Shown here piece after piece: positions 1-7,086 of a stretch of 7,086 nucleotides of DNA. Made by a program: the position numbers and the translations under genes. Location: positions 1-7,086 of the forward strand of contig JAFTUZ010000036.1 in NCBI GenBank assembly GCA_017466005.1, read 5' to 3'. The stretch comes from Clostridia bacterium (GTDB taxonomy: Bacteria > Bacillota_A > Clostridia > Christensenellales > UBA1242). The first letter of the stretch is position 1, and the number at the start of each line of letters is the position of its first letter. The notes under the pieces are model-generated. The model was not told where the DNA came from. It made no database searches and saw only the letters and a program-made list of their open reading frames with translations.

Positions 1-54
1 CACACCACCTGTGCCAATAGGGGTTGCAATAGCAACAATAGTTTTATTTTCCAT
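1..54 (-). CDS. mnmE: MnmE (TrmE) tRNA modification GTPase, N-terminal 18 codons only
   Basis: The reverse strand from base 54 reads MENKTIVAIATPIGTGGV before running off the window. This matches the conserved MnmE start, which is typically an (D/E)TI-A-IAT-P-G-GG pattern within the formyl-tetrahydrofolate-binding N-terminal domain. MnmE is a cytosolic GTPase that, with MnmG, installs the (carboxymethyl)aminomethyl group at wobble U34 of certain tRNAs. The start is supported by an AAAAGGAA Shine-Dalgarno (about bases 61-68) a few bases upstream and by a good promoter further up. The gene is divergent from the DUF1538 cassette. Only the start is visible, so the integrity of the GTPase domain cannot be judged. 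The family call rests on 18 residues but the motif is distinctive. Confidence 0.85.
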   Translation of the reverse strand, partial: MENKTIVAIATPIGTGGV

Positions 55-70
55 ATAAGTTTCCTTTTAA

Positions 71-104
71 AAGCGAAAAAAGGGTATAAAAATACCTTTT
101 GCTT
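71..104 (-). promoter_or_regulatory. Imperfect hairpin in the mnmE leader next to the SD
   Basis: Read on the minus strand, AAGC-AAAAGGTAT pairs with ATACC(C)TTTT-(TTC)-GCTT around a short T loop, with one bulged C and a small internal loop. The 3' side runs into TTTTTTCGC, about 10 bases before the mnmE SD. The CCTTTT of the 3' arm is also complementary to the SD itself (AAAAGG, bases 63-68), so this hairpin and an SD-blocking hairpin would exclude each other. A regulatory role is inference, since simple A/T-rich sequence can pair by chance. Confidence 0.35.
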
Positions 105-162
105 AATACAAATTTATTGAAATGTTTGTGTTTAACAAAAATTTCCGCTTTGACCAGAAACC

Positions 163-181
163 TTAAACCATAATGGTTTAA
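163..181 (-). promoter_or_regulatory. Perfect 9-bp inverted repeat at the 5' end of the mnmE transcript
   Basis: TTAAACCAT-A-ATGGTTTAA is a perfect inverted repeat with a one-base centre. With the transcription start predicted near base 188 on the minus strand, it would lie within about 7 bases of the transcript's 5' end. It could be a protein operator (dyad symmetry) or, less well because the loop is so tight, a 5'-protective hairpin. The sequence does not decide between these. Confidence 0.45.
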
Positions 182-321
182 ATTTGTTAAAAAAATTATA
201 ACATAAGGAAAAAAATTTTTCAATAGAAAATTAAATTTTATATGTTAAAATTAAAAAATTTTTAATAAATAAAAAAATATTAAAAAATTTGAAAATTTTT
301 GAAAAAATTTTTTGTAAATAA
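181..321. other. Extremely AT-rich divergent intergenic spacer
   Basis: The gene-free stretch 55-379 separates mnmE from the DUF1538 gene. Its central part is almost pure A/T: only 10 of the 140 bases 181-320 are G or C. It contains repeated A4-7 and T4-7 tracts such as AAAAATTTTT and AAAAAATTTTTT. Such tracts are known to bend DNA and can act as UP elements for RNA polymerase. No ORF, tRNA or recognisable riboswitch was seen; the promoters and leader structures are listed separately. Confidence 0.6.
195..223 (-). promoter_or_regulatory. Sigma-A-type promoter for mnmE
   Basis: On the minus strand there is a TTGAAA -35 box (bases 223-218), a 17-base spacer and a perfect TATAAT -10 box (bases 200-195). 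It faces mnmE and predicts a transcription start near 188 and a leader of roughly 130 bases. That is long enough to hold the two structures described in the leader. Confidence 0.7.
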
Positions 322-350
322 TTGACTTTAATTTACTGCGTATATATAAT
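322..350 (+). promoter_or_regulatory. Sigma-A-type promoter for the DUF1538/PII cassette
   Basis: TTGACT (322-327), a 17-base spacer and TATAAT (345-350) form a near-consensus vegetative promoter, preceded by A/T tracts that could act as an UP element. The predicted start near 357 gives a leader of only about 20 bases before the ATG at 380. This leaves room for little beyond the SD, so regulation is more likely at promoter or protein level than by a leader RNA. Confidence 0.8.
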
Positions 351-379
351 GAAAATGAAATAAAAATGGAAGTGACAAT

Positions 380-1885
380 ATGAAAAAGGTTTTGATGGAA
401 AAATTTAAAGAATCGTTTGTATCAATTTTGCCCATCACTATACTTGTTGTAATATTATCACTTACAATAGCACCCCTAGATAATTTAATGCTGGTACAGT
501 TTTTAGTTGCCTGTATTTTTCTTATGATAGGGATTGCTCTTTTTACTTTGGGTGCTGATACTGCAATGGTGCCTATTGGTAAAAATATGGGGTCTTATTT
601 AAGTGGAAAAAGCAAGCCGTGGATTATGATAGTGGTTTGCTTTTTGCTTGGTGTTATGGTTACCATAGCCGAGCCAGATTTAATAGTACTTGCAGGGCAA
701 GTTCAGTCGGTAGATTCTACTACTTTTATTTTATTTGTTTCGTTGGGTGTAGGAATATTTTTAATAATTGGCTTATTGCGAATTTTGTTTAAAATTCCTT
801 TGGGCGTAATATTACTTATAGCATATGGTTTAATATTTATTTTGGCATTTGTTTTGCCAGCCGCTATTGTGCCTGTTTCGTTTGATTCTGGAAGTGTAAC
901 AACTGGGCCAATTTCGGTGCCGTTTATAATGGCGTTTGGGCTTGGTTTGGCTGCTGTTCGTGGTAGTAACAGTAATGATGATAGTTTTGGGCTAATAGCG
1001 CTTGCTTCTGCGGGGCCAATTTTGTGTGTTATGATGTTTATGTGGATAAGTGGAGTAACTGGTGGGGTGCAAGTAGAGCAAACAATAACACAAGTTAATA
1101 ACTTTGGCGATATTTTAATGGGTTATATAAATGCGTTCCCTGGTTATTTAAAAGAAGTTGCAATAGCATTAGCACCAATAACAGTATTTTTCTTACTTTT
1201 CCAATTTTTTGCGTTAAAACTTCCAAAACATCAAATTTTTAAAATTTTAGTTGGTTTAATATATACATTAATTGGTATTACAATTTTCCTAACTGGTGTA
1301 AACGTAGGTTTCTTGCCAGCGGGTAAAGAAATTGGTAGTATAATTGCTGAAAATTATACTTGGGTGCTTATACCGGTGTGTATGCTTATTGGTTTTGCTA
1401 TGATTGCAGTAGAACCTGCTGTTCAAGTTTTAAATAAACAAATAGAATCTATAACTGGTGGAACAATTTCACGTAAAGTAATGTTTTTATGTATAGCTGG
1501 CGGTGTTTCGGTGGCATTAGGGCTTGTTGCGTTGCGTGTGTGGCTTGGGTTTAATATTTTGTGGGTGCTTGTGCCTGCATATGTTATTGCACTGTCACTT
1601 TCTTTTGTTGTTCCAAAAATATTTACAGGTATTGCGTTTGACTCGGGTGGTGTATCTACCGGGGCAATGGCTACAACGTTTGCATTCCCGCTTATAATGG
1701 GAGCTTGTGATGCGTTGGGTGGTAGTTTGCTTTTAGATGCGTTTGGCACATTGGCTTTTGTTGCGGTAGCACCAATACTTACAATTCAGATATTAGGTTT
1801 AATTTACAAAATAGGTATGAAAAGAAAAGAAGCACAAGAAGAAAAAGAAATTTCTAAACGTGTGGAAATTTTGGAATTTGATTAA
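380..1885 (+). CDS. DUF1538 family multi-pass membrane protein, putative transporter
   Basis: A 501-residue, very hydrophobic protein with about a dozen predicted membrane segments, recognised as DUF1538. It is built from two homologous halves. MVPIGKNMGS (63-72) matches FLPAGKEIGS (311-320). The stretch around AEPDLIVLAGQV (97-108) matches VEPAVQVLNKQI (344-355). FDSGSVTTG (168-176) matches FDSGGVSTG (420-428). The duplicated Gly/Ser/Thr-rich FDSG-V-TG and EP-V-L-Q motifs look like substrate or ion sites inside the membrane, as in internally duplicated transporters, but the substrate is unknown. The C-terminus (about 480-501) is a charged cytoplasmic tail. The start is supported by GGAAGTGA just upstream. 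Two PII-like genes follow in the same direction, which fits my recollection of DUF1538 families and suggests PII-controlled transport. The family call is firm; transport function is inference. Confidence 0.9.
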   Translation: MKKVLMEKFKESFVSILPITILVVILSLTIAPLDNLMLVQFLVACIFLMIGIALFTLGADTAMVPIGKNMGSYLSGKSKPWIMIVVCFLLGVMVTIAEPDLIVLAGQVQSVDSTTFILFVSLGVGIFLIIGLLRILFKIPLGVILLIAYGLIFILAFVLPAAIVPVSFDSGSVTTGPISVPFIMAFGLGLAAVRGSNSNDDSFGLIALASAGPILCVMMFMWISGVTGGVQVEQTITQVNNFGDILMGYINAFPGYLKEVAIALAPITVFFLLFQFFALKLPKHQIFKILVGLIYTLIGITIFLTGVNVGFLPAGKEIGSIIAENYTWVLIPVCMLIGFAMIAVEPAVQVLNKQIESITGGTISRKVMFLCIAGGVSVALGLVALRVWLGFNILWVLVPAYVIALSLSFVVPKIFTGIAFDSGGVSTGAMATTFAFPLIMGACDALGGSLLLDAFGTLAFVAVAPILTIQILGLIYKIGMKRKEAQEEKEISKRVEILEFD

Positions 1886-1891
1886 TAGGCG

Positions 1892-1965
1892 GGGGCAAGC
1901 ACGCCGGCGAAAGCCGGCTGTGTGCGCCAGCACACCACACGCATTTTGCGTGTAGTGCTTGCCCC
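1892..1965 (+). repeat. GC-rich cloverleaf (four-way junction) element between DUF1538 and PII genes
   Basis: An 11-bp perfect closing stem (GGGGCAAGCAC 1892-1902 with GTGCTTGCCCC 1955-1965) encloses three consecutive perfect hairpins. These are GCCGGC-GAAA-GCCGGC (1903-1918), GTGTGC-GCCA-GCACAC (1920-1935) and ACACGCA-TTT-TGCGTGT (1937-1953). Only single unpaired bases T1919, C1936 and A1954 remain at the junction. 49 of 74 bases are G/C, in a strongly AT-rich setting. The first hairpin has a GNRA (GAAA) tetraloop on the plus strand. It is not a tRNA (no matching arm sizes or T-loop motif), and neither strand has the U-run of a terminator. Possible roles are a REP/MITE-like mobile repeat or an mRNA processing/stability element separating transporter from regulator expression. 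Structure is certain; function and copy number are unknown. Confidence 0.85.
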
Positions 1966-1989
1966 AAAGTTTGAATAAAGGGAGATATT

Positions 1990-2364
1990 ATGGCAGTAAA
2001 AAACAAATCACCACTAGATATTATTGTGTGTTTTGTTCCGCATGATAAAACAGAACACACCATTGAAATTTTAACAAATATGGGTGTTTATTTTCAGATA
2101 GCAACTATTGCAAACGGTAAAGAAAAAAGTGGATTACTAGATTATTTAGGTATGCTAGAAACCGACCTTAGTATGATTGCTGGTTTTATAGAAAGTTCAA
2201 AGGCACACAATGCTATATATAATTTGTGCCGTAATATGGAATTATATAAGGCAAATAAAGGAATGGCTTTTTCTATTCCAGTAGTTGCAATTAGCAGAAA
2301 CGATTTAAATAAAATATTAAAATATGAACCGCCAAAAAAGGAGAAAAAAGAAGATGATTCTTAA
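1990..2364 (+). CDS. PII-like small regulatory protein, divergent (DUF1538-associated)
   Basis: A 124-residue protein about the size of PII (GlnB/GlnK, about 112). It has the ferredoxin-like order expected: strand DIIVCFVP (10-17), helix (20-31), strand VYFQIATI (33-40), then a long loop region (41-62) where the T-loop should be. Next come ETDLSMIAGFI (57-67), a second helix (71-83) and a strand GMAFSIPVVAI (91-101). The last resembles the G-x-x-F-x-x-P strand of PII proteins. It lacks an obvious uridylylated Tyr motif, so classic GlnD control is unlikely. The tail (114-124) is charged. SD AAAGGGAGA (1977-1985) precedes the ATG. It overlaps the next PII gene by 11 bases, implying translational coupling. 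The family call comes from fold-level resemblance and context, and is less firm than for the next gene. Confidence 0.65.
   Translation: MAVKNKSPLDIIVCFVPHDKTEHTIEILTNMGVYFQIATIANGKEKSGLLDYLGMLETDLSMIAGFIESSKAHNAIYNLCRNMELYKANKGMAFSIPVVAISRNDLNKILKYEPPKKEKKEDDS
2338..2343 (+). promoter_or_regulatory. Ribosome binding site fixing the second PII start at 2354
   Basis: AAGGAG lies 10 bases before ATG 2354 and inside the end of the preceding gene. An upstream in-frame ATG at 2324 would add ten residues (MNRQKRRKKK), which are simply the other-frame reading of the previous gene's tail and have no SD. Starting at 2354 puts the conserved PII strand at residues 8-14, as expected for the family. Confidence 0.75.
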
Positions 2365-2887
2365 ACAAAGTTTTGGATTAATAGTAACAATAGTAAACCA
2401 AGGTTATGCCGATAAAGTTATAGATGCTGCAAAATCTTGTGGAACAGAAGGGGCAACAATATTAAAAGCACGTGGAACTGGTATTCATGAATCTAATACT
2501 TTTATGGGGGTAAATATTCAACCAGAAAAAGAAGTTGTTTTAATGATAGTTAAAAAACAAATACGCAAAAAAGTTATGCGTGCAATTTTAAAACAAGCAG
2601 ATGTTGCGGCAGAAGGTAATGGCCTTACTTTTGCTTTGCCTTTGGGCGAAATTGCAGGTATTACACACCTTTTCCAAGAACAAAAAGCGGAAGAGAAAAA
2701 AGAACGCCTAGCACAAAAAGAACAATGTTCTCAAGAAGCCGAAAAAGAAGAAAATAAAAAAGAAGAAAAGCAAGAAAAAACAGAAACAAATAAAGTTGAA
2801 AAAGAAGAAAAACAAGATAAAGAAGTAGAAAAACAAGAGAAAACAAAAACAGAAGATTTAAAAGAAACGGATAATACAAAAAAATAA
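2354..2887 (+). CDS. PII family nitrogen-regulator-like protein with a long Lys/Glu-rich tail
   Basis: The protein has 177 residues. Residues 1-108 are a PII domain: strand GLIVTIVNQG (8-17), helix, GTEGATILKARGTG (30-43, the conserved G-T-RG segment), and a short T-loop area ESNTFMGVNI (46-55). EKEVVLMIVKK (58-68), helix, and GNGLTFALPLGEIAGI (88-103) complete the fold; the last corresponds to the B-loop/C-terminal region that contacts nucleotide in classical PII. Residues 109-177 are an unusual hydrophilic tail made mainly of K, E, Q, T and N, likely disordered or a single charged helix. Canonical PII proteins are about 112 residues, so the tail is an addition of about 65. The protein probably senses nucleotide state and binds the DUF1538 membrane protein; partner and ligand are inference. 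No terminator follows, so transcription may continue into the next gene. Confidence 0.8.
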   Translation: MILKQSFGLIVTIVNQGYADKVIDAAKSCGTEGATILKARGTGIHESNTFMGVNIQPEKEVVLMIVKKQIRKKVMRAILKQADVAAEGNGLTFALPLGEIAGITHLFQEQKAEEKKERLAQKEQCSQEAEKEENKKEEKQEKTETNKVEKEEKQDKEVEKQEKTKTEDLKETDNTKK

Positions 2888-2945
2888 AAGTGCATTTAAA
2901 AAATTACTAAAATACAATTGTAATATATTGAGGTGAAATACAGTC

Positions 2946-3614
2946 ATGAAAATAATAAGTTGGAATTGTAATGGTAAATTTAGAGAGAAATATAAATACA
3001 TTCTAGAAGAAAATGCCGACATATATGTGATACAGGAGTGTGAAAACCCTTTAAATTATCTCAAAGAATTTAAAGGGTTTTATTCTAAATATAAATGGTA
3101 TGGTGAGAATAATAATAAGGGTCTAGCAATTTTTGTTAAAGATAATATACATATACAAACAAATGAATGGCCATATTATTGTCTTCGCCATTTTATATCT
3201 GTAAAAATAAATAATAAATTTGATTTAGTTGGTGTTTGGGCAAGTCCTCCACATATAGAAGAATATTTTATATATCAAGCAATAAATATAAACAATTACT
3301 CTGAAAATACAATAATAATTGGAGATTTTAATAGTAATGCTATATGGGATAAAAAACATCAGAGAAGAAATCATACAGCTGTTGTAAACGAACTACAAAA
3401 TATCAATATAGTGTCAGCTTATCACTATTTTATGAAAGAACAATCAGGTAAAGAAACACAACCAACTTTTTATTTATATAGACATTATGATAAACCTTAT
3501 CATATTGATTATTGTTTTGGTAACCCAAAACATTTTAAAAGTTTTGATATTTTAGAATATAAAAAATGGATACAATTTTCCGACCATTTGCCTATAAAAA
3601 TTGAAATTAAATAA
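2946..3614 (+). CDS. Exonuclease/endonuclease/phosphatase (EEP) superfamily hydrolase
   Basis: A 222-residue single-domain protein with the full EEP active-site set in order: SWNCNG (5-10, Asn7), IQECE (29-33, metal-binding Glu31), IGDFNSN (125-131, Asp127 and Asn129), HIDYCF (187-191, His187/Asp189) and SDHLP (212-216, Asp213 and the general-base-type His214). It therefore appears catalytically competent for Mg2+-dependent phosphodiester cleavage. There is no signal peptide or extra domain; it is shorter than ExoIII/APE (about 255-280), so substrate (DNA repair, RNA or small phosphoester) is undecided. SD GAGGTGA (2930-2936) supports the start. A lone TACAAT (2913-2918) could be a -10 box without a clear -35; otherwise it reads through from the PII genes. 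The gene looks AT-richer than the DUF1538 gene (30 G/C in 120 bases at 3121-3240), which hints at separate acquisition. Confidence 0.85.
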   Translation: MKIISWNCNGKFREKYKYILEENADIYVIQECENPLNYLKEFKGFYSKYKWYGENNNKGLAIFVKDNIHIQTNEWPYYCLRHFISVKINNKFDLVGVWASPPHIEEYFIYQAININNYSENTIIIGDFNSNAIWDKKHQRRNHTAVVNELQNINIVSAYHYFMKEQSGKETQPTFYLYRHYDKPYHIDYCFGNPKHFKSFDILEYKKWIQFSDHLPIKIEIK

Positions 3615-3617
3615 TCT

Positions 3618-3649
3618 AATTATCACAATGAACATTATATGTGATAGTT
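3618..3649 (+). terminator. Stem-loop directly after the EEP gene
   Basis: Ten base pairs (3618-3627 with 3640-3649, including one G-U) with a 12-base loop, beginning four bases after the EEP stop and ending in TTTT. The stem is AT-rich and the U-run short, so it is a weak terminator or a 3'-protective hairpin ahead of the stronger one that follows. Confidence 0.4.
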
Positions 3650-3655
3650 TTAAAT

Positions 3656-3678
3656 AAAAGTGCAAAAGCACTTTTTTT
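3656..3678 (+). terminator. Rho-independent terminator of the EEP gene
   Basis: AAAAGTGC (3656-3663), AAAA loop, GCACTTTT (3668-3675) with the T-run continuing to 3678. It has the standard shape for an intrinsic terminator and sits 42 bases past the EEP stop. It probably ends the whole DUF1538-PII-EEP transcript, if that is one unit. Confidence 0.85.
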
Positions 3679-3689
3679 GTTATAAAATA

Positions 3690-3714
3690 AAACCAACCAC
3701 AAAGGGTTGGCTTT
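3690..3714. terminator. Second terminator-like hairpin, better on the minus strand
   Basis: CCAACC (3693-3698) pairs with GGTTGG (3705-3710). On the plus strand it is followed by CTTTAAC, a poor U-run. On the minus strand the stem is followed by TTTTATTTTA, a much better one. No minus-strand gene reading into it is annotated, so either it is a backup for the plus strand or it ends an unrecognised minus-strand RNA. Confidence 0.5.
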
Positions 3715-3727
3715 AACAAAAACCTAA

Positions 3728-3798
3728 AATTTATTAAAAGAAAATTAGGAAACTGCTTGAACTTGTGTTACGATTAAGTTCAAAACTTTTAATAAATT
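3728..3798. repeat. Nested inverted repeat upstream of the HTH regulator
   Basis: A perfect 13-bp pair, AATTTATTAAAAG (3728-3740) with CTTTTAATAAATT (3786-3798), encloses a perfect 8-bp pair, TTGAACTT (3757-3764) with AAGTTCAA (3776-3783). The two are separated by 16 bases on the left and 2 on the right. The right end abuts the -35 position of the HTH gene promoter. It could be an operator bound by the HTH protein, a structured small RNA, or the ends of a tiny inserted element. No gene is in it. Confidence 0.7.
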
Positions 3799-3816
3799 AT
3801 TAGATAATTTGTGTAG

Positions 3817-3822
3817 TATAAT
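3817..3822 (+). promoter_or_regulatory. Probable -10 box of the HTH regulator gene
   Basis: A perfect TATAAT lies 35 bases before ATG 3858, but no recognisable -35 box occurs 16-18 bases upstream. That -35 position falls in the right arm of the inverted repeat 3786-3798. A weak or activator/repressor-dependent promoter is plausible, consistent with autoregulation typical of small Cro/C1 regulators; this is inference. Confidence 0.5.
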
Positions 3823-3857
3823 GTATAAAAAGTTAAATTCTGCTAAAATTTCTATTG

Positions 3858-4097
3858 ATGCTTAAAGAAAAATTAAAGAATTTGAGAAAGGAAAATAACC
3901 TTACACAACACGAGGTTGCTAAACTACTTAATGTAGTAGATAGTTGCTATGCTAACTGGGAACAGGGTAGAACCGAGCCCAACATATCAATGATTAGAAA
4001 CCTGTGCTGTATTTTTGGTGTTACTTCTGATGAGTTGTTAGAAATAGAATCAGTTGCAAAAACTGATAAAAAACGTATTCCTAAACAGCCCAACTAA
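3858..4097 (+). CDS. Small Cro/C1-type (XRE family) HTH transcriptional regulator
   Basis: A 79-residue DNA-binding protein. Residues 2-60 form the five-helix HTH_3 domain: LKNLRKENNLTQHEVAKLLNV includes helices 1-2, SCYANWEQGRTEPN holds the recognition helix and the W-E-x-G-R-x-x-P signature, and LCCIFGVTSDELLE closes the domain. About 18 charged residues follow, with no sensor or peptidase domain. A TTG at 3855 is in frame, but ATG 3858 is the more likely start; neither has a visible SD (the 20 bases before it are A/T-rich TTCTATTG-like), so translation is probably weak or leader-dependent. Neighbours are the EEP gene upstream behind terminators and a convergent DEAD helicase. Targets are unknown; autoregulation through the adjacent inverted repeat is a guess. 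Confidence 0.85.
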   Translation: MLKEKLKNLRKENNLTQHEVAKLLNVVDSCYANWEQGRTEPNISMIRNLCCIFGVTSDELLEIESVAKTDKKRIPKQPN

Positions 4098-4237
4098 TAC
4101 ATTATACTTTAGCATTTTATAACATTACAAACATAATTTCAATATTAGATTATTAAATATTTTCAAGAAAATTAACATATTTTAAATAAAGATGTAGAAA
4201 AATGTCGTTTTTATATTAATATTTATTAAAATTCAAC

Positions 4238-4275
4238 AAAAAACCACAGAATTAGTCTGTGGCTTTTATTTTTCT
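4238..4275. terminator. Bidirectional terminator between HTH gene and DEAD helicase
   Basis: CCACAGA (4244-4250), ATTAG loop, TCTGTGG (4256-4262). On the plus strand it is followed by CTTTTATTTTT, on the minus strand by TTTTTTGTTG. It can end both the HTH transcript and the convergent helicase transcript. The rest of 4098-4333 is AT-rich with no ORF or RNA gene seen. Confidence 0.85.
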
Positions 4276-4333
4276 ACAAATTATTTAAACAAGTTTTTTG
4301 TTTTATAAATAAAGTTGTTTGTGGAAAACTAAT

Positions 4334-5659
4334 TTATTTTTTATTACTTTTTTTGTTTCCGCTAATTTTAGATTTATGCACGTTGCGTAAAGTGCGTGTT
4401 CTGGCACCTAATTTTGCACCGCTTTTTGTGCGAATAATACTATCGCTTTTTTGCCTTGGATTACGGCTCTCACGTTTTTTGGTGTTTAATTTTTTATATT
4501 TAACTTTTTTAGGCTCGGTTGGTTTTATTTCTTTAATTGCTTCCAAATTAAGCCTTGCATAAGTTATTGTGCTTTGTGTTTTCTTGCCAATTTCTTTAAG
4601 TTTTTGTGCTTGGTCTTCACTGTTTAAAATTGTGTATGCACAGCCTTCTTTTCCGGCACGCCCAGTTCTGCCTATGCGGTGAATATAATATTCCATATTT
4701 TGTGGAAGGTCGTAGTTTATAACATATCTTATATTACTAACATCTATTCCACGAGCAGAAACATCGGTGGTTATTAAAATATCTGTTTCATCTTCTTTAT
4801 ATGCACGCATAACTTGTGTGCGTTGGCGTTGTGGCATATCTCCGTGCAAAACAGCAACAGGGTAGCCCATTTTTTCCAAATAAGATTGCACGCCACTAAC
4901 CATTGCTTTTGTGTTACAGAAAATTAAAGTTTTTCCACGTTCTATTTCGTTTAACAAACTGTGTAATGCTTTTTTCTTTTTATCTTTAGGAACTAAAAAA
5001 TATGTTTGTTTTATGTTTCCCAAAGTTGTGTTTGCTTGCCCAACTTTTACTTGCACAGGGTTTGTCATATAGTTTTTAGTTAGTGCCATAATTTCGTTGT
5101 TCATTGTTGCACTAAACATAACAGTTTGCCTATCAAATGGAGTTTTGTTAAGTATTGCTTCTATATCTGCCCTAAAACCCATATTAAGCATTTCGTCCGC
5201 TTCATCTAAAACAACAGTAGAAACGCCACCAAGTTTTAAAGTATGCCTTTTTATATGGTCTAAAACACGCCCCGGTGTACCAACTATAATATTAGCCCTA
5301 CGTTTTAATGCGTAAATTTGCCTAGACATATCTGTTCCGCCATAAAGTTCGGTAACTTTTATGTGTTTTATGTTTTTAGCAAGCATTTTTGCTTCTTTTC
5401 CGGTTTGCAAACACAACTCTCGTGTTGGGCATAAAATAATTGCCTGAACAAAATCTACATCATCAACAATTTTTTCTAAAAGAGGAATTAAAAATGCCAA
5501 AGTTTTTCCTGTTCCTGTTTGGCTAAGCCCAATAAGGCTTTGGTTTTGCATAAGCAAAGGAATTGCTTTTTCCTGAATTTCGGTTGGTTTAACAAAACCA
5601 CGTTGCTCTAAAATTTGTAAAATTTTAGGCGAGATATTAAGTTCATTAAATGTTTTCAT
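4334..5659 (-). CDS. DEAD-box ATP-dependent RNA helicase
   Basis: A 441-residue protein with every superfamily-2 DEAD-box motif: Q-motif GFVKPTEIQ (21-29), motif I SQTGTGKT (46-53), PTREL (78-82), GG (107-108), TPGR (128-131), DEAD (152-155), SAT (183-185), IFCNT (246-250), TTDVSARGID (297-306) and HRIGRTGRAG (327-336). It unwinds short RNA duplexes using ATP in the cytosol, in roles such as ribosome assembly, cold adaptation or RNA decay. There is no dbpA-type RNA-binding domain; instead residues about 380-441 are a Lys/Arg-rich unstructured tail, as in RhlE/CshA-type proteins, which probably binds RNA non-specifically. SD AAAGGA lies just upstream of ATG 5659, and a promoter with an extended -10 follows further up. 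The exact orthologue (cshA, cshB or rhlE-like) cannot be fixed by eye. Confidence 0.95.
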   Translation of the reverse strand: MKTFNELNISPKILQILEQRGFVKPTEIQEKAIPLLMQNQSLIGLSQTGTGKTLAFLIPLLEKIVDDVDFVQAIILCPTRELCLQTGKEAKMLAKNIKHIKVTELYGGTDMSRQIYALKRRANIIVGTPGRVLDHIKRHTLKLGGVSTVVLDEADEMLNMGFRADIEAILNKTPFDRQTVMFSATMNNEIMALTKNYMTNPVQVKVGQANTTLGNIKQTYFLVPKDKKKKALHSLLNEIERGKTLIFCNTKAMVSGVQSYLEKMGYPVAVLHGDMPQRQRTQVMRAYKEDETDILITTDVSARGIDVSNIRYVINYDLPQNMEYYIHRIGRTGRAGKEGCAYTILNSEDQAQKLKEIGKKTQSTITYARLNLEAIKEIKPTEPKKVKYKKLNTKKRESRNPRQKSDSIIRTKSGAKLGARTRTLRNVHKSKISGNKKSNKK

Positions 5660-5741
5660 AATTTTTCCTTTTATTTTTTACGAATGAATTAAAAAATATC
5701 ATACATACTAATATTGCTAATTTGTTTTAACTATATAATAA

Positions 5742-5769
5742 TTATACCATATATAAAAACAAAAAGCAA
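5742..5769 (-). promoter_or_regulatory. Extended -10 promoter for the DEAD helicase gene
   Basis: On the minus strand: TTGCTT (5769-5764), a 16-base spacer and TGG-TATAAT (5750-5742), which is a perfect -10 with the TGn extension. Transcription would begin near 5735, giving a leader of about 75 bases with no strong structure seen. Confidence 0.7.
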
Positions 5770-5809
5770 TAAGCCAAATTTAGCGAAAACTATAAATTTT
5801 AATTTATTA

Positions 5810-5838
5810 TTGACTTTTATATTTGCTTTTGCTAAAAT
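5810..5838 (+). promoter_or_regulatory. Sigma-A-type promoter for the TM2 protein gene
   Basis: TTGACT (5810-5815), a 17-base spacer and TAAAAT (5833-5838), with TGC directly before it as an extended -10. A start near 5845 gives a leader of about 60 bases. It also argues against the upstream in-frame start at 5823, which would lie within the promoter itself. Confidence 0.75.
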
Positions 5839-5906
5839 TGTTTTATCATAATCTAAACCTATGGTTTGATTTTGAAATTTTAAATACAAAAAGGTTGGAT
5901 AGGAAT

Positions 5907-6272
5907 ATGAAAACTGTTAAATGCCAACATTGTGGTCAGGAAATTCCTGAAAACGCAATAGTTTGCCCAAATTGTAGTGAAAGATGTTTATCTACAAAAA
6001 ACAAAATTCTTGCAGCAATTTTTGCAATAATTTTAGGGCCACTTGGTATTCACAATTTCTATTTAAGTTACACAACTCGTGGGTGGATAGAACTTGGTTG
6101 TTCGGCTTTAGGCGCATTGCTTTTATTAAAAGGCTTTGTAGATGCTAGCACCGCTTTACTTGTTGTAGGAATTGTAATTATGGCTTTGGTTTGGGTTTCT
6201 GCTATTGTTCAAGGTATTTTATACTTAACAAGAACAATTGGACGCGACGGTAAAGGTAAAAGATTGGCTTAA
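5907..6272 (+). CDS. Zinc-ribbon and TM2-domain membrane protein
   Basis: The protein has 121 residues. An N-terminal zinc ribbon has the pairs Cys6-x2-Cys9 and Cys20-x2-Cys23 (CQHCG and CPNCS). A TM2 domain follows, with its signature G-P-L-G-I-H-N-F-Y-L (44-53) at the end of the first membrane segment (about 33-52) and further hydrophobic segments at about 60-76 and 82-106. The short C-terminus is basic. TM2 proteins are small integral membrane proteins of mostly unknown role; the zinc ribbon would face the cytoplasm. ATG 5907 is chosen over the in-frame ATG at 5823 because the earlier one lies inside the promoter and the added residues are not conserved-looking. AGGTTGG and AGGA upstream provide the SD. 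It stands alone, divergent from the helicase and convergent with the PH-like gene. Confidence 0.85.
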   Translation: MKTVKCQHCGQEIPENAIVCPNCSERCLSTKNKILAAIFAIILGPLGIHNFYLSYTTRGWIELGCSALGALLLLKGFVDASTALLVVGIVIMALVWVSAIVQGILYLTRTIGRDGKGKRLA

Positions 6273-6284
6273 CAATTTATAATA

Positions 6285-6320
6285 AAAAAATCGTGGATTA
6301 ATTCCACGGTTTTTTATTTT
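6285..6320. terminator. Bidirectional terminator between TM2 and PH-like genes
   Basis: CGTGGA (6292-6297), TTAAT loop, TCCACG (6303-6308). The plus strand continues GTTTTTTATTTT and the minus strand ATTTTTTTAT, so both converging transcripts can end here. It begins 13 bases after the TM2 stop and its right T-run touches the stop codon of the minus-strand gene at 6319. Confidence 0.9.
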
Positions 6321-6981
6321 ATTCTTCTGTTTTAGCACTGGTTTTTTTAGTGCTAGTTTTTTTGGTTTTTGTTTTAGCCTCAGATTTTTTAGCAGGTGCT
6401 TTTTTTGTGCCGGCACTTTTTTTAGTTGTTGTTTTTTTAGTGGTTGTGCTTGTTGGTTTTTCTTCTTCATTACTTTCAACAGCAACATCATTATTTTCTT
6501 CTACAACTTCATCGGCATCTTTTATTTCTAAACTTGCAACGTTTTCTTCAACTTCTTCTGGCTTGTTAATTGTTGCAACAAGTACATATTCGCCAAATTC
6601 TTCTAAAAATACTTGTAAAAGCACAGGCGATATTTCTATTTCCTTAACTTTGCCATTTTCTAAATATTCTATTTTAACACGTTTAGATGAAAGAGCAGGT
6701 GCCCATTTATAACCCACAATAGGTGTTACCGAAATTATATTTTCTGTTTTAATAGTTTTGTTGTAAAAACCACTTTTTATATAAATTTCTTCATTATTAA
6801 TTTTGTAATAAGTACTAAAAAAGCAAGGAACAATACCCATAAACAAAATTAATGTAACAATAACCATTGGCCACCAAATATTAAGCAATATAAATAAGCA
6901 AACAGCAGCAATATTTAAAAAGCAAACAAATGCTAAAACAATAAAGCTTAAAATGCCTATTTTAGATTCAAATTTTTCCAT
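6319..6981 (-). CDS. Membrane-anchored bacterial PH-like (YyaB-type) domain protein with histone-H1-like tail
   Basis: A 220-residue protein in four parts. Two membrane segments (about 9-31 and 36-55) come first. A PH-like domain follows (about 57-132): YYKINNEEIYIKSGFYNKTI, ISVTPI, a Pro-Ala-Leu-Ser element (95-98), RVKIEYLENG, and EISPVLLQVFLEEF. This ISP-x5-FL pattern is typical of the bPH_4/YyaB-like family. An acidic linker (141-175) and a basic Lys/Thr/Ala/Ser repeat tail (178-217) with many TKK, KKT and AKK units close the protein. Tails of this composition resemble bacterial histone-H1-like proteins and may bind DNA or RNA; with the membrane anchor this would place nucleic acid at the membrane, which is inference. 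SD AGGGGGA (6985-6991) precedes ATG 6981. The function of the PH-like family is unknown. Confidence 0.8.
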   Translation of the reverse strand: MEKFESKIGILSFIVLAFVCFLNIAAVCLFILLNIWWPMVIVTLILFMGIVPCFFSTYYKINNEEIYIKSGFYNKTIKTENIISVTPIVGYKWAPALSSKRVKIEYLENGKVKEIEISPVLLQVFLEEFGEYVLVATINKPEEVEENVASLEIKDADEVVEENNDVAVESNEEEKPTSTTTKKTTTKKSAGTKKAPAKKSEAKTKTKKTSTKKTSAKTEE

Positions 6982-7013
6982 TTTTCCCCCTAAATTTTTA
7001 ACTAACTAAAAAC

Positions 7014-7042
7014 ATTATATCTTTTTTATAAAAAAAAGTAAA
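7014..7042 (-). promoter_or_regulatory. Sigma-A-type promoter for the PH-like protein gene
   Basis: On the minus strand: TTTACT (7042-7037), a 17-base spacer and TATAAT (7019-7014). The start near 7007 leaves a leader of about 25 bases containing the strong SD. The remaining bases to 7086 are AT-rich with no feature seen. Confidence 0.6.
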
Positions 7043-7086
7043 GAAATTTTTTATGTTTGCATATTATATTTTTTAGTAATTTTTAA

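Follow-up and report, generated by a model that had tools for sequence, protein, structure and literature searches.

The window analyzed here, a 7,086-nt stretch of DNA from a Clostridia bacterium (contig JAFTUZ010000036.1), carries between two genes a palindromic element folding as a four-way cloverleaf, and this element probably belongs, as a single copy, to a family of small (74–101 bp), non-coding, non-autonomous mobile DNA that adopts this fold when single-stranded or extruded. Directly computed were the discrete units made of a closing stem and three hairpins, their covariation, their intergenic sites, the empty matching sites elsewhere, and the presence of similar copies at unrelated sites. 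The scattered family, found in small-genome bacteria with its shape kept and its sequence hardly so, points to a jumping DNA element whose identity lies in its fold.

Structure and gene setting of the window element

Direct reading of the sequence and folding of both strands gave the features listed in Table 1, and the geometry initially proposed for the element (an 11-bp closing stem, hairpins of 6, 6, and 7 bp, and 60 of 74 bases paired) proved exact. One base is left unpaired at each of the junctions (1919, 1936, and 1954), and none of the 30 pairs is G-U. Folded as RNA, the plus strand of positions 1880–1980 reached −56.1 kcal/mol (z of −6.7), while the minus strand, folded with DNA parameters, formed the cloverleaf again (z of −7.6); with 0 of 200 shuffles equally stable in either case, the claim that this is not a chance structure is upheld. 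Equally, the view that it is not a terminator held, as no terminator-like site, i.e., a hairpin with a T-run, was listed at positions 1892–1965. At the gathering score, Rfam returned no match at the element in the window or at the elements of five loci of G001, the closest relative described below, the sole match being a tRNA elsewhere.

Table 1. Features of the cloverleaf element and its neighboring genes in the window
Feature	Position	Strand	Description or basis
Cloverleaf element (four-helix palindromic unit)	1892..1965	.	Sequence reading and folds of both strands
Closing stem, left arm	1892..1902	.	GGGGCAAGCAC; 11 bp with 1955..1965
Closing stem, right arm	1955..1965	.	GTGCTTGCCCC; 11 bp with 1892..1902
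Hairpin 1	1903..1918	.	6 bp, loop GAAA
Hairpin 2	1920..1935	.	6 bp, loop GCCA
Hairpin 3	1937..1953	.	7 bp, loop TTT
DUF1538 membrane protein gene, upstream of cloverleaf	380..1885	+	Pfam, PF07556
124-aa gene, directly downstream of cloverleaf	1990..2364	+	Without Pfam match
P-II domain protein gene, second downstream of cloverleaf	2354..2887	+	Pfam

The element lies 6 nt past the stop codon of the DUF1538 gene and 24 nt ahead of the next start. Of the gene context given in the original prediction, a membrane protein gene followed by that of its PII-like regulator, the first part stands, whereas the P-II gene is not the adjoining gene but the one after it. A search with the DUF1538 protein returned 40 loci, the closest of which, L036 in G001, showed 83% identity. 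Two differences between the window and L036 were seen farther downstream. Genes for an Exo_endo_phos protein and an HTH protein (window 2946–3614 and 3858–4094) separate the P-II gene from the DEAD/TM2 genes, while the counterpart place in L036 holds no ORF of at least 80 codons, and the DEAD-box helicase/TM2 block itself is inverted (window 4334–6272 versus L036 9035–10946).

Cloverleafs form a family in related genomes

Folding of 396 kb of the G001 genome (~1.1 Mb) revealed more four-way elements of dissimilar sequence. A structural descriptor was scanned over the G001 stretches and the window, 1,009,400 bases together, and eight small G001 contigs (57 kb) were added, for a G001 total of ~1.06 Mb. 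The strict scan, which permitted 2 to 6 hairpins, gave 11 matches at dG ≤ −25, all of them three-hairpin (10 in G001 and the one in the window), with none in 5 shuffles. A looser scan permitting one irregularity per stem gave 17 matches at dG ≤ −30, 14 of which were three-hairpin, with none in 3 shuffles; at dG ≤ −25, it gave 22 matches versus 3 in 3 shuffles, and because shuffles also match at this threshold, the looser-scan matches were sorted by eye. Element lists throughout were curated by eye from the descriptor output. Dropped in this way were matches with dG ≤ −30 but a minimum-energy fold other than a cloverleaf (L127:10565, L102:1497, L141:11766, L128:16196, and L151:4688), all looser-scan matches at −28.9 or weaker, two matches in L176 (small contigs), a weak match in L032 (−21.1), two two-hairpin matches in L237, weaker or non-cloverleaf matches among the G009 and G007 contigs, and matches in L314 together with repeats of known copies; L151:9042 was retained in its shorter form, L151:9044, and L154:8 overlaps L116:19784.

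The check for further copies was thereby answered with 31 elements in total: 15 accepted in G001, 8 in G009 (288 kb covered, with some contigs picked for their matches), 4 in G007, and one each in the window, G020, G042, and G078. The first G007 copy was found beside a short match to the window, the first G009 copy by chance at a fetched locus, and the G078 copy via one weak blast match. The third hairpin of the window element is similar to that of the copy carried by G007 contig 117 (CACGCATTTTGCGTG).

Blast with a G009 copy against 148 relatives matched 22 genomes at E ≤ 0.05, strongly only in G009 and G007, and when the G042 and G020 elements served as queries, each matched strongly only to itself, with 10 and 5 of 146 genomes, respectively, at E ≤ 0.01. 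The window DNA matched 88 of 148 relatives at E ≤ 10, all of these matches being short (best E value, 0.015) and none of them a copy; against plasmids and phages it gave short matches only, none spanning most of the query, and two exact patterns had no match in viral contigs. The 356 kb examined in G004 yielded no accepted cloverleaf, nor, besides the G007 one, did loci L001 to L100 outside G001, and none was found in the examined stretches of G146 and G358. The pattern CACGCA-TGCGTG was tried and rejected; it occurred in 78 of 297 genomes belonging to the order, and the 30 loci fetched, from other members of that order, held no cloverleaf. Two covariance models were also built, R1 from one element, which worked on collected stretches, and R2 from 30 strand-rows. 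On whole genomes, R2 gave matches in 1 of 99 genomes, but its empty answers mean little because it found no more than 5 of the 15 G001 elements used to build it. In a covariance search of 10 genomes, 4 were matched at E ≤ 1, and none of the four matches outside G001 was a cloverleaf.

Other foldable repeats were encountered during these scans. Five near-identical 69-nt repeats, unlike the cloverleafs, occur in G001 (L113:9294, L119:5043, L131:15595, L133:13935, and L137:8502), and a GC-rich tandem-hairpin element that is not a cloverleaf lies in G007 (L314:2975–3058).

Copies are intergenic and matching sites are mostly empty

Among the 30 elements other than that of G078, none lies inside a kept ORF of >88 codons, in agreement with the intergenic preference for which a check had been proposed; four fall in ORFs of 80–88 codons that were taken as spurious. 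The neighboring genes are tandem in 13 cases, convergent in 9, divergent in 2, and undetermined in 6, a rough tally that supports no conclusion because the left ORF of L238 is an antisense artifact.

Copies in G009 and G007 have cores up to 98.6% alike, and the elements G007_C55 and G009_C12 are 92% identical within unrelated flanks. Flank identity between copies was 0.27–0.34 at every offset, with 0.313 expected from composition. In 49 aligned pairs, similarity ended no more than 10 nt from the element edges in 45 and extended 12–45 nt outside in 4.

We compared gene edges with their counterparts in relatives (n = 29, from 17 elements), and 24 were empty, most of these resting on best matches with gene order unchecked, while 3 ran off the stretch and 2 were occupied, the latter being one orthologous G007/G009 pair. 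Among the 24 empty edges, 2 came from this orthologous pair with its inverted flank, 1 was obtained via an antisense ORF, and 9 were in G004 and are weaker, since that genome, with no element in the 356 kb, may be without the family entirely. Two empty sites stand out as clearest, the window junction in G001, which is AT-rich and without a cloverleaf while both neighbor genes stand side by side, and the junction between genes that we take, from reading their translations, to be hisS and trx, which holds an element in G007 and none in G004. Altogether, the further intergenic copies, the empty junction in the closest relative, and the similar copies that two sister genomes carry at unrelated sites support the mobile palindromic repeat of the original prediction, and the suggested check for absence at orthologous junctions points the same way, with 24 of 29 edges empty, including that of the window.

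A 587-bp block next to the orthologous pair is inverted between G009 and G007 (L290:3359–4472 versus L295:1155–2078), and homology there stops 62 bp from another G009 element; cloverleaf elements may sit at rearrangement points.

The shape is kept while the sequence is nearly free

The 31 elements are 74–101 bp long, with a closing stem of 7–15 bp and arms of 5–14 bp, and 82 of their 93 loops have 3–4 nt. When 2 to 5 hairpins were permitted, three gave the best fit in 31 of 31, a count that is partly circular because the elements had been chosen as cloverleafs. In sequence there is little likeness: among 19 elements (those of G001, the window, G042, G020, and G078), only L116:19784 and L175:9314 are alike over their whole length, the single such pair among the 15 of G001. 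About ten more pairs share single arms, e.g., L122 and L125 over 33 nt, and the G020 and G078 elements share 54 nt. In the L116/L175 pair, double changes separate the two closing stems and the two first hairpins, and hairpin 2 is replaced, both versions of it carrying a bulge of a single A in the 3′ arm.

Eleven G009 and G007 copies could be aligned, with the reference structure taken from one of the rows. The alignment contains 35 two-sided changed cells at 13 pairs, a result reached by none of 500 shuffles, along with 4 one-sided cells and 14 unpaired ones, 9 of which are beside loops; slid versions of the same alignment gave at most 5 two-sided cells. In a fitted alignment, for which 16 elements supplied 30 strand-rows, 97.7% of cells were paired versus 47.1% when shuffled, and 514 cells were two-sided versus 141.5. 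By two further measures the fitted alignment did not beat its shuffles, namely, the number of pairs with two-sided change (36 versus 34.3 shuffled; 64 of 500) and the number of further pair types (111 versus 109.9; 215 of 500). Watson-Crick covariation is present in all four helices. The compensatory changes that were to be looked for thus exist beside the further copies, so the result under which the original prediction would have let its two readings, mobile repeat and conserved RNA, fall was not obtained. Finally, two copies with nearly identical cores (98.6%) differ in their outer stems, each of which is largely self-complementary, and three outer-stem types (GGGCG, GGCAAT, and GGTGCA) recur by eye, which suggests that parts are exchanged between copies.

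Covariation of this kind might also arise from replication template switching alone, in which one arm is copied from the other with neither mobility nor a recognized fold and the family is a by-product of hairpin-prone sites. In the part of PMC8794818 available to us, template switching is described as creating and repairing stems and as yielding multi-base compensatory changes. The scarcity of one-sided changes (4 versus 35 two-sided cells) and the variable, largely self-complementary outer stems on the two copies with 98.6% identical cores are consistent with such a process, but neither the constant number of three hairpins nor the presence at unrelated sites of copies that share up to 92% identity and whose likeness mostly stops at their edges is explained by it. 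We therefore consider this explanation unlikely; template switching by itself could account for the covariation, not for the dispersal. Within a mobile family, the reading we prefer, it probably helps keep the cloverleaf arms perfect.

Search for tags, transposases, and target duplications

The original prediction named a TnpA/RAYT-type enzyme as a possible mover, an idea that these data do not support. When the 20-nt ends of the 31 elements (14 nt inside the element plus 6 nt of flank) were read on both strands, the REP/REPIN tags GTAG and CGTC were each present in 1 of 31, the former in the window element and the latter in L292. Y1_Tnp was absent from four of the five carriers searched (G007, G009, G020, and G042), metagenome-assembled genomes that may be incomplete, and present in G001 as a broken fragment, the only match across 10 genomes searched. 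This fragment, interrupted by stop codons, lies near a contig end (L310; G001 contig 2, 115933–116247), and no accepted cloverleaf is found around it (stretch L131). RVT_1, sought for a route through an RNA intermediate, was absent from all seven genomes searched (six carriers and G004). No target-site duplication was seen by eye in the flanks of 12 copies. Terminal inverted repeats, a hallmark of MITEs, are present in 31 of 31 elements as the closing stem of 7–15 bp.

If the family were instead a diverged form of REP/REPIN whose RAYT (Y1) enzyme is missing from the assemblies, it would be small, palindromic, and intergenic, would fit the lack of a visible target-site duplication, and could have left the Y1 fragment in G001. 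Such an origin is nonetheless improbable, given the near absence of GTAG and CGTC from the ends, the lack of Y1 in G007 and G009, home of the most similar copies, and the organization as one four-helix unit rather than one or two REP hairpins.

Pairing resembles that of folded DNA rather than RNA

G-U pairs make up 11 of 1,082 pairs (1.0%) in the 30 elements other than that of G078, compared to 46 of 737 (6.2%) in G001 tRNA stems and 165 of 1,873 (8.8%) in G001 terminator-like hairpins, so the covarying stems lack the normal G-U rate of a functional RNA. This scarcity was not forced by the search because the descriptor permitted G-U. No conservation of loops was found among the 31 elements. 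Because pairing is near-pure Watson-Crick and the loops are unconserved, what is constrained appears to be the folded DNA rather than an RNA; the G-U scarcity, covariation, and free loops together fit a DNA-pairing constraint or template-switch copying better than RNA selection. The other original proposal, a transcribed RNA element such as an RNase III site, an sRNA, or an operon-uncoupling hairpin, is very improbable, for although the RNA fold is very stable and the window copy sits in a narrow gap, with a stop codon 6 nt upstream and a start codon 24 nt downstream, G-U occurs at a sixth to a ninth of its frequency in G001 tRNAs and terminator-like hairpins, the loops vary, positions are unfixed with matching sites elsewhere mostly empty, and Rfam is silent at the element in the window and the five G001 stretches.

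A proposed mechanism and its significance

For the mobile DNA family favored here, we propose that a DNA-processing enzyme acting in trans would recognize mainly the shape, together with a loosely kept GGGGC...GCCCC terminus, when the cloverleaf becomes single-stranded during replication. The window copy would have inserted after the split from G001. Arm sequences would drift and whole arms be swapped between copies, with selection for mobility, template switching between arms during replication, or both restoring the pairing. Going further, we tentatively raise the possibility that some bacterial mobile elements form a class whose defining trait is DNA shape instead of sequence, the four-way cloverleaf being recognized by a putative structure-specific enzyme or by host recombination machinery. 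If recognition is by shape, the arms could diverge completely and be traded as modules without loss of mobility.

As a natural source of covariation data, the family bears on chromosomal DNA structure rather than on RNA structure, and it makes two ideas testable, namely, that mobility may depend on shape alone and that template switching may keep chromosomal palindromes perfect. Sequence-based repeat finders miss families that share only a fold, and therefore such elements may be common and unseen.

Comparison with known systems

The best reading of the family's behavior is that it is REP/MITE-like, without REP tags, target duplications, or, in four of the five carriers searched, any Y1 transposase. 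Integron attC sites are recognized by their folded single-strand shape and are diverse in sequence, a likeness to the cloverleafs, but an attC site consists of one bulged hairpin and lies next to gene cassettes. Prokaryotic MITEs share with the cloverleafs terminal inverted repeats, a non-coding nature, dispersal, and empty sites in relatives; the cloverleafs differ in that no target-site duplication was seen, no parental transposon is known (Y1 and RVT_1 were searched), and the internal arms are also near-perfect covarying palindromes.

REPs and REPINs, mobilized by RAYT (Y1/TnpA_REP), are, according to the parts of PMC3116915 and PMC3733652 available to us, small, palindromic, intergenic, non-autonomous, and foldable in single-stranded DNA, all of which holds for the cloverleafs. 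However, a cloverleaf combines a closing stem and three hairpins in one unit whose sequence is almost free, GTAG and CGTC are not a feature of the family, and four of five carriers are without Y1; moreover, 15 cloverleafs were found in G001, whereas REP copy number is usually >100, as stated in the accessible part of PMC2817692. Among the open-access papers in the matches listed, none described the cloverleaf architecture in its title or abstract opening, and the terms cloverleaf, three stem, and multiple stem are absent from the accessible part of a paper on bacterial stem-loop families (PMC2267715).

Nearest in style are palindromic folded units of mitochondria. As far as the accessible parts of the sources go, yeast mitochondrial GC clusters are palindromic, are believed to be mobile, and undergo merging and shuffling (PMC4478555), and the hairpins of repetitive hairpin-forming elements in sponge mitochondria differ by complementary substitutions (PMC2800124). 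Unlike these mitochondrial elements, the cloverleafs reside on a bacterial chromosome and have a fixed four-way architecture.
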